Assembly: GCF_002706795.1 (NCBI RefSeq)
Contig: NZ_CP017705.1
Location: 1,274,501 to 1,338,500 of the forward strand
DNA from: Brevibacillus laterosporus DSM 25
GTDB taxonomy: Bacteria; Bacillota; Bacilli; Brevibacillales; Brevibacillaceae
DNA: 64,000 bases
Reading direction: 5' to 3'
In this document: positions 1-64,000 of the stretch, piece after piece
Layout: each line of letters starts with the position of its first letter
How positions within the stretch are numbered: the first letter of the stretch is position 1
Program-made: the position numbers and the translations under genes
Notes under the pieces: generated by a model
Seen by the model: only the letters and a program-made list of their open reading frames with translations
Told to the model about the DNA's origin: nothing
The model's database searches: none

Positions 1-309
1 CGTTTAAAGCTAGATAACATGCGTGAAAACACACATCAAGATTATTTAGCAACCAAAGAAATCATGGTGAAGTTGAGTGAAAAATTTTCCGATGTCGTTC
101 CTGCAAAAGTGGACACACATGATCATGACCATGGCCATGATATCCACCAGGTTAATCACTTTGAGGCTTCGTCTGCATTGCAAGATTCTGGCAGCGCTAA
201 GCAGTCAGCAGCTGTACATGCCGACACTCACGGCCACTCAGCAGATAGCGCTGTTGTGAAAAAAGGACTTACAGTTGGAAGTCTGCGTCATCTCAATCGT
301 CATGTATAA
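1..309 (+). CDS. Encapsulin cargo protein, 3' part (probable IMEF-type iron cargo)
   Basis: The reading frame is open from base 1, so this is the C-terminal 102 residues of a gene that starts upstream of the window. A helical stretch (NMRENTHQDYLATKEIMVKL) is followed by a flexible His-rich segment containing HDHDHGHD and HADTHGH, and the protein ends KGLTVGSLRHLNRHV. The LTVGSLR core matches the C-terminal targeting peptides that dock cargo inside encapsulin shells, and the shell gene begins 26 bases downstream. In Firmicutes the usual partner of an encapsulin of this size is the ferritin-like IMEF cargo, which oxidises and mineralises iron in the shell. The cargo class is inferred, because the catalytic helices lie outside the window. 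The His-rich linker could bind metal. Confidence 0.72.
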   Translation, partial: RLKLDNMRENTHQDYLATKEIMVKLSEKFSDVVPAKVDTHDHDHGHDIHQVNHFEASSALQDSGSAKQSAAVHADTHGHSADSAVVKKGLTVGSLRHLNRHV

Positions 310-335
310 GAGAAAAGTTAAGATCGGAGGATTTT

Positions 336-1178
336 ATGGATAAATCACAGAAATTCCCAGACTCCCCATTGTCTAAGGAAGAATGGCGTCAATTAGATGA
401 AACTATTGTTGAAATGTCTCGTCGTCAACTGGTAGGCCGTCGATTCATTGACATTTATGGTCCACTAGGAGAAGGTATTCAAACCATTACTAACGATATT
501 TATGATGAATCTCGTTTTGGAAATATGAGTTTGCGTGGCGAATCACTAGAATTAACGCAACCAAGTAAAAGAGTTAGCTTAACGATTCCGATCGTATACA
601 AAGATTTCATGCTATACTGGCGTGATATGGCACAAGCGCGCACATTGGGTATGCCAATTGATCTTAGCCCTGCTGCTAATGCTGCCAGCAGCTGCGCTCT
701 TATGGAAGATGATCTGATCTTTAATGGTAACCCTGAGTTTGACCTCCCAGGTATCATGAATGTAAAAGGGCGTCTTACGCATATTAAGAGCGACTGGATG
801 GAATCAGGAAATGCTTTTGCTGATATCGTAGAAGCTCGTAACAAGCTATTAAAAATGGGGCACAGCGGTCCATATGCCCTTGTTGTATCTCCAGAGCTGT
901 ATTCGTTGCTCCATCGTGTACACAAAGGTACTAATGTCCTTGAAATAGACCACATTCGCAACCTAGTTACAGATGGTGTTTTCCAATCTCCGGTAATCAA
1001 AGGTGGTGCTCTAGTAGCAACAGGAAGACATAACCTAGACCTTGCAATTGCTGAGGATTTTGATTCAGCTTTCTTAGGAGACGAACAAATGAACAGCCTA
1101 ATGCGCGTTTATGAGTGTGCTGTCCTCCGTATTAAGCGTCCAAGTGCAATTTGCACATTAGAAACGACAGAAGAATAA
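336..1178 (+). CDS. Encapsulin nanocompartment shell protein
   Basis: A 280-residue protein with an HK97-type phage-capsid fold, often annotated as linocin M18 or bacteriocin-family protein. Family hallmarks visible are the N-terminal PLSKEEWRQLDETIVEMSRRQLVGRRFIDIYGPLG-type region, where the cargo peptide docks, and the C-terminal VYECAVLRIKRPSAIC strand. The length fits the large Firmicutes shells, reported as T=4 with about 282 residues, rather than the shorter T=1 Thermotoga type. A strong Shine-Dalgarno site (TCGGAGG) sits 7 bases before the ATG. Spacing of 26 bases from the cargo gene implies one operon; its promoter lies left of the window. Role inferred: an iron-storing compartment built around the upstream cargo. 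Confidence 0.9.
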   Translation: MDKSQKFPDSPLSKEEWRQLDETIVEMSRRQLVGRRFIDIYGPLGEGIQTITNDIYDESRFGNMSLRGESLELTQPSKRVSLTIPIVYKDFMLYWRDMAQARTLGMPIDLSPAANAASSCALMEDDLIFNGNPEFDLPGIMNVKGRLTHIKSDWMESGNAFADIVEARNKLLKMGHSGPYALVVSPELYSLLHRVHKGTNVLEIDHIRNLVTDGVFQSPVIKGGALVATGRHNLDLAIAEDFDSAFLGDEQMNSLMRVYECAVLRIKRPSAICTLETTEE

Positions 1179-1200
1179 ATAGATATACGATGTATACAAG

Positions 1201-1244
1201 AAAGAGAGATAGCCGTTTGGTTGTAGTCGGGGCTATCTCTCTTT
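1201..1244 (+). terminator. Terminator of the encapsulin operon
   Basis: AAAGAGAGATAGCC pairs perfectly with GGCTATCTCTCTTT around a 16-base loop, and is followed by TTATTTCTTC. It lies just after the encapsulin stop codon. Confidence 0.85.
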
Positions 1245-1302
1245 TTATTTCTTCATCAACAATATGTTTTTTTAGTTTGAATTTTCAGTTTTTGATAAGG
1301 AT

Positions 1303-1330
1303 GAAAAAACCTTAGGTACGACCCTAAGGT
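1303..1330 (-). terminator. Terminator of the Fur-boxed orphan gene
   Basis: On the minus strand ACCTTAGG and CCTAAGGT form an 8-bp stem followed by a run of T residues. It is placed just past the stop of the convergent gene. Confidence 0.75.
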
Positions 1331-1354
1331 AGAAATTCTTATATTTGGAACTGA

Positions 1355-1828
1355 TTACGCAATCCGAACGATTTTTTGAAGATCAGTTGTATGTAAGAAC
1401 GGGATGTCTACGTGGCTAGTCGCTGTTTCATAACCAATATCACAGACTAAGACATCTACCTCTTCACAGAAAGGCAAGGTACAGCTTCCTTCGTTTAATT
1501 CACACAGACGTTTTAAATGTTTAAGTCGTTCGCCCACTTTTTGTTCGCGCATATGTTGATTTACTAACTCACAAACATTGACATGACGGGCATCTATCAC
1601 CATGCTGATATCCTGAATATGAACGATTAGACGTTTTCCCTCTTCTGTAACAAATCCCAACGAACAGAACTGAGAGTCAGACATTTCTAGACGAGTAATC
1701 ACCGCATTTTTATACTCTTCTCCAGAGCGAAGCTTGATGGTATCAGCTTCTACTGCGCCACCTATTTTACGCTCGTTGGATACAACCGTATACATATCGG
1801 TATAACCGTTAATCTGGTATCTCGTCAT
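1355..1828 (-). CDS. Unrecognised 157-residue Cys-containing protein under Fur control
   Basis: I do not recognise a family. The protein is soluble, with no signal peptide or membrane segment. The N-terminal half looks beta-rich (YTVVSNERKIGG, GEEYKNAVITRLEM, RLIVHIQDISMVIDARHV). The C-terminal half has a basic helical stretch and a Cys cluster: C-x6-C-x4-C in LCELNEGSCTLPFC, then VLVC, for six cysteines in all. The start is chosen because an AGGAG site lies 10 bases upstream of the ATG. The promoter overlaps one Fur box and a second Fur box lies in the leader, so expression should rise when iron is scarce. It converges on the encapsulin operon. A metal-binding or sensory role is possible but unproven. 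Confidence 0.75.
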   Translation of the reverse strand: MTRYQINGYTDMYTVVSNERKIGGAVEADTIKLRSGEEYKNAVITRLEMSDSQFCSLGFVTEEGKRLIVHIQDISMVIDARHVNVCELVNQHMREQKVGERLKHLKRLCELNEGSCTLPFCEEVDVLVCDIGYETATSHVDIPFLHTTDLQKIVRIA

Positions 1829-1858
1829 CGAAAATTCACTCCTATTCTTATCTTATCT

Positions 1859-1877
1859 GCTAATGAGACTCATTATC
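1859..1877 (-). promoter_or_regulatory. Fur box 1 (downstream of the transcription start)
   Basis: The 19-base stretch matches the classic Fur consensus GATAATGATAATCATTATC at 16 of 19 positions. It lies between the promoter and the start codon of the 1355-1828 gene. Confidence 0.75.
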
Positions 1878-1889
1878 AACTTTATTTGT

Positions 1890-1918
1890 ATCGTATAATG
1901 AAAATCATTATTAGTCAA
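1890..1918 (-). promoter_or_regulatory. Promoter with embedded Fur box 2
   Basis: On the minus strand a TTGACT -35 element (1913-1918) and a TACGAT -10 element (1890-1895) are separated by 17 bases. The spacer region holds a second Fur-like 19-mer (1894-1912) that also matches the consensus at 16 of 19 positions. Fur bound here would exclude RNA polymerase. Confidence 0.72.
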
Positions 1919-2068
1919 TATTGAGATTGTAATTAACGTTTTTATCTACTTACAATGCAGTTTCTCCCCAATACATCAGGTTTAATCTGTAAAAATACTC
2001 CAATATCTATCAACAGTGAAACATCTTTGTACCCTAATACAAATAAAACCATCCACAGGGTCTTATTG

Positions 2069-2362
2069 TTAGGCAGTTTTATTTTTATAGAAAATATAAA
2101 CAGCAATAAAAATGCCAGAGACCCAAATAGACATTAAAGCAAAATCTAAAGCAACTTTGTATCCAACGGAAATAAATGATAGCTTTGCTGTCAAAAAGGA
2201 AAGAAGGATTCCGATCACTGCAATGGAATACCCTAATGTATATCCATTGGTCAGAATTTGTTTACCACGTTCATCTTTTCCTTCTGATCTCGTAAAAGCA
2301 ACGGTGTATGAAACCGAAATTACATAGGTAATTACAAGTAAAACAAATATAACTTCTAACAT
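2069..2362 (-). CDS. Small integral membrane protein paired with XRE regulator
   Basis: A 97-residue protein with three likely membrane segments: residues about 2-24 (LEVIFVLLVITYVISVSYTVAF), 43-65 (LGYSIAVIGILLSFLTAKLSF) and 70-93. A charged loop with SEGKDERGKQ lies between the first two. The start overlaps the end of the upstream XRE regulator by 7 bases, so the two are translationally coupled. Gene pairs of a YozG-like regulator with a DUF2178-type membrane protein are common in Bacilli, and this fits that layout. Function unknown. Confidence 0.7.
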   Translation of the reverse strand: MLEVIFVLLVITYVISVSYTVAFTRSEGKDERGKQILTNGYTLGYSIAVIGILLSFLTAKLSFISVGYKVALDFALMSIWVSGIFIAVYIFYKNKTA

Positions 2363-2592
2363 TCTGGCACATCTCCCTTATCTACTTCATATTGAAAAAC
2401 TTCATTTATATCAACCTCAAATAATTGAGCAATTTTAAAGGCTAGCATAAGAGAAGGATTATAGCGGTTTGCTTCTAATGAAACAATCGTTTGTCTACTA
2501 ACTCCTAATTTGTCTGCTACCTCTTTTTGCGACCATCGTTTCTTTGCACGTAGCACAAGTAATTCATTTCGAATTCTTCCTTCCTTTTCCAA
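2356..2592 (-). CDS. XRE-family transcriptional regulator (YozG-like)
   Basis: A 78-residue, single-domain helix-turn-helix protein. The Cro/C1 core is clear: LRAKKRWSQKEVADKLGVSRQTIVSLEANRYNPSLMLAFKIAQLF, with the recognition helix around SRQTIVSLE. The length and the ending EVFQYE are typical of the YozG/YqaE-type small regulators. A TTG start follows AAAAGGATGTGG. It is the first gene of a two-gene operon with the membrane protein, and presumably controls that operon. Confidence 0.85.
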   Translation of the reverse strand: MEKEGRIRNELLVLRAKKRWSQKEVADKLGVSRQTIVSLEANRYNPSLMLAFKIAQLFEVDINEVFQYEVDKGDVPEC

Positions 2593-2695
2593 GAAACCAC
2601 ATCCTTTTGTTTAAATGTAATATATTTTTGACATAATGTAAACAATGTTTATCTAAAAGTAAAAAATATATGTATATCTGAATAAATCAACCTAA

Positions 2696-2737
2696 ACAAA
2701 AAGCTCACTAGCGATATTTTTATCGCCATGTGAGCTT
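2696..2737 (-). terminator. Terminator downstream of the aminotransferase gene
   Basis: AAGCTCAC and GTGAGCTT form the outer stem, and GCGATA/TATCGC extend it inside. On the minus strand it is followed by TTTTTGTTT. Confidence 0.8.
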
Positions 2738-2782
2738 TGGTATATGATCCTCTATTATTTTTTCTGTCTTTTGCTTTGAAGC

Positions 2783-3958
2783 CTATTTCGTAAACAATTG
2801 TAGCTTCTCAATACGTTTCACAGCCTCACGCAAGCGCTCCTCCGTGTTCAACAGTCCTAAACGTACGTATCCCTCACCATGTGTTCCAAAGCCTATCCCA
2901 GGGGCAACCATTACATGTGCTTTAAATAAGAGCTCATCCGCCAATTCAGCAGATGTATAGCCCGCCGGAATCGGAAGCCAAGCAAAGAACGATCCCTGTG
3001 ATGGTTTCGCCTTCCAGCCGATTTCATGCAACGCTGTATACAAAGCGTTTCGTCGACTTTCATAGGTAGCCACCAACTCGCGGACACAGTCTTGAGAATC
3101 AGTCATTGCTTTAGCTGCTGCCATTTGGACAGCTCCGAATAAGCTTACAAAGTAATGATCTTGCAAAGTGTTGATTAGCTTCACCAGCTCGCGATTTCCT
3201 ACCATTGCTCCTACACGCCAGCCCGCCATGTTATAGGTTTTGGACAGGGTATAAAACTCAACTCCTACCTCTTTAGCACCAGGAACCTGCATGAAACTTA
3301 CTGGTTTCTTTCCATCAAAGGAAATGGCCCCATAAGCAAAATCAGAACAAACGACAATTTCATGCTTTCGAGCAAACTTGATGGTTTCCTTATAAAACTC
3401 GTAAGGTGCCGTGACTGCCGTTGGATTGTTCGGATAGTTTAAAAACATCAGTTTTGCTTTTTCTAAATCAGCCGCATTTAATTGACCGTAGTCAGGTAAA
3501 AACTGATTATCTGCTTTCAAGGGCATGGGCACCATACGTCCGCCTACCACAGCTACTCCTGACCAATAATCCGGGTAGCCAGGATCAGGTACCAAGGCGA
3601 CATCCCCTTGATTCATCAATACCTGACAAATCTCTACTAGTCCTGTCTTACTACCAAATAAAATCGCTACTTCCTCTTCTGGATCAAGGTCTACATCAAA
3701 TTCCTGCTTATACCAGTGGGCTACGGCTTGCTTTAATTCCAACCGTCCCTGAAAAGGTGGATATTTATGATGCAAAGGGTCTTTCGCCTGTTTTGCTAGT
3801 TCTTCTACAATATGTGAAGGTGTCGGTAAATCAGGATTTCCTTGTCCCAAGTTAATAACATCATGCCCCTCACTAATCACCTTGTTAACCTTTGCTACCA
3901 ATGTTGAAAAAAATTGGGTGGGTAACTGTTCCATCATGGAAGCAGGCGTGATACGCAT
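2783..3958 (-). CDS. mtnE: PLP-dependent class I/II aminotransferase (MtnE/YkrV-like)
   Basis: A 391-residue fold-type I aminotransferase. Visible motifs are NLGQGNPDLPTPSHI near the N-terminus, YPNNPT (about residues 175-180), the PLP-lysine region SKTYNMAGWRVG (about 240) and the C-terminal RLGLL with the substrate-binding Arg. Overall similarity is closest, from memory, to B. subtilis MtnE/YkrV, which transaminates 4-methylthio-2-oxobutyrate to methionine in the methionine salvage pathway. Other genes of that pathway are not in the window, so the exact substrate is inferred. LL-diaminopimelate aminotransferase-like annotation is the main alternative. The gene stands alone with its own terminator. 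Confidence 0.8.
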   Translation of the reverse strand: MRITPASMMEQLPTQFFSTLVAKVNKVISEGHDVINLGQGNPDLPTPSHIVEELAKQAKDPLHHKYPPFQGRLELKQAVAHWYKQEFDVDLDPEEEVAILFGSKTGLVEICQVLMNQGDVALVPDPGYPDYWSGVAVVGGRMVPMPLKADNQFLPDYGQLNAADLEKAKLMFLNYPNNPTAVTAPYEFYKETIKFARKHEIVVCSDFAYGAISFDGKKPVSFMQVPGAKEVGVEFYTLSKTYNMAGWRVGAMVGNRELVKLINTLQDHYFVSLFGAVQMAAAKAMTDSQDCVRELVATYESRRNALYTALHEIGWKAKPSQGSFFAWLPIPAGYTSAELADELLFKAHVMVAPGIGFGTHGEGYVRLGLLNTEERLREAVKRIEKLQLFTK

Positions 3959-4035
3959 CGCTTTCCCTACTTTCTTTTTTCAGAGTAAACAGACATTTAT
4001 GTAGGTAAAAACAACCTTTTGATTTGTAAGAGAAA

Positions 4036-4068
4036 GACCCCTTTCTTTTGTAAGCAAAGAAAGGAGTC
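4036..4068 (-). terminator. Terminator of the marR-RND-adaptor operon
   Basis: GACTCCTTTCTTT pairs with AAAGAAAGGGGTC with one G-T pair. On the minus strand it is followed by TTTCTCTT. Confidence 0.8.
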
Positions 4069-4113
4069 GTTTGTGTAACAATGATTTTATACTAGTTAGT
4101 GTAGCTGATTCTG

Positions 4114-5355
4114 TCAATCCATTTTTTGAATCTCAACTTTTCCTCCATCTTTAAGCATGGACTGACCTCTGATTACAACTTTTTCTCCCAAAGAAACACC
4201 TTTTTTAATTTCAATCAGTTCGCTTGATTCCTCGCCTGTCTCTACAGCTACTTTCTTAGCTATATCGCCTTCCACTTTATATATATACTTTTTGCCATTT
4301 TCATCGAATACAGCTTTGCGTGGAATGGCAACAGCCTTCTGAACTTTACTAGAAGCAGATTGGATTTTTAAATTTACAACCATATCTGCCTTTAATTCAT
4401 TCTTAGGATTTGGCACGGTAATTTCAATTGGATATGCTTTTAATTGTTGATCCATTGTAGGACTTACAGCAGTAATGGTAGCCTCGATTTTTTTATTCAA
4501 GGCAGTTAATTCAACCGTTGTGCGATCCCCTACTTTTATCTTAGTAATTTCATCCTCTGAAAGGTTTGCTTTTACTAAGAGTGGATTGGTATTAACCAGG
4601 ACAACCACTGGAGCTTGCCCTGTAGCCATTTCTCCCACATGTCCGCCTATCTGAGATACGTAACCAGAGATTGGTGCTGTTACAGTTGAATTGCTCAGCT
4701 GTTCACGTGCGCTAGCAAGCGCAACCCTCGCTTGGTTAACATTTGCTTCTGAAACCACGATTCCTGTTTTTTTGGAAGCAGAATTATAATCCACCTTTGC
4801 ATTATTAAAAGCGGTTTCCGCATTTTTCAATGCTGCTTGCGCTTGTTCATTCTGCTGCTGGGAGAGAGCTCCTTGATTAAATAGCTCTTGGCTTCGAGTG
4901 GCCTCACGCTTAGCGTCCTGATAAGCACGCTCTGCCTGCGCCATTGCATTCTTTGCTGTTTCAACAGATTGAGTGGTGCTAGTACCACTCTGGCTGAGGC
5001 CTGCTACCGATACCTGATACTGGGCTTCCGCCTGACGAACCGCATTTCTGAGGTCATCTTGATCTAGCGTAAATAATACAGATCCTTTTTGTACATATTG
5101 ACCTAGCTTAACAGATAAGGTTTGAATTTTACCCGGAACTTTTGGCGAAAGTTTTACTTCTTGGCTCGGTGCCAGTTTACCAGTATAACCTGCTCCTGAA
5201 GCGATTGAATCTTCTATTGCTGGGCTTATTTGCACCGGAGTTGGCGCTTCCGCCTCAGCAACTTGTGGAGCTGCAGCGGGTTCTTCGCCCGTGCACCCCG
5301 TTGCTGTCAAAGCAACAACGAGTATCAGCGGTAAGCCCCATTTACTTTTTATCAT
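4114..5355 (-). CDS. RND efflux adaptor (membrane fusion) lipoprotein
   Basis: A 413-residue HlyD/AcrA-type adaptor. It has a lipoprotein signal peptide ending in the lipobox LTATGC, so it should be anchored to the outer face of the membrane. After a barrel-sandwich half (GKLAPSQEVKLSPKVPGKI) come long alpha-helical hairpin segments rich in Ala and Gln (about residues 105-215), the second lipoyl half (VTAPISGYVSQIGGHVGEM) and a beta-barrel. It follows the RND pump by 21 bases in the same operon. In Gram-positive bacteria such adaptors assist SwrC-type pumps without an outer-membrane channel. Confidence 0.9.
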   Translation of the reverse strand: MIKSKWGLPLILVVALTATGCTGEEPAAAPQVAEAEAPTPVQISPAIEDSIASGAGYTGKLAPSQEVKLSPKVPGKIQTLSVKLGQYVQKGSVLFTLDQDDLRNAVRQAEAQYQVSVAGLSQSGTSTTQSVETAKNAMAQAERAYQDAKREATRSQELFNQGALSQQQNEQAQAALKNAETAFNNAKVDYNSASKKTGIVVSEANVNQARVALASAREQLSNSTVTAPISGYVSQIGGHVGEMATGQAPVVVLVNTNPLLVKANLSEDEITKIKVGDRTTVELTALNKKIEATITAVSPTMDQQLKAYPIEITVPNPKNELKADMVVNLKIQSASSKVQKAVAIPRKAVFDENGKKYIYKVEGDIAKKVAVETGEESSELIEIKKGVSLGEKVVIRGQSMLKDGGKVEIQKMD

Positions 5356-5376
5356 TGTTAATCCTCCTTTACCTCA

Positions 5377-8300
5377 TTACACTTCTTCTACTACAGTTGG
5401 CGTATTATTCTTCTTTTTCCGATTAAAACGATTCTTGAACTTACGACCCCAGTTATCAAAAGTGACATATACGACAGGTACAAGTACAAGAGTGATTAGC
5501 GTGGAGAATGTTAGGCCGAAAATAACTACCACTGCCATTGGAGCTTGTGATTCGTTACCGGAACCACCCGCAAATGCTAGTGGAGTAATCGCTAGCACAG
5601 TCGCTAACGTAGTCATCATAATCGGACGCAGACGAATCGGACCTGCTTTTAAGATAGCTTCATCTCGATCTAAACCATCTTTACGAGCCGTAATAATGTA
5701 ATCCATGAGAACGATCGCATTATTTACGACAATACCCACTAACAAGATATAACCGATTAGGGCTGGTACTGACAATGGTTGACCTGTCACAAACAATCCA
5801 ACCACAACCCCGATAAAAGTAGGCGGCACAGAGAACATAATGATAAACGGACTAAATAGAGACTCAAACTGGCTTGCCATAACCATGTAAACAAGAACAA
5901 TAGACAAGAGAATGGCAAGACCTAAACTACCAAAGGATTCTTCCATATCTTTAGACTGACCGCCATATTCGATATGGTAACCGTCTGGAAGGTTTAATTG
6001 AGCTAATTTTCCTTGTACCTCAGTCATAATCGAGTTCAGGTCACGACCACTAGTATCACCAGTAATTGAAACCTCACGAGTTTGATCCGCACGTTTAACC
6101 ATTTGTGCTACTTCCACTTTTTCCACTTTAGCAATCGCACCAATTGATACTTGTGCCCCGCTAGGAGTTGTAACGGTTAGACGTTCTAAATGCTTTGGTT
6201 CATCCTGAATGCTTTTTGGCAATCGAACTTTTACATCCACCTCATCATCACCTGTTTGATAACGAGTTAAGGTTTGCCCTTCAAAAGCCGTCCGTACATA
6301 TGATAGAACCTGTTGTGTACTTAGGCCATATTGACTTGCTTTTTCACGATCGACTACCACTTGGAACTCCCGATCTTTTTCTTCTAAAGAAGTGGTTACG
6401 TTTGCTGTTCCAGGAACTTTGTTGACAACACCCAAGATGATATTACTGATATCATCTAGAACATCTAAATCATCACCACGTAAGCTTATTTCAAGTGGTG
6501 TACCGCCCATACCACCATTGCCATCCAAATGTTTGACAGTAATTTCTGCACCAGGTATACCTTTGACCTGGTTCCGTAAATCTTCAATGACTTGGTCTGT
6601 TGTACGTGTACGTTCCTTTGTATCTACTAGTGTAAGCTGTAGTTCTCCACGATTGGTAGCACTATTCGCTAACACAGATGCACCTGCACTCCCAATGGAT
6701 ACATACAATTCTTTTAGCTCTGGTACCTTTTTCACGATACCTTCAAGTTCACTAATCACTTTTTCCGTTTCCTGAATCTGCGTGTTGCTAGCTAATTTAG
6801 CAGCGACAGTAATTTTTCCTTGATCCATGGATGGAATAAATTCCGCTCCAATAAATGGTGTCAATACCACAGCACCGGCAAACATTAGAGCCACAGCTAG
6901 GTAAACGGTCTTACGCCACTTGATCGCCCATTTTAGGAAACCTCCATAGAAATTGGAGATTTTCGTAAAGCCAATGTTAAACCAAGTGATCGGATTGAAG
7001 CCGCGATACGTTCCAGAATGATAGATTTCTTCATCCGGGATGCGTTTCAAAATTCGTGCAGACATCATAGGCACAAGCGTAATAGAAGCTAAGAGAGCTG
7101 CTATATGTGAGTACACAACCGTTAGTGCCAATGGTCCGAATAATTGAGATGCTAATCCTTCAACGAACATGATCGGCAAGAATACACAAATTTGCGCAAG
7201 AGCAGAAGCCATGACTGCTGTTCCAACCTCTTGAGAACCATAGCGAGCAGCTTGCAACATCGATTTGCCTTCCTGACGATGTCTGAAAATATTTTCTAAA
7301 ATAACGACAGCGAAGTCAACTAGTGAACCTAGTCCAAGTGTTAGACCACTAAGAGAGATCAGGTTGATTGTCTGATTCGTAAAAAACATCAAGCAGAAGG
7401 TAGCTATAACAGAAATTGGTATTACAACCGCAATAATTAAAACGGAACGAACGCTATTTAAAAACAATAGCAGGATAATAGTCGAGAATGCCGCCCCTAT
7501 CAAGGCATGCTCCGCAACTGTATAAATTGAATCTTTGATAAACTGGGAAGAATCTGTGATCATGGAAATCTCTGTACCTGGTGGCAGATTTTCTTTTAGC
7601 TTTTCAATCTCTATTTTTGCCGAATCTGCAACTTTAATGGTGTTACCACCGGAAGCTTTTGTAACAGAAATTCCTACAGTTGGTTTCCCATTATAATAAC
7701 TAAACTGTGTTTGTTCCTTATACGTATCTTCGATAAAAGCAATATTTTTTAGCGGAATGGTTGAAGGACCAACCACTACTGGTGTTTCACCAATATCCTT
7801 AATCGTTGTATATTCTCCTTGGACGCGGATACTAAGCTTTTTATCCCCTTCACGCACCATACCTGCTGCTCCAGAGAGGTTAGTACCCATTAAAGCTTGC
7901 TGTACTTGTTCCAAAGTAATACCGTAAGCAGTGATTCTGTCAGCATCAAGCGTTACTTCTATGATACGTTCCTTCCCACCATTGACACCAACGGAAGCAA
8001 CCCCATCAATGCGTTCAATCCTGGATTTAATAACATTGTCAGCTAATTCTTTTAACTTCGTAATGTCATCACTACCCGTTAAAGCAAACGTCATAATTGG
8101 CTCACTATTTGGGTCTAGCTTAAGAACGCGTGGAGATTTAGCCGTATCCGGCAATGCTCCGCGCACTTGATCTACCTTGTCACGCATGTTTAACGTGGCT
8201 TGGTCCATATTTGTGCCCCAGTTAAACTGGACAATAACCTGCGAGGCTCCACTCATGGAAAACGACGATATTTTACTTACATTAGGAACAGTCCCTAATG

Positions 8301-8508
8301 CTTCCTCCACAGGTTTTGTCACTAGCTTTTCCACTGATGCAGGTGTCCCGCCCTCAACCGAGGTTACTACAACAGCAACCGGTAAGTTAAGGTTAGGATA
8401 GAGTTCTACCGCCAATTTGGGTAGCGACACGAATCCAAAAATGAGGACGGCTACTGCCAGCATCAAGATGGTTACGGGTCGATTAATCGCAAACCTTGAA
8501 ATGTTCAT
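5377..8508 (-). CDS. RND multidrug efflux pump (AcrB/SwrC family)
   Basis: A 1043-residue inner-membrane proton-driven exporter with the expected twelve-helix plan: TM1 (INRPVTILMLAVAVLIFG), a large extracellular porter loop, TM2-6 (about residues 335-480), TM7 near 540, a second porter loop, and TM8-12 (about 860-1020). The C-terminal motifs PLSVPALIGYILLVGIVVNNAIVLMDY and GPIRLRPIMMTTLATVLAITPLA are family signatures. In TM4 the proton-relay motif reads GSLVDFAVVILENI, with one Asp where AcrB has two. The start overlaps the end of marR by 26 bases. B. subtilis SwrC exports surfactin; the substrate here is unknown but may be lipopeptide-like. Confidence 0.93.
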   Translation of the reverse strand: MNISRFAINRPVTILMLAVAVLIFGFVSLPKLAVELYPNLNLPVAVVVTSVEGGTPASVEKLVTKPVEEALGTVPNVSKISSFSMSGASQVIVQFNWGTNMDQATLNMRDKVDQVRGALPDTAKSPRVLKLDPNSEPIMTFALTGSDDITKLKELADNVIKSRIERIDGVASVGVNGGKERIIEVTLDADRITAYGITLEQVQQALMGTNLSGAAGMVREGDKKLSIRVQGEYTTIKDIGETPVVVGPSTIPLKNIAFIEDTYKEQTQFSYYNGKPTVGISVTKASGGNTIKVADSAKIEIEKLKENLPPGTEISMITDSSQFIKDSIYTVAEHALIGAAFSTIILLLFLNSVRSVLIIAVVIPISVIATFCLMFFTNQTINLISLSGLTLGLGSLVDFAVVILENIFRHRQEGKSMLQAARYGSQEVGTAVMASALAQICVFLPIMFVEGLASQLFGPLALTVVYSHIAALLASITLVPMMSARILKRIPDEEIYHSGTYRGFNPITWFNIGFTKISNFYGGFLKWAIKWRKTVYLAVALMFAGAVVLTPFIGAEFIPSMDQGKITVAAKLASNTQIQETEKVISELEGIVKKVPELKELYVSIGSAGASVLANSATNRGELQLTLVDTKERTRTTDQVIEDLRNQVKGIPGAEITVKHLDGNGGMGGTPLEISLRGDDLDVLDDISNIILGVVNKVPGTANVTTSLEEKDREFQVVVDREKASQYGLSTQQVLSYVRTAFEGQTLTRYQTGDDEVDVKVRLPKSIQDEPKHLERLTVTTPSGAQVSIGAIAKVEKVEVAQMVKRADQTREVSITGDTSGRDLNSIMTEVQGKLAQLNLPDGYHIEYGGQSKDMEESFGSLGLAILLSIVLVYMVMASQFESLFSPFIIMFSVPPTFIGVVVGLFVTGQPLSVPALIGYILLVGIVVNNAIVLMDYIITARKDGLDRDEAILKAGPIRLRPIMMTTLATVLAITPLAFAGGSGNESQAPMAVVVIFGLTFSTLITLVLVPVVYVTFDNWGRKFKNRFNRKKKNNTPTVVEEV

Positions 8509-8953
8509 CTTTGTTCCCTCTCTCCTTTAATAAGGAATGATATTTTTTCTCTAGATAATGATTGAGCAATTCTAAAGATTGAGTAATTTGTTTTCGCTCG
8601 TGTTCCTTCATTCCCACAAATAATTCGGGTAAATACTGTTCTTTCATTAGAGGAAATCGATTTTGAAGCTGAGAAAAATCCTGAGCCAGAAAAACCCAGA
8701 CCATGCGTCTGTCATTATGATCCCGCTTGCGAGTCACCAAGTTGGCTTTTTCCAAACGATCGATGATACCGGAAACCGTGCTATAGGATAATTCTAGCTT
8801 TTTACTGATTTCTCCAATCGTCTTCGGATTATCTTTTACTTGATGAATCACCATAATCTGAGGTTTAGTAATGCCGCTCTTCACCAGCTCTTGCGTAAAA
8901 ATCCCGATGTATAAATTCCACATGTCCATCAATCGATCAGAGAGCTCATTCAT
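8483..8953 (-). CDS. MarR-family transcriptional regulator
   Basis: A 156-residue winged-helix regulator. The DNA-binding core is visible as TIGEISKKLELSYSTVSGIIDRLEKANLVTRKRDHNDRRMVWVFLA, including the wing with the DxRMVWV pattern. It is the first gene of the operon with the RND pump and adaptor and overlaps the pump gene, so it most likely represses this operon until a ligand binds. Its ATG follows a GGAGG site at a rather long spacing of 13 bases. Confidence 0.9.
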   Translation of the reverse strand: MNELSDRLMDMWNLYIGIFTQELVKSGITKPQIMVIHQVKDNPKTIGEISKKLELSYSTVSGIIDRLEKANLVTRKRDHNDRRMVWVFLAQDFSQLQNRFPLMKEQYLPELFVGMKEHERKQITQSLELLNHYLEKKYHSLLKERGNKDEHFKVCD

Positions 8954-9344
8954 AGAATCACGGCAACCTCCTCCTACTGTTTTTATTTCGCTATACGAAA
9001 CATTATGTCATGATGGTTATCTTGTATCAAGAAATTTCCAAAGCTACATATGCTAAATACAGCTTCTGTCATTGGTCTATCTGATAATACGTATCTCCTT
9101 ACAAAAAATTTCTCTTTTCAAAAAATTGATTTGTTTTTTTTGTATGAATTATAGAAAGTTCCATTCTTTTTCATCAGACTGTCGACAATCGCGGGAGTGA
9201 ACGCGTACACCCTATATTGTCACTCGGCTGAAAAAAGTTTCGGTTTTTATAAAAATATCCTCTCCAAAAAAAATTGTAACTTTTCTTTTTTTATTCTCGA
9301 CCTTGTATGTGAGCAAGAAAAATTAAAAGAAAAGGAAGATAATT
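8954..9344. other. 391-bp AT-rich divergent intergenic region
   Basis: This region separates marR (minus) from the secreted YcdB-like gene (plus) and must hold both promoters. No reading frame here looks real. The only site I can name is the ECF-type promoter candidate at 9275-9301. Confidence 0.6.
9275..9301 (+). promoter_or_regulatory. Candidate ECF sigma-type promoter
   Basis: TGTAAC (9275-9280), a 17-base T-rich spacer and CGAC (9298-9301) resemble the AAC/CG layout of ECF promoters. It sits 44 bases before the gene that leads the sigma/anti-sigma cluster, which suggests autoregulation. This is inferred from pattern only. Confidence 0.4.
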
Positions 9345-10817
9345 ATGAAAAAATCTACGAATAAAACAGTCTTGAGTCTTATGGCAGCACTTATGCTTTC
9401 ATCAACTCCGGTATGGGCTAGTGCCAAAACCGTTACAGATGAAACAGGAAAAGTACAAACCTTACAGGAGTTAAATAAAGTAATAAAAAAATCAGTACAG
9501 CAATTGACTGAAATACTTCCTGAATTAGAAGAGTTCACTCGAATTGAGGTTTTACCGTATTCTGAAGGAAAAACAAAAGTTGTTCTTTCTAAAGTAAAAG
9601 CTAAGAAATTCCCATCGGCTGTTATCATACTTGATTCTGAGTCAGGAGTTATTCAAAAATTCGATATAAGAAAAGAAGACGTTTATTCTGATGAACCCGC
9701 TGACAAAGAAATGGCCAAGGAAAAAGGAGAAGCTTTTCTGAAAAAGCTACTTGGTGATGACGCTGATCAGTATACAGTCAGAGAAAGAATTGGAATTGGA
9801 GGAGGAGATGGCGCTAGTGATAGACACGCTTGGATTAATATCTCCTTTAATCGTGTACTCAACGGCATTGAACTTAAAGATGATCAATATTATCTTCAAG
9901 TAAATCCAAATGGAGATATTATTGGCATGGAAAAGAGAACCCCAGCTAGTTCTGATGAAGATCTTCCAAATCCCCAAAAACTAATCAGTGAGGAACAAGC
10001 GGAAGAAGCGTTAGCTAACATAATTTTCCCATTCATTTCAGCAGATGATGGAAGAGTCGTTTATTTCTTCCCTGCTACTCCTTATGTGAATGCTGAGACA
10101 GGAGAAAAGATTAGTACCTTTCAGGACACGTCCTACTCTGATCCATATCAGGCAAATCAAAGTGGTAAAAAATTGGTAGCTAAATCAGCTGATGAGGCCG
10201 CTGAAGCTCTACAATCCGTATTGGGTTTTGATGTAACAGGTTTGACCTTAGTTGAAAAAGAATCCAAAGGAAATAAAATATATTCATGGTATAAAAACAA
10301 AGAAGCAGTTGCTTCGGTTGAGACAAAAGATAATCAAGTACTTGATATAGCAATCGAGGATGAAAATAAGAATGCTACAAAAGCTAAAATTTCTCCGGAA
10401 GAAGGTCAAAAGCTAGCTGTCAAAACAATTCAAAAGTATTTGGGAGACGATGTAGAGGAATTAATTAACAAATCTTGGAAAACAAATAAAGATCCTGATA
10501 TTGTAATTCATTACGAGATCAATCAAGCCCATGCAGGAATCTTGGTTCTTGACCGTTCATATTTAGTAACAGTGAACCGTGCTACTGGTAAAGTGACGGG
10601 AATTAGCGGACTAGGTGAAACTTCTGAAAAGCTACCAGACAAGGATTCAATTATTGACGCTGAAACAGCTACAAAAGCTTTTCTAAAAGAAACTCCACTT
10701 AAGCTTGTCTACGTAACTGCAAACACAACTGGAAACGATGGCGACGCATATATCGCCTATACAGTAGACAATGACGTGCGTATCAATGGAATTACAGGGG
10801 AACCAGTAGAAAAATAA
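9345..10817 (+). CDS. Secreted YcdB/PepSY-like repeat protein
   Basis: A 490-residue exported protein with a signal peptide (KTVLSLMAALMLSSTPVWASAK). The mature part consists of repeated PepSY/YcdB-type modules. These show recurring helix-strand units such as EEQAEEALANIIFP, SPEEGQKLAVKTIQKYLGDD and DAETATKAFLKETPLKLVYV, each followed by strands ending in a Gly-containing turn. The last unit (LPDKDSIIDAETATKAFL to ITGEPVEK) is related to the C-terminus of the anti-sigma-like protein at 11417-13027. Function unknown. It may be a sensor partner, inhibitor or target of the adjacent sigma system. A good SD (AAAAGGAAG) precedes the ATG. Confidence 0.75.
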   Translation: MKKSTNKTVLSLMAALMLSSTPVWASAKTVTDETGKVQTLQELNKVIKKSVQQLTEILPELEEFTRIEVLPYSEGKTKVVLSKVKAKKFPSAVIILDSESGVIQKFDIRKEDVYSDEPADKEMAKEKGEAFLKKLLGDDADQYTVRERIGIGGGDGASDRHAWINISFNRVLNGIELKDDQYYLQVNPNGDIIGMEKRTPASSDEDLPNPQKLISEEQAEEALANIIFPFISADDGRVVYFFPATPYVNAETGEKISTFQDTSYSDPYQANQSGKKLVAKSADEAAEALQSVLGFDVTGLTLVEKESKGNKIYSWYKNKEAVASVETKDNQVLDIAIEDENKNATKAKISPEEGQKLAVKTIQKYLGDDVEELINKSWKTNKDPDIVIHYEINQAHAGILVLDRSYLVTVNRATGKVTGISGLGETSEKLPDKDSIIDAETATKAFLKETPLKLVYVTANTTGNDGDAYIAYTVDNDVRINGITGEPVEK

Positions 10818-10842
10818 TTCTTAATTAACCTATCACTCCACA

Positions 10843-10874
10843 AAGCCATCCTTGTTGTTTGGGATGGCTTTTAT
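10843..10874 (+). terminator. Partial terminator between the secreted gene and the sigma gene
   Basis: AAGCCATCC and GGATGGCTT form a 9-bp stem followed by only TTAT. The weak T tract suggests leaky termination that allows some readthrough into the sigma factor gene. Confidence 0.65.
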
Positions 10875-10893
10875 CCAGGAGGGGAATTATGCC

Positions 10894-11433
10894 TTGACGG
10901 AAGACGAAAAGGAACATATCCAGCATATATACCGTACTCATTATCAGGACATCTATCAATTTCTAGTCTTTTTTACAGGCGATCAAAACGAAGCAGAGGA
11001 TTTGACACAGGAGGTTTTTATTCGTCTATTCCGCTCTTTGTCAAATTACGATGGACGTTCTCCACTAAAGCTATACATACTTTCTATTGCTCGTTATACA
11101 GCAATCGACCATTATCGTAAAAAAAAGTTTAAATATGTCTTTTCAGACTATTGGATAAAAAAAATACCGGCAACATTTGGACTGCCTGAAAAAGAACTAC
11201 AGCAAAAAGAACTACAACAGAACCTACAGCAAATCTTTCAGTCACTGAAGCCGAAACATAGAATGGTCATCATCCTCCGCGGTTTACGAGAGCTTTCGAT
11301 TAAAGAAACGGCGGAAATTTTAGGGTGTAGTGAGGCAAAAGTAAAAGTCGATTACCATCGTGCCCTGAAGATTATGCAAAAGAAATGTCTTATTCCCACG
11401 ATGGGAGGATTATACGATGAGCTTGCCAAGTGA
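10894..11433 (+). CDS. ECF-type RNA polymerase sigma factor
   Basis: A 179-residue sigma-70 family protein containing only regions 2 and 4. Region 2 shows YRTHYQDIYQFLVFFTGDQNEAEDLTQEVFIRLFRSL, with the typical DLTQEVF core. Region 4 shows LKPKHRMVIILRGLRELSIKETAEILGCSEAKVKVDYHRALKIM. The linker has an odd KELQQKELQQNLQQ repeat. The start is the TTG at 10894, 9 bases after GGAGGGG. An upstream in-frame TTG at 10852 lies inside the terminator hairpin and has no ribosome site. The gene overlaps the next one by 17 bases, the usual sigma/anti-sigma coupling. Confidence 0.88.
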   Translation: MTEDEKEHIQHIYRTHYQDIYQFLVFFTGDQNEAEDLTQEVFIRLFRSLSNYDGRSPLKLYILSIARYTAIDHYRKKKFKYVFSDYWIKKIPATFGLPEKELQQKELQQNLQQIFQSLKPKHRMVIILRGLRELSIKETAEILGCSEAKVKVDYHRALKIMQKKCLIPTMGGLYDELAK

Positions 11434-13027
11434 AAAAGAGATCTTACATGCTTTAAAGCAAAGAGAAGATTTACAGCCACGGTCTCAATTTGTGGAAGAG
11501 TGTGAAGTAGCGATTATCAAAAGGCTAGCAAAAAAGAAACGAGCTCACATCTGGTATATTCGAACTGCGAAAATATCCTGTATTGGTGCTACTATGATGT
11601 TAGTGATATGGCTTGGCTCTCCTCTGCTTCATCAGCCAATGGAATGGTCACAAACAGAGCCTATTGTTAAAGAACCGTTACATAACGAACCGTCACCTTC
11701 TATTCCCAAACCTCCTATAGAGAAAAAAGGTCCAACGATTCGTCCAACTGTTCCAGTTCCTACTCCCACTCCGATCCAGGTGCCAGATCGAGATCAAAAG
11801 CCAGTACCAACAACTCCTGATCCTGATCCAATCAAAGAAAAGATATCAGAGTCGGTTGTCGATAAAAAAGAAGTGCCTATTGTAAAACAAAATCAAATGA
11901 CTGAGTTTGAACAAATAGCGTTCGATTTTCTAAAACAAAGGCTTGGGGATTCTATCAATAGCTTCCAAAGCTTTGTTGGTACTAAAGGAAAAGCTACAAG
12001 CCGAGTAGTATATTATCGGATGGTTCATAATACTCCTATTCTCGATCAAAATATAAATCTATCAATAGATGTCCAAACGAAAGACGTATATTCTACTATC
12101 AAAGGTAATATTACGGAAGATATTGATCCACTTCACTTCCCTCTTCCTAAAGATATATTGCCAATAGCGAAAGTGGACGAAATTTTGGAAAAAGAAATGC
12201 GACTTATTTATTTTCAAACAGGAGAAAATCAGTATGTATTGGGATACCAACCTGCTATCTATGGGTATATCGATGCAAAGAGCGGGGAATGGTTAGATTC
12301 TTCATATAGATTGCTTGATAAATCAAGTGGAAAGATTATCCCCCTTGATTCAAGAAAGCAATTTTCTGCTAAGTCCGAAGAAGAAGTACAGACAATCTTA
12401 GCTGATTTGTTTACTGTGGACACACAAAAACTTAGCATGCAGAGTAGCTCATCCTATAAACAAAGTCAAATATATCAATGGGAAGATGACACGGAAAAGC
12501 GTGGCCGTATTGAAGTAAATACGTTCAGTGGCCAGCTTCTTGAATATGCTTATAAACCTGAAATAAATCATACTTCATCTCAAATCAATAAGGTAGAAGC
12601 TCAGCAAAAGGCGATAGCTTTACTCAAGTATATCGTCCCTACACAAATAAAGGAGCTTTATCTGGACACCAACAAAGAAAATATTGATACGTCTTTTATT
12701 ACTTTTACCTTTTATCCTAGCTATGAAGGAATTCCTGTGATTAGTCATCCTTACCATGTCACAGTTGATATGGATACAGGTACGATCACGAATTATCAGG
12801 GTAGCCCTTTTGATCCAGAATCGTTACCTAAAAAATCCAGCATCCTGTCGATTAAAGAGGCTACACAGACCTATATTCAGACCTATCCGTTTCAGTTAGC
12901 ATATATCTTGCCTACCAAAAACGGCAGCCCCCGTTTGGTATATACTGTCTTACCAGAAAACACCGACGCAAATACTATAGATGCAAAAACGGGGCTGCTT
13001 CTTAAAATGAAAATGGAAAACGAATAA
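11417..13027 (+). CDS. Membrane-anchored anti-sigma-like protein with extracellular YcdB-type domains
   Basis: A 536-residue protein with a short basic cytosolic N-terminus (about 45 residues), one membrane segment (about residues 47-68, KISCIGATMMLVIWLGSPLL), a Pro-rich spacer (about 75-130) and a large extracellular part. The extracellular part shares module types with the secreted protein at 9345: TYHVTVDMDTGTITNYQGSPF and LSIKEATQTYIQTYPFQLAYIL match its C-terminal units. Overlap with the sigma gene and this topology argue for an anti-sigma factor or sensor. No zinc-type anti-sigma motif is evident in the N-terminus, so the sigma-binding mode is unclear. Confidence 0.7.
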   Translation: MSLPSEKEILHALKQREDLQPRSQFVEECEVAIIKRLAKKKRAHIWYIRTAKISCIGATMMLVIWLGSPLLHQPMEWSQTEPIVKEPLHNEPSPSIPKPPIEKKGPTIRPTVPVPTPTPIQVPDRDQKPVPTTPDPDPIKEKISESVVDKKEVPIVKQNQMTEFEQIAFDFLKQRLGDSINSFQSFVGTKGKATSRVVYYRMVHNTPILDQNINLSIDVQTKDVYSTIKGNITEDIDPLHFPLPKDILPIAKVDEILEKEMRLIYFQTGENQYVLGYQPAIYGYIDAKSGEWLDSSYRLLDKSSGKIIPLDSRKQFSAKSEEEVQTILADLFTVDTQKLSMQSSSSYKQSQIYQWEDDTEKRGRIEVNTFSGQLLEYAYKPEINHTSSQINKVEAQQKAIALLKYIVPTQIKELYLDTNKENIDTSFITFTFYPSYEGIPVISHPYHVTVDMDTGTITNYQGSPFDPESLPKKSSILSIKEATQTYIQTYPFQLAYILPTKNGSPRLVYTVLPENTDANTIDAKTGLLLKMKMENE

Positions 13028-13033
13028 TAAATC

Positions 13034-13066
13034 AGCCACCTTCTCTATCTGCTAGGAAAGGTGGCT
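13034..13066. terminator. Terminator between convergent anti-sigma and moaC genes
   Basis: AGCCACCTT and AAGGTGGCT form a 9-bp stem followed by CCTTTTAT on the plus strand. Confidence 0.7.
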
Positions 13067-13111
13067 CCTTTTATAGGTTAATCTGTGGCTAATCTACATC
13101 CAAAATTAAAT

Positions 13112-13600
13112 CTATCCCTCTAAGCGCTCATAGTCCCCACTCTTGCCACCCGTTTTTTTCACCAGATAGGTAGGACCAATAATCATTTCCTTATCCATTG
13201 CCTTACACATATCATAGACAGTGAGTGTCACAGCACTAGCAGCCGTCAATGCTTCCATTTCTACTCCTGTTTTACCTGTTGTTTTCACTTTAACCCATAC
13301 CCCAATGGTATCCTCACCCTCGTATTCATATGTAACATCTACGCCCGTTAAGGCTAACGGATGACACATTGGAATGATATCTGAGGTTTTTTTGGCTGCC
13401 ATAATGCCCGCTACTTGTGCTACAGCCAGTACGTCCCCTTTACTGATCTTCCCTTCCTTTATGCGTAGCAAGGTCTCCGGCTTCATCACAATCCGGCTTC
13501 TAGCTACCGCCTCACGTCGCGTAACATCTTTATCTGAGATATCTACCATGCGAGCCCTATTTTGTTCATTAAAATGTGTTAGTTGATCTTTTGTAGACAT
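13112..13600 (-). CDS. moaC: Cyclic pyranopterin monophosphate synthase MoaC
   Basis: A 162-residue MoaC. Hallmark stretches are [20 protein letters not shown], the active-site [17 protein letters not shown], and [27 protein letters not shown], with the catalytic Lys near the end ([14 protein letters not shown]). It converts 3',8-cyclo-GTP, made by MoaA, to cyclic pyranopterin monophosphate in molybdopterin synthesis. It is divergent from the moaDE-moeB genes. The length is normal for the family. Confidence 0.95.
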
Positions 13601-13855
13601 AATCGTTTTCTCCTTTTTTACAAACGTTCTTTCTACATTTATTTTATGTTAATGTATACGACCTGACTATTCAAACAATCCATCCACTGCCACTAATGCC
13701 TATCTTCCGCGTTACGCTCCTCTTTATCCATAAAGAGAACGGGTAGAGATTGCTACTCGACTTAGCTTCCTCCCTTCATTTCGCTATAGTGATATGGTAT
13801 GTTCAAGAGAGAAACGGAAAATAGTAAGCAGAACGAAAGAAAAGAGGCTAATGAC
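13601..13855. other. 255-bp divergent spacer between moaC and the moaD-moaE fusion
   Basis: It holds the promoters for both directions. Small hairpins are present (for example CGGGTAG/CTACTCG at about 13739-13758), but I do not see a molybdenum-cofactor riboswitch pattern. Confidence 0.4.
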
Positions 13856-14560
13856 ATGCAGGTTACCCTATTATTATTCGCCGGTTTAGCAGAACGCGCC
13901 GGACAAAATAACGTACAGATCGAATTGCCTGATTCCAGTACCGTACAAGATTTACTCGATAAGCTACCCCATGAGTATCCAGCTTTGAAGGAACTGCTAT
14001 CCAGTTGCTTTGTATCGGTAAATCAAGAATATGCCGATCACCATACTATTATAAAGGAAAACGACGAAGTAGCGATTCTTCCCCCTGTAAGCGGAGGCGA
14101 AGAGCCACGTTTTGTAATTACAGAAGCTCCTCTCTCTGTAGAACCGTTAATTAAACTAGTTTCTCACCGTAACTGTGGAGCTATTTTAACTTTTATCGGT
14201 ACTGTACGTGAAATGACACAGGGTCAGCGTACTGTCTATCTTTCATATGAAGCGTATATTCCAATGGCCATTGAAAAGCTTAAACAAGTGGAGGCAGAAA
14301 TCCATGAACGCTGGGAAAATATACGTGTTGCCATCCACCATCGAATTGGTGATCTACAGATTGAAGAGATCGCGGTAGTAATTGCTGTTTCATCTCCACA
14401 TCGTAATGATTCCTTTGAAGCTGGTCGCTATGCGATTGAGCGTTTAAAACAAATCGTCCCTATATGGAAAAAGGAAATATGGGAGGATGGAAACGAGTGG
14501 AAGGGTCATCAGCTAGGACCTTGGAATCCAATTACTGACTTGGATAGTGAGAAAAAATAG
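13856..14560 (+). CDS. Fused molybdopterin synthase MoaD-MoaE
   Basis: A 234-residue fusion of both molybdopterin synthase subunits. Residues 1-81 are MoaD (LLLFAGLAERAG at the start and NDEVAILPPVSGG at the end). Residues about 85-225 are MoaE (LVSHRNCGAILTFIGTVREMTQG, LSYEAYIPMAIEKLK, HRIGDLQIEEIAVVIAVSSPHR, PIWKKEIWEDG), with the conserved Lys residues present. MoaD needs a free C-terminal Gly-Gly to carry the thiocarboxylate; here GG is followed directly by EEPRF. Processing as in mycobacterial MoaX is therefore likely. The start is the ATG at 13856, preceded by AAAGAGG. An in-frame ATG at 13799 lacks a ribosome site. Confidence 0.92.
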   Translation: MQVTLLLFAGLAERAGQNNVQIELPDSSTVQDLLDKLPHEYPALKELLSSCFVSVNQEYADHHTIIKENDEVAILPPVSGGEEPRFVITEAPLSVEPLIKLVSHRNCGAILTFIGTVREMTQGQRTVYLSYEAYIPMAIEKLKQVEAEIHERWENIRVAIHHRIGDLQIEEIAVVIAVSSPHRNDSFEAGRYAIERLKQIVPIWKKEIWEDGNEWKGHQLGPWNPITDLDSEKK

Positions 14561-14599
14561 TGTATTTCTTATTGCTAGGATGGAGTGAGCATAACAACC

Positions 14600-15628
14600 A
14601 TGAATGAGAAAAGATATTCTAGACAAATCTTATTCACCCCGATCGGTGCAGCTGGACAAGAACGTTTACGCAACAGTCGTGTTGTCATTGTTGGGATGGG
14701 AGCGCTGGGAACAGTGCTCTCCAATCACCTAGTACGAGCTGGGGTCGGGTTTGTACGGTTTATAGACCGGGATTTTGTGGAACCAAGCAATTTACAGCGT
14801 CAAATGCTGTATGACGAAGAAGATGCAAGACAACACTTGCCGAAAGCGATAGCCGCTTATGAGAAATTATCTAAAATAAACTCAGATGTAGCATTGGAAC
14901 CCATCGTAGCAGATGTTACTGCTTTTCATGCTGAAAAGTATTTATCAGATGTTGATCTAATTTTAGACGCTACAGATAATTTTCAGGTTCGCTATCTCAT
15001 TAATGATGTAGCTGTTAAATACAATATCCCTTGGATTTATGGTGGAGCTGTCAGCGCGACTGGAACATATACCGCTATTCGCCCTGGTGAAACGCCCTGC
15101 TTACGTTGTCTATTTCCCGAAGCTCCTAAGCCAGGTACAACCGCCACATGTGATACAGCTGGCGTAATTGGCCCAATCATACATGTTGTTGCCTCCTATC
15201 AGGCGACAGAAGCTTTTAAAATCCTTTTACAGGCAACAAATGCCTACAATCCTCATCTGGAGCATTTCGATTTATGGAATAATACTCATCAACAAGTCAA
15301 AGTCCTCAAGGCAAAACGTCCTGACTGTCCTACTTGTGGACAGCGAAATTTTGAATTTCTGGAGACTAGCCCTGATGATGAGCTAGCTACAGCCTTATGT
15401 GGTCGAGATACGGTACAACTGAGTCCTCGTGAAACAACTACACTTGATTTATCTCAACTAGCAGAACGGCTCGCTCCCTTAGGGACAGTGGAACAGAATC
15501 GTTTCTTACTGCGATTCCACATCGACTCCTACACTCTAGTAATTTTCCCAGACGGGCGTGTGCTCGTTCAAAATACAGACGATATTGCCATTGCACGTGG
15601 CTTATTCGCCAAATTTATCGGTAATTAG
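14600..15628 (+). CDS. moeB: MoeB/ThiF-family sulfur-carrier adenylyltransferase
   Basis: A 342-residue E1-like enzyme. It has the nucleotide-binding VVIVGMGALGTVLSNHLVRAGVG, the FIDRDFVEPSNLQRQMLY motif, LDATDNFQVRYLIND, a zinc site from CLRC and CPTC, and the TCDTAG catalytic-Cys region. It adenylates the C-terminal Gly of MoaD (or of ThiS). Proximity to the moaD-moaE fusion points to molybdopterin. A C-terminal extension of about 90 residues resembles that of longer Bacillus MoeB/ThiF proteins. I prefer the ATG at 14600 (MNEKRYSRQ) over the GTG at 14585. Confidence 0.9.
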   Translation: MNEKRYSRQILFTPIGAAGQERLRNSRVVIVGMGALGTVLSNHLVRAGVGFVRFIDRDFVEPSNLQRQMLYDEEDARQHLPKAIAAYEKLSKINSDVALEPIVADVTAFHAEKYLSDVDLILDATDNFQVRYLINDVAVKYNIPWIYGGAVSATGTYTAIRPGETPCLRCLFPEAPKPGTTATCDTAGVIGPIIHVVASYQATEAFKILLQATNAYNPHLEHFDLWNNTHQQVKVLKAKRPDCPTCGQRNFEFLETSPDDELATALCGRDTVQLSPRETTTLDLSQLAERLAPLGTVEQNRFLLRFHIDSYTLVIFPDGRVLVQNTDDIAIARGLFAKFIGN

Positions 15629-15787
15629 GTAATTTTGTTACTATTTTGTGAAAATAGGGTGGAAGAGTAACACGCTTTCGAGTATAATAAATTTGCAACG
15701 GAAACGAAACGTGGTTTCATCTAGTGAAACAAACGGGTAAGGAATTATGTAACAGTTGAATTTATTTGCTCGAAGGGGGTTATTCTT

Positions 15788-18505
15788 TTGGCTTTTCAAG
15801 ATGAGTACAAAGTAAAATCGTCCATGCAAGTAGGTGACAAAACCTACAAGTACTATCGTTTGCAAGGTTTGGAAGATCAAGGAATCGGTGAGGTATCTAA
15901 ATTACCTTTCTCCATTAAAATCTTGTTGGAAGCTGCAGTTCGCCAATTTGATAATCGTGCAATAACAAAGGAGCATGTTACATCTCTCGCAAACTGGACG
16001 AAGGGCCGTGACAGTAATCAAGAGGTTCCACTAATGCCTGCTCGTATCGTTCTTCAAGACTTTACCGGTGTACCTGCGGTTGTAGACTTGGCTGCTATGC
16101 GTGTGGCAATGAAAAACAATGGTGGAAATCCTCGCCGTATCAACCCACTTGTCCCAGTGGATTTGGTAATTGACCACTCCGTTATGGTTGACTCATTCGG
16201 TTCAGCAGATTCTTTGGCAACAAACATGGATTTAGAATTTGAACGCAATGAGGAGCGTTACCGCTTCCTACGTTGGGCACAAACGGCATTTGATAATTTC
16301 CGCGTCGTGCCACCTGCTACAGGTATTGTTCACCAGGTTAACCTTGAGTACTTAGCATCTGTTGTTGCTAATCGCGAAGTGAATGGCGAAACATTTGCTT
16401 ATCCAGATTCCTTGGTAGGTACGGATTCTCATACTACAATGATCAATGGATTAGGCGTACTTGGTTGGGGTGTCGGCGGTATCGAGGCAGAAGCTGGTAT
16501 GCTTGGACAACCGCTTTACTTCGTTACTCCTGAGGTCGTTGGTTTTAAATTGACTGGTACTTTAAAAGAAGGATCTACCGCAACTGATCTAGCTCTTACC
16601 ATCACACAAATGCTTCGTAAAAAAGGCGTTGTAGGTAAGTTCGTTGAATTCTATGGTTCCGGTCTATCTAGTATTTCTCTTGCTGACCGTGCAACCGTTG
16701 CCAATATGGCTCCAGAGTATGGTGCAACAATGGGCTTCTTCCCAGTTGACCATCTGACTCTAGATTATATGCGTCAAACAGGTCGCAGCGAAGATCTGAT
16801 CAAACTAGTTGAAACATATACCAAAGCCCAGGGCTTATTCCGCACAGATGACACAGAAGAGCCTGTTTATTCCGAAACGCTCTCTCTTGACTTGTCTACA
16901 GTAGTACCAAGCCTTGCTGGACCAAAACGTCCACAAGACCGTATTGAACTAACTAATATGAAAGAATCCTTTAACTCCATCATCCGCACTCCGATTGAAA
17001 AAGGTGGTTTCGGACTAAGTGATGAGAAGATCTCTACTTCTGCTGAAGTTACCTACACAAACGGGGAAAAGGCTGAATTGAAAACAGGTTCCGTGGTGAT
17101 TGCTGCGATTACTTCCTGTACAAATACGTCTAACCCTAGCGTAATGCTATCTGCTGGTATCGTAGCGAAAAAAGCGGTAGAACGTGGCTTAACCAAACCA
17201 GCTTTCGTTAAGAGCTCTTTGGCACCTGGTTCTCGCGTAGCAGCTCAATACTTAGAAGATGCGGGGCTAATCGATTCTTTAAATAAAATTGGCTTTAATA
17301 TTGTAGGCTTTGGTTGCACCACCTGCATTGGTAACTCTGGTCCATTGCCTGTGGAGACCAGCCAGGCTATTGCTGATAACGATCTAACGGTAGCGGCTGT
17401 ACTATCTGGTAACCGCAACTTTGAAGGTCGTATTCATGCTCAGGTGAAAGCGAACTACTTAGCATCACCTCCATTGGTTATCGCCTACGCATTAGCTGGT
17501 ACAGTAAATATCGACTTAACCACAGAGCCTATCGGTATTGGCAACGACGGTAAGCCTGTATATCTAAAGGATATCTGGCCAACTCCAGCTGAACTGGATG
17601 AAGCTATGAAAAAAGCAACGAATCCAGACCTGTTCCGTGCTGAGTACGAGCATGTATTTACAGCAAATGAACGCTGGAATAAAATTGACGCTCCTACTGG
17701 AGATCTATATGAGTGGGATAGCAAGTCTACCTACATTCAGGAGCCTCCATTCTTTAAAAATCTTGAAAAAGAAGCTGGTCATATCGGAGAAATCAAAGGT
17801 GCTCGCACTTTAGCACTCCTTGGTGATTCCGTAACAACCGACCATATCTCTCCAGCTGGTAACATCACACCGACTAGCCCTGCTGGTGTCTATCTGCAAG
17901 CAAACGGTGTAGAACGTAAAGACTTTAACTCCTATGGTGCTCGTCGTGGCTCTCATGACGTCATGATGCGTGGTACGTTTGCCAACATCCGTATTCGTAA
18001 CCAAGTAGCTCCAGGTACAGAAGGTGGAGTAACGAAATATCTTCCTACCGATGAAGTGATGTCAATCTATGATGCATCTATGAAATATCAAGCAGACAAT
18101 AAAAACCTGGTGGTTATTGCTGGTAAAGAATATGGTACTGGAAGCTCCCGTGACTGGGCTGCGAAAGGTACATTCCTGTTAGGTGTCAAAGCTGTTATCG
18201 CTGAAAGCTTTGAGCGTATTCACCGCTCTAACTTGGTAGGTATGGGAGTCCTTCCGCTTCAATTCTTGGAAGGTACTAACTGGCATACGCTTGGATTAAC
18301 AGGTCGTGAAACCTTTGATATTATTGGTCTAAGCGATAATGTTCAACCAAGTCAGCTTTTGAAAGTTGTAGGTACTCGCGAAGATGGCTCTACATTTGAA
18401 TTCGAAACCATCGCTCGTCTAGATAGTACAGTTGATATCGACTACTATCGAAATAGTGGTATCCTTCAAACAGTTCTTCGCCAATTGTTTAACGAAAGCA
18501 AGTAA
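15788..18505 (+). CDS. acnA: Aconitate hydratase (aconitase A)
   Basis: A 905-residue TCA-cycle enzyme (citB/acnA) that interconverts citrate and isocitrate. The iron-sulfur cluster ligands are visible in [15 protein letters not shown] (first Cys, about residue 440) and [15 protein letters not shown] (second and third, about 505-510). [28 protein letters not shown] and the swivelling domain motif [16 protein letters not shown] are also intact. The TTG start follows AAGGGGG at 9 bases. A TATAAT-like -10 lies at 15682-15687. In Bacilli this protein also binds RNA when iron is low. It is a single-gene unit with its own terminator. Confidence 0.97.
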
Positions 18506-18533
18506 TGTTTCTTCATTTGATATGACTTATACG

Positions 18534-18566
18534 AAATCCCCTGCTGATAAGTGGGGGGATTTTTTA
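18534..18566 (+). terminator. Terminator of the aconitase gene
   Basis: AAATCCCC and GGGGGATTT form the stem, followed by a run of T. Confidence 0.85.
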
Positions 18567-18730
18567 TACAATACTTTAAGGAGTAGAGAAAATAAGCTTG
18601 CAGCATATGCTATACAGAAACTAGAACAACTGTCTGAAAAAATGCATAACTTCCTTTTTCCTTTATTATGAAAAATGTAGTAAACTATTGTTGGAACAAA
18701 ACGGCTTGTACTAGAAAGGGGATGTGTTTT

Positions 18731-18790
18731 ATGAGAAATATCATTGTCGAAAATCTAATTGTTGGTGGGGATCACAGAGAATCCTGTTAA
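18731..18790 (+). CDS. Leader peptide upstream of rsgA
   Basis: A 19-codon reading frame encodes MRNIIVENLIVGGDHRESC. It has an excellent ribosome site (AAAGGGG, 9 bases before the ATG) and begins 138 bases before rsgA. Its last codons form one arm of a hairpin (18770-18784 with 18813-18828), and the other arm can instead pair with the rsgA ribosome site. The arrangement is that of a regulatory leader peptide. Whether it senses a drug, amino acid or ribosome state is unknown. Confidence 0.6.
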   Translation: MRNIIVENLIVGGDHRESC

Positions 18791-18864
18791 CACGGGCATA
18801 TTTCCTAAAACTGGATTCTTCTGTGGTCATGTCTGAGCTTTATACATGATTAGAGGAGGAGTCC
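18770..18864 (+). promoter_or_regulatory. Putative translational attenuator of rsgA
   Basis: Three arms can be seen. Arm 1 (18770-18784, GATCACAGAGAATCC) pairs with arm 2 (18813-18828, GGATTCTTCTGTGGTC) with one bulge. Arm 2 can alternatively pair with arm 3, the rsgA ribosome-binding site (18852-18864, AGAGGAGGAGTCC), using three G-U pairs. A ribosome on the leader peptide would cover arm 1 and favour the 2:3 pairing that hides the rsgA site. Confidence 0.55.
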
Positions 18865-18868
18865 TACC

Positions 18869-19933
18869 TTGGATCTCAAAACATTAGGCTGGAATCAATA
18901 TTTTGAACAACATTTTGCATCATATTCTGATCCTACATTTATTGTGGGCCGGGTTACATTAGAACATAAACGTATCTATCGCGTCATGACTGAAGGTGGC
19001 GAACTACTCGCTGAAATTAGTGGAAAAATGCGGTATCAAGCTTTTGATCGAGAAGATTATCCAGCAATAGGAGATTGGGTCGTAATGCAACCTCGCTGGA
19101 AAGAGCAAAAAGCTACGATTCATGCTATTTTACCACGACAAAGTAAGTTTTCACGTAAAGCGGCTGGTAATGCTCTCGAAGAACAGATCGTAGCAGCCAA
19201 CGTAAATACCGTATTTTTAGTTAATGCTCTTAATCAAGATTTTAATCTACGTCGTATTGAGCGTTATCTGCTAGTCACATGGGAATCTGGAGCTACTCCT
19301 GTTATTGTGCTTAGCAAAGCCGATCTATGTGAGGATGTTGAGAGCAAGATCGCTGAAGTGGAATCCGTAGCATTTGGGGTACCGATTTATGCGATTAGCT
19401 CTATAGCTCATCAAGGATTGGAGCAGATTCTTCCCTATGTTCAAACTGGGCAAACAGTTGCCTTACTTGGATCATCTGGGGTTGGAAAGTCCTCATTAGT
19501 CAATGCATTAAGCAATCAACAGCTCCAGGTTGTACAGGAAGTCCGTAGCGGTGATGATCGAGGAAAGCATACGACCACCCACCGAGAGTTGTTCTTGTTA
19601 CCTTCTGGAGGGCTAATGATTGATACTCCAGGGATGCGTGAACTCCAACTTTGGGATTCCAATGAAGGTTTAGCAGATACCTTTAAAGATATAGAGGAGC
19701 TGGCAGAACGCTGTCGCTTCTACGATTGCAAGCATACAACAGAACCAGGATGCGCCATTCAAACTGCGCTAGAGGATGGATCGCTCACAGACAAGCGTTA
19801 TCAAAACTATGAAAAGCTACAACGCGAGCTAGCCTTTCTAGCACGTAAGGAGAACAGACAAGCACAAACTGCCGAAAAGAATCGCTGGAAGAAGATAACG
19901 AAATCTATGCGTGATGCGCCTAAAAAGCGATAG
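18869..19933 (+). CDS. rsgA: Small-ribosomal-subunit biogenesis GTPase RsgA
   Basis: A 354-residue circularly permuted GTPase of the YjeQ/RsgA family. An N-terminal OB-fold is followed by the permuted G motifs: G4 LSKADL (about residues 151-156), G5 AISS, G1 GSSGVGKSSLVNAL (about 205-218) and G3 DTPGM (about 252-256). It ends in the zinc motif C-x5-C-x-H-x5-C (CRFYDCKHTTEPGC). It binds the 30S subunit and releases maturation factors. The TTG start lies 5 bases after AGGAGGAGTCC. The length exceeds the roughly 300 residues of the prpC-prkC-linked Bacillus copy, so it may be a second paralog. Confidence 0.9.
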   Translation: MDLKTLGWNQYFEQHFASYSDPTFIVGRVTLEHKRIYRVMTEGGELLAEISGKMRYQAFDREDYPAIGDWVVMQPRWKEQKATIHAILPRQSKFSRKAAGNALEEQIVAANVNTVFLVNALNQDFNLRRIERYLLVTWESGATPVIVLSKADLCEDVESKIAEVESVAFGVPIYAISSIAHQGLEQILPYVQTGQTVALLGSSGVGKSSLVNALSNQQLQVVQEVRSGDDRGKHTTTHRELFLLPSGGLMIDTPGMRELQLWDSNEGLADTFKDIEELAERCRFYDCKHTTEPGCAIQTALEDGSLTDKRYQNYEKLQRELAFLARKENRQAQTAEKNRWKKITKSMRDAPKKR

Positions 19934-19963
19934 CCCTGTACGATTCTTTGTCTTAAATAAAGA

Positions 19964-19999
19964 AAAAGGACTCGAGCCAATTCACTCGAGTCTTTTTTT
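19964..19999. terminator. Bidirectional terminator between rsgA and the IclR gene
   Basis: GACTCGAG and CTCGAGTC form the stem, with A residues before it and seven T residues after it. It serves both convergent genes. Confidence 0.88.
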
Positions 20000-20003
20000 A
20001 TTC

Positions 20004-20747
20004 CTACACAAGCATTTTGCCCATTCGAAATGCCGCATGCATGATGGGTGCAGCAATTTCCTTCATCTTCTCTTCTGTTAATCGGCTGGACGGCCCCGAA
20101 ACAGACAAAGCGGCAAATACTTTTCCCTGCTTGTCATAAATGGGGGCAGATACAGCTGCCGCCCCTACCTCCCGTTCTTCACTACTGGTGGCAAATCCGA
20201 CTTGCTTAATCTGCTCTAGCTGCTCTTGGTATTGATGCTTCTCTACCGAATCAGGCCAATTTGGAGCCATTAATAGTTCTTGTAACAATCTCTGATCAGC
20301 AAACGCCACCAGCACCTTACTGGAGGCTCCTACCGTCAACGACATTTTAGCCCCCACAGGAGCAACTCTTCTAATCGGTTGGTTGCTTTGAACTGCCTGA
20401 ATGCGAATTCGTTCTAGCCCGTCTATGACATACAAGCTCACCGTTTCTCCTAATAGATCGCGAAGCTTCTCCATCTCTGGCAATAAAATAACTGCTGGAT
20501 CATCCTCACGGGTCAAATTAGCTGATAATTCCCATACTCGAAATCCCAAACGGTACTTTTCAGTTTGAACGTTGCGTTGTAAAAATCCCTTGCTTTCAAG
20601 TGCGGCCAGCAACCGATGTACAGTACTTTTATGCAAACTAATCCGAGAAGCGATTTCACTTAATCCTAATTCCGTTGCATCCGTAAAACAAAGTAGGACA
20701 TCTAACGCCCTTTCTACGCTACGAACGGTTGCCTTGGGTTCTTCCAT
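20004..20747 (-). CDS. IclR-family transcriptional regulator
   Basis: A 247-residue regulator. The N-terminal winged helix reads VRSVERALDVLLCFTDATELGLSEIASRISLHKSTVHRLLAALESKGFLQRN. The C-terminal ligand-binding GAF-like domain contains LTVGASSKVLVAF, EEREVGAAAVSAPIYDKQGKVFAALSVSGPSSRL and a final amphipathic helix. The start at 20747 (MEEPKATVRS) follows GAAGGAAGGGAA; a longer in-frame start at 20792 has no ribosome site. No catabolic operon lies next to it, so its target is unknown. Confidence 0.9.
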   Translation of the reverse strand: MEEPKATVRSVERALDVLLCFTDATELGLSEIASRISLHKSTVHRLLAALESKGFLQRNVQTEKYRLGFRVWELSANLTREDDPAVILLPEMEKLRDLLGETVSLYVIDGLERIRIQAVQSNQPIRRVAPVGAKMSLTVGASSKVLVAFADQRLLQELLMAPNWPDSVEKHQYQEQLEQIKQVGFATSSEEREVGAAAVSAPIYDKQGKVFAALSVSGPSSRLTEEKMKEIAAPIMHAAFRMGKMLV

Positions 20748-20849
20748 GACTATTCCCTTCCTTCTCACGGTCGTTCCACCTAGTGAAACCATGTTCTATT
20801 TTTATAAGTATAACCGATTTATTGACCGCTGTAACCCTTTTTCCCTTTC

Positions 20850-20888
20850 AAAAAAACAGTGATCTCCTCCTCGTAAGCAGATCACTGT
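20850..20888 (-). terminator. Terminator downstream of the sftA-linked unknown gene
   Basis: ACAGTGATCT and AGATCACTGT form a perfect 10-bp stem. On the minus strand it is followed by TTTTTT. Confidence 0.85.
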
Positions 20889-20914
20889 TGTATACCTTTT
20901 AAGCTTTCTCTTGT

Positions 20915-21319
20915 TTACTGTACCTCCATGGTTATACCTGGATTGTAGCGTTTGAGATAATAAAATATCTCCTCTTTTTGTAAAACCTTATGCTCAGTTA
21001 GCATGTTGTGCTGCGTAAGATATTCAGATAAAGCTTTTGTTCCTTTTCCCATACGGCGAATAGCGGCGTCAGGAGTCGTCAGCATGGCAGGTACCAACAG
21101 CTGATAGTACCATGTTCCCCTCGCTTCCTCCGATACATCTACCGAAAGCTCGATATCAGGATGTTCAAAGGCAAACAGTGTGTCAAATCGTTCAGAGGTT
21201 GTCAGTTCTTGGGTTGTAGGAATCGAGATACGCCATACAGAAAGATAGTACTCTTCATTAAATAGCGCCAGCTCATCTGTAACAAGCTGGTATGACTTTC
21301 GATCATGATTCACTTCCAT
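20915..21319 (-). CDS. Unrecognised 134-residue protein downstream of sftA
   Basis: I do not recognise this family. The protein is acidic and soluble, with no signal or membrane segment. It has alternating strands (YYLSVWRISIPTT, IELSVDVSEEARGTWYYQLLVPAML) and a helical C-terminus (KALSEYLTQHNML, LQKEEIFYYLKRYNPG). It follows sftA by 38 bases on the same strand and ends at a strong terminator, so it is probably cotranscribed with sftA. A role in chromosome segregation is only guilt by association. Confidence 0.65.
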   Translation of the reverse strand: MEVNHDRKSYQLVTDELALFNEEYYLSVWRISIPTTQELTTSERFDTLFAFEHPDIELSVDVSEEARGTWYYQLLVPAMLTTPDAAIRRMGKGTKALSEYLTQHNMLTEHKVLQKEEIFYYLKRYNPGITMEVQ

Positions 21320-21357
21320 TTTACAACCTCCTAGTAGTTGGCAGCTTTTCTGGATTT

Positions 21358-24300
21358 CTAAAATAAATTACTTCCTTCCCCTAACGCTTGGGCATCCTCT
21401 GCCGTAATTAATACCGTACGGGGCTTACCTCCATTTTGTCCTGCAACGTAACCGCTAGCCTCCATCATTTCAATTAAACGAGCAGCACGATTATATCCGA
21501 TACGGAATCTACGTTGTAAACTTGATGCCGATGCCTGCCCTTGTTCGGCTACAAATACGAGGGCTTCATGGAACAGTGGGTCATCTCCCATCTCAATTGA
21601 TGAGACTTGTGCCTCTAATTCTTCCCTAGTAAAAATATATTCGGGCTTACGTTGTTTCTTGATTACAGATGTCACTGCATCAATTTCGTCATCATTTACA
21701 TAATTTCCTTGCAAACGAATCGGAGCCGTTCCACTTTCCAAAAAGAGCATGTCCCCTCTTCCAAGCAATCGTTCTGCTCCACTCTGATCCAAAATCGTAC
21801 GAGAATCAATTTGAGAGAAAACAGCAAAAGCAAGGCGTGTCGGAACGTTAGCTTTGATATTTCCAGTGATGATATCTACAGATGGACGTTGCGTAGCCAG
21901 CAATAAATGAATACCACAAGCTCGTGCCTTTTGGGCAATACGGATAATACAGTCTTCAACATCCTGCGGTGAGACCATCATCAAGTCGGCCAGCTCATCT
22001 ATAATAATGACAATATACGGCAATTCATCCTCTGTCGTTTGGTTGTAGCGTTCAATATCCCGAACACCAGCCTCGACGAAAAGAGTATAACGTTTTTCCA
22101 TCTCTTCCACAGCCCATTTGAGAGAAGCAGTTGCTTGTTTAGCATCTGTAACAACTGGAGTAACCAAATGCGGCAGATTATTATAAGGTGCCAATTCTAC
22201 CATTTTCGGATCGATAAGCAATAATCGTACTTGTTCTGGTGTAGACTTAAATAACAAACTAATAATAATCGAATTGATACAAACACTTTTACCTGATCCA
22301 GTAGACCCTGCCACTAAGCCGTGTGGCATCTTTTTAATATCAGCTACGATTGGCTCTCCACCAATATCCATCCCTAGTGCTATAGCGAGTGGCGAAGGAT
22401 GGTTCTTAAATTTGTCAGATTCCAGTATCCGGCGAATAAATACAGGCTCACTTTTACTATTCGGAACCTCAATACCGACCGCATTTCGTCCAGGAATCGG
22501 AGCTTCTATCCGAATATCCTTAGCAGCTAAATTTAATTTTATATCATCCGAGAGACCAGTAATTTTATTTACTTTAACTCCAGGTGCTGGCTGTAACTCA
22601 AAGCGTGTTACTGATGGACCTTTGACTATATTTACTACATTTGCATTTACATTAAAGTTACTGAGGGTTTCCTCTAGTAATTTCTTTTGCTCCAATGTGT
22701 GTTCGTAATCATCTTCATTTAAAGCCACAGTAGGAGTTAATAGAGCGGTCGTCGGAAATTCATACATTGGCCATTCTTCGGACAAGTCCTCACTCTCAGA
22801 TGCAAGCTGTTCCGATTGATTTTGACTAGTATAGGGGGATACTCTTTGCGTTACTTGCCCTACTAGCTCTGACTCTGCTGAGTACGATGATTGAAAAACA
22901 GGTTCTTCGGTCTGGGCAGAGTATGATGTTGGTGTTTTCAGCTCTTCCACAGATTGTGCCTGTTCCGCTCCAGCTATCTCTACTTCATCAGTGGTTCTGC
23001 CCTCTCCCGCTGCCACATAGGAAAAGGGAATAGGTAAGATTGGTTTCTTTTCCTCTACCTTTCTCTCCGTGCCCGGTATTGAAAAGTCGTGTACATGCTC
23101 CTGTTGCTCTATATCTACGAGTTCGTTAGAGACAGCTGGCTTATATCGCTCAGCCTGCTCCATTACCTCTGGTTTAACAGCAACCTGTGACGCTTCTGAC
23201 TGAGCTTGCTCTATTACCTCTGGTTTAACAGCAATCTCTGACGCTTCTGGCTGAGCTTGCTCTATTACCTCTGGCTTAACCGCAACCTCTGGTGCTTCTG
23301 ACTGAGCTTGCTCTATTATCTCTGGCTTAACAGCAACCTGTGACGCTTCTGACTGAGCTTGCTCTATTACCTCTGGCTTAACCGCAACCTCTGGCGCTTC
23401 TGACTGAGCTTGCTCCATGACCTCTGTTTTAACAGCAACCTCTGGCGCTTCTGACTGAGCATGCTCTATTATCTCTGGTTGAACAGCAGCTTCTGACGCT
23501 TCTGGCTGAGCTTGCTCTATTACCTCTGGTTTAACAACAGCCTCTGACGCTTTTGGCTCTGTACGCTGTACTTCCTCTTTTACGCTTAGCTCAGGCATTC
23601 TCCCTTGCCTTGCTGCTTGTAATCGTTGAGCTGCCAAAGCAGCAGCCTGCTCTCTCAAAGAATCGATTTCTAGCTTTTCTTGCTCCTGGTGGTTTTCCTC
23701 CTGAACCGATTCTCCCACCGTTACAATCACGATCTGCCCGTCTTCGTTAATTCGAGCTTGTCGAACCTGCTCACTTTTAACTGTGTTATCTCCCTCTTTA
23801 ATCTTCCCGTAGATCGGAGAGAACAGCTCTGTGGGTGCAAAAGGTTTTTTGGGTCTGTATGGCTCAGACTGATTATAATCTTCCTTTAAAGTAGAGCTAG
23901 CCGTATGCCCCTCTTGATAAGTAGCTTGAGCAGGTCTACTGTATCGAGAATCTGGTTCCTTCTGTTGCCCTCGGCGCGAGTAGCTATCTGTAATAGGTTG
24001 TTCTAAAGAATCTTCTTTCCATCTCTGACGACCTTCTGACTCAGAAACAATTCGTTCCTGTTGCGTGAAAAGATAATCTGTATTGTTCTTACTTTCTCTT
24101 GAATCCCACAGGCCCTGTTCACTTTTTTGTTGATTTCGTTGATACTGCGATGGCATTTTATCAGAAGCCATATCAGTCAAATGCCTTTTGCTTTTCCTCT
24201 GTTTTTCAAATTCACCGTCTGATACTACAGGAAACCGGAAGAACCGTGGACGCGTTCTTTCCATGAACTCGTTTAGCTCCTGCTCGTTATGATTGCGTGG

Positions 24301-24495
24301 GTAAATATTTTTGGTGCGCGCTTTCGTAGAAGAAGTCTGCCTCGCTTGACGGCTAACAAATTCTATCGGTTGCTCTTCATCTATAGGAACGTGTTTAGCT
24401 TCCCGATTATCGCCCTGCTCATTTACCTCTACTTCTACCTCTACTTCCATCATCTCTTGCCAAAATTTCTTTAGACGATCAAACAAACTAGCCAT
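21358..24495 (-). CDS. sftA: DNA translocase SftA (FtsK/SpoIIIE family)
   Basis: A 1045-residue cytosolic DNA translocase. There are no N-terminal membrane helices, which distinguishes SftA/YtpT from SpoIIIE. The long N-terminal half is acidic, low in complexity and rich in Glu, Gln and Ser. It carries about seven and a half copies of a 17-residue repeat near residues 315-447. The motor follows: Walker A GSTGSGKSVCINSII (about residue 728), Walker B YIVIIIDELADLM, and RPSVDIITGNIKANVPTRLAF. A C-terminal gamma winged helix (QASASSLQRRFRIGYNRAARLIEMME) reads KOPS-like DNA signals. It helps clear the chromosome from the division septum. It is longer than the B. subtilis protein, mainly because of the repeat tract. 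Confidence 0.93.
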   Translation of the reverse strand: MASLFDRLKKFWQEMMEVEVEVEVNEQGDNREAKHVPIDEEQPIEFVSRQARQTSSTKARTKNIYPRNHNEQELNEFMERTRPRFFRFPVVSDGEFEKQRKSKRHLTDMASDKMPSQYQRNQQKSEQGLWDSRESKNNTDYLFTQQERIVSESEGRQRWKEDSLEQPITDSYSRRGQQKEPDSRYSRPAQATYQEGHTASSTLKEDYNQSEPYRPKKPFAPTELFSPIYGKIKEGDNTVKSEQVRQARINEDGQIVIVTVGESVQEENHQEQEKLEIDSLREQAAALAAQRLQAARQGRMPELSVKEEVQRTEPKASEAVVKPEVIEQAQPEASEAAVQPEIIEHAQSEAPEVAVKTEVMEQAQSEAPEVAVKPEVIEQAQSEASQVAVKPEIIEQAQSEAPEVAVKPEVIEQAQPEASEIAVKPEVIEQAQSEASQVAVKPEVMEQAERYKPAVSNELVDIEQQEHVHDFSIPGTERKVEEKKPILPIPFSYVAAGEGRTTDEVEIAGAEQAQSVEELKTPTSYSAQTEEPVFQSSYSAESELVGQVTQRVSPYTSQNQSEQLASESEDLSEEWPMYEFPTTALLTPTVALNEDDYEHTLEQKKLLEETLSNFNVNANVVNIVKGPSVTRFELQPAPGVKVNKITGLSDDIKLNLAAKDIRIEAPIPGRNAVGIEVPNSKSEPVFIRRILESDKFKNHPSPLAIALGMDIGGEPIVADIKKMPHGLVAGSTGSGKSVCINSIIISLLFKSTPEQVRLLLIDPKMVELAPYNNLPHLVTPVVTDAKQATASLKWAVEEMEKRYTLFVEAGVRDIERYNQTTEDELPYIVIIIDELADLMMVSPQDVEDCIIRIAQKARACGIHLLLATQRPSVDIITGNIKANVPTRLAFAVFSQIDSRTILDQSGAERLLGRGDMLFLESGTAPIRLQGNYVNDDEIDAVTSVIKKQRKPEYIFTREELEAQVSSIEMGDDPLFHEALVFVAEQGQASASSLQRRFRIGYNRAARLIEMMEASGYVAGQNGGKPRTVLITAEDAQALGEGSNLF
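23153..23552 (-). repeat. 51-bp tandem repeat tract within sftA
   Basis: About 7.5 in-frame copies of a 51-base unit encode variants of EVIEQAQSEAPEVAVKP. Units differ by S/P, P/S, V/I and K/Q changes. The tract expands the acidic linker between the N-terminus and the motor domain. Confidence 0.9.
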
Positions 24496-24823
24496 CTCTA
24501 CTAGTCCTCTCTTCCTCTCTTAATTTAGAAAAGCTGGCTTTTCTGTCCTTTTCCACTATGTAACTGGCTGCTTTTCCCGCTAAACTTCAGAGAAGCGATA
24601 TTGAGGAATCACTTTATTCCTCATCCTTCTGCTTCCTATGCTGCACAGAAGGGTACATTATCCATTTTATCACGAATTGTGCAAAGAGAGGCGTCAATTC
24701 AATTTTTTGAACAAATTTCGAAACCATCTGGATTCTCATGCGTATAACCATGTGAAGGAAATTATTTTCCAACCTAGAATATTCATCCAAGACTACCCAA
24801 TTTGAAAAGAGGTGCTTTTTTTT
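24496..24823. other. Divergent spacer between sftA and the lipoprotein gene
   Basis: This 328-bp AT-rich region holds the promoters of both genes. A hairpin GAGGAAT/ATTCCTC lies at about 24612-24628. I see no coding sequence. Confidence 0.4.
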
Positions 24824-26155
24824 ATGAAGAAAACAACTGTAGGAGCTGCTGTACTGGCATCATCTGTTTTAGTAATGACAGGTTGCTCAACCGATGGAGC
24901 GATGCTTCGAGATGCAACTGTGAATAGTTTGGATAAAGGAAGCTACAATCTTGCTGGTTCCTTTAAACTAACTGGTAATTTTGATGAAGTTTTGAAAAAA
25001 CAAAAGACATTAACAGATGAACAAGTAGGAATTCTGGAAAGTGTGAAAGAAGGCATTTCGTTTGAAGGCGTTCAAGCCGACACGACAAGTGCTAAATTAA
25101 CAATGACTCTAAACAATGATAAGGCTTTACGTGACCACAAAGTATGGGAAAGTAAAGACAAGGCATCTCTTGAAATGATTGTTGATAAGCAAGATATCTA
25201 CGTGAAATCTCCTGTCGATAAGAAATATTTGAAATATGCACAAGATATGCAATTGGCTGATACAGCTAACATAGATCCAGCACTTTTGAAAAAATTTAGC
25301 GAAGATGTAAACAAACTCTCAATGAAATTCGCTAACAGTTATATCAAAGGCTTTGACTTTAAAGGCTCTTCTGTAAAAAGCAAAGGCGAAGAAACTGTTA
25401 AATTACCAAATGGTGAGGAATTAAAAGCAACTCACTTGACAGTTGAGCTTGATACGAAAAACCTAATTGAATTAGCTTACTACATTGCAAAAGATGCAAC
25501 TGTTAATCCAGAAGTTCGCTCTTTCGCTATTGATTTGACCACAATGGCTACCAAGTTCTCTGATCAAGCTATTGAGGCTAAGAAAACTCTTCTGAAAGAC
25601 GAAGAATATCGTAAACAAGCTACAGAGCAAGTAGACCTAATGGTGGCTGCTGCGAAAGTCGGCATTTCTGACTTCGAAAAAGAAAATAGCCCTGAAAAAC
25701 TAGTAGAACTAGCTAAAACAGAAGGCGGACTACAAAGCCTGAAATTAAAACTAGACTACTGGATCGACAAAGATAAATTACCGGTACGCTCTACTGTAAC
25801 AGTTGATGTTACCATGAAAGATCCAAAAGCTACTGATAAAGATACAACTCCAATTACGTTTGGTTTTATTGGCGATAGCTACCAATGGAACTTTGGTAAA
25901 GCAACACCATTCGTAGTTCCTGGCAAAAACGATGCAATCAACTTCTCCGATCTAGCTAAAGATAAAGATGCAATCAAAAACTTTGATGAAAAAGGCTACT
26001 TCCATAAGATCATTAAAGAAGTACAAGCACAAGAAGAAGAAATGAAAAAATTAGAAGCTGAAATGGAAGCATTAGAGGCAAAAGAAAAAGCAGAACAAGC
26101 TAAAGAAAAAGCTACAGAAGCAAAACCAAAAACTCCTGAAACAAAAACAAAATAA
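24824..26155 (+). CDS. Exported lipoprotein of unknown function
   Basis: A 443-residue lipoprotein with the signal peptide KKTTVGAAVLASSVLVMTGC, where the Cys is the lipid anchor. The body is Lys- and Asp-rich, with alternating strands typical of a large beta-sheet lipoprotein fold (SYNLAGSFKLTGNF, TSAKLTMTLNN). It ends in a charged coiled-coil stretch with repeated EAK-type units, from about residue 405. I do not recognise a named family. The start at 24824 follows AAAGAGGTG; an in-frame GTG at 24812 is inside the ribosome-site region. Its terminator has been split by the adjacent insertion sequence. Confidence 0.75.
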   Translation: MKKTTVGAAVLASSVLVMTGCSTDGAMLRDATVNSLDKGSYNLAGSFKLTGNFDEVLKKQKTLTDEQVGILESVKEGISFEGVQADTTSAKLTMTLNNDKALRDHKVWESKDKASLEMIVDKQDIYVKSPVDKKYLKYAQDMQLADTANIDPALLKKFSEDVNKLSMKFANSYIKGFDFKGSSVKSKGEETVKLPNGEELKATHLTVELDTKNLIELAYYIAKDATVNPEVRSFAIDLTTMATKFSDQAIEAKKTLLKDEEYRKQATEQVDLMVAAAKVGISDFEKENSPEKLVELAKTEGGLQSLKLKLDYWIDKDKLPVRSTVTVDVTMKDPKATDKDTTPITFGFIGDSYQWNFGKATPFVVPGKNDAINFSDLAKDKDAIKNFDEKGYFHKIIKEVQAQEEEMKKLEAEMEALEAKEKAEQAKEKATEAKPKTPETKTK

Positions 26156-26258
26156 TAAGTAGCTTTTGTAAGAAAAGACCGTAGAGCCATTTGATAAGCT
26201 CCCCTTAAAGTAGACAGGTGAAATAATAAAAACCTGCTGCTCTAAGGGGAGTTTTTTC

Positions 26259-26933
26259 ATGCATAAAAAATGGAGTGCGCAAGAGAAATTGGCGGTGTTA
26301 CAGGAAATTGAAAGAAGCCAAATAGGATTGGCGGCTGCCGCCAAAATGTATGGTATCGGAAAAACAACATTGATCGAATGGAGAGATCGTTATGAGTTAA
26401 ACGGATTTGAAGGGTTGGAACATCGAATCTGTAACAGAAGTTACTCTGCGGATCTCAAGATCCAAGCGGTTAAAGATTATCTATCTGGGGCATTATCTCA
26501 AAGTCAAATCATCCGAAAGTACAAAATTGCTTGCCGAACCCAACTCCGTCGTTGGATTCAGAAGTATAATGATCATAGCAGCTTAACATCGTATTATGGG
26601 GGAGCAAAAGCTATGACAAAGGGTCGGGCTACAACATGGCAGGAACGGATAGATATTGTTCAGTATTGTCTTGCACATAACTATGACTATCAGAAGACCG
26701 TGAGCCAGTATCAGGTCTCTTATCAGCAAGTATACCAGTGGGTTAAAAAGTATGAGAATGGCGGTCAAGATGCGTTACAGGATGGTAGGGGGCGTAAGAA
26801 ACCGGAGGAAGAACTAACTGAAGCGGATCGGCATAAGCTCGCCATGAAGAAGCTGGAATATGAAAATGAGCGCCTTCGCGCGGAGGTTGCTTTCTTAAAA
26901 AAGTTACAGGAGTTCCAAAGGAGGCGAACTTAG
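26259..26933 (+). CDS. IS3-family transposase OrfA (DNA-binding)
   Basis: A 224-residue protein with several helix-turn-helix units: LGAAAKMYGIGKTTLIEWRDRY-type at residues about 22-45, a second at about 75-95 (SQSQIIRKYKIACRTQLRRWIQKY) and a third at about 135-155 (YQKTVSQYQVSYQQVYQWVKKY). A C-terminal leucine-rich helix follows (KLEYENERLRAEVAFLKKL). This is the IS150-type OrfA plan, longer than OrfA of many other IS3 subgroups. A slippery heptamer at 26897-26903 near its 3' end allows a -1 shift into orfB. Confidence 0.92.
   Translation: MHKKWSAQEKLAVLQEIERSQIGLAAAAKMYGIGKTTLIEWRDRYELNGFEGLEHRICNRSYSADLKIQAVKDYLSGALSQSQIIRKYKIACRTQLRRWIQKYNDHSSLTSYYGGAKAMTKGRATTWQERIDIVQYCLAHNYDYQKTVSQYQVSYQQVYQWVKKYENGGQDALQDGRGRKKPEEELTEADRHKLAMKKLEYENERLRAEVAFLKKLQEFQRRRT
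26897..26903 (+). promoter_or_regulatory. Programmed -1 frameshift site of the IS element
   Basis: A AAA AAG is in the zero frame of orfA (codons TTA AAA AAG). The -1 frame is open from here without interruption into orfB, as in IS150 and IS3 elements. Confidence 0.8.
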
Positions 26934-27808
26934 GCCAACATCGACAGGTAAACATCTATCTTGCCATACAAGCCGTTCATCAAGAAAAGGCATGTAGTGT
27001 GCAGGAATTGTGTGAAATTGCAAAGATCCCTCGGTCAAGCTATTACAAATGGCTGAATCGCAAGCCTAGTGCGCGTGAGTTGCAGAACCAACAGCTTACC
27101 GCAGCCATGGTCTCGTTGTATAAGAAGGTTGATGGTATCTACGGGTACCGTCGGTTAACCCTTCATTTGCGTAGAGAGACCGAACAACAGATTAACCATA
27201 AGCGCATACAACGCCTTATGAAGCTAAAGGGAATCCAAGCGGTCATCCGTAGAAAGAAAAAGAATTATGCACGCTCCACTCCACAGCATGTCGCTGAGAA
27301 TTTGTTAAACCGTCAGTTTCATGCAAAGGCACCGAATGAGAAATGGGTAACGGATGTAACGGAATTCAAATACGGCAGAGGTCAGAAGGCATATTTAAGC
27401 GCTATTCTAGATCTGTATGATAACACCGTAGTTTCGTATGTTTTAGGACATGCCAACAATAATAATCTTGTATTTCAAACCGTCGAATTAGCCATAAAAG
27501 CGGCGCCAGGAAGCAAGCCTATGCTTCATAGTGATCGTGGTTTTCAATATACCTCTTTAACTTTTAAAAAGTTATTTGCAAAGAAGATAACCCAGAGCAT
27601 GTCCCGTGTTGGCAGGTGTATTGATAATGGTCCGATGGAAGCGTTCTGGGGAATCCTTAAATGCGAAAAATATTATTTACATTCATACAGTACCTTTGAG
27701 GAGCTGAAGAAAGATATTGATACCTACATCTACTTTTACAATAACGAGAGATTACAGGCAAAACTAAACGGCCTCAGTCCAATAGAATTTAGGACCAAGG
27801 CCGCTTAA
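26903..27808 (+). CDS. IS3-family transposase OrfB (DDE integrase core)
   Basis: The catalytic part of the transposase, read as an OrfA-OrfB fusion after the -1 shift; an independent start at 26999 (GTG) is possible. An HTH_21-like region (SRSSYYKWLNRK-type, VDGIYGYRRLTLHLRRE) precedes the rve catalytic domain. The DDE triad is intact: the first Asp in WVTDVTEFKY, the second in MLHSDRGFQYTS, and the Glu in NGPMEAFWGILKCEKYY. It ends shortly before the right terminal repeat. Confidence 0.92.
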   Translation, partial: VTGVPKEANLGQHRQVNIYLAIQAVHQEKACSVQELCEIAKIPRSSYYKWLNRKPSARELQNQQLTAAMVSLYKKVDGIYGYRRLTLHLRRETEQQINHKRIQRLMKLKGIQAVIRRKKKNYARSTPQHVAENLLNRQFHAKAPNEKWVTDVTEFKYGRGQKAYLSAILDLYDNTVVSYVLGHANNNNLVFQTVELAIKAAPGSKPMLHSDRGFQYTSLTFKKLFAKKITQSMSRVGRCIDNGPMEAFWGILKCEKYYLHSYSTFEELKKDIDTYIYFYNNERLQAKLNGLSPIEFRTKAA

Positions 27809-27880
27809 CGATTTTTTATTTTTTGTACTGTCTACTTGACGGGGTGCAGTTCAATTTCCTCTACGGTCTTTCTTGATATA

Positions 27881-28489
27881 TTACGCGAGTAGATATCCTT
27901 TTTCTACCGCACTGTTAATCAACTCTTCGGCATATGTCCAGAGTGATTCAGAGCCTTCCTGAATCGGTTGTTTCACTCTCTTAATCACTTGCTCCCTAGT
28001 AATGTGATTGGTTTTCCAGGTAGCCCCTTCTGTGTAGTAATTAAACAACAGGGGTTGAAATCGATCAAGAGCGGCAGCAAATCGGGCTTCCGGGGTAATT
28101 CTTTGTTCAAATTCTTCCCACAAACCCTTAAACTCCAATTCCTGATCCTCAGGTAATAAGGCATAGATTCTTTCGGCAGCAGCTTGTTCTCGTACTTCTT
28201 TGTCAAGATTCCCCGGATCATCGTACACATATGTATCCCCCGCATCAATCTCCACAATATCGTGCAATAATAGCATTTTTAGCACTCGTAACAAATCCAC
28301 CTCTGTATCACTAGCATGCTCTTGTAAAACTGTTGCTAACATCGCTACATGCCATGAATGCTCGGCGTCATTTTCACGCCTAGAGCCATTCAATAGTAAG
28401 GTCTGTCGGTAGATATGTTTCATTTGATCAATTTCTCTTAAAAATTGGAGCTGCTGTTCAATTCGTACTCCTGTTTGATTCAAATTCAT
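27881..28489 (-). CDS. HD-domain phosphohydrolase (YfbR/HDDC2-like)
   Basis: A 202-residue metal-dependent hydrolase of the HD_3 group. Metal and substrate motifs are visible: RRENDAEHSWHVAMLA (His of the first motif), LLLHDIVEIDAGDTYVYD (the HD pair plus EIDAGD) and AAALDRFQPLLFNY (last Asp). Relatives such as E. coli YfbR and human HDDC2 are 5'-deoxynucleotidases, so nucleotide salvage is the likely role. The ATG follows GAGGGGAGAAG. Its downstream terminator was disrupted by the IS element. Confidence 0.88.
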   Translation of the reverse strand: MNLNQTGVRIEQQLQFLREIDQMKHIYRQTLLLNGSRRENDAEHSWHVAMLATVLQEHASDTEVDLLRVLKMLLLHDIVEIDAGDTYVYDDPGNLDKEVREQAAAERIYALLPEDQELEFKGLWEEFEQRITPEARFAAALDRFQPLLFNYYTEGATWKTNHITREQVIKRVKQPIQEGSESLWTYAEELINSAVEKGYLLA

Positions 28490-28590
28490 GTTCTTCTCCC
28501 CTCTACCTTTTCTGGTTGTAAGCGCTGTATTTTTTACAGATGATTCAAACTTTTCTTGCTTATAATATCATTCATTAAAAGGAAGTGTAG

Positions 28591-28618
28591 GAAAACCTCC
28601 CGTTATATACAGGAGGTT
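28591..28618 (-). terminator. Terminator of the stand-alone pyrH gene
   Basis: AACCTCC and GGAGGTT pair around a 10-base loop. On the minus strand TTTTCC follows. Confidence 0.7.
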
Positions 28619-28668
28619 CTTCTTTCCTTTATTAAAGAGAGATTCGGTAAAAGCCCCTACTTTCCTTT

Positions 28669-29412
28669 TTAATGAGATGAAAGTACTGTATCAACCTGGT
28701 CAGAAACCAGTGTTCCTAGATTTTCGCCTTCACAAATCCGCTTCATTACATGCTTTTTATCAAAGTTAAAGACATGGATAGGTAGAGCATAATCACGGGC
28801 CAAGATGATGGCAGATTGATCCATTACCTTCAATCCTTGGCGAATCACATCATCATAAGAAAGCGATTCGTACAGCTTTGTTTTTGCCAAAATACGTGGG
28901 TCTCCATTGAGCACTCCATCTACACCATGCTTTGCAACTAGGATCGCATCTGCTTCCATTTCTAATGCTCGTTGGACAGCAGGATAATCTGTCGTGACAT
29001 AAGGCTGACCATTTCCACCAGCAAAAATAATGACATGTCCTTTCTCTAAATGATGCATCGCTCGCAGACGAATATAAGGCTCTGCAACTGAATTAATTGG
29101 ATTAGCAGTCATCACACGTACCTCATGATCTGTTCTGTTGTTCAACACACCTCGGAGCATCAGACTGTTAATAACGGTTGCCATCGTCCCGATATTGTCT
29201 GCTTCCACTCGTCCAATAGCCCATTCATTAGCCATATTCCCTCTAAAAATATTGCCTCCACCAATGACGATAGCTACCTCCACGCCTAACTGTAACAGCG
29301 CCTCTACTTCATCCGCAATGTGTGTCAGTTTACTTGGTTCAAAACCAAATCCCTTGTCTCCAGCTACAGCCCCACCACTTAATTTGACCAATACACGCTT
29401 ATATCTTGGCAT
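28669..29412 (-). CDS. pyrH: Uridylate kinase-like protein, divergent paralog
   Basis: A 247-residue amino-acid-kinase fold protein close to PyrH, which makes UDP from UMP. The N-terminal KRVLVKLSGGAVAG, VAIVIGGGNIFRG, TMATVINSLMLRGVL and VLNGDPR regions are conserved. Key loops differ from the usual enzyme: GGNGQPYVTTDYPAVQRA replaces the common GTGNPYFSTDTTA stretch, and VMTANPINSVAEPY replaces VQTA-x-Mx-VAEPY. The canonical gene normally sits in rpsB-tsf-pyrH-frr, and this one stands alone. It is therefore probably a second paralog, perhaps with changed specificity or regulation. Confidence 0.82.
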   Translation of the reverse strand: MPRYKRVLVKLSGGAVAGDKGFGFEPSKLTHIADEVEALLQLGVEVAIVIGGGNIFRGNMANEWAIGRVEADNIGTMATVINSLMLRGVLNNRTDHEVRVMTANPINSVAEPYIRLRAMHHLEKGHVIIFAGGNGQPYVTTDYPAVQRALEMEADAILVAKHGVDGVLNGDPRILAKTKLYESLSYDDVIRQGLKVMDQSAIILARDYALPIHVFNFDKKHVMKRICEGENLGTLVSDQVDTVLSSH

Positions 29413-29500
29413 AGCTCTCCCCCTTAGTTTGTGGAAGAATTCCTTTCGTATTGTAATCAGAAATTAGGGGTTTTGGCAATCTTTTCAAGAAAAAAATTAA

Positions 29501-30283
29501 CTAACAATAATCTCGCATCATATTGCATAGCTCATTTTGCAATGCTCCCCCACTTACAATCATACTAACTAGACGTTCAGGATGGTATGCTTCATATGTA
29601 AAAGCTTCTGCACACCAACCAGTCATATTCGCTCCAGCCTCCTGTGCAATCAATACACCAGCTGCCACATCCATCATGTTGGTTTTTTCCATTACAATGT
29701 AATCAAGCCAGCCATTTGCCAGCAAACAGAAATCGAGTGCAGGAGAGTAATTTCTCATTAACCGTTTTGTATGTAAAAACAAATCTCTAGTGGTCTTTAT
29801 TTCTTGCTCTCGTGTCAATGCCTCTCTGCCCCGAACGTAAGAACCTGTCGCGCGTGCGAGCTCATGTTTATTACTTACATGCATAGGATTGCCATTTAAA
29901 TAGGCTCCTTTGCCCTTTTCTGCCCAAAACAGTTGGTCAGCTATCGGATTGTATACCACTCCTACTATTAGCTCTCCACGGTGCTCTAGAGCAATTGAAA
30001 CAGAAAAATAAGGATGTCCTACAAAGAAATTATTGGTTCCGTCCATTGGATCAATCACCCATAAATACTCGTTACCCCGACTAATTGTCCCGATTTCTTC
30101 AGAGTAAATAGAGTGATCTGGAAAATGGCGATGAAGCACTTCAATAATACGACTTTCACTCTCTCTATCTTCTACTAGCTTTACATCATTGTGCGATTCC
30201 AATTCAGGGAACAACTGTTGTGAAAAACGCTGCCTTAAATAAGCTCCTGCTGTAAGTGCCGCCTCTTTAGCAATTTCTAGCAT
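29501..30283 (-). CDS. Inositol monophosphatase-family protein
   Basis: A 260-residue Mg-dependent phosphatase. Metal-site motifs are visible as YSEEIGTI, WVIDPMDGTNNFFVGHPYFSVSIAL and MMDVAAGVLIAQEAGANMTGW. In the last motif the usual W-D pair is M-D. The family hydrolyses inositol phosphates, NADP(H)-related or fructose-bisphosphate substrates. The actual substrate is unknown. A second paralog with canonical motifs is at 53552-54418. GAGGAG precedes the ATG. Confidence 0.88.
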   Translation of the reverse strand: MLEIAKEAALTAGAYLRQRFSQQLFPELESHNDVKLVEDRESESRIIEVLHRHFPDHSIYSEEIGTISRGNEYLWVIDPMDGTNNFFVGHPYFSVSIALEHRGELIVGVVYNPIADQLFWAEKGKGAYLNGNPMHVSNKHELARATGSYVRGREALTREQEIKTTRDLFLHTKRLMRNYSPALDFCLLANGWLDYIVMEKTNMMDVAAGVLIAQEAGANMTGWCAEAFTYEAYHPERLVSMIVSGGALQNELCNMMRDYC

Positions 30284-30359
30284 AACTGACTCTCCTCACT
30301 CTTTCGCTGTTCATCTTGAACATCTATATCTTTTCATTCCAGATTTTACATTAGGTTCG

Positions 30360-30842
30360 CTAGATTCTTCCCCGATCAATAATTACAAAGGTTCCAGTAC
30401 CATGTGCAATGAGACGCTCCTGATCATCATAAACAGATCCCTCCATTATGGCCATCAATCCACCTTTATGAATCAGTTTAGCGACTGATGTTAGCTTCTT
30501 ACCTTTCCCGGGGCGTACATACCGTATTTGCAGATCGCTCGTAACAGCAGCCTTCCCCTCTTTGGCCATTACTTTATTTATCAGAGACCCCATGGTGTTA
30601 TCAATTAACGTGGCTGTAACACCACCGTGAACAATCTTTAGGGAGTTATGCATATATGGAGTGATCGGAACTTCAAATTGATAGGTTCTTTCATCAATAA
30701 AAGTTCCTTGTAATCCTAAGAAACCGGATAGATAAGCACTATTCCGTTCACGCTTCTGCTTAATTGCTTGTATCGCTAAACGAAGAATTTCTCGTTCCTC
30801 ATCCGTTCCCTCCGTCATGATTTGTTGCCACTCTTCCTGCAT
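30360..30842 (-). CDS. PaaI-family hot-dog thioesterase
   Basis: A 160-residue single hot-dog domain. A variable N-terminal helix is followed by the family signature NSLKIVHGGVTATLIDNTMGSLI, then SDLQIRYVRPGKGKKLTSVAKLIHKGG and the final strand ERLIAHGTGTFVII. Such enzymes cleave acyl- or aryl-CoA thioesters and usually work as tetramers. It is a single gene, and its substrate cannot be told from context. Confidence 0.87.
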   Translation of the reverse strand: MQEEWQQIMTEGTDEEREILRLAIQAIKQKRERNSAYLSGFLGLQGTFIDERTYQFEVPITPYMHNSLKIVHGGVTATLIDNTMGSLINKVMAKEGKAAVTSDLQIRYVRPGKGKKLTSVAKLIHKGGLMAIMEGSVYDDQERLIAHGTGTFVIIDRGRI

Positions 30843-30969
30843 CTAATAAAGCCCCCTTTACTAATACTATCCTGACATTTTAATATAGGTAATGACCTTC
30901 TACGATCATACAAAAAAAGTAGTAGAAACAAAAGCTGACATATGAAAACATGGGTAATCCTATCCCTGA

Positions 30970-30992
30970 AAAGAAAAACAGGCAATCTGTTT
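30970..30992 (-). terminator. Weak terminator-like hairpin after the EamA exporter gene
   Basis: On the minus strand AAACAG and CTGTTT pair around ATTGC, followed by TTCTTTTC. Confidence 0.4.
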
Positions 30993-31072
30993 CCGATATC
31001 AATCGGATCAAGACCGCCTCCTTGGGATAACTATATTATAGTTTCAAATGTATTGCCTATATGCATGCAAGG

Positions 31073-32026
31073 TTAATATTTTAACTCCTGAACTTGCGGA
31101 TTCGTGCTTGAAATTGGTACAAGACTCTTTTTCGGGCGCGATGACCAGTAGACACCCAAGAGCACGAGCACTCCACCTACAATCTGAGAAAAGAGCAGTT
31201 CCTCTCTCAAAAACAACACAGCAAACATAGTAGCAAAAACCGGTACTACATTCATAAACGGTGAAGCTTTTGTTGGCCCTAAAAAGTGGACTGTCTTGGT
31301 CCAGCAAAAGAAAGCAATTACCGATGAGAAGATGCCCAAGTATGCAATTGACCATAGATTCTCCCATAGGAATAATTGAACGGGACGAAAGCTTACTTCC
31401 ACCATCATCAATGGTACGGAAGTAAGTACACCAGCAAAGACAATCAGAGTAAACCCAATCAAGCCTGGTAACCGATCCGCTGTTTTACGCAACATAACAG
31501 AATAAATGGCCATTAAGACATTACTTAATATCAACACGATATCGCCATTATTTAGTCGTATGTCAGCAAAGGTACCGATGTGTCCTTTGCTAACAATCCA
31601 CAAAACTCCCAGCAACGATAAAAGAATGCCTATTATTTGGTTGCTATTAATTCTTTCATGTAGCATAAAGTAAGCTACGATAGTGATAAAGATTGGCGAT
31701 AAAGATGAAAGTAAAGATGCATTTACCGTGTTGGTATGCTCCATCCCCCAATATACCAGTCCCGTAAATAAAGCAATTCCCAAAAAACCCATTAACAATA
31801 TTTCTCTCCAAAATTTCAGATAAAATTCCCAATTTTCACACAATGATTTCCATGTAAAAGGTAATAGTACGATAAGAGCAAACGACCAACGTAAAAATCC
31901 AAGGGTAAACGGCGGTACATGATGTAAAATATTTTTTCCAACTAAAAAATTACTTCCCCATAACAAAGTAGCTAGCAGGGGAATCAAATAGACGATTCGA
32001 TTAATTTTTATACCTTGAGTACCCAA
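31073..32026 (-). CDS. EamA/DMT-family transporter
   Basis: A 317-residue inner-membrane exporter with ten predicted helices in two EamA repeats. The first repeat starts YLIPLLATLLWGSNFLVGKNIL and has the LLSSLSPIFITIVAYFMLHERI region; the second ends PFMNVVPVFATMFAVLFLREELLFSQIVGGVLVLLGVYW. The cytosolic C-terminal tail is about 20 residues. Family members export amino acids or metabolites; the substrate is unknown. The TTG start lies after GGACGGGAA. A second, unrelated-looking EamA gene is at 40601-41497. Confidence 0.88.
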   Translation of the reverse strand: MGTQGIKINRIVYLIPLLATLLWGSNFLVGKNILHHVPPFTLGFLRWSFALIVLLPFTWKSLCENWEFYLKFWREILLMGFLGIALFTGLVYWGMEHTNTVNASLLSSLSPIFITIVAYFMLHERINSNQIIGILLSLLGVLWIVSKGHIGTFADIRLNNGDIVLILSNVLMAIYSVMLRKTADRLPGLIGFTLIVFAGVLTSVPLMMVEVSFRPVQLFLWENLWSIAYLGIFSSVIAFFCWTKTVHFLGPTKASPFMNVVPVFATMFAVLFLREELLFSQIVGGVLVLLGVYWSSRPKKSLVPISSTNPQVQELKY

Positions 32027-32334
32027 TCTGATTCCCGTCCTTCCATCAAATATGTAGAACTTGTTACAATCATGTTTGTTCCGTTGTTATTGTATCACCA
32101 AGAAACGCTGTTTTAGGTATATCTGAATTTTTTAAAAATTACGCGTTTATTCATTGCTTTCATACACAAAAGCGTTTGTGTATTGAGTTATTACAATGTT
32201 TATGCACATATCAAATAAGATTTAAGTGAATTATATATACATAATAATGAATAATTATACCTAAATAACAAAAATAAAACCCGCGAAACAAGTTACTGTT
32301 TCACGAGCTTTCCATTCTGTTTCAACATGTTTTT
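32027..32334. other. 308-bp AT-rich spacer between lepB and eamA
   Basis: Apart from the lepB terminator at 32275-32307 and the eamA promoter region I see nothing here. Confidence 0.5.
32275..32307 (-). terminator. Terminator of the signal peptidase gene
   Basis: On the minus strand CTCGTGAAAC and GTTTCGCGGG pair with two G-U pairs, followed by TTTTATTTTTG. Confidence 0.8.
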
Positions 32335-32853
32335 TTACATGATTCGCATATGATTAAACGGATAGTATAAAAAGATACCCTTACCTATCACTGCTCTTTT
32401 TTCAACAAATGGTGTTGGCCATAAATGAGAATCAAAACTGCCATTCCGATTATCTCCCAAAAAGAAGTAGTGATTTGCTGGGACATGCACAGGAGCGAAA
32501 TCATAATTCATTGCTTCCTTTAAATAAGGCTCCTCTATCTTTACACCGTTACGATACAAGAAACCATGTTTCACCTCGATGGTATCCCCCCCTTTTCCAA
32601 CTAAGCGTTTAATAAACAAATCCTTGTTTCCCTGTATAGGGGGAGCAAACACAACAATATCGCCATATTGGAAATTTTCTGGGTTGGATATTTTCTCAAT
32701 GAAAAGACGATCATTCACTTGCAAAGTAGGAACCATGGACGTAGATGGAACATAAACTGCTTGGACCACAAACGTACGAATTGTAAAGCTCAGCACTAGA
32801 GCAATTGCTATTATGGGTAACCACTCTCTAATCCATTTTGGTAATTTCTTCAT
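32335..32853 (-). CDS. lepB: Type I signal peptidase
   Basis: A 172-residue single-pass membrane serine/lysine protease that removes signal peptides on the outer face. The N-terminal helix (EWLPIIAIALVLSFTIRTFVV) is followed by the catalytic-Ser box VPSTSMVPTLQVNDRLFIEK, the catalytic-Lys box DLFIKRLVGKGGDTIEV, and GDNRNGSFDSHLWP. The start at 32853 follows AGAGGAGGGAT, while the in-frame ATG at 32886 lacks a ribosome site. The length is typical of SipS-type enzymes. Confidence 0.95.
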   Translation of the reverse strand: MKKLPKWIREWLPIIAIALVLSFTIRTFVVQAVYVPSTSMVPTLQVNDRLFIEKISNPENFQYGDIVVFAPPIQGNKDLFIKRLVGKGGDTIEVKHGFLYRNGVKIEEPYLKEAMNYDFAPVHVPANHYFFLGDNRNGSFDSHLWPTPFVEKRAVIGKGIFLYYPFNHMRIM

Positions 32854-33082
32854 GATAAATATCCCTCCTCTTAAGTATACGTGCAACAGACTCAGTCGAT
32901 TTCACTCTTTGTCACTTTTCCTCATGTCCGAAATGAACAAATGTTCAGATCATTTTGCTTGTTTCATGCTTTCGTGTAGTGCTACAATAGTGAAAATACT
33001 TGGATAGGGTGTTGTCGTAGGGCTTCATTCCCACATTAAAATAACTCTTACGATATCTGAACCATACTGGAGGATAGGCGAC

Positions 33083-34756
33083 ATGAGACAAAGAAGCGAT
33101 ATGATCAAAAAAGGTTTTGACCGAGCTCCACATCGGAGTTTACTACGAGCAGCAGGTGTACGAGAAGAGGATTTCGATAAACCTTTTATTGCCATCTGCA
33201 ACTCTTATATAGATATTATTCCTGGCCACGTCCATTTGCAAGAGTTTGGTAAGATTGTAAAAGAAGCCGTCCGTGAGGCAGGCGGTGTTCCTTTTGAGTT
33301 TAACACAATTGGAGTAGATGATGGAATTGCCATGGGTCATATCGGGATGCGTTATTCTTTACCAAGCCGAGAATTGATCGCTGATAGTTTAGAAACGGTA
33401 GTTTCGGCTCATTGGTTTGATGGTTTAATCTGTATTCCGAATTGTGACAAAATTACACCAGGTATGATTATGGGAGCTTTACGTGTTAATATTCCAACGA
33501 TTTTCGTCACAGGTGGTCCAATGAAAGCAGGAAAAACGAGCGATGGACGCTCGATCTCCTTGTCCTCCGTCTTTGAAGGCGTAGGAGCCCACCAAGCAGG
33601 CCTAATTGATGATGATAAGCTATTGGAATTAGAACAATACGGTTGCCCAACCTGCGGCTCCTGTTCAGGCATGTTTACAGCCAATTCGATGAACTGCTTG
33701 GCTGAAGCTTTGGGAATTGCCCTACCAGGAAATGGTACCATCTTGGCTACTTCACCTGAGCGTCGTGAACTAGTTAAATCTACTGCAAGTGCGCTGATGA
33801 ATTTGATTAAACATGACATCAAAATGCGCGATATTGTGACACTGGATGCACTAGATGATGCCTTCGCTTTAGATATGGCGATGGGTGGGTCTACAAATAC
33901 CGTTCTGCACACATTAGCCCTCGCCCATGAAGCTGGCTTTGAATATCCGATTGAAAGAATCAATCAGGTAGCTGAACGCGCTCCTCATCTATGCAAGTTA
34001 GCCCCTGCCTCCGATTATCATATCGAGGATTGCCATAACGCTGGTGGCGTGTCCGCAATTTTACGGGAACTAATGAAACGAGAAGGAATTTTGCATCCTG
34101 ATCGCATTACTGTAACAGGTAAGACACTACGTGAAAATGTAGCTGAAGCAGCAATCTTAGATGAAGCTGTTATCCATTCTCTTGAGCAACCATATAGTGA
34201 ACGTGGTGGACTTGCTGTTCTGTTTGGCAATATAGCCCCAGAAGGTTCCATCATTAAAACAGGAGCAGTGGATTCTTCCATTAAAAAGCACGTGGGGCCA
34301 GCTATTTGCTTCGACTCTCAAGAAGAAGCTTTAGAAGGCATCGCGAATGGAAAAATTAAAGAAGGACATGTTGTAGTTATTCGTTATGAGGGACCAAAGG
34401 GTGGTCCAGGTATGCCAGAAATGCTTGCACCTACTTCTCAGATTGTCGGGATGGGGCTTGGTACTAAGGTTGCTCTAGTAACAGATGGACGTTTCTCGGG
34501 TGCTTCCCGTGGAATTAGTATTGGTCATGTTTCACCCGAAGCTGCTGAAGCAGGACCGATTGCATTTGTCCACGACGGAGATATCATCAGCATAGATATG
34601 GAAGCACGTACCATACAGCTAGAAATTTCTGTCGAAGAAATGGCAAAACGCAAAGAAAGCTGGACAGGATTTGAACCAAAAGTAAAAACGGGCTATCTAG
34701 CTCGATATTCTAAGCTAGTCACCAATGCATCAACTGGTGGAGTATTAAAAATCTAA
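33083..34756 (+). CDS. ilvD: Dihydroxy-acid dehydratase
   Basis: A 557-residue enzyme of valine, leucine and isoleucine synthesis that converts dihydroxy acids to 2-keto acids. Iron-sulfur ligands are in [23 protein letters not shown] and [20 protein letters not shown]. The C-terminal [23 protein letters not shown] and [23 protein letters not shown] signatures are intact. TGGAGGATAG precedes the ATG. Unlike many ilv operons it stands alone, and no T-box is visible in its short leader. Confidence 0.97.
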
Positions 34757-34767
34757 CGTTGATACTC

Positions 34768-34800
34768 GGGCTTCCCTTTCAAAAGGGGGGCCTTCTTTTT
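34768..34800 (+). terminator. Terminator of ilvD
   Basis: GGCTTCCCTTT and AAAGGGGGGCC pair imperfectly, followed by TTCTTTTT. Confidence 0.65.
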
Positions 34801-34910
34801 ATCCTAAACAAACAGAATGGCAACAAAATTAACTTGAAACCAGCGTCCATGCATAATAAAGTAGAAGAGTTAGACCCCAGATGATCGCAAATGCTCGCAA
34901 GGAGGTTTTT

Positions 34911-35585
34911 ATGCGTTTACGCAATATCCCAGGTGCAGAAGATATGCTGCGCCAATTTCCAACCTATGTAGATAATCCTAGTCAATATAAGGGGAAATGG
35001 TCAGACTGCTTTGGCAATAACAATCCTATTCATGTTGAGATTGGTAGTGGTAAAGGACGTTTTATTAACACATTAGCAGCTCGCTTTCCCTCAATCAATT
35101 TTATTGCTATCGAGTTAAAAGCAGAAGTGCTGTATCGCACAGCCCAACGTACGGAACAAAAGGAAATTCCTAATCTAAAATTAGTTCAATTTGATGCATT
35201 CAAAATTACAGAACTGTTTGAGCAAAAAGAACTAGACCGGATTTACTTAAACTTTAGTGATCCATGGCCTAAAAAACGTCACAGTAAACGCCGCCTGACG
35301 CATTTTTCCTTTTTGCGTCAATATCGAGCTGTGCTAAAACAAGACGGAGAAATCCATTTAAAAACGGATAATCAAAATCTGTTTGAATTCTCTCTAAATC
35401 AATTCGCTAACGAATTGTTTCAATTACGTCATATCTCATTTGATCTTCATTCATCTGAACAAGCCGCAGCTAATGTGATGACAGAATATGAAGAACGTTT
35501 TTCCAATCGTGGACAACGTATCTTCCGCACGGAGGCTCTTTGTAAACCAGTTGCACCCACGAATCGCCCGTCTACAGACGAATAG
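34911..35585 (+). CDS. trmB: tRNA (guanine-N7)-methyltransferase
   Basis: A 224-residue SAM-dependent methyltransferase that modifies G46 of tRNA. It shows the SAM loop HVEIGSGKGRFINTLA, the family signature YLNFSDPWPKKRHSKRRLTH (about residues 115-135) and KTDNQNLFEFS. The ATG at 34911 follows AAGGAGG at 5 bases; the in-frame ATG at 34881 does not have a ribosome site. The C-terminus ends with YEERFSNRGQRIFR, as expected. Confidence 0.95.
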   Translation: MRLRNIPGAEDMLRQFPTYVDNPSQYKGKWSDCFGNNNPIHVEIGSGKGRFINTLAARFPSINFIAIELKAEVLYRTAQRTEQKEIPNLKLVQFDAFKITELFEQKELDRIYLNFSDPWPKKRHSKRRLTHFSFLRQYRAVLKQDGEIHLKTDNQNLFEFSLNQFANELFQLRHISFDLHSSEQAAANVMTEYEERFSNRGQRIFRTEALCKPVAPTNRPSTDE

Positions 35586-35632
35586 CTGACTCTCCACTCA
35601 TATTCTTGACTTACCGTATAAATCACTAATCG

Positions 35633-35664
35633 AAGCAACCATTCTTCTGAATGGTTGCTTTTTG
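35633..35664 (+). terminator. Terminator of trmB
   Basis: AAGCAACCATTC and GAATGGTTGCTT form a perfect 12-bp stem around TTCT, followed by T. Confidence 0.88.
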
Positions 35665-36071
35665 GTATATGATCACCATAATGTCAATAATATTCCACAT
35701 ATAATGATATACCGATTCTATTTATCTGAAAAATAAAATAACTAATAAATTGGGAATAGTTGCTTACACTTTTTTGCATTCAAACTGTTTCATTTTCTCA
35801 AATTTAGTGTAAAATTTCCTAAGTAAGCAATAAAAATCCAAGTATTTATTTGTTAACTAGTTTTATACAGTATATATTTCCCATTAATTACTTATAATAT
35901 ATGATGAATTGTATATTTTACAAAATTTTGAAATTTATTGAACAGCACTTTTTCAGCAGATAACTACTTTACAAATCAAATAAAAAGAGTAAAATAATAA
36001 TTGCTGAAGGACTTTTGTGCTGACTGGTCAATACAAAAAATATATGTACTTTGGAAGGATAGGTGGACTCT
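35665..36071. other. Very AT-rich leader region of the small secreted protein gene
   Basis: No coding sequence is visible. A promoter candidate TTTACA (35968-35973), 16 bases, TAAAAT (35990-35995) lies near the end. Around it, CAGCAC (35943-35948) and TCAGCA (35953-35958) pair with TGCTGA (36002-36007) and GTGCTG (36017-36022), so an interrupted hairpin spans the promoter. Confidence 0.5.
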
Positions 36072-36404
36072 ATGAAAAAACAACTAATTTTAGGTATGAC
36101 TGTACTAGCCTGTGCATTCTCTGCGTCTTCTGTATTCGCTGCTGAGGAGAACGCAACAAAAAACGAAACAATGGCACCACAATCATTTTTTAACGTTCAA
36201 GTAGCACCACAAACAGTTGCACCTGCATCTGTTATTATGCCAACTGAATTTACTAGTAGCACTACAAAAGGTGAAGTAGTAAATTTCTCTATCTTTGCTC
36301 CAGTTTCTGCTCCTATTCAAGTAACAGAAACAAATGCGCCAGCAACTGGTAATCAAACTGAAACAAAAGGTGAAGTTTTTAATAGCACAGTAATTTTCGG
36401 ATAA
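36072..36404 (+). CDS. Small secreted protein of unknown function
   Basis: A 110-residue exported protein. The signal peptide (KKQLILGMTVLACAFSASSVFA) is followed by a Thr/Ala/Val-rich mature part of about 85 residues with almost no charged core. It contains two related segments, STTKGEVVNFSIFAP and ETKGEVFNSTVIFG, which suggest an internal beta repeat. I do not recognise a family. The ATG at 36072 with AGGTGG five bases upstream is preferred over the GTG at 36063. A strong terminator follows, so it is a monocistronic gene. Confidence 0.7.
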   Translation: MKKQLILGMTVLACAFSASSVFAAEENATKNETMAPQSFFNVQVAPQTVAPASVIMPTEFTSSTTKGEVVNFSIFAPVSAPIQVTETNAPATGNQTETKGEVFNSTVIFG

Positions 36405-36461
36405 TTACATGCTGTAAATATTCTCTCTTTTTCACCCTCTTTTTAATAAAAACTGGTCATT

Positions 36462-36490
36462 AGCCCCCACTTGTTGGGGGCTCTTTTTTA
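36462..36490 (+). terminator. Terminator of the small secreted protein gene
   Basis: AGCCCCCA and TTGGGGGCT form the stem, followed by CTTTTTTA. Confidence 0.88.
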
Positions 36491-36516
36491 TCATATGTAC
36501 CACCATACAAAAAATA

Positions 36517-36551
36517 AAAAAACGCGTAGCATCATTTCTACGCGTTTTTTT
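36517..36551. terminator. Bidirectional terminator
   Basis: AACGCGTAG and CTACGCGTT form a 9-bp stem with A residues before and T residues after it. It serves the convergent gene at 36587-36934. Confidence 0.85.
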
Positions 36552-36586
36552 ATATAACTCCTCTATGAGCTGTACAGCTATTCTAC

Positions 36587-36934
36587 TTATTCTTCTAGCT
36601 GACTTACTTCTTCAACTTCTCTTTCCTCTTCCGGGTGCCAATGATCCAATACTTTGCCTTGAAGGACACGCCCTTCAATAAACTCGATCTGATTGGCTGA
36701 AAAACAGGTTTTCCATTCTACATGAAGCTCTTCAGCCATCTTCACCACCGTTAGCAGCTCTGACCAAGCCACATATCGCTTATACCAGAAAAATTGTGGC
36801 TGTTCATTCATATATGGATACAAATCATCAAACTCTGTATGTTTACAGTCAAGAGCCCGTTCAAAGTGAACTTTCGCGTGTTCCAGTTTTTCCTGGAAGT
36901 AAGATTGCAAATCCTTTTGAGAAAGGGTAGACAC
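36587..36934 (-). CDS. Unrecognised 115-residue cytosolic protein
   Basis: I do not recognise a family. The protein is helical and strongly acidic at the end (HWHPEEEREVEEVSQLEE), with aromatic residues in the middle (DLYPYMNEQPQFFWYKRYVAW). The GTG start at 36934 lies 7 bases after GGAGGG; longer starts in the same frame lack a ribosome site. It is downstream of, or independent from, its neighbours on either side, with its own terminator. Confidence 0.65.
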   Translation of the reverse strand: MSTLSQKDLQSYFQEKLEHAKVHFERALDCKHTEFDDLYPYMNEQPQFFWYKRYVAWSELLTVVKMAEELHVEWKTCFSANQIEFIEGRVLQGKVLDHWHPEEEREVEEVSQLEE

Positions 36935-37101
36935 ATGAATCCCTCCAGTTTTCCATTTACAGTTTCGTTGTATGTAAATCATCATCCGAATTACCAACAA
37001 AACTTATATCACCATTCTAACACGCACTGTAGTCTGTGAAAATAGTCATAATCTTGTCAATCTAACTATATGAAATGCAACAGTATATCCTGCCTATGAA
37101 G

Positions 37102-37135
37102 AAAGGCAACCGACCTATGTTCCGGTTGCCTTTTT
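37102..37135. terminator. Bidirectional terminator between the 36587 gene and pbp
   Basis: AAAGGCAACCG and CGGTTGCCTTT form an 11-bp stem with T residues after it. It also fits as the pbp terminator on the minus strand. Confidence 0.75.
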
Positions 37136-37198
37136 CAGATCTTTGTTCGTTACCTTTTTACATTCATATTTCTATATAAGTTAATTCCAGGGTTCTTG

Positions 37199-39748
37199 TT
37201 AATTACCCGTTCCTTGTTGATAGGGATCAACTGATTGATTAGGATCTGGAATATCGGCTGGTCTTTGATTATTAGCATTGGGATCAACACCATTGCCTGA
37301 AGAACCATTTCCTTGTCCGTTGTCTTGATTATTTCCTCCGTTATTACCATTTGGTAAACCCTGAGGTGTCGAATTACTATTTTCACCGTTATCGACATTG
37401 CCATTGCCTTCTTGCTCAGCAGATCCATTTGAACCGTTATTCGGAGATTGATCACCATCCGTTGAATTATTGTTATCTCCGTTATTGTTCTCCTCATGCT
37501 GATTTTCACCATTTTGCAGAAGCTCTTCTAACTGTTTGGTACTTACTTCACCAATATTAGATGGACTTCCAGGGTTACCATTCTCATCATACGGTACAAC
37601 AAAATATTTGTATAAGACACCTTCCTTAACCGGATCAACAAAGGTTTTGCCACCTTGTTTAGATGATACCTTTTCAGCAGACTCAGGATTATTCAAATAG
37701 CGCATCACATCATAACCCGTCGTTTTTTCGTTGGCATCATCCCACATTAATAAGGCTACTGGTTGAGATCCTTCAATTGTAAGTCGAACGGAAAGAGCAG
37801 GTGGCGTGGTTTCTACTTCTTGATTCTCTTCAACCTCTTGGCGGTCGCTTACTCCATTTGGTCGTTCAAAATCTATTGGTTTTTCATTCTTTAATGCATC
37901 TTGCATAATGACGCTAAACATGTGTGCCGTCTTACTGCTTCCATCATACATGATGTGGCCTTCATCCTCTTTCGGGAAGCCCATCCAAATCGAGCCAATA
38001 TACCTTGGGTTGTAACCAACAAACCAAGCATCCTTATTTGCCTTTGAGCTTAAGGCTGATTGTGTGGTTCCCGTTTTACCTGCTACAGGCCAATTTTTCA
38101 TTTTCGCACTCGTACCTGTACCGCTTTGAACAGCATTACGTAGTAGCTCGTGCATTTCCCAAGCCGCATTAGGTGAAATAGCTTGTGTTTCTTTTACAGG
38201 TCTAGTCTCTTCTTTTCCTGTTCTGAGATCTTTAATTTTATCAATGGCATGAGCTTCTTTTACCTTACCGCCATTTGTAAATGCCGTATACGCTTGTGCC
38301 ATCCGCAATGGTGACGTTCCTTTATGCAAACCACCCAATGCAATCGATAAATTACGATCGGTTGGGTCAAGTGAAATCCCGAAATCCTTGATATACTTCA
38401 ATGAAGTATCGATTCCAATTTCATTTAACAACCAGACGGTAGGAACATTGAGTGACATCTGGACAGTTTTATCCAAACGTATAGACTCGCTGTATTGGTT
38501 ATTCCAGTTTCTTGGTTCATAGCCATTAAAGCTTTGACGCTTGTTACTCAACATAGAGCCTGCATGCCATTTACCCGTATCTAATGCTGGTGCAAAAACA
38601 GCTAGTGGTTTAAAGGATGAACCAGGCTGATGCAAGCTTAACGCATTATTCCAGCCCTTATGCACATAGTTACGACCACCTACAATACCAGCAATACCAC
38701 CAGTTTTAGCATCGACGACTACCATTCCGGCTTCGACCTGATTCGTTTTCCCATCCTTTGGGAAGTTCTTAGCATTAGCAAAGTTCTTCACCATTGCATC
38801 CTGTACATCCGTATTTAGCGTAGTGTAGATTTGATATCCTCCGCTATATAGTTCATTTTCAGCAATACCGTAACGTTCTTCGGCCTCATCAACTACGTAA
38901 TCAAGAAAAGCTTGATACGCCTTATTTCCCCCAATGGACTTTTCAACAGGAAGAGGTTCTTGTTGAGCCATTTCTTTTTCCTGCACTGTAATGATTCCTT
39001 GTTCCGCCATTAAGCGAATAATTGTATCACGACGTTCTTTTGATTTCGTCGGATTCTTAAATGGTGAATAGATAGAAGGGCCCTTCGGAATCGCTGCTAG
39101 CTGGGCAATTTCAGCCGTAGTTAGAGTATCTAAGTGTTCCGCCTTTTCCTTGCCAAAGTACAGATTAGCAGCAGCCTTTATTCCATAAGCACCATGACCT
39201 AAATAAATTTTATTTAGATACATTTCCATAATCTGATCTTTCGTGAATCTGTTCTCTAGGTTAATTGCAATACTAACCTCTTTCGTTTTTCGCCAGAATG
39301 TTTTTTCGTGGGAGAGAAACACATTTTTCGCTAGCTGCTGGGTTATTGTACTTGCTCCTTCTACTGCACTACCCGCTCGAATATCCTTCCAAATCGCTCC
39401 ACCGATTCGGATCATATCTACACCATTGTGGTCAAAAAAGCGTCTATCTTCTACAGCCACAAATGCTTGCACCAACTTTTCAGGCACTTTGTCGATTGTG
39501 ACGTATTCACGATCTTCTAGAACATACAATTTTGATAGTTCTTTACCATTCACATCAATAATTTTGGTTGCTTCCAGTTTAATGTCTCTTAATTTATTTT
39601 CATCCATATCAACCATTTTACCACCCGCATATAAGAGGGCGAAGTAACCTCCGATGACGGATAAAATTAAAAAGACTGCAAATCCAATGATAAGCAATAT
39701 CCATTTATTTACTTGTTTTTTCTTTCTTTTCTTCTTGGCTTGAGCCAT
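37199..39748 (-). CDS. Class A penicillin-binding protein (PBP1A-like)
   Basis: An 849-residue bifunctional peptidoglycan synthase. A basic cytosolic tail (KKKRKKK) and one membrane helix are followed by the glycosyltransferase domain (AFVAVEDRRFFDHNGVD, STITQQLAKNVFL, YLNKIYLGHGAYGI). The transpeptidase domain comes next (SxxK in PGSSFKPLA near residue 378, SLNVPTVW, KTGTT near 563). A fibronectin-III-like domain (about 655-750) and a disordered tail rich in Asn, Gly, Gln and Glu (about 755-849) close the protein. GGAGG precedes the ATG. An overlapping 120-codon frame in the tail is a low-complexity shadow. Confidence 0.94.
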   Translation of the reverse strand: MAQAKKKRKKKQVNKWILLIIGFAVFLILSVIGGYFALLYAGGKMVDMDENKLRDIKLEATKIIDVNGKELSKLYVLEDREYVTIDKVPEKLVQAFVAVEDRRFFDHNGVDMIRIGGAIWKDIRAGSAVEGASTITQQLAKNVFLSHEKTFWRKTKEVSIAINLENRFTKDQIMEMYLNKIYLGHGAYGIKAAANLYFGKEKAEHLDTLTTAEIAQLAAIPKGPSIYSPFKNPTKSKERRDTIIRLMAEQGIITVQEKEMAQQEPLPVEKSIGGNKAYQAFLDYVVDEAEERYGIAENELYSGGYQIYTTLNTDVQDAMVKNFANAKNFPKDGKTNQVEAGMVVVDAKTGGIAGIVGGRNYVHKGWNNALSLHQPGSSFKPLAVFAPALDTGKWHAGSMLSNKRQSFNGYEPRNWNNQYSESIRLDKTVQMSLNVPTVWLLNEIGIDTSLKYIKDFGISLDPTDRNLSIALGGLHKGTSPLRMAQAYTAFTNGGKVKEAHAIDKIKDLRTGKEETRPVKETQAISPNAAWEMHELLRNAVQSGTGTSAKMKNWPVAGKTGTTQSALSSKANKDAWFVGYNPRYIGSIWMGFPKEDEGHIMYDGSSKTAHMFSVIMQDALKNEKPIDFERPNGVSDRQEVEENQEVETTPPALSVRLTIEGSQPVALLMWDDANEKTTGYDVMRYLNNPESAEKVSSKQGGKTFVDPVKEGVLYKYFVVPYDENGNPGSPSNIGEVSTKQLEELLQNGENQHEENNNGDNNNSTDGDQSPNNGSNGSAEQEGNGNVDNGENSNSTPQGLPNGNNGGNNQDNGQGNGSSGNGVDPNANNQRPADIPDPNQSVDPYQQGTGN

Positions 39749-39864
39749 ACATTACCTCCAGATTTCTTTCCTCTCTCCACCTTTTTAGACGATTAAGTCA
39801 AAAAAAAGTTTCTGACCCGAAAAAATGCAGCATCTAATTAGTACCTGACCTCGGTTCTTTTTGA

Positions 39865-40434
39865 TCAGTTCATTATCTCCAATAGTTGGCTGTCTGTGCA
39901 GTCATAAAGCTGTAGCAAACGCTCATAGGGATCATTGCCACCCAGTTGAAAATAGTGAACAAAAGCAGGCTCCGTCTTATATCCCTGCTCCTTCAAAAAT
40001 CGAATATCAGCACGTGCCGAATCCTTTGCCAACTGTAGCATTCGTCCTTCAACAATCATATGTCGATACGCATTCTGCAATCGTACGGGGATAGATTGAC
40101 CAAAGATTTCAATTGGCCACTCTTGATATGAGAATGATAGAACGATGGCTCTTCCCCCTCGTAGTTCATCTACAAACTCCAGTTGAAAATCTGCACAATC
40201 TCCATACATATTTACAACCTGCTGAGTAAACTGATCAATCTCAGAACGATCCACCTGACAAATAATATCAAGGTCACTTGTCGCTATATCAATTCCAAGT
40301 GGAATCGTCCCTGTTAGCACTGGATCGTAAATAGATAACTGATTGAACAAATCAAGCTCCTGTAACACAATAAATGCTTGCTTTTGTCGTTCAGTGCCTG
40401 TTTGTAAATAGTCTGGCTTGTCTAGATGTATCAT
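39865..40434 (-). CDS. DUF4269 nucleotidyltransferase-like protein
   Basis: A 189-residue protein with a nucleotidyltransferase-type core, GTIPLGIDIATSDLDIICQV, where the DxD pair would bind metal. Later elements are LEFVDELRGGRAIVLSFSYQEWPIEIFGQ and RHMIVEGRML. The overall pattern matches the DUF4269 family as I remember it. The biochemical role is unknown; relatives of this fold transfer nucleotides to small molecules or proteins. It is a single gene between pbp and the EamA gene. Confidence 0.8.
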   Translation of the reverse strand: MIHLDKPDYLQTGTERQKQAFIVLQELDLFNQLSIYDPVLTGTIPLGIDIATSDLDIICQVDRSEIDQFTQQVVNMYGDCADFQLEFVDELRGGRAIVLSFSYQEWPIEIFGQSIPVRLQNAYRHMIVEGRMLQLAKDSARADIRFLKEQGYKTEPAFVHYFQLGGNDPYERLLQLYDCTDSQLLEIMN

Positions 40435-40473
40435 GTATATTCACCTGCTTTCCAAAATTGAACCACAGATACA

Positions 40474-40514
40474 AAACAGCCACTCTACCATGATAGTATA
40501 AAGTGGCTGTTTTG
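40474..40514. terminator. Terminator of the second EamA gene
   Basis: AAAACAGCCACT and AGTGGCTGTTTT form a 12-bp stem that works on both strands. Confidence 0.85.
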
Positions 40515-40600
40515 CACCAAACAATTCCTGCCAAAAGAAGATCATTTACAGGCTCATCTAGTGAAGAAAAAAAGCTTCAGAATATATCAGTTACTTCCTT

Positions 40601-41497
40601 TTAATGAACAGCAGCCTTAGCATGCCGTGTCTGTTGCTTACTTAGGATCAAGGGTGGAACAATAATTCCCAGTAAAATTAGCAAAATACCGCTCCATTGT
40701 AACATGCTTACATGTTCTCCTAATACGGTTACAGAAGCAATAACTGCGGCAGGTAATTCTGCTGCACCAAGAATCGTCCCCAATCCAGAACCAACTTTTG
40801 GTACACCTACAGAGAAAAAAACAACGGGAATAATAATACCTAATGAAGACAATGCCAAGCCATACATCCACAAACCCTGTCCCAAAGTTCCATCTACTAA
40901 AAAAGTTGGTGAAAAAACTGAGAATACAACAATCACAGCTGTTGTCACCATAGTTAAGCTTTTCGTAAAAACAGGAACATCCAGCCCCAATCGACCACTC
41001 GCAAAAATATAGAGCGCAAAAGTAATCGCCGATAATAAGCCATATACTGTACCCGCTAACGTAAGTGATTCAAATCCACGATCTAGTAATCCTCCTGCAA
41101 GAACTGTTCCCGCAAGCAATACAACAATAGAAAAAACCTTTTCCTTGCTAGGTTTTTTCCTATCAACAATAGCTTCTAATAAAACACCAAGCCAAGTAAA
41201 CTGAAATAATAGGACAACCGCGATAGACGCAGGTAATTGGGCTACAGATAAATTATAAAAGATTGTGGTACCACTTAAGGCGAAGCCACCTACTATCAAT
41301 TGTAAAATGGAGCGTAAATACACACGCTTTCTATTAAACAACAGTGTAAGAATGATTAGCAGTAACCATCCAATAAAAAATTGACTTCCTACGAGCTGAC
41401 TTACCTGAAAGCCTTCCTTCATACCTAGCTTAATAATGGTCGACAAGCCTCCATAGCTACAAGCTCCTAAAAAAACCAACAGAGCATATTTAAGCAT
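40601..41497 (-). CDS. EamA/DMT-family transporter with a regulated leader
   Basis: A 298-residue ten-helix membrane transporter with two EamA repeats. It starts LKYALLVFLGACSYGGLSTIIKLGMKEGF and includes FALSGTTIFYNLSVAQLPASIAVVLLFQFTWLGVLLEAIVDRKKPSKE. The second repeat ends LGAAELPAAVIASVTVLGEHVSMLQWSGILLILLGIIV. The transported compound is unknown. A strong promoter lies about 180 bases upstream, and the intervening leader holds a terminator, so expression is probably set by attenuation. GAAAGGAAGG precedes the ATG. Confidence 0.88.
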   Translation of the reverse strand: MLKYALLVFLGACSYGGLSTIIKLGMKEGFQVSQLVGSQFFIGWLLLIILTLLFNRKRVYLRSILQLIVGGFALSGTTIFYNLSVAQLPASIAVVLLFQFTWLGVLLEAIVDRKKPSKEKVFSIVVLLAGTVLAGGLLDRGFESLTLAGTVYGLLSAITFALYIFASGRLGLDVPVFTKSLTMVTTAVIVVFSVFSPTFLVDGTLGQGLWMYGLALSSLGIIIPVVFFSVGVPKVGSGLGTILGAAELPAAVIASVTVLGEHVSMLQWSGILLILLGIIVPPLILSKQQTRHAKAAVH

Positions 41498-41535
41498 TCT
41501 TGTTGCCTTCCTTTCTTCTTACATCTATTTTTGCA

Positions 41536-41682
41536 AACACAAAACCCCCCATCCAACGGATAGGGGGCGAACGAAAAAAAGAAATGCAGCTATTATCATC
41601 TCTTTTGAAAATTTCGCCACTTACATGTAGTCCTACAAGCAAGTTTCTCATCAATGTAATAAAAAGTTCCTCACTTATTTTA
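41536..41682 (-). promoter_or_regulatory. Attenuator-like 5' leader of the EamA gene
   Basis: On the minus strand the leader holds a 12-bp hairpin (41633-41644 with 41619-41630). Downstream is an intrinsic terminator (41545-41567, CCCCCTATCC/GGATGGGGGG, then TTTTGTGTTT) placed before the gene. GGCGAA (41613-41618) can pair with TTCGCC (41566-41571), which overlaps the terminator base and could compete with it. I cannot assign it to a known riboswitch class. Confidence 0.6.
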
Positions 41683-41705
41683 AGAAGAGTATGAATAAAA
41701 GTCAA
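41677..41705 (-). promoter_or_regulatory. Sigma-A promoter of the EamA leader
   Basis: TTGACT (41700-41705), a spacer of exactly 17 bases, and TAAAAT (41677-41682) on the minus strand. Confidence 0.75.
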
Positions 41706-41773
41706 TGATAAAAGGTGCGAAAAGTCGGATAAAAGCTTTCACTACTTTTAAAATTAATGGGCAGAATCACGTT

Positions 41774-41807
41774 AAAAGCCTCCTCTAGTCAAATAGAGGA
41801 GGCTTTT
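41774..41807 (-). terminator. Terminator of transketolase
   Basis: AAAAGCCTCCTCTA and TAGAGGAGGCTTTT form a perfect 14-bp stem around a 6-base loop. Confidence 0.9.
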
Positions 41808-41826
41808 AGTAACGAGAGGATATTTC

Positions 41827-43833
41827 TTATTTTACTAAGCTTTGTGCTGTTTTCACTACATTTTCTACAGTAAAGCCATATTCTTTCATGATGATATCAC
41901 CAGGAGCAGAAGCACCAAATTGGTTAATAGCAATAATTGCTCCATGATCACCTGTGTAGCGTTCCCAACCTAGTGAAGAACCCATCTCAACACCAACGCG
42001 TGCTTTAACATGCGGAGGAATAACAGAGTCACGGTACTCTTTAGGTTGACGATCAAATAGATTAAAGCTAGGCATACTAACTACGCGAGTTGGCACACCC
42101 TCCGCTTCTAATTTTTCACGGGCTTCCATGCACAAGGATACCTCAGAACCTGTAGCAATCAATACAACCTGAGGTTCACCGTTAGATGCCTCTTTTAAAA
42201 CATAAGCACCTTTAGCTAAACCTTCGCGAGCCAAATCTTTGGTCTCTTGGTAGATAGGCAGGTTTTGACGAGTTAAAGCTAGTACAATAGGCTCGTCTTT
42301 GCTAATAGCCGCATAACGCCAAGCCTCGTTTGTTTCATGTGCATCAGCAGGACGCAAAACAGTAAGGTTCGGCATGGCACGGAAAGCAGCTAGATGTTCA
42401 ATAGGCTCATGAGTTGGTCCATCTTCCCCAACTGCAATAGAGTCATGAGTAAATACATATGTGGTAGGTAGTTTCATTAGAGCAGATAGACGCACTGCTG
42501 GACGAACATAGTCAGAGAAGACAAAGAACGTACCGCCGAAAGCTTTCACACCACCATGTAGCATCATTCCATTTAGAGCCGCACCCATAGCGAATTCACG
42601 AACACCAAACCAAAGATTGCGCCCTTCATAAGAACCTGGCAAGAAGTCTCCAGCACCTTTAATTAAAGTGTTGTTGGAGTGTGCCAAATCAGCGGAGCCA
42701 CCAATTAAGTTAGGCATACGTTTTGCCAAACCATTGATTGCGTTACCGGAAGCCGCACGAGTCGCTAGCTTGCTACCGATTTCGTAAGTTGGTAGGTCTG
42801 CATCAAAATCTTCGGATACCTCACCATTACTTGCTTTTTTAAATTGAGCAGCTAGTTCCGGATAAGCCTTTTCATAAGCCGATAGTAGCTTATTCCATTC
42901 TGCTTCCTTCTGTTGACCTGCCTCTACTAGAGAAGCGTAGTACTCTTTTACCTCTTGAGGTACGTGGAATGCTTCATGCTCCCAAGCATACGCTTGTTTT
43001 GTTAAAACAACCTCGTCTGTACCAAGTGGAGCACCGTGACTGGAGCTACTGCCGCCTTTATTTGGAGAACCGAAACCAATTGTTGTTTTCACTTCAATCA
43101 GTGTTGGACGATCCAAATCTGTACGTGCTTCAGCCAAAGCTTTTTCAATAGTATCTACATTGTTTCCATCTTCTACACGGATATATTGCCAGCCGTACGC
43201 TTTGTAACGTGCAGCTACATCTTCCGTGAAGGATTGGCTTAAATCGCCATCTAGACAAATATCATTAGAATCATAAAGTACAATCATTTTACCTAGTTTA
43301 AGATGAGCCGCAAGAGAAGAAGCTTCAGAAGAAACACCTTCCATCAAGTCTCCATCTCCACAGATAACATATGTAAAATGATTAATTAGCTCATAGTCAT
43401 CTTTGTTGTATGTCGCCGCCAAATGTCTCTCAGCCATCGCCATACCAACAGCCATCGCAATTCCTTGTCCCAACGGACCTGTTGTTGCATCTACACCAGG
43501 AGTGTGGCCGAATTCAGGGTGACCAGGCGTTTTACTTCCCCATTGACGGAAGTTACGCAAATCATCCATGCTTACGCCATAATCCATTAGATGTAGCATA
43601 GAATACAACAGCATAGAACCGTGACCAGCAGATAATACAAAGCGATCACGATCAATCCATGATGGATTTTTCGGGCTTACTTTCATAAAACGGCTCCACA
43701 ACACGTGTGCCATAGGCGCTGATCCCATTGGCATCCCTGGATGTCCAGAATTCGCCTTTTCAATAGCATCGATTGATAATGTACGAATAGTATTGATTGC
43801 CAATTGATCTACATTCATTTGTTGAGTAGTCAT
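41827..43833 (-). CDS. tkt: Transketolase
   Basis: A 668-residue thiamine-diphosphate enzyme of the pentose phosphate pathway. Signatures include the N-terminal [41 protein letters not shown], the ThDP motif [22 protein letters not shown] (GDG...N-type), and the pyrimidine domain [20 protein letters not shown]. The length and order match TktA. The promoter has TATAAT at 43870-43875 on the minus strand, with a palindrome that resembles a CcpA site just upstream. It is a single gene with a strong terminator. Confidence 0.97.
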
Positions 43834-43895
43834 TACGGTTAATTCCCCCCTACAAGTAACTGCAGTGTGATTATAACATAGGAAAAGCTAATAGA

Positions 43896-43910
43896 GTAAA
43901 AGCGCTTTAC
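43896..43910 (-). promoter_or_regulatory. CcpA-like palindrome upstream of tkt
   Basis: GTAAAAGCGCTTTAC keeps the AAAGCGCTTT core of cre sites but lacks the outer TG and CA. It lies 20 bases upstream of the -10 element. The assignment is tentative. Confidence 0.3.
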
Positions 43911-44016
43911 AAAAACAGAGTATTTTCTATGAACGTAACAATACCTATAATTACATGCTAGGTTAGTGTGTTGCATAACTAGCTATTTTATGAGAAGGTA
44001 ATCAGGCCGCTCCTTC

Positions 44017-44232
44017 TTATTTTGACTGATTCTCATCTGCATATATTCTTTTACGCTTATCTATCTCTTTCATCGCAAGAGAAAACTCCTCTTTATCAAT
44101 GACTTTAGATGTCAATAGATCACGTACCTCATCTTCAATCATCAACCAATCTCCCAGCGGATCTCCGGTATAAATCATGATCTGAAAACGACGTAAAAAC
44201 TCAGGAAGATTAAAAGTATTCCTATCGCTCAT
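44017..44232 (-). CDS. YqgQ-like (DUF910) small protein
   Basis: A 71-residue helical protein. The core FLRRFQIMIYTGDPLGDWLMIEDEVRDLLTSKVIDKEEFSLAMKEI fits the YqgQ/DUF910 family of Bacilli, with the IYTGD turn and the xxIDKEEF helix. Its function is unknown; YqgQ is thought to bind single-stranded nucleic acid. The ATG directly abuts the stop of the upstream gene (TAAATG), so the two are translationally coupled. Confidence 0.72.
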   Translation of the reverse strand: MSDRNTFNLPEFLRRFQIMIYTGDPLGDWLMIEDEVRDLLTSKVIDKEEFSLAMKEIDKRKRIYADENQSK

Positions 44233-44628
44233 TTATTTCCCTCCCAAATCAGCTTCCATTTCTCGGCATACCGCTTCAAAGTCAAATTCGACCAAGAAAC
44301 CGGTGATGACAATGATTTTCGCCTGTGGGTAATTATTTCTCCACTGTTCCTCTTCTCCCTCTTTTATGCCTACTAAGTAAAGAGGTTGCTTTTGCACATA
44401 GTCAAGATTTCGATATTCTTCCAGTAAAGCAGGTAGACGCTCTTCTAATCCCGTAACATTGATAACAAGAACAGACTGAGTAATTTCGCCTGCCTTCATT
44501 TGCTCTTCTATCATTTGAAGCGTCTTCTTAGTAGGTACCGTTGCATTCATAACTGGGAAATAATCTAACAGCTCATCTAACCAATGGTCCTCTTCTGCTG
44601 CGAGATAATATAACATCTTACTGGCCAT
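44233..44628 (-). CDS. Unrecognised 131-residue protein coupled to the YqgQ-like gene
   Basis: No family recognised. An alternating helix/strand pattern is visible: SVLVINVTGLEERLPALLEEYRNL, KQPLYLVGIKEGEEEQW, AKIIVITGFLVEFDFEAVCREMEADL. It looks like a small Rossmann-like or receiver-like alpha/beta domain. The protein is acidic and has no membrane segment. It is the first gene of a two-gene operon with the YqgQ-like protein. Confidence 0.68.
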   Translation of the reverse strand: MASKMLYYLAAEEDHWLDELLDYFPVMNATVPTKKTLQMIEEQMKAGEITQSVLVINVTGLEERLPALLEEYRNLDYVQKQPLYLVGIKEGEEEQWRNNYPQAKIIVITGFLVEFDFEAVCREMEADLGGK

Positions 44629-44782
44629 TTATATTCATTCTCCTTTTGCTTACTTACAGGTACCTTCATTATAACATGTCAACTGCATCAGCCCCCAGTT
44701 CTCGCCTTGACTTCTTTCCCTCCATTTCGTATGGTGGAGAGTAGCTTGAACTTTTTGATTGTATAGAAAAGAGGTTTTTCCT

Positions 44783-45979
44783 GTGGAAAAGAAACATCTC
44801 TTCCTTCTCTTTAGCATTATCTTTTTAATGATGCTTGGCTTTGGAATTATTATCCCCATTTTACCTTTTTTCGTTACTAAAATTGGTGCGACCACGACGC
44901 AATTGGGGATATTATCTGCCAGCTACAATATCATGCAATTTATATTTGCTCCCATCTGGGGACGCTTATCGGATCGACATGGACGAAAGCCGTTTATCCT
45001 TTTAGCCTTATTTGGGTTTTCCGCTAGCTTTATCCTGTTCGGATTTTCAACCAACTACTACGAAATGCTGTTTTATCGTGTACTTGCCGGGATTACTTCT
45101 GCTGCGGGTATCCCAACCATCACTGCAATGGTCGCTGATATTTTCCCTCCTAAGGAACGAGCTAAAGGGATGGGAATTGTAGGAGCAGGTGTAGGATTAA
45201 GCTTCGTATTCGGTCCAGCACTTGGCGGTATCCTAGGAGATATTAGCTTGTCACTACCATTCTTCGTTTCAGGTGTACTAGCTTTTATTACTCTGATCTT
45301 TACATGGATTTTACTTCCTGAGAGCTTACCAAAAGAAAAGAGAGGTACATACCTCAAGAAAAAACCTACCAGCTCATTGGGAGCTATTTTTAGTAACCTA
45401 GGATTATTGTATCAGATCATGCTGGTTACATCGCTTGCGTTTGCAGCTATGGAGACGGTCTTTGCCTTATACATATCATATGAATTTGGTCTGACCTCCA
45501 AAGACATGGGCTATATGTTCCTTATCATGGGTTTGATTTCTGCTAGTTTGCAAGGCGGCATTGGCAAATTAGTGAAGCGATTTGGTGAATCAAAATTGCT
45601 TGCTACAGGGATCTTTTTTTACGTTTTAGGATTCTTCTGTGTACTGCTAGCTTCTACTTTCCTAGAATTTGCGCTTACCCTTTGCTTATTTGGTCTAGGA
45701 CAAGGGATGATGCGAACCACCAATACCGCTATGATTTCGCAACGTACACCCGATGGTCAAGGAGCTACATCTGGTAACATGAGCGTCATGGATACTATGG
45801 GGAGAATTGCAGGTCCCATTTTAGCTGGATGGCTCTTTACTTTCTCACATAGCATGCCATTCATAATCAGTGGCATATTGTGCTTTGGTCTTTTGGCGGT
45901 TTATTTAGGAAGAGTGCATCACCTGCCAGAACCAGAGCCAGAATCTGAAGCAGACGCGTACTCTCCCGCCTCTCAGTAA
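44783..45979 (+). CDS. MFS multidrug-type transporter
   Basis: A 398-residue twelve-helix major-facilitator protein of the drug-proton antiporter-1 group. Motif A is GRLSDRHGRKPFILL between TM2 and TM3. Motif C-like GIVGAGVGLSFVFGPALGGILG is in TM5. The C-terminal tail is acidic (EPEPESEADAYS). The GTG start at 44783 lies 8 bases after AAAAGAGG; the in-frame TTG at 44759 has no site. It resembles TetA/NorA-like pumps; the substrate is unknown. Confidence 0.88.
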   Translation: MEKKHLFLLFSIIFLMMLGFGIIIPILPFFVTKIGATTTQLGILSASYNIMQFIFAPIWGRLSDRHGRKPFILLALFGFSASFILFGFSTNYYEMLFYRVLAGITSAAGIPTITAMVADIFPPKERAKGMGIVGAGVGLSFVFGPALGGILGDISLSLPFFVSGVLAFITLIFTWILLPESLPKEKRGTYLKKKPTSSLGAIFSNLGLLYQIMLVTSLAFAAMETVFALYISYEFGLTSKDMGYMFLIMGLISASLQGGIGKLVKRFGESKLLATGIFFYVLGFFCVLLASTFLEFALTLCLFGLGQGMMRTTNTAMISQRTPDGQGATSGNMSVMDTMGRIAGPILAGWLFTFSHSMPFIISGILCFGLLAVYLGRVHHLPEPEPESEADAYSPASQ

Positions 45980-46001
45980 CCGATTCATATCGTGTATACA
46001 T

Positions 46002-46046
46002 AAAAAAAGGAACGAGCTGGAATAGACCAGTTGGTTCCTTTTTTAT
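46002..46046 (+). terminator. Terminator of the MFS gene
   Basis: AAAAAAGGAAC and GTTCCTTTTTT form the outer stem, with CTGG/CCAG inside. Confidence 0.85.
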
Positions 46047-46073
46047 GCTTACAAACCTGTAAGTTTAAGGTAA

Positions 46074-46280
46074 GCTGGATCGATATTTCGTAATCTTACA
46101 GAAAAACTCGGGCATTTACACACCACTCTGATCTGTCTTGGTATTTATGCAGGTCAAATGCTAGTAAGCTACCTATGGCTGTCGATCTTTACTATGGGTC
46201 CACTGGAATGGGGTTGGCGTGTCTTGACATATGGACAATTTACACCACTGATAAAACGTAACAGTAAAAACGCATCCTGA
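46074..46280 (+). pseudogene. 3' remnant of a DUF418 (YeiB-like) membrane protein gene
   Basis: A stop-free stretch without a start codon encodes a C-terminal membrane helix (IYAGQMLVSYLWLSIFTM) followed by GPLEWGWRVLTYGQ. GPLEW-WR-LTYG is the hallmark ending of DUF418 proteins. It ends at TGA inside a strong terminator, which is presumably the original one. The upstream 300 or so codons are missing, replaced by the MFS terminator, so the gene has been deleted down to its tail. Confidence 0.75.
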
Positions 46281-46298
46281 GAATTCGGATGCGTTTTT
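46266..46298. terminator. Terminator shared by the DUF418 remnant and the 46342 gene
   Basis: AAAAACGCATCC and GGATGCGTTTTT form a 12-bp stem that works on both strands. Confidence 0.88.
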
Positions 46299-46341
46299 GA
46301 CTATTATAAAGTTTCTCTCAAACGTTACCCTCAGACATATC

Positions 46342-47163
46342 TTACTTTCCTTTCTGAGGGGTGCTCTTTTCTCCTTCAAATAGCAATTTACCTGTATCTA
46401 CATCACAGAACGTGACCGTTGTATAAGGTGGCGTACTGATCTTACCCACTACATACGGATAGCTAATGACCATCGGATACATTTTATTAGCATCTGGCTT
46501 GGTCTGTTTTACATATACTTTTAACATTTCCCAGCTTTGTTCAGTATGATCGATAACTAAACCATATCCAGGATTAGGAGCTTCTCCATATGCAATCACG
46601 TACAAATCACCCTGTTGATGAACCCCACGTTCTCCTTTAACGCTTTCTACAAAGGCTTTTTCCTCTACACTTAATTGCTCCTCCGTCAGTGTCTGAAATG
46701 CAGAAGCAGGTTGCTCTCCCTGAACCACGGGTAGATTTGTAACCTGGATTTCATCCGTTTTTCCATCCCACTTTACTTGTGCAGATAAGGATTCCATTGT
46801 CCAGCGTAGAGGCACATACACCTTGCCTTGATATACCAGGGCTCCTTCTTCTACTTTTTGTTCTTTTCCATTTACTAAAACAGAAGATTTCCCCGTCTGA
46901 AAGACCAAAGACTTTTCTTTCACTTTCAATTGATAAGCCCCTGCTTTTTCTGTTAACTGACCGCCTGTTAATTTACTTAATTCCTGTAGGCTAATCATTG
47001 TTCGTTGGTTAACACTAATCAATGGTGAGTGCTTGATTACCTTCTGCTGATTTATCATAAGAGAAGTGGCTACCGGCTTCACTGTTACTTGAGCCATACC
47101 TGGTATAGCTGATCCTACAAGTGCAAGCCCCATCACGGCTACTACTGTCGTTTTTCGTAACAT
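46342..47163 (-). CDS. Exported protein with copper-amine-oxidase N-terminal (stalk) domain
   Basis: A 273-residue secreted protein. A signal peptide (KTTVVAVMGLALVGSAIPGMAQ) is followed by a stalk-type beta domain seen as INQRTMISLQELSKLTGG, VLVNGKEQKVEEGALVYQGKVYVPLRWTMESL and VKWDGKTDEIQV (about residues 45-145). The C-terminal part (about 155-268) is a separate domain with VIAYGEAPNPGYGLVIDHTEQSW, resembling protease-complex PrcB-like modules. Such proteins in Brevibacillus and Paenibacillus act at the cell wall. The exact role is unknown. Confidence 0.78.
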   Translation of the reverse strand: MLRKTTVVAVMGLALVGSAIPGMAQVTVKPVATSLMINQQKVIKHSPLISVNQRTMISLQELSKLTGGQLTEKAGAYQLKVKEKSLVFQTGKSSVLVNGKEQKVEEGALVYQGKVYVPLRWTMESLSAQVKWDGKTDEIQVTNLPVVQGEQPASAFQTLTEEQLSVEEKAFVESVKGERGVHQQGDLYVIAYGEAPNPGYGLVIDHTEQSWEMLKVYVKQTKPDANKMYPMVISYPYVVGKISTPPYTTVTFCDVDTGKLLFEGEKSTPQKGK

Positions 47164-47469
47164 TTGTACTCAATCCCTTCGCTTTTTTTCATCGTTTACG
47201 TCATTTTCATTTTGTTCATTTTTCTTTGTTACTTGTTTGACTTAAAGATTTCCCATAATGTTTCATTTTCTTTCCTACTTATCAATATCTTTTTTCTTCT
47301 CTACATGTTGATATTTAGTATTTACCCACAATTTTTACCTAATCATTACGCAAATAAGGCAAATGAGTGACAATTATCACACGGCTATTTTTCCAATTTT
47401 TATTTATGAGATAATTATAGTACCAAAAAAGATTTGACCAAATAAGCTCGATAACAAAGGAGTTTTCAT
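47164..47469. other. 306-bp AT-rich spacer
   Basis: It separates the divergent 46342 and 47470 genes and holds their promoters. A 68-codon hydrophobic frame here has no ribosome site and reads as random AT-rich sequence. Confidence 0.5.
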
Positions 47470-48231
47470 ATGACTACACTTATGTCTATGCCACAGGTTG
47501 ACGTGGTACGCCAACAGTTAATTTCTCATCCAATCTCTATTGCTATGCAAACACCTGAACGCGTTCGTACCTTTATGGAACACCATGTGTTCGCTGTATG
47601 GGATTTTATGAGTTTATTAAAACGTTTACAACTGGACGTAACTTGCACAAGTGTCCCTTGGCTTCCTGCTCCTCATGCTGAATATGCTCGTTTCATAAAC
47701 GAAATTGTGCTCGGGGAAGAGACTGATGAAGATGGCAATGGCGGATTTACCAGCCATTTTGAGCTGTACCTGCAAGCTATGAAGGAAGTCGGAGCTGATA
47801 CATCTAAAATTGAGCGTTTCCTTACATTGCTTGAAAGTGGTACCACTCCTGACGAAGCTCTAGCATTATGCGACGCTCCTCACAGTGTACAGCATTTTGT
47901 AAAACAAACCCTTCACTTGGCTAAAGAGGGAGGAACTCACGAGGTTTGTGCTGCTTTTTTCTTTGGTCGTGAAGATATTATACCAGACATGTTTCAGGTA
48001 CTTGTACAAGAACTGACTGCCAAAGGAGAAGCTCCTGCTTGTCTCCTGTATTATCTAAACCGTCACATTGAACTAGATGGAGATGAACATGGACCTTTAG
48101 CTGAAAAACTTCTAGCTTCTCTTTGTAAAGAAGATGACCAAAAATGGAAAGAAGCAGAAGCAACAGCTATACAAGCTCTCAACAGCCGCATTTCCTTATG
48201 GGATGGTGTCCTAGCAGATATTCAAAAATAA
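47470..48231 (+). CDS. DUF3050 heme-oxygenase-like protein
   Basis: A 253-residue all-helical protein. The pattern TPERVRTFMEHHVFAVWDFMSLLKRLQ, GEETDEDGNGGFTSHFELYLQAM, FFFGREDIIPDMFQVLV and YYLNRHIELDGDEHGPLA matches DUF3050, a heme-oxygenase-like fold. The His and Glu/Asp residues in HHVF, GEETDE, SHFELY and RHIELDGDEHG are spaced as in heme-oxygenase-like diiron oxidases, so a diiron oxygenase is plausible. The substrate is unknown. AAAGGAG precedes the ATG. It is single, with a strong terminator. Confidence 0.8.
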   Translation: MTTLMSMPQVDVVRQQLISHPISIAMQTPERVRTFMEHHVFAVWDFMSLLKRLQLDVTCTSVPWLPAPHAEYARFINEIVLGEETDEDGNGGFTSHFELYLQAMKEVGADTSKIERFLTLLESGTTPDEALALCDAPHSVQHFVKQTLHLAKEGGTHEVCAAFFFGREDIIPDMFQVLVQELTAKGEAPACLLYYLNRHIELDGDEHGPLAEKLLASLCKEDDQKWKEAEATAIQALNSRISLWDGVLADIQK

Positions 48232-48265
48232 TGAGAAAATGACCTAAAGGATGATCCCTTCACTA

Positions 48266-48313
48266 AAAAAGAGCTTGCCACCTCTTCACTTTTTCGAGGT
48301 AACAAGCTCTTTG
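48266..48313. terminator. Bidirectional terminator between the DUF3050 and ABC genes
   Basis: AAAGAGCTTG and CAAGCTCTTT form the outer stem, with ACCTC/GAGGT inside. Confidence 0.85.
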
Positions 48314-48343
48314 CTTTTTATATTCTCTTGATGAACTTTTATC

Positions 48344-49213
48344 TTAACGAGCTACAGCCAAGGTAGAGCTCTCTTCATTTGAATGCTCTAAAATACCACT
48401 ATCTTTCTTTGGTTTACCAGAAGCACTTCCAGTAGCCAACCCATAGGGAATGCACAGCGGCACACCACTACGAGGGTCTGGAATAATGTCAGCTTCAATG
48501 CCAAATACATCCCACAGCATTTGATGCGTCATGACCTCAGCGGGAGTTCCCTGAGCCATTACTTTTCCTTTTTTAATAGCAATAACATGATCGGCATAAC
48601 GAGTAGCATGGTTCAGATCGTGAACAACCATAACAATCGTACGCTTCTCTTCTGTATTTAATTTAGCTAGTAGCTGTAATACTTCTAATTGGTGAGCCAT
48701 ATCAAGGAACGTGGTCGGTTCGTCCAAGAACAGGATATCCGTCTGTTGCGCTAACGCCATAGCAATCCATGCACGTTGACGTTGACCACCTGACAACTGA
48801 TCGACTCCTCTTGTAGCAAATTCATCAATACCAGTAACTCCCAATGCCCATTGCACAATTTTTTTATCTTCAGGCGTCATACTTCCCATGCCCTTCTGAT
48901 GAGGGAAGCGTCCATAAGAAACCAATTCTTCTACAGTAAGTCCATCAGGAGCTACTGGATTTTGCGGCAGAATAGCTAAATCCTTGGCTACTTTACGGGT
49001 ATCCTGTTGGTGAATGGATTTACCATCCAAGAATACTCCGCCTTTTTTCGGTTTCAAAAGACGTGCCATCGTTTTTAGAATGGTAGACTTACCTGATCCA
49101 TTTGCACCGACCAGAGCAATGATTTTTCCATCTGGTAACGATATGTTTAAGTCTTCTACAATTAGATTATCGTTATAACCTATGTTTAACTGCTGTGTAT
49201 GTAAGCGAACCAT
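48344..49213 (-). CDS. Iron-siderophore ABC transporter ATP-binding protein
   Basis: A 289-residue ATPase of the FecE/FhuC type. It has Walker [13 protein letters not shown], the Q-loop in [26 protein letters not shown] (the siderophore-family signature), the [17 protein letters not shown] motif, Walker [16 protein letters not shown] and the H-loop [16 protein letters not shown]-terminal extension of about 35 residues is unique. It stands alone without permease or binding protein, so it probably energises permeases encoded elsewhere. A Fur box lies in its promoter. The start at 49213 is 6 bases after AAAGGAAG. Confidence 0.92.
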
Positions 49214-49272
49214 GATCATCTTCCTTTCGATGTCACGCTATAATATCCTGAAATATAATACCTTCCCATAAA

Positions 49273-49301
49273 ATGATATTGGTTCTCATTATCATTGTCA
49301 A
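49273..49301 (-). promoter_or_regulatory. Fur-regulated promoter of the siderophore ATPase
   Basis: TTGACA (49296-49301), 17 bases, TATCAT (49273-49278) on the minus strand. The Fur-like 19-mer 49281-49299 (GACAATGATAATGAGAACC) overlaps the -35 and spacer and matches the consensus at 14 of 19 positions. Confidence 0.7.
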
Positions 49302-49313
49302 ACATTTTCTATA

Positions 49314-49384
49314 AAAAAACCAATTAACAGGGGCATTGTTATCTGACTAGCAGACTAACATTCACCTTATTAACTGGTTTTTTC
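49314..49384 (-). terminator. Terminator of the yitT-like gene
   Basis: AACCAGTTAA and TTAATTGGTT pair with one mismatch around a long loop. On the minus strand TTTTTTATAG follows. Confidence 0.6.
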
Positions 49385-49385
49385 T

Positions 49386-50012
49386 TTACGCTGCACTGTG
49401 CGCCAGCTTGGTTTGTTTTTCTTTTGTACCGTATTCGTAGGTCCATGTAACCACTTTACCAGCGATTGAGACTGCTAAAAGTGTATACAGGACTTGAGGT
49501 ACTGGTAAGAAAAATAACGAAAGCAGCAACACAAGTACGTCAAATATTAATAAAACGGTACCTACTGACATACCCGTCCACTTACTTATGAATAGAGATA
49601 AAATATCATCTCCACCTGTTGCTCCCCCGAATCTAAGAACCAATCCCAGACCGAAGCCCGTGCTGATTCCAGACAATAAGACTGCGAGCAACATGGCATT
49701 GCTAAAGTCAAATACTAGCGGCGAGAAACGCTCACATAGCTCATAGAAAAAGGAAAAAGATGTCGCTGCTACAATGGTATTAATCAAAAACTTACGTCCT
49801 TTGATCATCATTGCAACTAAAATGATTGGAATGTCTAATGCTAGCATGGTAATAGACGGCGACCAATCAAAAGCGTATTTTCCAAGTAATGATAACCCCA
49901 CAAATCCACCTTCACTTAAATTATTCTGAAAGTTGATGTGGTAATAGCTAAAGGCCAATAAAAAAGTTCCCAGTAAAATCATGAAGGTTTGTTGGTATGG
50001 TTTTGTCCTCAT
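49386..50012 (-). CDS. YitT-family membrane protein
   Basis: A 208-residue protein with about five to six membrane helices. The start has QTFMILLGTFLLAFSYYHINFQNNLSEGGFVGLSLLGKY, matching the YitT/DUF161 core, with GISTGFGLGLVLRFGGATGGDDILSLFISKWTGMSVG as the second family signature. It lacks the soluble C-terminal DUF2179 domain of longer relatives. The transported substrate is unknown. A 230-base structured leader precedes it (see the regulatory entry). AAGGGGAA lies 8 bases before the ATG. Confidence 0.85.
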   Translation of the reverse strand: MRTKPYQQTFMILLGTFLLAFSYYHINFQNNLSEGGFVGLSLLGKYAFDWSPSITMLALDIPIILVAMMIKGRKFLINTIVAATSFSFFYELCERFSPLVFDFSNAMLLAVLLSGISTGFGLGLVLRFGGATGGDDILSLFISKWTGMSVGTVLLIFDVLVLLLSLFFLPVPQVLYTLLAVSIAGKVVTWTYEYGTKEKQTKLAHSAA

Positions 50013-50018
50013 CGAGGC

Positions 50019-50252
50019 TTCCCCTTTTCGTAGTTAGTTAGTCACTTTCTCCACTAACTACGAAGCAGGTCCTGTCAGGATCGCTTGTTTGTATCATAAA
50101 GCATCTCTCTTTCGTAGTTAGTGTTCACAGGTCAAGAGTGGAACGCTCTAACTACTACGCTACGTGTCTGAGAGATCAAACCGTTTCCAGATTGTCCTTC
50201 GCGGTAACATCACTATCCGATCCTTTCATTGTAAAGTTACAATTCCATTATA
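50019..50252 (-). promoter_or_regulatory. Riboswitch-like structured leader of the yitT gene
   Basis: A TATAAT -10 lies at 50247-50252 on the minus strand. In the transcript, AGGATCG/CGATCCT (50218-50224 with 50077-50083) close a multi-helix domain that contains ATCTCTC/GAGAGAT (50170-50176 with 50103-50109). Segment B (50052-50065) can pair either with segment A inside that domain (50109-50123) or with segment C (50027-50038), which directly abuts the ribosome site. This is an aptamer plus switch layout. I cannot match it to a known class. Confidence 0.6.
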
Positions 50253-50341
50253 ACATAAAAATCACTTCATGAATCAAGCAGGTGGTAATTTAGGCTCTTT
50301 TTTTATATTTTTTATTCATGTGATTACGTACTTTAAAAAAG

Positions 50342-51289
50342 TTATACAGACAAGATAAATTGACCTAACATAACGACCAAAGGAATGGTAACCAAGCTGA
50401 TAATCGTTGAACTAACCGTCGCCATCGCTCCTAAATCTTCATCAGCCGCATATTTGGCAAATAACATGGAGGCTAGCGTCATGGTAGGCATTGCTGCCAT
50501 CACCAAAGTTACTTGGGTAATCTCTGTCGCTAAGTGAAAACTCCAAAGTAGGCCAGCAACAATGACTGGATACAAGAAAAGCTTAACAATCATAGATAGA
50601 CTTAAAATCAGGAGTGCTCGCGTCGTTTGTTGCTTACGTACTACCAGATCTGGAATTAATAAACCAATGTACAGCATTGCTAAGGGTGCAGCTATAGAAG
50701 ACAACATAGCGGTAAGTGATTTAACCATCTCTGGCGGTTGCCATTCCATCAATGCAAAAACCATCCCAACTACAATAGCCACCATTGGAATATTCACGAT
50801 GCTACTCAGATCTTTCCATGTAAATCCATTTTTCCCCTTTAGAACCATAACTCCGACAGTCCAGAGTACCAGATCAAGACCAGCATCATAGATTGCCGCT
50901 AGCAGTCCCCCTGTCGGCCCAAACAACCCAACACACAAAGGAAGACCGATAAATCCGGTATTGCCAAGTCCAGCGATAAAGGAAAATTCTTTCCGCTTAT
51001 TCATAGGCACACTACATAGGACTGCAAATAAAAAAGCAAGAAGCATTCCAAAACAGCTCAGACCAACAGCAATAAAAAAGATGAGGAAAATATGATTCAA
51101 GAGTTGCTGGTTCAACTGAGTGTGAAAAATTCCGTTGAGTATAATACATGGAACAGCTACGTTGATAATAATGGTAATCAATAATTGACGAGCATCAGCA
51201 GTGACTGGCTTCATCCGACCGATCATTGCCCCTATTCCAATAATGACAGCCATCATACCCACAGATGAGAATAACGGTGCAAGGGCCAA
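50342..51289 (-). CDS. AEC-family (auxin efflux carrier-type) transporter
   Basis: A 315-residue ten-helix membrane protein. Family features are the paired five-helix repeats, the first containing VAVPCIILNGIFHTQLN and FIAGLGNTGFIGLPLCVGLFGPTGGL (broken helix N-G-F-I-G), and the second containing AMPTMTLASMLFAKYAADEDLGAMATVSSTIISLVTIP. Bacterial members carry malate, malonate or other anions, and the substrate here is not evident. The TTG start follows GGAGGGA by 7 bases. Confidence 0.88.
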   Translation of the reverse strand: MALAPLFSSVGMMAVIIGIGAMIGRMKPVTADARQLLITIIINVAVPCIILNGIFHTQLNQQLLNHIFLIFFIAVGLSCFGMLLAFLFAVLCSVPMNKRKEFSFIAGLGNTGFIGLPLCVGLFGPTGGLLAAIYDAGLDLVLWTVGVMVLKGKNGFTWKDLSSIVNIPMVAIVVGMVFALMEWQPPEMVKSLTAMLSSIAAPLAMLYIGLLIPDLVVRKQQTTRALLILSLSMIVKLFLYPVIVAGLLWSFHLATEITQVTLVMAAMPTMTLASMLFAKYAADEDLGAMATVSSTIISLVTIPLVVMLGQFILSV

Positions 51290-51355
51290 TCGAATTTCCC
51301 TCCTGTTACACTACAATAGTATGGCGAAAATCAAAGATTATGCCTGATTCCCCCA

Positions 51356-51775
51356 TCACATTTGCCCAGATTCTGTCTCAAGTAATAACCATTGCAAATC
51401 TGCGTTTTCTTTTTGTTCGCAGGTTTGCAATAAATCCCCAAGCAAAGGTATGGCTTGTTCAAGTGAAATAGCCCAATCAGCCGGTACTGGGAGCCCTTCT
51501 CCTTCTACTGTTATGATTCGGCCCGTTACTTCCACATCAACCTGCTTCGTCGTTAGTACATAATGTCTGATGTCACGTGCGTACTCTTTCCATTGAACTA
51601 AGACATATCCTTCATCACCGCCTGACACAACCAAATCAACATGGTCACCATAGGCAGCATGTACCAACGTTCTCATTTTTCCATCCAAACTCGCAATTTC
51701 TCTGAGTACCTCATGCCAAGACACATGTTTTCTTTCCTCTTTGCGTTCATCCGTGTACATGCGCCAATCGTTCAA
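51356..51775 (-). CDS. Unrecognised 139-residue protein
   Basis: Not recognised. A Lys/Glu/Arg-rich start is followed by strand-rich sequence (VDLVVSGGDEGYVLVQWKEYARDIRHYVLTTKQVDVEVTGRIITVEGEGLPV) and a helical C-terminus (SLEQAIPLLGDLLQTCEQ). I favour the TTG at 51775, which follows AAGGGGCGAGG; an ATG at 51760 and one at 51829 are weaker choices. No membrane segment is present. It lies 66 bases upstream of the AEC gene on the same strand and may be cotranscribed. Confidence 0.6.
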   Translation of the reverse strand: MNDWRMYTDERKEERKHVSWHEVLREIASLDGKMRTLVHAAYGDHVDLVVSGGDEGYVLVQWKEYARDIRHYVLTTKQVDVEVTGRIITVEGEGLPVPADWAISLEQAIPLLGDLLQTCEQKENADLQWLLLETESGQM

Positions 51776-51829
51776 TCGCCTCGCCCCTTTATCAATTATG
51801 TTCAAGCTTATAAAAATAATATTGTTCAA

Positions 51830-52132
51830 AATAATCCAACATCAGTAAAAGATAATAACTCTACTTTGCCTATTTTTACATCTATTTAGCTGTCAAAAGA
51901 TATCCTTCATTTTAGCATATCAGAACAAGCTCTCCTGTACAAAAATGTGAATGTGTCACTTGTTTGTAAATGTATTCGCTTTCATTTATAAACAAACCAT
52001 TATAATTGTGAAAAAAGGAACTTTATCGGAAATCTGTCAAAATTATAAGCCTTCCTATCAACATTTTTGGTTTACCATGATGGTTGTAATGAACACCTAA
52101 AACAGCTTAGAAAAAACGAGGAGGTGAGTTCC
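51830..52132. other. 303-bp AT-rich divergent spacer
   Basis: It holds the promoters of the 51356 gene and the FUSC gene. No convincing small gene or RNA is visible. Confidence 0.45.
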
Positions 52133-53248
52133 ATGGTGCAGCGCAGTATGAATTGGTGCGCTCGCTTTGGTCTCACGTTTCATGTGTGTAAAACCGTATT
52201 AGCATCCGGCTTGTCATTGTTGATCGCCTCATTATTGTTTGGCAATCATTTTGCCTACTTTGCTCCGCTTGCTGCGGTATTAACCATGCAACTTACCATT
52301 GCAGATACTCTGGAGAAGGGGATTTATCGCGTAATTGGCATCATTGGAGGAGTTATCTCTAGTATTATTATTCTTCCTCACTTTGAAAATGGGATACTAG
52401 GTCTCGTTCTTGTTCTATTAGTAGGTATGGGCACAGCTACCGCTCTAGGCTTGAATCCACAGATTATTTCACAAATCGGCGTTAGTTCTGTGATGGTAAT
52501 GACCTTTCAGCAAATGCAAGGTTATTCAACTGGACGGATTTTAGAAACCATTATTGGAGCGCTCGTGGCCGTTTTTATTCAAATGGTTATTCGGCCGGAG
52601 AACTATGTTCCTACAGTTCAAAGGAAACACGCCGAGTCATGTAAGCAATTAGCTCATACATTAACAATAATGGCAACTGCATTAAATAGTCACTCTGGTA
52701 AAACAGATACTCCCATAGTAGAACCAGCCTCTCTTTTAAAATGGAATAATGAACTCGAAGCTTCATTAGTACATGCAAAAAAAAGCCTAAAATATAATGT
52801 ATTTTGTCGGAAAGACCTTAACACACTCTATCATCTGGAACAACAAATTGATTCCGTTCAAAAGATGCTGATCTCTATATGTAGTATCTTGTATACTGCT
52901 CAGGAATTAAAATATCTCCCCACTCTCCGTCATACTCTTGACCAACCTTTGCTTGATGCTAGTGCCGCCATTTCGACATATGGTGCCTTTGTTGCAAATC
53001 CGTCCACAGAGGCTCATCAGGAGTTAATGAGTCTGTTATACAGGATAAAACAACAACAATCTCAACAGTTCGTCACATCGATAGAGACAGCTGGTATCTC
53101 CTCTTTACGAGAGGTTGGCTGTCTGTACGCAGAAATAAATCGTATGATCGTTGAGATGGAGTATTCTGCTCATGTATGGGAGTCATCCACCGCTTCCAAA
53201 GACTGCGATGACAAGCGCCGTCAACAAATGTACGCATACAAAGCATAG
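52133..53248 (+). CDS. FUSC-family aromatic-acid exporter-like protein
   Basis: A 371-residue protein. The N-terminal half (about residues 15-155) has six closely packed helices, including LTFHVCKTVLASGLSLLIASLLFG, FAPLAAVLTMQLTIADTLEKGIYRVIGIIGG and RILETIIGALVAVFIQMVIRPE. This is the FUSC/DUF939 arrangement of aromatic-acid exporters. The C-terminal half is soluble and helical. The start at 52133 follows GAGGAGGTGA, while the in-frame start at 52067 has no site. Confidence 0.85.
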   Translation: MVQRSMNWCARFGLTFHVCKTVLASGLSLLIASLLFGNHFAYFAPLAAVLTMQLTIADTLEKGIYRVIGIIGGVISSIIILPHFENGILGLVLVLLVGMGTATALGLNPQIISQIGVSSVMVMTFQQMQGYSTGRILETIIGALVAVFIQMVIRPENYVPTVQRKHAESCKQLAHTLTIMATALNSHSGKTDTPIVEPASLLKWNNELEASLVHAKKSLKYNVFCRKDLNTLYHLEQQIDSVQKMLISICSILYTAQELKYLPTLRHTLDQPLLDASAAISTYGAFVANPSTEAHQELMSLLYRIKQQQSQQFVTSIETAGISSLREVGCLYAEINRMIVEMEYSAHVWESSTASKDCDDKRRQQMYAYKA

Positions 53249-53258
53249 TAGAAAAAGA

Positions 53259-53290
53259 GCCTTACCCCAAAACGGGTAAGGCTTCATTAT
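53259..53290 (+). terminator. Terminator of the FUSC gene
   Basis: GCCTTACCC and GGGTAAGGC form a perfect 9-bp stem around a 6-base loop, followed by TTCATTATTT. Confidence 0.75.
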
Positions 53291-53309
53291 TTCTGCAAAC
53301 TACGTGTGA

Positions 53310-53408
53310 TTAATCGTCACAGAAGCACACCAATATTACAATAATAATGATAATCCATAAAAAGCTGCCACCAAAGCCAAATATACCACCTCTTCTACCG
53401 CATCCCAT
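53310..53408 (-). CDS. YjcZ-family sporulation miniprotein
   Basis: A 32-residue protein: a Gly-rich start (MGCGRRGGIFGFGGS) is followed by a single very hydrophobic helix (FLWIIIIIVILVCF) and a C-terminal CDD. This is the pattern of the tiny YjcZ/sporulation membrane proteins of Bacilli and Paenibacilli. The ribosome site GGAGGAAGG lies 4 bases before the ATG, which supports translation. Expression is presumably in the mother cell or late sporulation, by family analogy only. Confidence 0.82.
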   Translation of the reverse strand: MGCGRRGGIFGFGGSFLWIIIIIVILVCFCDD

Positions 53409-53551
53409 GATCCTTCCTCCTTCTCACGGTCTAGTAGCGGAGAATGCATGGACTCACAAACTCCTGCTAGTACCCTATGAATTTTGGTCATGTGATGCTT
53501 GGATAAGAGCATAGAAAAGCGAAAAAAAGGCAGATTGCTATGGAAAAATAC

Positions 53552-54418
53552 CTATGTATGATCCTCCACATCTTGTGCGGAACGAATAAGGTTCATATTA
53601 CTACGAATAAATTGTTGCAATTCTTCATAAAAGGTCGGGTTGCAACCCATTACACTGCTTTTGGCATCGTATGGAAGTTCTTTGCCTTCCATAGTTGTAG
53701 CAGTACCGCCCGCTTCCTGAATGATGAGCTTGCCTGCCCCAAAATCCCATGCGTTCAATTGCAAGCTGACGTAACCATCCAGTCGTCCTGCTGCCACGTA
53801 AGATAGCTCTAAAGCCGCACTTCCTAGCAAGCGCATCCCACGAACTTTACCAGCCAACTCTTTGAAAATAACATCGATGCCTATCTGCTCAGCTCGTTTA
53901 TTCCAAAATACACTGGTACAAAGTAAGGCTTCCTCTAATTTTACTTGTCGGTGTAGACGTAACTGTCGATCGTTTAAATAAGCCCCTCCACCTTTGGTTG
54001 CATAAAACAACTCATCACGGGATGGATCATATACGACGCCTACAGCTGCCTCTCCTTTATGATACACCGCAATTGAAACAGAAAAATTAATTTGCTGATG
54101 AACAAAATTAGTTGTTCCATCAATAGGATCAATTATCCACAAGGTATCATATTCAGAAGGGGCCTTGCCCTGAAAACGATTTTCTTCTCCCAAAATACCA
54201 TGCTCAGGATATTGCTTGAGGATCATATCAATAACCATCTGCTCTACTTCTTCATCTACAGCTGTGACTAAATCAGAGGCAGAGGTTTTATAATTCACTT
54301 CATAGGGCTGATTCATTTTCTCTAAACTTAACTTACCGGCTGTTTTGGCGCATGCGATCGCCAATTCTTTCCACTGTTCCAGTTCATTCGGTTGCAAAGA
54401 TATCGCCACCCAACCCAT
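53552..54418 (-). CDS. Inositol monophosphatase (SuhB/YktC-like)
   Basis: A 288-residue Mg-dependent phosphatase with all canonical motifs: GILGEEN (motif with metal-binding Glu), WIIDPIDGTTNFVHQQINFSVSIAV (DPIDGT, about residues 95-100), and NAWDFGAGKLIIQEAGG (WDxAAG-type). YktC-like enzymes hydrolyse myo-inositol 1-phosphate or related sugars. The ATG at 54418 has a poor ribosome site; TTG at 54397 (MQPNELEQWK) with GGGTGG is an alternative start. Confidence 0.9.
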   Translation of the reverse strand: MGWVAISLQPNELEQWKELAIACAKTAGKLSLEKMNQPYEVNYKTSASDLVTAVDEEVEQMVIDMILKQYPEHGILGEENRFQGKAPSEYDTLWIIDPIDGTTNFVHQQINFSVSIAVYHKGEAAVGVVYDPSRDELFYATKGGGAYLNDRQLRLHRQVKLEEALLCTSVFWNKRAEQIGIDVIFKELAGKVRGMRLLGSAALELSYVAAGRLDGYVSLQLNAWDFGAGKLIIQEAGGTATTMEGKELPYDAKSSVMGCNPTFYEELQQFIRSNMNLIRSAQDVEDHT

Positions 54419-54489
54419 CCAATTTTCTTTAGTGTATCATATTTCACCATCTCCTACACCTTACAATCAAAAACAGCGACTATGAATAG

Positions 54490-54681
54490 TTTAGGCCAGA
54501 ATCGGAAGCGTTTGAATTATATACGTTTTTACACCAGCAGGGTATTCGCTGTCGAATCCGTAATTGCGTAATCTCCAATTGGTTTGGCGATCACCATCTA
54601 CCTACTAACAATAGATTTTCCTATGTAGAAGTATTAAACAAAGATGAGACCCAGGCTCATCTCTTCCTGCATTCTTTTTGA
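54490..54681 (+). pseudogene. Possible 5'-truncated remnant of a small gene
   Basis: A 63-codon stretch opens after TAG and has no usable start codon. It encodes protein-like sequence including AFELYTFLHQQGIRCRIRN and FSYVEVLNKDETQAHLFL, reminiscent of DUF2007-like proteins. A hairpin, GATGAG-CC/GG-CTCATC, lies at its end like an old terminator. The assignment is weak and rests on codon-like texture. Confidence 0.35.
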
Positions 54682-54694
54682 TAAAAATAAGTAG

Positions 54695-54725
54695 GGCTAT
54701 GTAGCACTCCCTTTGCTACATAGCC
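54695..54725 (-). terminator. Terminator of ybdD
   Basis: GGCTATGTAGC and GCTACATAGCC form an 11-bp stem. On the minus strand CTACTTATTTTT follows. Confidence 0.8.
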
Positions 54726-54734
54726 TTCGTTCCA

Positions 54735-54947
54735 TTAACAACAACGATTCATTTCGCCGCTCTCATATTTGTTTTTTAAAGCGAAAAGATAAAATTCCTT
54801 CTCTGTCATAGGAAAGATTCCGGGAGCACCGTGTGTCTTATACCAATGCTCCAGATAACGATCATAATCTGGCATACCAAAAATCGTTTTGATGATGGAA
54901 CGAACTTTTTTGAATCGGCGTTTCCAGTGTCTTATTTTCTTTCGCAT
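54735..54947 (-). CDS. ybdD: YbdD/YjiX-family small protein
   Basis: A 70-residue protein with a basic N-terminus and the family core IFGMPDYDRYLEHWYKTHGAPGIFPMTEKEFYLFALKNKYESGEMNRCC, including the terminal RCC. YbdD and YjiX are encoded next to CstA-type peptide or pyruvate transporters in E. coli, and here the gene lies 314 bases after cstA on the same strand. It is inferred to support CstA activity. GAGGGGTGGG precedes the ATG. Confidence 0.88.
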   Translation of the reverse strand: MRKKIRHWKRRFKKVRSIIKTIFGMPDYDRYLEHWYKTHGAPGIFPMTEKEFYLFALKNKYESGEMNRCC

Positions 54948-55074
54948 TGCCCACCCCTCACCTTTTCAACAGATTAAAAACAATTCTCTATATAAATTAA
55001 AGTTTCTTGGTTAAAAATATAGATTTCTTTATTGAGACTGTTTTATGATATAGATTGAACAATCTCTTAGTTTT

Positions 55075-55193
55075 GTTGTCAGTCCGCTTCGTGTTCCTAA
55101 AGTGTAGAACTTTATCCCAAACTGCGTTAAAACGCACCCCTACAGTTCTCCTTCACAACATTTTTTGAACAGTTCTGAAAGCGGACTGGCAAC
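55075..55193. repeat. 119-bp element bounded by a 15-bp inverted repeat
   Basis: GTTGTCAGTCCGCTT (55075-55089) is the complement of AAGCGGACTGGCAAC (55179-55193) at 14 of 15 positions. Inside, TGCGTT/AACGCA forms a hairpin and CAGTTCT occurs twice. It lies between cstA and ybdD. It may be a structured RNA, an mRNA-stabilising element between the two genes, or a miniature mobile element. Confidence 0.6.
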
Positions 55194-55212
55194 AAGCCTT
55201 TGAAGACAAGTA

Positions 55213-55254
55213 CAAGCCAAAAACCAGCCCGTGGGCGGTTTTCGGCTTTTTTAT
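55213..55254. terminator. Terminator downstream of cstA
   Basis: AAGCC-AAAACC-GCCC pairs with GGGC-GGTTTT-GGCTT, followed by TTTTTTATTTTC on the plus strand. The inner AACCGCCC/GGGC-GGTT stem followed by TTTTT also works on the minus strand for cstA. Confidence 0.7.
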
Positions 55255-55261
55255 TTTCTAG

Positions 55262-57346
55262 CTAAGCGAGTAGATCTCCTTTATGATCACGCTTGGTTAA
55301 CACAAAGGGTTCCTCTTTTAGCTCGTATTTCTTTCCATTCGCAATAGAGAGCCACAGACGTACCCCATCAATTATAATGGCGATTGTAATAATCAAAAAG
55401 ATCGCACAGACAATGGTATCAACCCTATCATTAAAAATCATTTTCTCAGCCACTTCAACCGATGTTACCCCTTTTGGCAATGAGCCTGACGCTAAAATCT
55501 CCTTAAATTTATTCGCATGCGCCCAGAATCCAATCGTAATATCATTAGAAAAAATTTTTTGCCAAGCCGCATATAAGGTAGCCGATGAAAGCCATGCCAT
55601 TGGAAATAGCGTAACCCAAGCATAGCGAGCCTTGCCCATTTTAATAATGAGTGTGGTACCAACTACAAAAGCAATTGCCGCTAACATTTGATTAGCAATA
55701 CCGAACAATGGCCAGAGTGTTTTAATGCCACCCAATGGATCGATAACCCCTTGATACAGAAAGTAGCCCCATCCAGCTGTCACAGCAGCAGACCCGATTA
55801 GGTTACCGGGGAGATAATCCATACGTTTTAATTTCGGAAACACATTACCCAGCATGTCCTGTACCATGAAGCGTCCAACGCGCGTTCCAGCATCAATGGT
55901 AGTTAAGATAAAAACTGCCTCAAACAAGATAGCAAAATGATACCAAAAGGCCATAAAGGTTTTTCCACCGATAAACCCTGAAAAGATATGTGCCATTCCC
56001 AATGCGAAGGAAGGAGCTCCTCCTGTTCGAGATAAAATACTCGTCTCGCCTACATCTTTGGCTGTTTCCGTTAATAGCTCAGCTGTGACAGGGAATCCAT
56101 ACGTGTTGGTAATAGTAGCTGCCGCTGTTACTGCATCAGCTCCTATTGCTGAAGTAGGTGCATTCACTGCAAAATACAGTCCTGGTGTTAATACACAGGC
56201 TGCAATCAACGCCATAATAGCAACCATAGATTCAGTCAGCATTGCCCCATAGCCAATTAATGGTGCATCACTTTCCTTGATAATCATTTTTGGTGTTGTA
56301 CCTGAAGCGACTAAGGCATGAAAGCCGGAGATGGCACCGCAAGCTATCGTAATAAAAAGGAATGGGAAAAGGTTTCCAGTAAATACTGGGCCAGTGCCAT
56401 CAATAAATTTTGTTAAAGCTGGCATTTGTAGATTAGGTAATGTGAAGATGATACCAATGGCAAGAAAAGCTATTGTACCGATTTTTAAAAAGGAACTGAG
56501 ATAGTCGCGTGGAGCTAATAAAAACCAAACCGGTAAAACAGATGCGATAAAACCATATATGATAATCATGATAGCAAGTTGCGTTCCTTCATAATCAAAC
56601 AGTGGTGCCCAGGTTGGTGACTCTGCTACTGCTTGTCCAAAATACAGGGATGCAAACAAAAGTACAATTCCGATAACAGAGGCCTCTAGCACTCTTCCAG
56701 GTCGGAAATACCTCATATACAATCCCATCAGGATAGCAATTGGTAACGTCATGGCAATCGTAAAGGTTGCCCACGGTGAATGAGTGAGAGCATTAACAAC
56801 AACAAGTGCTAATACGGCAATGAGAATAACCATAATAGCTAGTATCCCAATCATTGCCAAGACGCCCCCAATAGGTCCAATTTCTTCTTTAGCAATCTGA
56901 CCTAATGATTTTCCATTTCGTCTCATCGAACCAAATAAAATAATAAAGTCCTGTACCGCTCCTCCCAATACAACCCCAACAATAATCCAAATTGTACCGG
57001 GTAAATACCCCATTTGAGCTGCCAATGTAGGTCCTACTAACGGGCCTGCACCCGCAATCGCCGCGAAGTGATGTCCGTATAAAACCCATTTATTCGTTGG
57101 CACAAAGTCTTTGCCATCATTATGTAATTCAGCAGGAGTAGCTCGTCTGTCATCCAACCCCATAATTTTACGGGCAATAAAACGGCTGTAAAATCGATAA
57201 CCTACTGCATATGTACATAAAGCTGCCGTTAATAACCAGAAGGAACTTACTTGCTCCCCTTTTGATAAAGCCAACGCACCAAATCCAATGCCTCCTAATG
57301 CAGAAATAACTGTCCACATAATAATGGATAGTATCTTTCGCTTCAT
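55262..57346 (-). CDS. cstA: Carbon starvation protein CstA (peptide/pyruvate transporter)
   Basis: A 694-residue polytopic protein with about 16-18 helices. The N-terminal signature TNKWVLYGHHFAAIAGAGPLVGPTLAAQMGYLPGTIWIIVGVVLGGAVQDF is the defining CstA motif. Other signatures are FPFLFITIACGAISGFHALVASGTTPKMI and FILTTIDAGTRVGRFMVQDMLG. CstA-type carriers import pyruvate and peptides during carbon limitation. It is upstream of ybdD on the same strand, its usual partner. A terminator and a structured element lie between them. Confidence 0.95.
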   Translation of the reverse strand: MKRKILSIIMWTVISALGGIGFGALALSKGEQVSSFWLLTAALCTYAVGYRFYSRFIARKIMGLDDRRATPAELHNDGKDFVPTNKWVLYGHHFAAIAGAGPLVGPTLAAQMGYLPGTIWIIVGVVLGGAVQDFIILFGSMRRNGKSLGQIAKEEIGPIGGVLAMIGILAIMVILIAVLALVVVNALTHSPWATFTIAMTLPIAILMGLYMRYFRPGRVLEASVIGIVLLFASLYFGQAVAESPTWAPLFDYEGTQLAIMIIIYGFIASVLPVWFLLAPRDYLSSFLKIGTIAFLAIGIIFTLPNLQMPALTKFIDGTGPVFTGNLFPFLFITIACGAISGFHALVASGTTPKMIIKESDAPLIGYGAMLTESMVAIMALIAACVLTPGLYFAVNAPTSAIGADAVTAAATITNTYGFPVTAELLTETAKDVGETSILSRTGGAPSFALGMAHIFSGFIGGKTFMAFWYHFAILFEAVFILTTIDAGTRVGRFMVQDMLGNVFPKLKRMDYLPGNLIGSAAVTAGWGYFLYQGVIDPLGGIKTLWPLFGIANQMLAAIAFVVGTTLIIKMGKARYAWVTLFPMAWLSSATLYAAWQKIFSNDITIGFWAHANKFKEILASGSLPKGVTSVEVAEKMIFNDRVDTIVCAIFLIITIAIIIDGVRLWLSIANGKKYELKEEPFVLTKRDHKGDLLA

Positions 57347-57507
57347 AAAGTGCTCCTCCTTTCAGAATATAAGATACATACCAATAATCTAAATTATCTG
57401 ATTTTTAACAAAATAACTAGAATCTTTATTTATGATACCTTACTTGTAGATCGGCTGAAAAGCTTTTTTTAGCATAATATACATTTTTTTCAAAAAATAT
57501 CTGATTA

Positions 57508-57554
57508 TAAAAAAGGAAGCCACTTTTCATATGTAATGAGAAATTAGCTTCCTT
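57508..57554 (-). terminator. Terminator of hpd
   Basis: AAGGAAGC and GCTTCCTT form the stem around a long loop. On the minus strand TTTTTTATAA follows. Confidence 0.75.
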
Positions 57555-57575
57555 ACTTATTCGTTTATCGGATCA

Positions 57576-58667
57576 TTATAGGTTTCCACGCAACTCCTGC
57601 TCTCGCTCTAGTGCTTCAAATAATGCTTTAAAGTTACCATTTCCAAAACCACGACTACCTTTACGCTGGATAATCTCAAAGAATAGTGTCGGACGATCTA
57701 CTACTGGCTTACTAAACAATTGCAATAAGTAGCCTTCATCATCACGATCTACTAAAATTCTTAGTTCTTTTAATTTTTCAATATCCTCTTCAATTGCCCC
57801 TACACGTTCCACTAAATCCTCGTAATACGTGTCAGGTACACTTAAAAAGTCAACACCATTTGCCGTTAATTGCGAAACGGTTGTCAAAATATCATTGGTT
57901 AATACAGCAATATGTTGAACCCCTGGCCCTTTGTTGAATTCCAGATACTCTTGAATTTGTGATTTGCGTTTTCCTTCCGCAGGCTCGTTAATCGGAAATT
58001 TAATTCGCCCAGTACCGTTTTGCATAACTTTGGACATGAGCGCAGAGTATTCAGTAGAAATGTCATCATCGCTGAAGTTTTGGGAAGACGTAAAGCCCAT
58101 GACTTTCTCATAAAACCCAACCCATTCGTCCATAACTTCTACGTTTCCTACCATATGATCGATTCCAATTAGACCCGCACCCTGACAGGCAAACGGAGCT
58201 TGATAAGGTTGGAAGCCTGGATAAAATACTCCTTTGTAATCTTTACGTTCAATAAAAGAATGAACGGTTTCTCCATAAGTAGCAATCGTTGCTTTTTTTA
58301 TCGTTCCATGTTCATCGCTATATTCAGTAGGTTCCATCACAGATGTAGCTCCTCGAGAAATAGCTTCCTGGTAAGCCTTTTCACAATTTTCTACACGAAG
58401 GGCAATGTCTTTAACTCCCTCTCCGTGAAGCTTAATGAAATCAGTAATCGGATGATCTGGATCTAATGCTCCTGTCAACACCAAACGAATGTGATTTTGC
58501 TTTAACGCATAAGAGACTTGAGTGCGACTCCCTGTTTCCAAACCACGATACGCATATGGCTCAAATCCAAATGCCTTTGCGTAGTAGTACATTGCCTGCT
58601 TCGCATTTCCTACATACAACTCAACATAGTCCCAATCTTGAATGGGGAAAAAGTCTGTTACGCTCAC
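57576..58667 (-). CDS. hpd: 4-Hydroxyphenylpyruvate dioxygenase
   Basis: A 363-residue Fe(II) enzyme that converts 4-hydroxyphenylpyruvate to homogentisate in tyrosine breakdown. Iron ligands are seen as the His in GIDHMVGNVE (second glyoxalase-like domain), the His in GVQHIAVLTNDI and the Glu in PTLFFEIIQRKGSRGFGNGNFKALFEALE. The whole ending is highly characteristic. The start at 58667 is a GTG nine bases after GGAGG; an upstream TTG abuts the site and is unlikely. Other tyrosine-degradation genes are not in the window. Confidence 0.95.
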   Translation of the reverse strand: MSVTDFFPIQDWDYVELYVGNAKQAMYYYAKAFGFEPYAYRGLETGSRTQVSYALKQNHIRLVLTGALDPDHPITDFIKLHGEGVKDIALRVENCEKAYQEAISRGATSVMEPTEYSDEHGTIKKATIATYGETVHSFIERKDYKGVFYPGFQPYQAPFACQGAGLIGIDHMVGNVEVMDEWVGFYEKVMGFTSSQNFSDDDISTEYSALMSKVMQNGTGRIKFPINEPAEGKRKSQIQEYLEFNKGPGVQHIAVLTNDILTTVSQLTANGVDFLSVPDTYYEDLVERVGAIEEDIEKLKELRILVDRDDEGYLLQLFSKPVVDRPTLFFEIIQRKGSRGFGNGNFKALFEALEREQELRGNL

Positions 58668-58853
58668 ATCGATCAACCTCCGATTATTCTGAATTTTTTA
58701 AACCTATTTATTTGAGATTACATGTTCTGTTTTTTTCATGCAAGAATATGAAGTAACGCTTAAACGCTTTCATGTAGTATCAATAATAGTCTTCTGTCTA
58801 CCTACTCCATCAGTTATGATATAAACAGGGATATTTGAAGGGAGCGAAGTGCG

Positions 58854-59552
58854 ATGAAAGAGTGGAATACATTTGTCTCACAACAGTGGAATCAAATGGC
58901 TTGTGATTGGCATGAGCGTAGTAAGGGAATGTGGGAACAAGGCAGTCGCAAAACGATCCTGCCTTTATTTACAGGACTTCTTCCTGCCCACACAGGTCGA
59001 ATACTGGATGCTGGCTGTGGTGATGGATATGCTAGCTTCAAGCTAGCCTCTGTAGGGTATAATGTAACAGGTTTGGATATTTCCTCAGAAATGATAGCCT
59101 ATGCCACACAGCAAACCAGACGGCTTTCTGATTCTACCTCTCTACAATTTATGGAGGGAGATATTTCTGCTACGCCATATTCAGACCAAACCTTTGCAGG
59201 TATCCTGTCTATTAACGCGATGGAGTTCACTTCCTCTCCCTTACTTGTCCTTCAAGAATTTCAACGCATCCTGCAACCAAACGGATTGTTACTACTGGGG
59301 GTATTGGGACCCACAGCAGGCCCGCGGGCACATAGCTATCCACGTTTGTATGGAAAGGCCACTATCCAGAATACAATCATGCCCTGGGAAGCAAAACAGC
59401 TAGCGCAAGAGAATGGATTTTGCTTACAAAAGGAATCACATGTGTATAAAGATGATTTTCCTCCTGACCTTGCCGATTCCCTGAGCATGGAATTACGTGA
59501 AGCAGTTAGTTTTGTAACCTTACTTGCTTTGCGTAAGCACTCACATCACTAA
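58854..59552 (+). CDS. SAM-dependent class I methyltransferase
   Basis: A 232-residue Methyltransf_11/25-type enzyme. SAM motif I is GRILDAGCGDGYASFKLA (about residues 43-60), followed by VTGLDISSEMIAYA, FMEGDISATPYSDQTFAGILSINAMEF and LQEFQRILQPNGLLLLG. Its substrate is unknown. GAAGGGAGCG precedes the ATG. It is followed 31 bases later by the AIR-synthase-like gene on the same strand, suggesting an operon. Confidence 0.85.
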   Translation: MKEWNTFVSQQWNQMACDWHERSKGMWEQGSRKTILPLFTGLLPAHTGRILDAGCGDGYASFKLASVGYNVTGLDISSEMIAYATQQTRRLSDSTSLQFMEGDISATPYSDQTFAGILSINAMEFTSSPLLVLQEFQRILQPNGLLLLGVLGPTAGPRAHSYPRLYGKATIQNTIMPWEAKQLAQENGFCLQKESHVYKDDFPPDLADSLSMELREAVSFVTLLALRKHSHH

Positions 59553-59583
59553 ACAGATAATCCATTTTGTAAAGGAGCCAGCT

Positions 59584-60363
59584 ATGCGAGTACCCTATCT
59601 CACAAATCCATTACACCATTTGCAAAAGGTACGTGATCTGACGCTATTTCGGATCAATGAAGCACAAAGCATTGTTATCGCATGCGATTCAGATGGCGGC
59701 ATCGGCACCAAACCACAAGATATTGTCCAAATCGCACCTGATATGTTAGGACGGTTTGCTGTTCGTGTGCCGCTATTTGAATTGATTGCTTGTGGAGCCT
59801 CTCCGTTTATGATATGCGATACGCTATCAGTAGAGTTCGAGGGCTACGGTGAAGAAATTCTCCGTGGTATTAAGGAATATGCGAAAGAAGCAGGCGTCAC
59901 AGAGGATATCCAGTTTACAGGAAGTACGGAGGAGAACATTCCAACCATGCAGACAGGGGTTGGAATAACCGTGCTTGGGCTAGTACAGCAATCACAGTTT
60001 TCCCCAGGAACAGCCCAATCGAGAGAAGCTATCATGTGTGCAGGCCTTCCAAAAAGCGGCCCTAAGCATGAAGTTAGATTAGACGATCCCGAGATGCTTT
60101 CCCTAGCTGACCTGATCCACCTACGTGCTCATCCCGGTGTCCATGATCTATTGCCCGTTGGTTCAAAAGGCATTGCTTATGAAATGGATCAGCTAGCAAA
60201 AAGTGCCTCGCTTTCATATCGTCTCACCACTCCTCCCGCTCTTGATTTAGAGGAATCCGGTGGACCTTCTACATGTGTGGTTTTTTCAGCTTCAGCTGAC
60301 CTACTTGAAGAATTCCGAAACCAATTACGTTGTCCTGTACATGTTTTAGCTATTCTTGAATAA
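59584..60363 (+). CDS. AIR-synthase-related (PurM-like) ATP-binding protein
   Basis: A 259-residue protein with a PurM/ThiL-like N-terminal domain. Visible are VIACDSDGGIGTKPQDIV, an analogue of the PurM GTDGVGTK loop, and RVPLFELIACGASPFMICDTLSVEFEGYGEEILRGIKEYAKEAG. Next comes a Gly-rich GVGITVLGLV. The C-terminal lobe carries HPGVHDLLPVGSKGI. The alpha-ribazole kinases (CblS) of Listeria and Geobacillus belong to this superfamily and look similar in plan, so cobalamin lower-ligand salvage is a candidate role. The start at 59584 follows AAAGGAG. Confidence 0.72.
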   Translation: MRVPYLTNPLHHLQKVRDLTLFRINEAQSIVIACDSDGGIGTKPQDIVQIAPDMLGRFAVRVPLFELIACGASPFMICDTLSVEFEGYGEEILRGIKEYAKEAGVTEDIQFTGSTEENIPTMQTGVGITVLGLVQQSQFSPGTAQSREAIMCAGLPKSGPKHEVRLDDPEMLSLADLIHLRAHPGVHDLLPVGSKGIAYEMDQLAKSASLSYRLTTPPALDLEESGGPSTCVVFSASADLLEEFRNQLRCPVHVLAILE

Positions 60364-60446
60364 AGTAAAAGGGACAGCGTGAAGGCATTGTATATGTAAG
60401 AAAACAAGTGTCCAGCAAGTACAGAGCAATGGACTGTAACAAACAC

Positions 60447-60494
60447 AAGGAGAGAACAGCTACTTTCTACTCTAGAAGGGGCTGTTCTCTCCTT
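60447..60494 (+). terminator. Terminator of the methyltransferase/AIRS-like operon
   Basis: AAGGAGAGAACAGC and GCTGTTCTCTCCTT form a perfect 14-bp stem; only a weak T tract follows on the plus strand. Confidence 0.7.
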
Positions 60495-60505
60495 GCGTTT
60501 GTGTA

Positions 60506-60541
60506 AAAAAAGACCCCAGCCAGCCAAGGCTAACTGAGGTA
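60506..60541 (-). terminator. Terminator of the DHA2 operon
   Basis: On the minus strand ACCTCAG and CTGGGGT plus TAGCC/GGCTGG form the stem, followed by CTTTTTTT. Confidence 0.7.
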
Positions 60542-60555
60542 GAGGGCATATATAT

Positions 60556-62190
60556 TTATCCTTCCACTGGTGAGGTACCTGCTGTAGATGAAACGTTTTG
60601 TGGTGACTCTCCTTCTGGCTTATCAATAGGAGCTCTTTTTGCTACCACTACATCATCTGGTGTTTTTCGCTTTTTTAGGAAAAACAGCACCAATGGAATG
60701 GATAGAAGGATTGGTAACGCTGATACCATAAAGGTGTCTGCAATCCCTCTCGTGAAGGCTTCTTTTTGAATCAAACCTGCCAGTATAGCAGAGGCACCTC
60801 CCATTGAGGTAGCAGAATCCACTCCACTTTGTGCATATACTCCTGATAGCATACTCATCATTTGATTAGCTGTATCGTTGGTCGCTTGCACATTTTCACT
60901 GATTCGCACAGCATGGAAGGTTTGCCGATTACTCATTAGTGCTGTCAAAATAGCGATGGCAAAGGAGCCCATCACTTGACGAATCAGATTAGATAAGGAA
61001 GAAGCACGACCAACCATCGACTTCTCGATGGCGTTCATCCCAACCGTAGAAAGAGGTGTCATACATAATCCCATTCCCAATCCCCTAATGGTTAATAGCA
61101 CATCAATCCAACGATGAGGGGTGTCCTGAGCTAAATGCTGAAGCTCGAAGGTAGTTATACCCGCGAGCGTCAATCCAATCAACCCAAGTGGGACAACACC
61201 AAATTTATCAAATAATTTACCACCTATCGGCATCATTAATGCCATGGCAATTGACTGTGGCATCAAGAGAAGACCTGTCTGCATGGCGGATAAGCCTTGG
61301 ATGTTCTGCATATACAACGGCATCATAAAAATACCACCGAACATTCCCATCGTAAGAAAACTAACAATCAACAAACTAAGCGAAAATGTTCCATTCTTTA
61401 AAATACGGAACTCGATCAACGGTTGCTCAGTAGTTAACTCTACATAGACCAGTAATGTTAAGCTGGACACGGCCACAAATAATAGACTAACGATATACAA
61501 TGACGTCCAACCCTCTGATTGCCCTTTTGATAAGGCGAGCAATAATGAAGCAAAACCAATCATAGACAAGATGGCACCGGGAAAATCAAATTTTAAATCC
61601 TTTTTCAGCGGTGTTTCTCTTAAAATAATACTACTCATGATTACCGCTAAAACCCCTACTGGTACACCCATGAAGAAGAGAAACCGCCAGTTGAAATACT
61701 CTATGACGTACCCACTTAGCGTAGGGCCGACAGCAGGTGCTACCATCGCAGAAATCCCCCATAAACCAAGTGCTGTCCCGATTTGTTCTCGTGGCATTAT
61801 CGTGTAGATGATAGACATCCCGATCGGCATGATGAAACCACCGCTTAATCCTTGCACCACTCTGAAGAAAATCATGCTACTATCGTTCCATGAAAATCCA
61901 CAAAACGTAGAGCTAATCGTAAATAAAGCAAGTGAGGTTACAAATACTCGCTTATAGCCAAATTTATCTCCAAGTGCACCACTCATCGGGATAACAACCG
62001 CAGAAGCAAGCATATACCCTGTTAGCACCCATTGAATGGTGTCAGTAGTAGAACCAAATACAGCTACTAACTTAGGTAGGGCAATGTTAATTAAACTGTT
62101 ATTCAAGACAGCCACGAATGTACCCATTACAATAGCAGCCAACGCCAACCATTTATAGGAAGCATTCTCCTTGTTGTTAGAAGCAGACAA
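60556..62190 (-). CDS. DHA2-family (EmrB/QacA-type) multidrug MFS transporter
   Basis: A 544-residue protein with 14 predicted helices. It shows the family start IVMGTFVAVLNNSLINIALPKL, the TM2-TM3 motif GALGDKFGYKRVFV, and motif C in GPTLSGYVIEYFNWRFLFFMGVPVG. Such pumps export hydrophobic drugs together with an EmrA-type adaptor. It follows the adaptor at 62204 by 13 bases, so the three genes form an operon. The C-terminal tail is Pro/Ser-rich and cytosolic. Confidence 0.92.
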   Translation of the reverse strand: MSASNNKENASYKWLALAAIVMGTFVAVLNNSLINIALPKLVAVFGSTTDTIQWVLTGYMLASAVVIPMSGALGDKFGYKRVFVTSLALFTISSTFCGFSWNDSSMIFFRVVQGLSGGFIMPIGMSIIYTIMPREQIGTALGLWGISAMVAPAVGPTLSGYVIEYFNWRFLFFMGVPVGVLAVIMSSIILRETPLKKDLKFDFPGAILSMIGFASLLLALSKGQSEGWTSLYIVSLLFVAVSSLTLLVYVELTTEQPLIEFRILKNGTFSLSLLIVSFLTMGMFGGIFMMPLYMQNIQGLSAMQTGLLLMPQSIAMALMMPIGGKLFDKFGVVPLGLIGLTLAGITTFELQHLAQDTPHRWIDVLLTIRGLGMGLCMTPLSTVGMNAIEKSMVGRASSLSNLIRQVMGSFAIAILTALMSNRQTFHAVRISENVQATNDTANQMMSMLSGVYAQSGVDSATSMGGASAILAGLIQKEAFTRGIADTFMVSALPILLSIPLVLFFLKKRKTPDDVVVAKRAPIDKPEGESPQNVSSTAGTSPVEG

Positions 62191-62203
62191 ATTTGATCGC
62201 CTC

Positions 62204-63427
62204 CTAGTTTACCTGAACCTGACTACCATCATGCAGATCTTTAGCTGGTTGTGTAACAATCTGATCGTTAGCGGTAACACCTGATTTCGCATATAACCAA
62301 TCAGAATTTTTTTCTGTTACTTCAACAGGAGTCATGTGAACAATATTTCCATCTACTTTATAAACAAATTTTTTACCAGCTTGCTCAATAACAGAGCTTT
62401 TTGGAATCTCCACCCCTGTGGCTACTTGTGTAGTATCTGTACCAAAATAGACCTCAGCAATCATTCCAGCTAATAACGAATCATCATTTTTCACTCGGAT
62501 TTTAACAGGGAACGTCGTACTGTTTGTATCAGAAACAGGGCTGATAAAATCAATGGTTCCTTCCATTTTCTTATCCTTATTTACTACAACCTGTACCGTC
62601 TGTCCCTTTTTCAAATGGTTTACTTGTTCTTGAGGAACGCTTGCTTTTATTACCACTGTATCCATGTTGACGATGGTCATTAGTGGGATACTAGGCGCTG
62701 CCATCTCTCCTGGCTCAATATTACGAATCGCAATCATTCCGTCGATTGGTGATGTGATCGTTGAATTAGATAAAGTTGTTTTAGCTAAATCCAAACCAGC
62801 TTTTTGACGTGTTACATCCGCTTGCAAAGCTGTTATAGAATTGGAGGTTGCGCCTGCTTTCGCTAAATCAAGCTGTGCTTTTGTTTGTTCATACCCTGAT
62901 TTAGCCTGTTCTAATGCAAGCGCTACTTTATCCAAATCAGCTTGAGGCAAAGCCCCTGTATCAAATAAAGCTTTCATGCGATCATATGATTTTTGGGCGA
63001 CATCCCAGCCCATTTTTGCCTGTTGTAAGGCACTGTTTAGCCGATCTAAATCCTGTTGGCGTGTACCAGCTTTGGTATCATTTAATTTGGCTTGAGACGC
63101 TACAATGCCAGCTTCTGCTTGACGTACTTGTTGTACTAGCTCAGCGTTTTCGAGAGTCGCTAACACCGTTCCTTTTTTGACACGGTCGCCCTCTTTTACG
63201 TTGACATTTGCTACTCGACCAGATAATTTGGAAACCACCTGAACTTGTTGATCGGGAATAATCTTGCCCGATGCCATCAAGCCAGACGAGTTCGTAGTAC
63301 CTACAACTTTCATCGTTTGTACAATTGGAGCATTTGCTGCTTCATTGTCACTATTGTTGCTACAGCCACCGAGCAACAACGCCATAATGGCAAAAGTACC
63401 TGCTATCCCTTTTTGTGTTTTATTCAT
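62204..63427 (-). CDS. Efflux adaptor (HlyD/AcrA-type) lipoprotein
   Basis: A 407-residue membrane-fusion protein. The signal peptide ends in a lipobox (MALLLGGC). Barrel-sandwich halves are VSKLSGRVANVNVKEGDRVKKGTVLATLE and STITSPIDGMIAIRNIEPGEMAAPSIP, separated by long coiled-coil helices rich in Ala, Gln and Lys (about residues 95-205). A beta-barrel follows. The start at 63427 lies 6 bases after AGGGTG. The stop of the upstream adaptor gene is 10 bases away. Confidence 0.9.
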   Translation of the reverse strand: MNKTQKGIAGTFAIMALLLGGCSNNSDNEAANAPIVQTMKVVGTTNSSGLMASGKIIPDQQVQVVSKLSGRVANVNVKEGDRVKKGTVLATLENAELVQQVRQAEAGIVASQAKLNDTKAGTRQQDLDRLNSALQQAKMGWDVAQKSYDRMKALFDTGALPQADLDKVALALEQAKSGYEQTKAQLDLAKAGATSNSITALQADVTRQKAGLDLAKTTLSNSTITSPIDGMIAIRNIEPGEMAAPSIPLMTIVNMDTVVIKASVPQEQVNHLKKGQTVQVVVNKDKKMEGTIDFISPVSDTNSTTFPVKIRVKNDDSLLAGMIAEVYFGTDTTQVATGVEIPKSSVIEQAGKKFVYKVDGNIVHMTPVEVTEKNSDWLYAKSGVTANDQIVTQPAKDLHDGSQVQVN

Positions 63428-63437
63428 ACTCTTCACC

Positions 63438-64000
63438 CTAATTCCCTTTCAAATGAATTTTAATCACAGCACTCATACCTGGCAGAATGCGGCTGTTTTG
63501 TTTATCGCCAATAGAAATTTTAATTGGTATTCGCTGTGTCACTTTCGTAAAGTTACCGCTTGTGCTAGTTGCAGGTAATAAGGAAAACGTAGAGGCTGTT
63601 GCTGTTCCCAATTCTGAGACCTGTCCTGTAAATGTCTGACCTTTAAATGAATCTAAGGTAAATTCAACGGTTTGCCCTAGGTGGATACGGCCTAAATCAG
63701 TCTCTTCGATGTTAGCTGACACATAGAGCTTATTCATATCAACAATAGTTGCAACGGACTGACCAGGGGCTACCACTTCTCCACTTTTAGCCGTTACTTT
63801 TAACACCGTACCAGTAATGGGAGCACGCAGAGTAGCATTATCTAACATGTTGCCAGCGATATTTGTTGTATCCTGTTGACCCACAATTTGATCAGCTAGT
63901 ACGCTTTGACCATCTGACAAGTCTAACGAGGTTATTTTGCCAGATATCCGTGGCATCACACGATACGTGTCACCTGCAACACGAGCATCTTCTGTAGTAA
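63438..64000 (-). CDS. EmrA-type efflux adaptor, 5' end cut by the window edge
   Basis: The frame is open to the last base, so the N-terminus lies outside the window. The visible 187 residues start TTEDARVAGDTYRVMPRISGKI, the EmrA/HlyD entry strand, and continue with a lipoyl half (LRAPITGTVLKVTAKSGEVVAPGQSVATIVD) and a beta-barrel (VSANIEETDLGRIHLGQTVEFTLDSFKGQTFTG). There is little helical hairpin between the halves, which makes it a short-hairpin adaptor. A second adaptor and a DHA2 pump follow. Confidence 0.9.
   Translation of the reverse strand, partial: TTEDARVAGDTYRVMPRISGKITSLDLSDGQSVLADQIVGQQDTTNIAGNMLDNATLRAPITGTVLKVTAKSGEVVAPGQSVATIVDMNKLYVSANIEETDLGRIHLGQTVEFTLDSFKGQTFTGQVSELGTATASTFSLLPATSTSGNFTKVTQRIPIKISIGDKQNSRILPGMSAVIKIHLKGN

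Follow-up and report, generated by a model that had tools for sequence, protein, structure and literature searches.

The window analysed here is a stretch of 64,000 nucleotides from Brevibacillus laterosporus DSM 25 (contig NZ_CP017705.1, positions 1,274,501 to 1,338,500), and all coordinates below are positions within it. Read from the window sequence, a leader, its pairing arms and the yitT gene that follows all lie on the minus strand. A preliminary description of the locus, made from the letters alone, had named the downstream gene as YitT, in agreement with the Pfam match, and had described three arms, labelled A, B and C. We number four, A being 50155-50148 and our B, C and D being the A, B and C of that description. 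The features are:

50247..50255, minus strand: probable extended −10 promoter element TGTTATAAT, read from the sequence
50221..50227, minus strand: uORF1 Shine-Dalgarno GAAAGGA, from an alignment of 30 clusters
50160..50210, minus strand: uORF1, 16 codons, leader peptide MLPRRTIWKRFDLSDT-UAG, with a synonymous-change signature, preceding every readable short yitT
50170..50176, minus strand: 5′ side of the closing stem, ATCTCTC, within uORF1 codons D-L-S, pairing with GAGAGAT at 50109-50103 (7 bp)
50148..50155, minus strand: arm A, GTAGTTAG, directly 3′ of the uORF1 stop, 8 perfect bp with B and likewise 8 with D
50111..50123, minus strand: arm B, CACTAACTACGAA, 13 perfect bp with arm C (cognate test p = 7e-6)
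50103..50110, minus strand: AGAGAGAT, 3′ side of the closing stem and Shine-Dalgarno-like site of uORF2, about 7 nt from its ATG
50038..50097, minus strand: uORF2, MIQTSDPDRTCFVVSGESD-UAA, with Shine-Dalgarno, ATG and open frame, running through arm C and ending in the C-D loop
50067..50070, minus strand: anti-Shine-Dalgarno ACCT, adjoining arm C, with a predicted pairing to GGG in the yitT Shine-Dalgarno
50052..50064, minus strand: arm C, TTCGTAGTTAGTG, partner of B (13 bp) or D (12 bp)
50027..50038, minus strand: arm D, ACTAACTACGAA, adjoining the yitT Shine-Dalgarno, 12 perfect bp with C (cognate test p = 3.5e-8)
50020..50026, minus strand: yitT Shine-Dalgarno AAGGGGA, 7 nt upstream of the yitT ATG (50012)
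49386..50012, minus strand: short yitT gene, 208 aa, PF02588 (Pfam E = 2.5e-43), without DUF2179
49313..49384, minus strand: terminator-like hairpin 3′ of yitT (folding z = −5.4, T run)

Because yitT ends at the terminator-like hairpin, leader and gene look like a self-contained unit, whose gene neighbours showed no conservation across the genomes compared. In Brevibacillus (loci L007 and L083) the genes ahead of the unit are cobU-like and a B12-type ABC ATPase, a setting not kept in other genera. Beyond the hairpin in the window, a Fur-box-like GACAATGATAATGAGAACC (minus strand, 49270-49300) stands upstream of a FecE-like iron ABC transporter ATPase gene (48344-49219), and the gene adjoining the latter (47470-48231, plus strand) encodes a DUF3050 protein whose haem-oxygenase-like match is weak. 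The long YitT paralogues tested also carry PF10035 (DUF2179), the domain absent from the short YitT. YczE/YitT proteins have no known function (PMC4944035). Neither a solved relative nor a convincing fold match gives a YitT substrate, the AlphaFold model has a mean pLDDT of 80, and NCBIfam contains no model for YitT.

The uORF1 frame opens with an ATG at 50210 (minus strand) behind its Shine-Dalgarno and reads ATG TTA CCG CGA AGG ACA ATC TGG AAA CGG TTT GAT CTC TCA GAC ACG TAG. The sequence GAAAGGATC(A/G)GGAT at this ribosome site hardly varies among the 30 aligned clusters. Further upstream, TGnTATAAT/TATACT recurs at the same distance from uORF1 in leaders of the Brevibacillus group; a promoter consensus scan did not list the TGTTATAAT element and found no good −35 at 16-18 nt.

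A DNA search of 99 related genomes found the leader upstream of yitT elsewhere in the family and in two genomes belonging to other families, well outside the strain of origin. Translated, the leaders of these relatives give one peptide (MRPHRTIWKRYDLSYI, MCPHRTIWKRYDLSYV, MLPSRQIWKRFDLSYT; in most Paenibacillus MCPRRTIPQRTIWKRYDLSYT or close to it). A pattern scan of named species genomes returned at least 120 loci; among the matches listed, 111 are the leader and 9 are chance, and all listed leaders with enough downstream sequence are then followed by a short yitT, about 130-170 nt past the leader stop. At the listed leader loci with no yitT call, either the sequence ends too early or our script missed the YitT motif. 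Of 399 genomes from the class, 61 contain the pattern, and a reversed control gave 0. A search by YitT protein, which makes no use of the leader, located it before each short yitT in genomes that the pattern had missed, with altered residues (IWKQFDLSYI, IWKRCDLSYT). The leader precedes every readable short YitT gene lacking DUF2179 in Brevibacillus, Paenibacillus, Saccharibacillus, Aneurinibacillus and Baia, while nothing like it was found at 20 loci of long YitT genes. No plasmid match was found, and a single match on a viral contig proved to be an unrelated frame.

The preliminary description had placed an aptamer core at ACCGCGAAGGACAATCTGG…CTCTCAGAC, stretches that fall within uORF1 codons on the minus strand. 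On a minimum spanning tree of 43 distinct 14-codon ends, the uORF1 frame accumulated 69 synonymous and 35 nonsynonymous changes (69/104, with about 20% synonymous expected), against 5/93 and 17/74 in the other two frames. As the search pattern had fixed some codons, we tallied the unselected ones apart; they show 27 synonymous and 30 nonsynonymous changes, still above expectation. Most of the variation sits at codon position 3, and the ACCGCGAAGG stretch is written with other codons in relatives. Differences in uORF1 length between relatives amount to 15 nt (five codons) and keep the frame. Among the matches listed, 111/111 leaders terminate in UAG with a C behind it, their final residue being T, I or V without exception; the full signature, [IV]WK[RQ]x-DLS ... 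[TIV]-UAG, is present in all 111 copies and in the pattern-independent orthologues, indicating strong selection up to the stop codon. Sequence comparison thus identifies uORF1 as a coding leader ORF with its own predicted ribosome site and links it to short yitT.

In L059 and other Paenibacillus leaders, uORF1 contains a 15-nt tandem near-duplication, CCCCGAAGGACGATT / CCCCAAAGGACGATT (PRRTI / PQRTI), that does not occur in Brevibacillus; each 15-nt unit could also fold into a small hairpin.

The whole leader has an unremarkable folding energy (z = −1.8), and the case for its structure therefore rests on the arms and their conservation. The helices of the preliminary description are present in the window: the 7-bp closing stem (50176-50170 with 50109-50103), the pairing given as about 14 bases, which is CACTAACTACGAA with TTCGTAGTTAGTG over 13 perfect bp, and the perfect 12-bp stem of TTCGTAGTTAGT (50064-50053) with ACTAACTACGAA (50038-50027) adjoining the yitT Shine-Dalgarno. 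No perfect helix exceeded 11 bp in 300 dinucleotide shuffles, that length was reached once, and no shuffle contained two helices of at least 11 bp. A switching leader whose exclusive arms lead to the ribosome site is thus upheld, with four arms where three had been counted, GTAGTTAG, a competitor for arm B, having been missed.

To measure pairing in relatives we took the arm regions of 30 clusters (85% identity) by position and compared pairing with a cluster's own partner and with the partners of other clusters, an alignment-free design adopted for C:D because MAFFT misaligned arm D. Cognate pairing exceeded swapped pairing for A:B (p = 0.01), B:C (p = 7e-6), C:D (p = 3.5e-8) and A:D (p = 5e-7), values that are optimistic as the clusters are related. 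For A:C and B:D in the same clusters, own partners were no better than swapped ones (p = 0.54 and 0.57), which is what likeness in sense between A and C, and between B and D, would predict. Within A:B, ten sequences taken together show changes on both sides with pairing retained at 7 of 11 predicted pairs. Across the 30 clusters A:B, B:C and C:D covary, and cognate pairing together with the compensatory changes in A:B describes mutually exclusive arms, the last of which closes the yitT ribosome site. The anti-Shine-Dalgarno pairing next to arm C has equivalents in relatives (CCTC/GAGG).

In 28 of the 30 clusters arm B is followed by a Shine-Dalgarno-like site and an ATG whose frame stays open across arm C; this count is somewhat biased by our preference for open-frame ATGs where several were present. 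Across the 30 clusters this frame contains 0 stops, compared with 34 and 22 in the other two. In 10 clusters, among them that of the window, uORF2 ends 21-33 nt upstream of the yitT start; in the other 18 of the 28 it extends across that start, an overlap that could hinder as well as help yitT translation. Its peptide is scarcely conserved, so we read uORF2 as a relay and find no support for a role as a second peptide sensor. In the Paenibacillus leaders L058-L177, uORF2 starts ATGCGAAGGA... and a local AGGA...UCCU hairpin lies after arm B; the UCCUC of this hairpin could also pair with the yitT Shine-Dalgarno.

We modelled the effect of a ribosome on uORF1 by computing the cost of opening each Shine-Dalgarno site. 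With the end of uORF1 occupied, the mean cost over 30 clusters fell from 6.5 to 4.0 kcal/mol at the yitT site (p = 6e-5) and from 6.0 to 3.3 kcal/mol at the uORF2 site (p = 5e-5); a ribosome on arm C lowered the yitT cost from 6.5 to 3.0 kcal/mol (p = 8e-8). These p values are again optimistic, the clusters being related. A control ribosome placement did not release the yitT site in the 30 clusters (p = 0.44). In a codon-by-codon scan, release of the uORF2 site was confined to P-site positions within roughly the last four codons, whereas the yitT site was released gradually over the last seven, most strongly at the last. In the model, then, the family trend is that a ribosome at the end of uORF1 would release both sites, consistent with a ribosome halting on the stop codon or just short of it. 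Equilibrium folding of the window sequence alone left the yitT site closed with uORF1 occupied (3.8 to 4.0) and the uORF2 site unchanged (2.5 to 2.9), and only occupation of arm C lowered the yitT cost (2.0). For the window, the model accordingly needs either uORF2 translation or formation of B:C before D is transcribed.

We consider that the leader upstream of yitT is a leader-peptide translational attenuator, with a probability of about 85%, a figure that excludes the nature of the inducer. The best reading is a two-step attenuator with an ermA-like layout, driven by a candidate arrest peptide that would act close to the stop codon. Without inducer, uORF1 would be translated and its ribosomes would leave, whereupon the RNA would fold as A:B plus C:D (in several relatives A:D plus B:C), closing the Shine-Dalgarno sites of uORF2 and of yitT. 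Under some condition a ribosome would pause on the last uORF1 codons or on the UAG-C stop, covering arm A and the closing stem. Arm B, thus freed, would pair with C and open the uORF2 start; ribosomes on uORF2 would in turn unwind C, exposing D and the yitT Shine-Dalgarno, and YitT would be made. In this scheme we infer the ribosome arrest, the inducer, the relay by uORF2 and transport by YitT.

The alternatives differ in what would move the switch. A metabolite-binding riboswitch, with uORF1 incidental, is very improbable. In the first half of uORF1, nucleotides are conserved beyond codon need (no AGR for Arg, no TTR for Leu), as such an RNA might require, and pairing or codon effects could equally explain this. 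Against an aptamer stand the frame-specific synonymous variation, the frame kept across the 15-nt length difference and the invariant stop codon. Rfam matched no known class, glycine included: there was no gathering-score match in the window or 14 relatives, and sensitive scans of the leader and four relatives gave no relevant match. The supposed core consists of codons that vary mainly at third positions, and a ribosome on uORF1 accounts for the switch better than a ligand bound to RNA does. Attenuation by amino-acid starvation, where the ribosome awaits a scarce charged tRNA at a control codon, is also highly unlikely. The Trp codon is invariant, as are Leu and Ser codons, yet no codon is repeated in a run, conservation of K, D, L and S is as strict as that of W, and position −2 is Asp in the window's group. 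We rejected starvation at the Trp codon, as in the folding model a pause there leaves the switch, with both Shine-Dalgarno sites, closed.

UAG is an RF1 stop codon, and a UAG-C context is expected to terminate slowly. A leader that uses a weak UAG-C terminator to report general translation or RF1 status, with no specific ligand, would account for the invariant UAG-C, and a ribosome waiting at the stop sits where the switch opens. Slow termination alone would not, however, require I-W-K ... D-L-S to be conserved over several families, and base pairing could also constrain the C that follows UAG; we regard this explanation as improbable. The strict conservation of [IV]WK[RQ]x-DLS ... [TIV]-UAG-C suggests that the nascent peptide itself arrests the ribosome, probably at termination, and points to an arrest that answers a small molecule handled by YitT. 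The main candidates for the inducer are a metabolite and an antibiotic. At somewhat less than even odds we place a new ligand-sensing arrest peptide in Bacilli: within the ribosome tunnel the nascent ...RTIWKRYDLSYT would respond to a small cell metabolite and block RF1 at UAG-C, the relay ORF then switching on YitT as an exporter of that metabolite. Somewhat less likely is the same attenuator with another inducer, a ribosome-binding antibiotic that stalls uORF1 while YitT aids resistance, as in inducible leaders of the erm/msr type. The layout is that of erm leaders (PMC8274638), and MsrDL is a case of termination arrest brought about by an antibiotic (PMC10314930). A distant protein offers a weak lead: in Mycoplasma pneumoniae, three mutants selected with macrolides had differing missense changes in a protein of the YitT family (PMC10240068). 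The leader is nevertheless near-universal and vertically inherited in the Paenibacillus and Brevibacillus groups, with no plasmid copy found, unlike most mobile resistance genes.

Our literature search found no paper with the uORF1 peptide and none joining YitT and 'riboswitch'; for YitT and 'leader peptide' it returned genome papers only, which seem irrelevant. As far as the literature searched shows, the uORF1 peptide and the YitT target are new. Few ligand-sensing arrest peptides are known to us, and the present candidate occurs widely across two large families of bacteria, its peptide and stop codon strictly kept. Identifying its inducer would give the first handle on the cargo of the widespread YitT-family membrane proteins. 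The yitT leader also illustrates that a leader ORF can mimic a riboswitch aptamer.

Likeness to the glycine riboswitch (RF00504), which the core had been thought faintly to recall, is superficial and confined to short motifs; the leader gave no covariance-model match, and its motifs are peptide codons that are not kept as RNA. Arrest at a stop codon is known for TnaC, SpeFL and MsrDL (PMC8429421, PMC10314930), and SpeFL blocks RF1 (PMC8429421). The conserved uORF1 peptide resembles TnaC and SpeFL in its predicted capacity to halt the ribosome on the stop codon of the ORF that encodes it. A W-x3-D occurs in both TnaC and the uORF1 peptide but at different distances from the stop, and TnaC controls transcription through Rho, whereas the yitT arms are predicted to act on translation. 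MsrDL, the macrolide leader MYLIFM, undergoes antibiotic-dependent arrest at the stop codon of its leader ORF (PMC10314930), the position also predicted for arrest on uORF1; MsrDL differs in having six residues, in acting by transcription attenuation and in its sequence, unrelated to the uORF1 peptide. Both ermA and ermB have two leader ORFs (ErmAL1/ErmAL2 and ErmBL/ErmBL2), and in one model for ermA a stall on the first starts the second (PMC8274638). The yitT leader shares with them a short leader ORF, alternative arms, a sequestered main ribosome site and a second leader ORF, and differs in its unrelated leader peptide, in a target that is the membrane protein YitT rather than a methylase, and in a pause predicted at the stop codon.
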